Positions 1 through 5,197 of a stretch of DNA of 5,197 nt are shown here, one piece after another; position 1 is the first letter of the stretch; each line of letters opens with the position of its first letter. The position numbers and the translations under genes are program-made. Where the stretch lies: positions 1 to 5,197 of the forward strand of contig DLYJ01000024.1 of assembly GCA_003447785.1 (NCBI GenBank). The letters are read 5' to 3'. Source of the DNA: Treponema sp. Its GTDB lineage: Bacteria > Spirochaetota > Spirochaetia > Treponematales > Treponemataceae. Below the pieces are notes generated by a model that worked only from the letters and a program-made list of their open reading frames with translations, had not been told where the DNA came from and did no database searches.

Positions 1-155
1 GTGGGCGTTCTCTTCAAAAACAGCTCATCACCGCAAATGTCACCTATCAGCTTTCCTTTAAAATATACAAGGTATCCGCCCATCATAGATTTTATGACAA
101 TATCACCAGCTTCAGAAAAACAGTCGCGGACATATTCATTAAACTCATTCACCAT
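1..155 (-). CDS. TfoX N-terminal domain protein, partial (C-terminus off the left edge)
   Basis: Fifty-one codons are visible from an ATG at 155; the gene continues past base 1. The N-terminus starts MVNEFNEYV, and residues 24-48 carry the block typical of TfoX/Sxy N-terminal domains: MMGGYLVYF, then a GKLIGDI strand and DELFLK. The MMGGY turn and the LFLK end are what I recognise. Proteins with only this domain are common, small and mostly uncharacterised. The named family member, TfoX/Sxy, acts in competence regulation, but a competence role must not be assumed for a single-domain copy. The start is supported by a GGAG at 164-167 (read on the minus strand), 8 nt upstream. That ribosome site lies inside the last codons of the VOC gene, whose stop is 2 nt before this ATG, so the gene is the distal member of the operon and probably translationally coupled. 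Confidence 0.75.
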   Translation of the reverse strand, partial: MVNEFNEYVRDCFSEAGDIVIKSMMGGYLVYFKGKLIGDICGDELFLKRTP

Positions 156-157
156 AA

Positions 158-535
158 TTATCGCTCCATGAAAAATTCAATCTGTTCTCCAAGCGGCCCG
201 TAGCAAAATGCCATGCGGATTGGATATGGCGGATTTGAAGCGATGACTTTATCATTCGATTCTATAAAAACTTCGTAGCCTGCAGCCTTAACCTTTGACG
301 TGATTTCATCAACATCATCAGTAAGAAGGGCCATGTGACGAATTGCTCCAAGAGAATGAGTTCCCTCTGCATTTGTAAAAACCTCAAGCAGACCGTTTCC
401 CGTATCAATCATCAAACCTTCTTGCCATTCCCGAATGATTTTTAGACCAAGAAGCTCAATATAAAACTCTCGGACTTTTGTCAGCTCTTCTGCTGTTCCG
501 CATTTCATTGAAATATGGTGGATTCCTTTAATCAT
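158..535 (-). CDS. VOC family (glyoxalase/bleomycin-resistance/dioxygenase fold) protein
   Basis: A single-module vicinal-oxygen-chelate protein of 125 residues, the usual length for one module pair. It starts MIKGIHHIS. Counting from this ATG, putative metal ligands sit at the standard places: His6 in the first strand (GIHHIS), Glu51 in LLEVF, His67 in RHMALL and Glu120 in EQIEFF. All four are present, so an active metal site is plausible, but the substrate cannot be read from the sequence. Lactoylglutathione lyase-like, resistance and isomerase roles are all possible. A GTG at 541 would add two residues and overlap the GNAT stop as GTGA. I prefer the ATG at 535, because the strong ribosome site GGGGGAG (541-547) overlaps the GTG itself and lies 5 nt before the ATG. 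It sits between the GNAT and TfoX-like genes in one minus-strand operon. Confidence 0.88.
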   Translation of the reverse strand: MIKGIHHISMKCGTAEELTKVREFYIELLGLKIIREWQEGLMIDTGNGLLEVFTNAEGTHSLGAIRHMALLTDDVDEITSKVKAAGYEVFIESNDKVIASNPPYPIRMAFCYGPLGEQIEFFMER

Positions 536-537
536 TT

Positions 538-1008
538 TCACTCCCCCTGGGGAACATTCTCATTCAAACTTTTGTTCCGGTAATTAAGATTTGTTCTAAG
601 GGAATAACCTTCTCTTTCCCAAAAAGCATTTGCATCATCCTTATCCTTAAAAACAAGTCCAAAAATTTTACTGATGCCTTCTTTTTTCAAAGCCTCTTCT
701 GCTTCTTTTACAAGCTGACTTGCAATTCCCTGTCGCCGGAACGAAGGATGCACACACAAATGATGAATAATTGCCCGCCTTCCATCGTGACCTGTTAGAA
801 TCACCCCTACAACTTTTTGCTCATCCCCCGAACCATCCTCTGAAAGTGCCAGAAAACATGTATTGGGATTTCGTCTTAAGTAGCGTTCAATTCCTTCCCT
901 GCTGTTATCAACTGGATTCAAAGCTCTTCTACTTTGCTCCGTGCTGCACCAGAGCGAATAAATACTGTCATAGTCGTCAATCGTAACAAGTCTTGTTGTA
1001 ATGCTCAT
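538..1008 (-). CDS. GNAT family N-acetyltransferase
   Basis: A full-length GNAT protein of 156 residues. The acetyl-CoA binding motif A is clear: strand LCVHPSF at 84-90, then RRQGIAS at 91-97 (pyrophosphate loop, Q/R-x-x-G-x-A), followed by the helix QLVKEAEEAL. Motif B follows as KIFGLVF and DANAFWEREGY near 125-140. Upstream of motif A, VVGVILTGHDGRRAIIHH (66-83) resembles a clade of small bacterial acetyltransferases of unknown substrate, with RNPNTCFLAL (46-55) as a second conserved patch. The enzyme presumably moves an acetyl group from acetyl-CoA to an amine in the cytoplasm; nothing here shows the acceptor. The ATG at 1008 has a purine-rich GAGAAAG upstream and follows the stop of the 28-codon ORF by 2 nt. 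Its TGA stop lies 2 nt before the preferred start of the VOC gene. Confidence 0.9.
   Translation of the reverse strand: MSITTRLVTIDDYDSIYSLWCSTEQSRRALNPVDNSREGIERYLRRNPNTCFLALSEDGSGDEQKVVGVILTGHDGRRAIIHHLCVHPSFRRQGIASQLVKEAEEALKKEGISKIFGLVFKDKDDANAFWEREGYSLRTNLNYRNKSLNENVPQGE
541..547 (-). promoter_or_regulatory. Ribosome binding site GGGGGAG deciding the VOC start
   Basis: Read on the minus strand, GGGGGAG lies in the last codons of the GNAT gene and is 5 nt from the ATG at 535. It overlaps the in-frame GTG at 541, which makes that GTG an unlikely initiator. The location implies coupling with translation of the GNAT gene. Confidence 0.65.
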
Positions 1009-1010
1009 TT

Positions 1011-1097
1011 CTACTTTCTCTTTTTTGGTTTTGCTTCCGGCAGCTCATCATACATGGCATCAAAAAGTTCACACAAAAATTCCCTTGTAGATGCCAT
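1011..1097 (-). CDS. 28-codon mini-ORF, probable TfoX-like C-terminal remnant
   Basis: An ATG at 1097 opens a 28-residue frame ending at a TAG 2 nt before the GNAT start. It has good expression signals: AAGGGAG ends 7 nt before the ATG, and a TGCTATAAT element lies just upstream. The product begins MASTREFL, continues LCELFDAMYDELPEAKP and ends KKRK. From memory, the second half resembles the C-terminal helix and lysine-rich tail of TfoX-domain proteins (…YEELPxPKPKKK). The operon's last gene is also TfoX-like, so this may be the tail of a second, deleted copy that gained a start. It could be an expressed micropeptide, a leader ORF coupling to the GNAT gene, or decay. I recognise no function. 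Confidence 0.4.
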   Translation of the reverse strand: MASTREFLCELFDAMYDELPEAKPKKRK

Positions 1098-1113
1098 AGT
1101 AAGTCTCCCTTTA

Positions 1114-1122
1114 ATTATAGCA
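1114..1122 (-). promoter_or_regulatory. Extended -10 promoter element for the minus-strand operon
   Basis: TGCTATAAT reads on the minus strand from 1122 to 1114, a perfect consensus -10 with an extended TGn. No good -35 is seen 17 bp upstream (the bases there read TGAATC), so the extended element would carry recognition. Transcription would begin near 1107, leaving a leader of about 10 nt before the mini-ORF ATG and driving the mini-ORF, GNAT, VOC and TfoX-like genes. Confidence 0.55.
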
Positions 1123-1258
1123 TATATTTCAGACCTGATTCATTGTTTACCAGCCCGATGCTGGCTTCCTTTAGTCCCATATCAGGACCGGCACCGTGAG
1201 GAGCAGAATAGTGCCAGTCCTCATTTCCTTTTTCCTGCATCAACTTTATAAAGTCCAC
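1115..1258 (-). pseudogene. RtcB-like (RNA ligase) gene fragment
   Basis: A 47-codon open stretch runs from a GTG at 1258 to a TAA at 1115-1117. Its first half reads FIKLMQEKGNEDWHYS followed by APHGAG, which I recognise as the segment around the guanylylated histidine of RtcB 3'-phosphate RNA ligases (family pattern W-N/H-Y/F-S-A-P-H-G-A-G-R). The histidine codon is at 1196-1198. The Arg that normally follows is Pro, and the rest (DMGLKEASIG… to the stop) does not look like RtcB, whose C-terminal domain and upstream metal-binding domains are missing. This is debris, not an enzyme. Its stop overlaps the -10 element of the downstream operon. A small protein carrying a chance match is less likely, but the match is short. 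Confidence 0.45.
1185..1220. repeat. Inverted repeat, 10-bp arms
   Basis: GGACCGGCAC (1185-1194) pairs with GTGCCAGTCC (1211-1220) across 16 nt with one C/A mismatch. In a minus-strand RNA that position is a G-U pair, giving a continuous 10-bp stem. No T-run follows on either strand, so it is not a typical terminator. It lies inside the RtcB-like debris. Confidence 0.4.
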
Positions 1259-1477
1259 GCTGATTGCAGTAAAAGAAAATCTGATTTGTGCCGCTTATTT
1301 TGAACCTTGCTTCTGCGTTCTGTTCCGGGTAGAGTTTTTTGATTTCCACACCATCAGAGCGGACTGCTGCAATTACACAATACATCTCGCCAGCACACAA
1401 TTCAACCTACGCTTTGTAGAGTTCCAGTATTCAGTAAAACGCAGATTACAGCTGACAATGGCGCATTCATTTTTCTC
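1221..1477 (-). pseudogene. Unidentified small protein gene broken by a frameshift
   Basis: Two minus-strand frames read as protein-like pieces that join. The first (about 1477-1410) reads KNECAIVSCNLRFTEYW and then loses sense. The second (1406-1221) reads VELCAGEMYCVIAAVRSDG, then VEIKKLYPEQNAEARF, then SGTNQIFFYCNQRGLYKV, and stops at TGA 1221-1223. The frames differ as if one base had been lost near 1407-1412, where a TAG interrupts the second frame. Regular alternation of hydrophobic and charged residues suggests a former domain of about 85 residues. An ATG at 1385 could start a 54-residue piece but has no ribosome site. Its end overlaps the RtcB-like fragment by 38 bases in another frame. 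I do not recognise the family. Confidence 0.4.
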
Positions 1478-1486
1478 CTTCACTCA

Positions 1487-1495
1487 TGCTATAAT
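1487..1495 (+). promoter_or_regulatory. Extended -10 promoter element of sfsA
   Basis: TGCTATAAT occurs at 1487-1495, a perfect extended -10. No convincing -35 lies 17 bp upstream (bases 1467-1472 read TCATTT). Six bases separate the -10 from the ATG at 1502, so the expected transcription start coincides with the A of that ATG. The same nine bases occur on the other strand at 1122-1114. Confidence 0.6.
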
Positions 1496-1501
1496 CCTTT
1501 C

Positions 1502-2218
1502 ATGCACTACATGCACATTAAAAAAGCCCTTTTCATGGACCGCCCAAACCGCTTTATCGCTCATGTCCAGCTGGACGGCAAAACCGAAACTGTCCATGTA
1601 AAAAACACGGGCCGATGCCGGGAACTGCTGCTGCCAGAGGCCACCGTCTACCTCGAAAAAAGCGAAAATCCCCTTCGAAAGACAAAGTTCGATTTGATTG
1701 CAGTGGAAAAGACAGCAGGCTCCCAGGAAAAACTTCTCATCAATATGGACAGCCAGGCCCCCAACAAAGTGGCGGCGGAATGGATAGGTCAGAATAAAAA
1801 ATATTTTCCAGACCTGAAGCTTTTAAAAGCAGAATACAGTCTTGGAAATTCCCGCTTTGATTTTTATGCCGAATACAACGACAAGTCAGGCACCAGCCAC
1901 AAAATGCTCATCGAAGTAAAAGGCTGCACTCTGGAAAGGGATGGTGTCGCCCTTTTCCCTGATGCCCCTACCCTCCGCGGCCTTAAACATGTGCGGGAAC
2001 TCACTTCCCTGACAAAAAGCGGCCAATACGAAAGCATGATTCTTCTGATTGTGCAGATGACCGGCTGCAAATATTTTACCCCCAACAGAAAGACCCACGC
2101 CGACTTTGCCGACGCACTAAAAGAGGCAGAGGCCGCAGGAGTAAAAATCCTCGCCATTGAATGTCAGGTTCAGCCGGACAGCCTTGAAGCAAAAGATGAA
2201 ATTGAAGTAAGGTTGTAA
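1502..2218 (+). CDS. sfsA: SfsA family DNA-binding/nuclease-fold protein
   Basis: A full-length SfsA (sugar fermentation stimulation protein) of 238 residues, close to the usual 230-240. Family signatures are in order: RPNRFIAHV (14-22) in the N-terminal OB-like part, NTGRCRELL (35-43) matching the HxxNTG motif, NSRFDF (116-121), IEVKGCTLE (137-145) and FPDAPTLRGLKHVREL (152-167). Asp120, Glu138 and Lys140 form a PD-(D/E)xK-type arrangement, so nucleic-acid binding or cleavage is plausible. The E. coli protein was first linked to maltose gene expression, but its molecular role is not settled. The start is uncertain. ATG 1502 lies just after the -10 and would be leaderless. ATG codons at 1511 and 1535 lack a Shine-Dalgarno too, and the third would still keep RPNRF. 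The gene is more GC-rich than the region after it and stands alone. Confidence 0.93.
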   Translation: MHYMHIKKALFMDRPNRFIAHVQLDGKTETVHVKNTGRCRELLLPEATVYLEKSENPLRKTKFDLIAVEKTAGSQEKLLINMDSQAPNKVAAEWIGQNKKYFPDLKLLKAEYSLGNSRFDFYAEYNDKSGTSHKMLIEVKGCTLERDGVALFPDAPTLRGLKHVRELTSLTKSGQYESMILLIVQMTGCKYFTPNRKTHADFADALKEAEAAGVKILAIECQVQPDSLEAKDEIEVRL

Positions 2219-2227
2219 AAAATAAGA

Positions 2228-2244
2228 GGGGCCATTTTTGCCCC
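2228..2244. terminator. Possible weak terminator hairpin after sfsA
   Basis: GGGGC (2228-2232) pairs with GCCCC (2240-2244) around a 7-nt loop, 10 nt after the sfsA stop. On the plus strand no T-run follows. On the minus strand TCTTATTTTTT follows, so the shape fits a terminator for minus-strand transcription better. It may reduce read-through in both directions. Confidence 0.35.
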
Positions 2245-2256
2245 ACCCGCCCTTCT

Positions 2257-2348
2257 TTGAGCCGAAGCAGTCGGAAGCCTTGCCGACATAAAATATTACG
2301 GCTCAAGTCAAAGCAACTAAACGCAGAAACGCGGGGAAGGGACTGCTT
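2257..2348. repeat. Nested and crossing inverted repeats, possible structured RNA or recombination site
   Basis: Three perfect arms are present: TTGAGCCG (2257-2264) with CGGCTCAA (2299-2306); GTCGG (2270-2274) with CCGAC (2283-2287), nested inside it; and AAGCAGTC (2265-2272) with GACTGCTT (2341-2348). The first and third pairings cross, so an RNA copy could form an H-type pseudoknot, and the second pairing competes with the third at 2270-2272. GGGGA (2333-2337) can also pair with TCCCC (about 2361-2365). There is no T-run. I do not recognise a known riboswitch, 4.5S RNA or integron attC motif. Confidence 0.45.
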
Positions 2349-2416
2349 TCTCAGCATACTCCCCTTCACTATTATTTCGCATTTCTCTATACATTCAATC
2401 TGGCGTATTTTTATAT

Positions 2417-2464
2417 ATTACAATAAATTACAATAGCGTAACTTTTTCCAGTCTAAAATTACAA
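2417..2464 (+). repeat. Three ATTACAA direct repeats
   Basis: ATTACAA occurs at 2417-2423, 2427-2433 and 2458-2464, spaced 10 and 31 bp, close to whole helical turns. The first two continue as ATTACAATA. In such AT-rich DNA chance recurrence is possible. Helical phasing makes a protein-binding array worth considering. Confidence 0.35.
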
Positions 2465-2532
2465 ACTTTCGTACACATTCACAGAAATCATGTGATTTTT
2501 GGCAATTTTATGTATTAACATTTTATATACTC

Positions 2533-2619
2533 TGTATATACATTTTATATATTTTGTTTATCGAGTGTATATCTTTTGTATATTTCTTGTTTATCGTTTT
2601 ATTATACTTTGTATATTTT
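2533..2619 (+). repeat. 33-bp phased direct repeats, candidate centromere or operator array
   Basis: Two adjacent 33-bp units, 2554-2586 and 2587-2619, match at about 25 of 33 positions. Each begins TTGTTTATCG and ends near TTTGTATATTT. TGTATAT recurs at 2533, 2566, 2577 and 2610, spaced 33, 11 and 33 bp, so all copies face the same side of the helix within error. The array ends just before the promoter that would drive parA. In type Ib partition loci, arrays of this kind upstream of the ATPase gene are bound by the RHH protein, both as centromere and as operator; the role here is inferred from that. Confidence 0.5.
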
Positions 2620-2622
2620 GTC

Positions 2623-2651
2623 TTGCATTTTTCATATACATCGTTTATAAT
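2623..2651 (+). promoter_or_regulatory. Promoter of the parA operon
   Basis: TTGCAT (2623-2628) and a perfect TATAAT (2646-2651) are separated by 17 bp. The start would fall near 2658, at the left edge of the 30-bp palindrome, giving a leader of about 135 nt before parA. The TGTATAT repeats abut its upstream side. A weaker alternative is TATAAA at 2768-2773, which would leave a leader of under 20 nt and lacks a -35. Confidence 0.5.
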
Positions 2652-2689
2652 GTCTATACAGACATAAAAAACTGCAGTTTTTTATGTCT
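2650..2689. repeat. Perfect 30-bp palindrome plus overlapping 6-bp hairpin
   Basis: Bases 2660-2689 are a perfect palindrome centred on CTGCAG (2672-2677), with AGACATAAAAAA as left arm and its complement as right arm. ATGTCT at 2650-2655 also pairs with AGACAT at 2660-2665, so the left arm has two possible partners. It lies at the expected start of the parA transcript. It could be an operator, a partition site core, or a 5' RNA hairpin. It is followed by TCCTTGACTTG rather than a T-run, so a simple terminator is unlikely. Confidence 0.6.
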
Positions 2690-2704
2690 TCCTTGACTTG
2701 CGAT

Positions 2705-2736
2705 GTTTTAAGCCGCAGCATTTTGCGGATTAAAAC
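2705..2736 (+). repeat. Hairpin in the parA leader
   Basis: GTTTTAA (2705-2711) and CCGCA (2713-2717) pair with TGCGG (2724-2728) and TTAAAAC (2730-2736). This gives 12 base pairs with one internal G/A mismatch and a 6-nt loop. It lies within the predicted 5' leader between the promoter and parA. Confidence 0.5.
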
Positions 2737-2741
2737 TCGTC

Positions 2742-2757
2742 GCATTCGTGAGAATGC
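2742..2757 (+). repeat. Small hairpin with GTGA tetraloop before parA
   Basis: GCATTC (2742-2747) and GAATGC (2752-2757) form a perfect 6-bp stem closed by GTGA, which as RNA is a GNRA-type tetraloop. It lies about 25 nt before the parA ribosome site AGAGGG (2782-2787). Confidence 0.4.
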
Positions 2758-2791
2758 AACTATACTGTATAAACAAAGTTAAGAGGGAAAA

Positions 2792-3562
2792 ATGAAAACT
2801 TACACATTTGCCATTCAAAAGGGAGGAACCGGAAAAACTTCCGTATCTGTTTCAGTTGCTGTTGAACTTGCAAAACTCGGACGAACAATCTTAATCGACG
2901 CCGACCCTCAGGGAAATACCACAGACTGGATGAACCTTCCAAAACTGGAATATGAACTCTCTGACGTTCTTTCAGACAAATGCACAATCAAAGACGTAAT
3001 TCAGCCAACACAAGTCGAAAATCTTTTTATTATTCCTACAGCCGGAATCGACGGCGGACTTAGAACATATCAGGAAACAATCGCCCAGAAAGAGCAGTTC
3101 AAGCTGGCACAGCTTAAGAACGAACTTTCTGCCGCTTTTGACTACTGCGTAATCGATACTTCCCCGGCCTTTGGTGCTCTTGAAGAAAGCTGCTTTATTG
3201 CCAGCGACGAAGTAATCAACGTTCTTAAACTTGACCGTTTCAGCTACGACGGACTCAAGACCTTCAAGACAAACCTGGAGGCAATGAAGAAGCGCTACGA
3301 CAACTGCTATGGCGTAAGCGTAAAGGGCAAACCCTTCCTTCAAAAATTGATTCTGAATGAAAACAACAACGCCATTGCCCAGTGCCGTGACCTTGTAGCC
3401 CAATATAAGGCACTGGAGCCCAGCGGCTACAAGATTTTCGTCATTCCGACAGATACCGGCTTTAGAAAAGCCCAGACAACTTCAGTACCGGTGCAGGCAA
3501 TGGCAGGAACCAAAAAAGAAACCCTTTCCTCTCTTTCTGAAATCGCAGAGGCCTTAAAGTAG
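2792..3562 (+). CDS. parA: ParA/Soj-type partition ATPase
   Basis: A 256-residue ParA-superfamily ATPase that segregates DNA by ATP-dependent binding to the nucleoid. The deviant Walker A is KGGTGKTS (10-17) with signature Lys10 and Lys15. Walker A' is IDADPQGNT (35-43), and Walker B is CVIDTSP (119-125). The protein starts at the first strand (MKTYTFAIQ), with no N-terminal HTH, so it is of the short class (type Ib, ParF/Soj-like). Such proteins leave DNA recognition to a partner. That partner is probably the RHH protein whose gene begins 28 nt downstream. AGAGGG (2782-2787) supports the ATG, and the upstream promoter, palindrome and phased repeats suggest autoregulation. A MinD or Mrp role is unlikely, as I see neither a C-terminal amphipathic helix nor a cysteine pair. 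It could serve a plasmid, an ICE or, less likely, the chromosome. Confidence 0.9.
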   Translation: MKTYTFAIQKGGTGKTSVSVSVAVELAKLGRTILIDADPQGNTTDWMNLPKLEYELSDVLSDKCTIKDVIQPTQVENLFIIPTAGIDGGLRTYQETIAQKEQFKLAQLKNELSAAFDYCVIDTSPAFGALEESCFIASDEVINVLKLDRFSYDGLKTFKTNLEAMKKRYDNCYGVSVKGKPFLQKLILNENNNAIAQCRDLVAQYKALEPSGYKIFVIPTDTGFRKAQTTSVPVQAMAGTKKETLSSLSEIAEALK

Positions 3563-3590
3563 GCTAGGGCAGTTTTTAGGAGATAGAACA

Positions 3591-3995
3591 ATGCAGAAAG
3601 TACAGCCAGCTAAAAACACTTTTGACATGGATTTTTTGAATGCTTTTGATAAGCCAATCGGAGGAGCAGCATCAACAGCGACTTCTCCAACGGCCAGCCA
3701 ACCTGTAAAAATCGAAGCAAAGGCAGAGCCTGTTACGGAAATAGATCCGACATCAAGCATGGAAGATGAATTCGATTCTTCAGAAATCAGCATAGAAGAC
3801 GAGATTCCGGTTTCCAGGGCAATCAAGGCAACACAGATTGTTGTCCGCACGACAGAAAAGGAGCGAGAAGCCTTAAAGTCATATTTTATGAAGCACGGAG
3901 TGTCTCTTTCAAAGGGAATCAAGATTGCAATCAAATATCTTGAGCAGCAGGAGAAAAAAGGACTTGTTCATTTCTCTGATATAGGTCTTTACTAG
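3591..3995 (+). CDS. Small RHH-like DNA-binding protein, putative centromere-binding partner of ParA
   Basis: A 134-residue protein that I do not recognise by sequence identity. Its C-terminal 40 residues look like a ribbon-helix-helix domain: strand ATQIVVR (80-86), helix EKEREALKSYFMKHG (89-103), then SLSKGIKIAIKYLEQQ (105-120) as the second helix. The first 75 residues look disordered, rich in Ala, Ser, Thr and Pro, and strongly acidic at 58-71. A short conserved-looking segment, NTFDMDFLNAFDKP (9-22), may be a contact peptide. This layout of flexible tail plus RHH fits ParG and omega-type partners of short ParA proteins, which bind upstream repeats and stimulate the ATPase through the tail. 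I see no obvious arginine finger in the tail (the first Arg is 76), which is unusual. AGGAGA (3578-3583) marks the start. It is probably co-transcribed with parA. Confidence 0.6.
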   Translation: MQKVQPAKNTFDMDFLNAFDKPIGGAASTATSPTASQPVKIEAKAEPVTEIDPTSSMEDEFDSSEISIEDEIPVSRAIKATQIVVRTTEKEREALKSYFMKHGVSLSKGIKIAIKYLEQQEKKGLVHFSDIGLY

Positions 3996-4008
3996 GAGCG
4001 CAAAATCC

Positions 4009-5133
4009 ATGGACGAAAACAAAAACAACTTGCCGGAGACCTCCAAAAAGGGAAACATCAAAAACGCTGATGACAAGAGCAAATTCTTCAGTTTTCCAAA
4101 CAGTCCGGCCTCAAACACAATGATTAATGTGGTAAGCCATGCCGGAAATCTTGAAACATTTGCCAACCGACTTGAAAACAACAGCCACTCAAGCCAGCTG
4201 GAATTCTTCACGCCCCCGGACGGAACCCAGAAAAATTTAAGCCAGCGGGTAAAATATTCAACCGACAACACAGAAACGACGATTCACCTTGATAACATCG
4301 ACCTTTTTACCAAGGCAAACAAACCTCTCAAAAAAATCCTCACATACACGCTGGTAAAACTCAGCAAGGAAAATGTCACGGAAAATCTTTCCCAGGACAT
4401 CAGCATAAAATTTCCTCTGGAGGACTTCGTTGACCTGGGCTGCTACAAGACCCTGAGAACCGCACGGCAGGCATTCAATCAGGCAAAAAATCCTCTCACC
4501 AGCATAAAAATTGAGGGCATTGTCCGGGATAAAAAAGACATGAAACAGATTACAGACAGCGGAATCGAAGTTCTCTTCACCGGCGCCCACATCAAAAACG
4601 GAATCGTCGAAATCTTCCTGAACAAGCGAATAAACTGGGAAGTCTTTGCCCTTCAATATTTCTCAATTCTGCCAAAGACATATTTCTCCCTTTCCGACAA
4701 CGCGGCCGACACTCTGCTCAACATAGTCATGCTGGCTCGAAAACGCCTTAACGACATCGGAAAAAACGGCTTCTTCAACATGAGATTTAAAACCATGCAG
4801 CAAATTCTGGATTTGCCGGACGAAAAACTCACAAAAAACCCCGGACGAGACATCAAGGAGCCAATCCTCAATGCAATCTCAGAAATCTCGCAAATGGAAA
4901 ACGGAGACATTGTCATCGAGCCGATTTTCAACTCGAACGGAAACATCATAGAATTTCTTGAGGAAGGCTACGCAAAAATTTCCCTTCACAACGAATACCT
5001 GGAATATTTTGATGACCTTGCGAAAACAAAGAAAAACAAGATTGAAAACACCATTAAAAAAAGGGAAGAGATTGCAGAGCGTGCAAAAGTCAAGGTTCTG
5101 GCCAGTAAGCTGGAGAGAGAGGTAAAAGACTGA
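4009..5133 (+). CDS. Putative plasmid-type replication initiator protein
   Basis: A 374-residue protein encoded 13 nt after the RHH gene, with AGGAG (3994-3998) overlapping that gene's stop. Residues 1-90 are polar and probably disordered. From 95 to 305 it resembles the paired winged-helix layout of Rep_3-like initiators: NKPLKKILTYTLVKLS (104-119), LEDFVDLGCYKTLRTARQAF (137-156, a recognition-helix-like stretch), then strands 163-205. A second unit follows: ALQYFSILPKTYFSLS (214-229), NIVMLARKRL (238-247) and FKTMQQILDLP (260-270). The C-terminus (338-374) is a basic charged helix. I infer DNA binding at an origin; the resemblance is one of pattern and is not certain. A module-specific regulator or partition accessory factor is the main alternative. 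Position after parA and an RHH gene, and repeats just downstream, support a replication role. Confidence 0.5.
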   Translation: MDENKNNLPETSKKGNIKNADDKSKFFSFPNSPASNTMINVVSHAGNLETFANRLENNSHSSQLEFFTPPDGTQKNLSQRVKYSTDNTETTIHLDNIDLFTKANKPLKKILTYTLVKLSKENVTENLSQDISIKFPLEDFVDLGCYKTLRTARQAFNQAKNPLTSIKIEGIVRDKKDMKQITDSGIEVLFTGAHIKNGIVEIFLNKRINWEVFALQYFSILPKTYFSLSDNAADTLLNIVMLARKRLNDIGKNGFFNMRFKTMQQILDLPDEKLTKNPGRDIKEPILNAISEISQMENGDIVIEPIFNSNGNIIEFLEEGYAKISLHNEYLEYFDDLAKTKKNKIENTIKKREEIAERAKVKVLASKLEREVKD

Positions 5134-5146
5134 AAGGAATAATCTG

Positions 5147-5196
5147 CGTGGAAAAATGATTTTATATTGAAGAAAAGTCATATTTTACGTGGAAAA
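5147..5196. repeat. CGTGGAAAA direct repeats after the rep-like gene
   Basis: CGTGGAAAA occurs at 5147-5155 and 5188-5196, 41 bp apart. On the minus strand it reads TTTTCCACG, which matches the DnaA box TTATCCACA at 7 of 9 positions. Between the copies, ATGATTTT (5156-5163) can pair imperfectly with AAAAGTCAT (5173-5181). The array may continue past the window edge. It could be the start of an iteron or DnaA-box origin; with two copies this is tentative. Confidence 0.4.
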
Positions 5197-5197
5197 T

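What the first reader, a model, noticed from the sequence alone, without database searches (positions are those of the whole stretch)
2417..5196. Candidate undescribed partition/replication module: phased repeats, palindrome, ParA, RHH protein, initiator-like protein
One compact plus-strand unit contains a candidate centromere, a short ParA, a small acidic-tailed RHH-like protein and a putative initiator, ending in CGTGGAAAA repeats. The order fits type Ib partition logic (ParF/ParG named as analogy), but the second and third proteins are not ones I recognise. A replication gene in the same operon as the partition pair would link copy control and segregation. sfsA and metabolic genes lie beside it, so it is either an integrated element or part of a large secondary replicon.
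Basis: partly seen in the sequence, partly recalled or inferred. Interest (0 to 1): 0.72.

Follow-up and report, generated by a model that had tools for sequence, protein, structure and literature searches.

The report
Treponema plasmid copy-and-share operon
This piece of a Treponema genome holds, in one row, a ParA-type ATPase gene, a gene for a predicted ribbon-helix-helix DNA-binding protein and a gene for a predicted replication starter, with repeats before and after them; together they likely copy a large plasmid and share it between daughter cells, and a gene row of the same build sits on the circular Treponema plasmid pTRESU01.

The parts
2511..2622 (+). Array of 11-bp units (TGTATAT, TGTTTAT or TTTATAT plus 4 nt), candidate centromere and operator
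   Evidence: lag-11 z 5.1, 0 of 500 shuffles; repeats upstream of parA in many relatives. Binding is inferred.
2623..2651 (+). Promoter-like site TTGCAT-17-TATAAT beside the array: perfect second hexamer, first hexamer only 3 of 6
   Evidence: pattern match; similar sequence in close relatives. The stricter scan did not list it.
2660..2770 (+). Leader insertion of about 100 nt with the 30-bp palindrome (2660-2689) and further hairpins; not part of the conserved module
   Evidence: RNA fold of 2650-2800 z -5.4; shortened in L003, absent from L004-L008, L010, L011 and L059; no second full copy in the genome
2792..3562 (+). ParA-type ATPase, 256 aa, deviant Walker A (KGGTGKT) from residue 10, no N-terminal HTH
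   Evidence: AAA_31 E 1.1e-30; PHROG ParA-like 2.4e-37; Soj 1.1e-17, Borrelia PF-32 1.3e-8 and ParF 1.3e-6 by sequence in PDB
3591..3995 (+). 134-aa protein: N-terminal half without predicted structure, C-terminal RHH-like domain (about 81-123); likely centromere-binding protein and repressor
   Evidence: Family profile A3 hits 2kel 6.4e-9 and ParG 0.018 in PDB; two helices 89-101 and 106-123, no strand in the model; 23 of 30 weak Foldseek hits are RHH proteins as I know their names
4009..5133 (+). 374-aa replication initiator, two-winged-helix fold of the Pi/RepE/RctB kind
5132..5153 (+). Iteron 1 (22 bp, core GCGTGG), degenerate
5173..5194 (+). Iteron 2 (AAAAGTCATATTTTACGTGGAA); array cut by the contig end
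   Evidence: L002, whose Rep is 99% identical, carries 7 core copies and then a primase-helicase gene

Best explanation
The ParA, small-protein and 374-aa genes lie in one compact same-strand row between an 11-bp phased repeat array and the start of a second repeat array, and they likely form the replication and partition core of a large Treponema plasmid. Likely working: the RHH protein binds the phased array as a chain of dimers, forms the partition complex and represses the promoter beside the array; ParA moves the complex over the nucleoid; Rep binds the 22-bp iterons behind its own gene and opens the origin, and the plasmid's own primase-helicase (next gene in relatives) is brought in. 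Because rep would be the last gene of the repressed operon, the RHH protein would also limit Rep supply, tying copy number to segregation. Shown: the genes, the arrays, their co-occurrence, and the fold match of a low-confidence Rep model. Inferred: one transcript, binding, repression, partition, replication.
Against: The window's contig is 5197 bp, without terminal overlap, and its left half holds TfoX-like, glyoxalase, GNAT and sfsA genes. Neither the plasmid primase-helicase (only weak matches of 27-29% identity) nor a VirB4-like ATPase of pTRESU01 was found in the window's genome, which is 75% complete. The window's Rep hits no Pfam model; 2 of 25 A1 members hit Rep3_N. Mean pLDDT is 58.8 for the Rep model and 60.8 for the RHH model, which lacks the strand. 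A TTWTNCACA DnaA box occurs in only 3 of 11 origin-side regions. In one search no significant 11-bp period was found for L003 (contig begins 199 bp before parA), L059, L109 (28 of 500), L118, L142 and L150. Rep relatives L142 and L150 have 0 and 2 iteron cores. No match to Rep among PLSDB plasmids.
Confidence: 0.85

Rival explanations
1. The module is part of an element integrated in the chromosome (integrative conjugative element or plasmid cointegrate), and rep is used only in an excised stage.
For: sfsA, GNAT and glyoxalase genes flank it. A ParA of the family lies at 774 kb in the single 2.74-Mb contig of G044. The sfsA side matches G025:C34 at 89% and 98% DNA identity in two pieces.
Against: The G044 locus has a third gene of cluster c2, which hits no initiator model. 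Relatives lie on circular plasmids and on a contig with transfer genes like those of pTRESU01. pTS1 and pTS2 carry metabolic genes next to the module too, so such neighbours do not point to a chromosome.
Confidence: 0.12
2. The small RHH protein is only an operon repressor, and the phased array is only its operator; partition is not its role.
For: The weak structure hits are largely repressors and antitoxins. The array adjoins the promoter-like site. In Borrelia a region with a ParA-family (PF32) gene affects copy number and is not shown to partition (PMC9039534, passages).
Against: ParG is among the few profile hits (0.018); the RHH gene stays with ParA at 83 of 92 loci; type Ib proteins are both repressor and centromere binder (PMC5016525, passages).
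Confidence: 0.15
3. The row is a remnant without function.
For: Some genomes of the genus have only partial Rep matches.
Against: All three window frames are open; Rep has 116 invariant columns in 25 sequences and the RHH domain is nearly invariant among near relatives.
Confidence: 0.03

Closest known systems
T. succinifaciens plasmid pTRESU01 (NC_015386.1, 165,572 bp, circular), 150337-152494
   Same: ParA (43%), RHH-family protein, then an initiator-type gene, same order; divergent ParA2-ParB pair upstream as in T. bryantii, L004, L010 and L011
   Different: Third gene is RepA_C-type, without detectable relation to the window's Rep; no primase-helicase annotated next to it
Type Ib partition systems (TP228 ParF-ParG-parH; pSM19035 delta-omega)
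   Same: Short ParA without HTH, small RHH protein with an N-terminal half without predicted structure, repeats upstream of the operon (PMC5016525 passages)
   Different: 11-bp phased repeats, initiator as third gene of the row, no conserved N-terminal arginine among 25 near relatives
Iteron initiators of the Rep_3 / Pi / RepE / RctB kind
   Same: Two-winged-helix fold and iterons next to the gene
   Different: No Pfam hit for the window's protein; long N-terminal stretch of low confidence; 22-bp iteron with ACGTGG core; primase-helicase gene after the array in relatives
Borrelia PF32/PF49/PF50/PF57-62 plasmid gene clusters
   Same: Spirochaete plasmids with ParA-like (PF32) and initiator (PF57/62) genes clustered (PMC9039534 passages); the window ParA hits the PF-32 structure at 1.3e-8
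   Different: ParA about 28% identical; whether PF49/PF50 resemble the RHH protein, or PF57/62 the Rep, was not compared
repABC operons of alphaproteobacteria (recalled)
   Same: Two partition genes followed by an initiator gene in one operon
   Different: ParB is not an RHH protein and RepC is another initiator family; recalled, not tested

Membership tests
Type Ib partition system | Short ParA without N-terminal HTH, deviant Walker A | tested here: met
   256 aa, Walker A from residue 10, AAA_31 over 1-170
Type Ib partition system | Small RHH protein encoded next to parA | tested here: met
   A3 profile to 2kel 6.4e-9 and ParG 0.018; two helices but no strand in the model; Pfam hits of the window protein below cut-off. 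Fold only; binding untested.
Type Ib partition system | Repeats upstream of the par operon | tested here: met
Type Ib partition system | Conserved arginine finger in the N-terminal tail | tested here: not met
   No invariant or nearly invariant arginine before residue 86 in the 25 rows of A2; invariant lysines 3, 8 and 21. Hence 'works like', not filed as a member.
Type Ib partition system | Partition activity and binding to the repeats | not testable with these tools
   needs bench work
Rep_3/Pi/RepE iteron initiators | Two winged-helix domains | tested here: met
Rep_3/Pi/RepE iteron initiators | Curated Pfam score (Rep3_N) | tested here: inconclusive
   No hit for the window protein, L142 or L150; 34.4 bits against cut-off 22.4 for L109 of the same cluster
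Rep_3/Pi/RepE iteron initiators | Iterons beside the gene | tested here: met
   2 in the window before its end, 6-12 on the plus strand in each of L002-L011, 2 plus and 5 minus in L059
Rep_3/Pi/RepE iteron initiators | DnaA boxes at the origin | tested here: inconclusive
   TTWTNCACA in 3 of 11 regions; other box forms not tried
Phage-borne replicon | Occurs in viral contigs | tested here: inconclusive
   A1 scan of IMG/VR with two short peptide patterns: 138 stretches matched, none confirmed

The most novel reading that the evidence does not exclude
In Treponema one partition cassette (phased array, ParA, RHH repressor) has become the common chassis of large plasmids, onto which replication starters of at least three separate sequence groups were fitted as third gene; the same RHH repressor thus sets both segregation and copy number whatever the starter is, and the window's branch adds its own primase-helicase to depend less on the host.
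Probability: 0.35. Interest if true: 0.65.

Novelty: new variant of a known kind. Interest (0 to 1): 0.5.

Why it matters
Treponema plasmids are little studied: 0 papers in the held open-licence library name pTRESU01, and the one paper holding both 'Treponema bryantii' and 'megaplasmid' is about plasmid-borne rRNA operons. A defined rep-par-origin unit would give a basis for plasmid typing and for shuttle vectors in gut treponemes. Different initiators behind one partition cassette make it testable whether a partition repressor can control copy number independently of the initiator it is joined to.

Tried and rejected
Repeated initiator swapping: a quick ParA tree of 78 rows needs 7 changes of initiator type, but with five long-branch rows left out it needs 4 (the least possible is 3), and AU tests do not reject one ParA clade for the window's Rep type (p 0.63) or for RepA_C (p 0.79). 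So frequent swapping is not shown; a few replacements are needed.

Plasmid-compatibility sorting: 1 of 36 within-genome ParA pairs is at least 55% identical against a permutation mean of 4.4, with 12 of 300 permutations as low; at 50% and 70% cut-offs 71 and 33 of 300. Suggestive only.

The palindrome as a conserved centromere or operator was rejected because most relatives lack it; it has no second full copy in the genome. No Rfam family reaches its cut-off in the window.

PDB sequence search with the Rep profile found nothing up to E 1; PLSDB tblastn with Rep found nothing (the tool says records near the window's genome may be left out); a phylum draw of 198 genomes gave only the window's own. 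The viral-contig scan confirmed nothing.

Cluster c2 third genes were not taken as initiators: the two scanned of seven (L076, L079) have only weak HTH or ParB_N hits, and 0 of 7 c2 loci has a significant upstream array.
Full report
What is there. The window is a whole contig, C231 (5197 bp), of an assembly of 2.03 Mb in 267 contigs, 75% complete; its nearest named relatives are Treponema. From left: a TfoX-like gene fragment on the reverse strand (my reading), a glyoxalase-family gene, a GNAT gene, sfsA, then the module: an 11-bp phased array, a promoter-like site, ParA, a 134-aa protein, a 374-aa protein and two CGTGGAAAA repeats, the second ending one base before the contig end. The three genes are 28 and 13 bp apart, with AGGAG sites before genes two and three.

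The origin. Behind rep, relatives carry 0.5-1.0 kb of AT-rich DNA with direct repeats of the form AAAAGTCATATTTTACGTGGGA. The core [AG]CGTGG occurs on the plus strand 7 times in L002 (Rep 99% identical to the window's), 6 in L003 and L007, 10 in L004, L006 and L008, 12 in L005, 9 in L009-L011, 2 (plus 5 on the minus strand) in L059, 8, 6 and 8 in L105, L109 and L118, 0 in L142 and 2 in L150; shuffle means are 0.01-0.17. In L009-L011 the left half of the unit is GGACTTTTG or GGACTTTTT in place of GTCATATTTT. After the array a hairpin is kept in 9 aligned relatives with paired changes: 94.9% of cells paired, 9 cells changed on both sides against a shuffled mean of 2.9; further pair types do not exceed the shuffles (233 of 500). 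Then comes a protein of about 670 aa; the L010 copy has zinc-finger, Toprim and DnaB_C domains, a primase-helicase. The window is cut after its second iteron.

The 134-aa protein. Alone it gives only weak hits (DUF6290 0.0033). A 32-member family alignment (A3) matches 2kel at 6.4e-9 and ParG at 0.018 in the PDB; that 2kel is an RHH repressor is recalled. Its members scanned singly give RHH_10 in 1 of 32 (1.3e-5, below the cut-off). The model shows two helices at 89-101 and 106-123 and no strand, and 23 of 30 weak Foldseek matches, none better than E 1.3, are RHH proteins as I know their names. Near relatives keep an N-terminal motif (MQK.QPAKN....MDFL) with no conserved arginine.

The array. 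Over 2511-2622, lag 11 has z 5.1, and 0 of 500 shuffles reach it. The same test on the stretch -200 to -40 gives at most 1 of 500 in L004-L008, L010 and L105; it is not significant in L003, L059, L109, L118, L142 and L150. A broader scan (lags 7-33) over ParA loci finds repeats (at most 2 of 200 shuffles) at 56 of 86 upstream regions and at 4 of 92 stretches inside parA; by third-gene type 37 of 48 RepA_C, 12 of 15 window type, 2 of 7 Rep3, 0 of 7 c2, 5 of 9 others. Commonest lags are 12, 33, 11, 22 and 21. pTS2 reaches 0 of 200 (lag 11) and pTS1 2 of 200 (lag 23). pTRESU01 is in the set twice and is borderline: 1 of 200 as L061, 5 of 200 as L110 (lag 33).

Genus-wide pattern. In 146 genomes of the genus, Rep matched in 15 genomes at 19 places, RHH in 17, ParA (E up to 1e-30) in 60. 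Of the 19 Rep places, 17 have a ParA on the same contig just upstream. The locus set is 86 of the 87 ParA places (G003 was left out), plus L003, L007, G070:C64 and three plasmid records: 92 loci with ParA; one more fetched locus, L149, had none. 87 have an ORF of 80-190 aa at once downstream; 83 of these 87 fall in one RHH family by iterated profile. 84 have a 250-450-aa third ORF, in clusters of 50, 17 (the window's), 7 and 7 and three singletons; the window's cluster shows no relation to the others by hhalign (probability under 2%). Of the 50-cluster I scanned 7 (pTRESU01 and 6 representatives): all hit RepA_C, 6 at or above its cut-off and 1 below. Of one 7-cluster (c3) I scanned 3: all hit Rep3_N and Rep3_C, so it and the window's type may be distant kin in fold. 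Of the other (c2) I scanned 2, with no initiator hit. The pTS2 third gene hits nothing; the pTS1 one hits HTH and DnaD_N models. So the ParA-RHH pair is shared and the third gene differs. Trees do not show frequent exchange.

Plasmid or not. pTS2 (381,873 bp), pTS1 (423,813 bp) and pTRESU01 (165,572 bp) are circular and carry the ParA family. T. bryantii XBD1002 carries the window's type on a 240,269-bp contig without an exact terminal overlap of 20-299 bases; that contig shares with pTRESU01 eight type IV secretion genes (72-91%; one of them annotated only as ATPase and read by me as VirB4-like), a topoisomerase (59%), ParB (56%) and ParA2 (41%). Anda et al. 2023 (PMC10645730; outline and passages) list 4 replicons or scaffolds for T. 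saccharophilum and 2 for the T. bryantii type strain, and report Rep_3 genes on plasmids that carry the only rRNA operons; the passages I saw do not describe this module. The window's own genome shows neither the primase-helicase beyond weak matches nor the VirB4-like ATPase, so the rest of its replicon is not in the assembly. I did not test the T. bryantii contig for chromosomal marker genes beyond 16S rRNA, which was not found in that assembly at all.

Literature. In the listings of searches no title or abstract start describes a ParA-RHH-Rep module in Treponema; the library holds open-licence papers only. Type Ib facts come from PMC5016525 (passages), Borrelia facts from PMC9039534 (passages).

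Verdict: a real, apparently intact replication-partition module, most likely of a large plasmid; a new variant of a known kind.

Noticed in passing
L002:2850-3015, L004:5235-5410 and relatives (outside the window): Conserved block between iterons and primase-helicase gene: nearly invariant CCTAAGAGCT...AGCTATAT stretch and a hairpin with paired changes; may be the opening site or a control element.
   Followed up: partly
window 2660-2770: About 100-nt leader insertion with hairpins (RNA fold z -5.4), present here and in shortened form in L003, absent in the other relatives read.
   Followed up: partly
L059:9161-9964; L150 between RHH and Rep genes: An extra ORF of 267-270 aa sits between the RHH and Rep genes; the L059 one hits no Pfam family.
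   Followed up: no
G044:C1:773823-774569 (L079): A ParA of this family inside the single 2.74-Mb contig of one genome, followed further down by a c2 third gene with a weak ParB_N hit; possibly an integrated or chromosomal form.
   Followed up: partly
L008, L004, L010, L011 and pTRESU01, left of parA: A second, divergent ParA gene and a ParB_N-like gene lie beside the module, with SSB genes further on in L010: two partition systems side by side.
   Followed up: partly
L007 (JAKSVU010000040.1): A contig with the module is binned under an 'Alphaproteobacteria bacterium' title from horse faeces; a mis-binned Treponema plasmid or a wider host range.
   Followed up: no
window 1-159: TfoX-like gene end that matches G032, G015 and G004 at 93-94% DNA identity while the neighbouring genes do not match there.
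   Followed up: no
window 140-538 and G000:C248:16746-17144: The glyoxalase gene has a second copy in the same genome at 84% DNA identity.
   Followed up: no
L004, L005, L006, L008, L010 upstream of the main array: A second block of similar AT-rich repeats lies further upstream of parA in relatives; I see no such block in the window.
   Followed up: no
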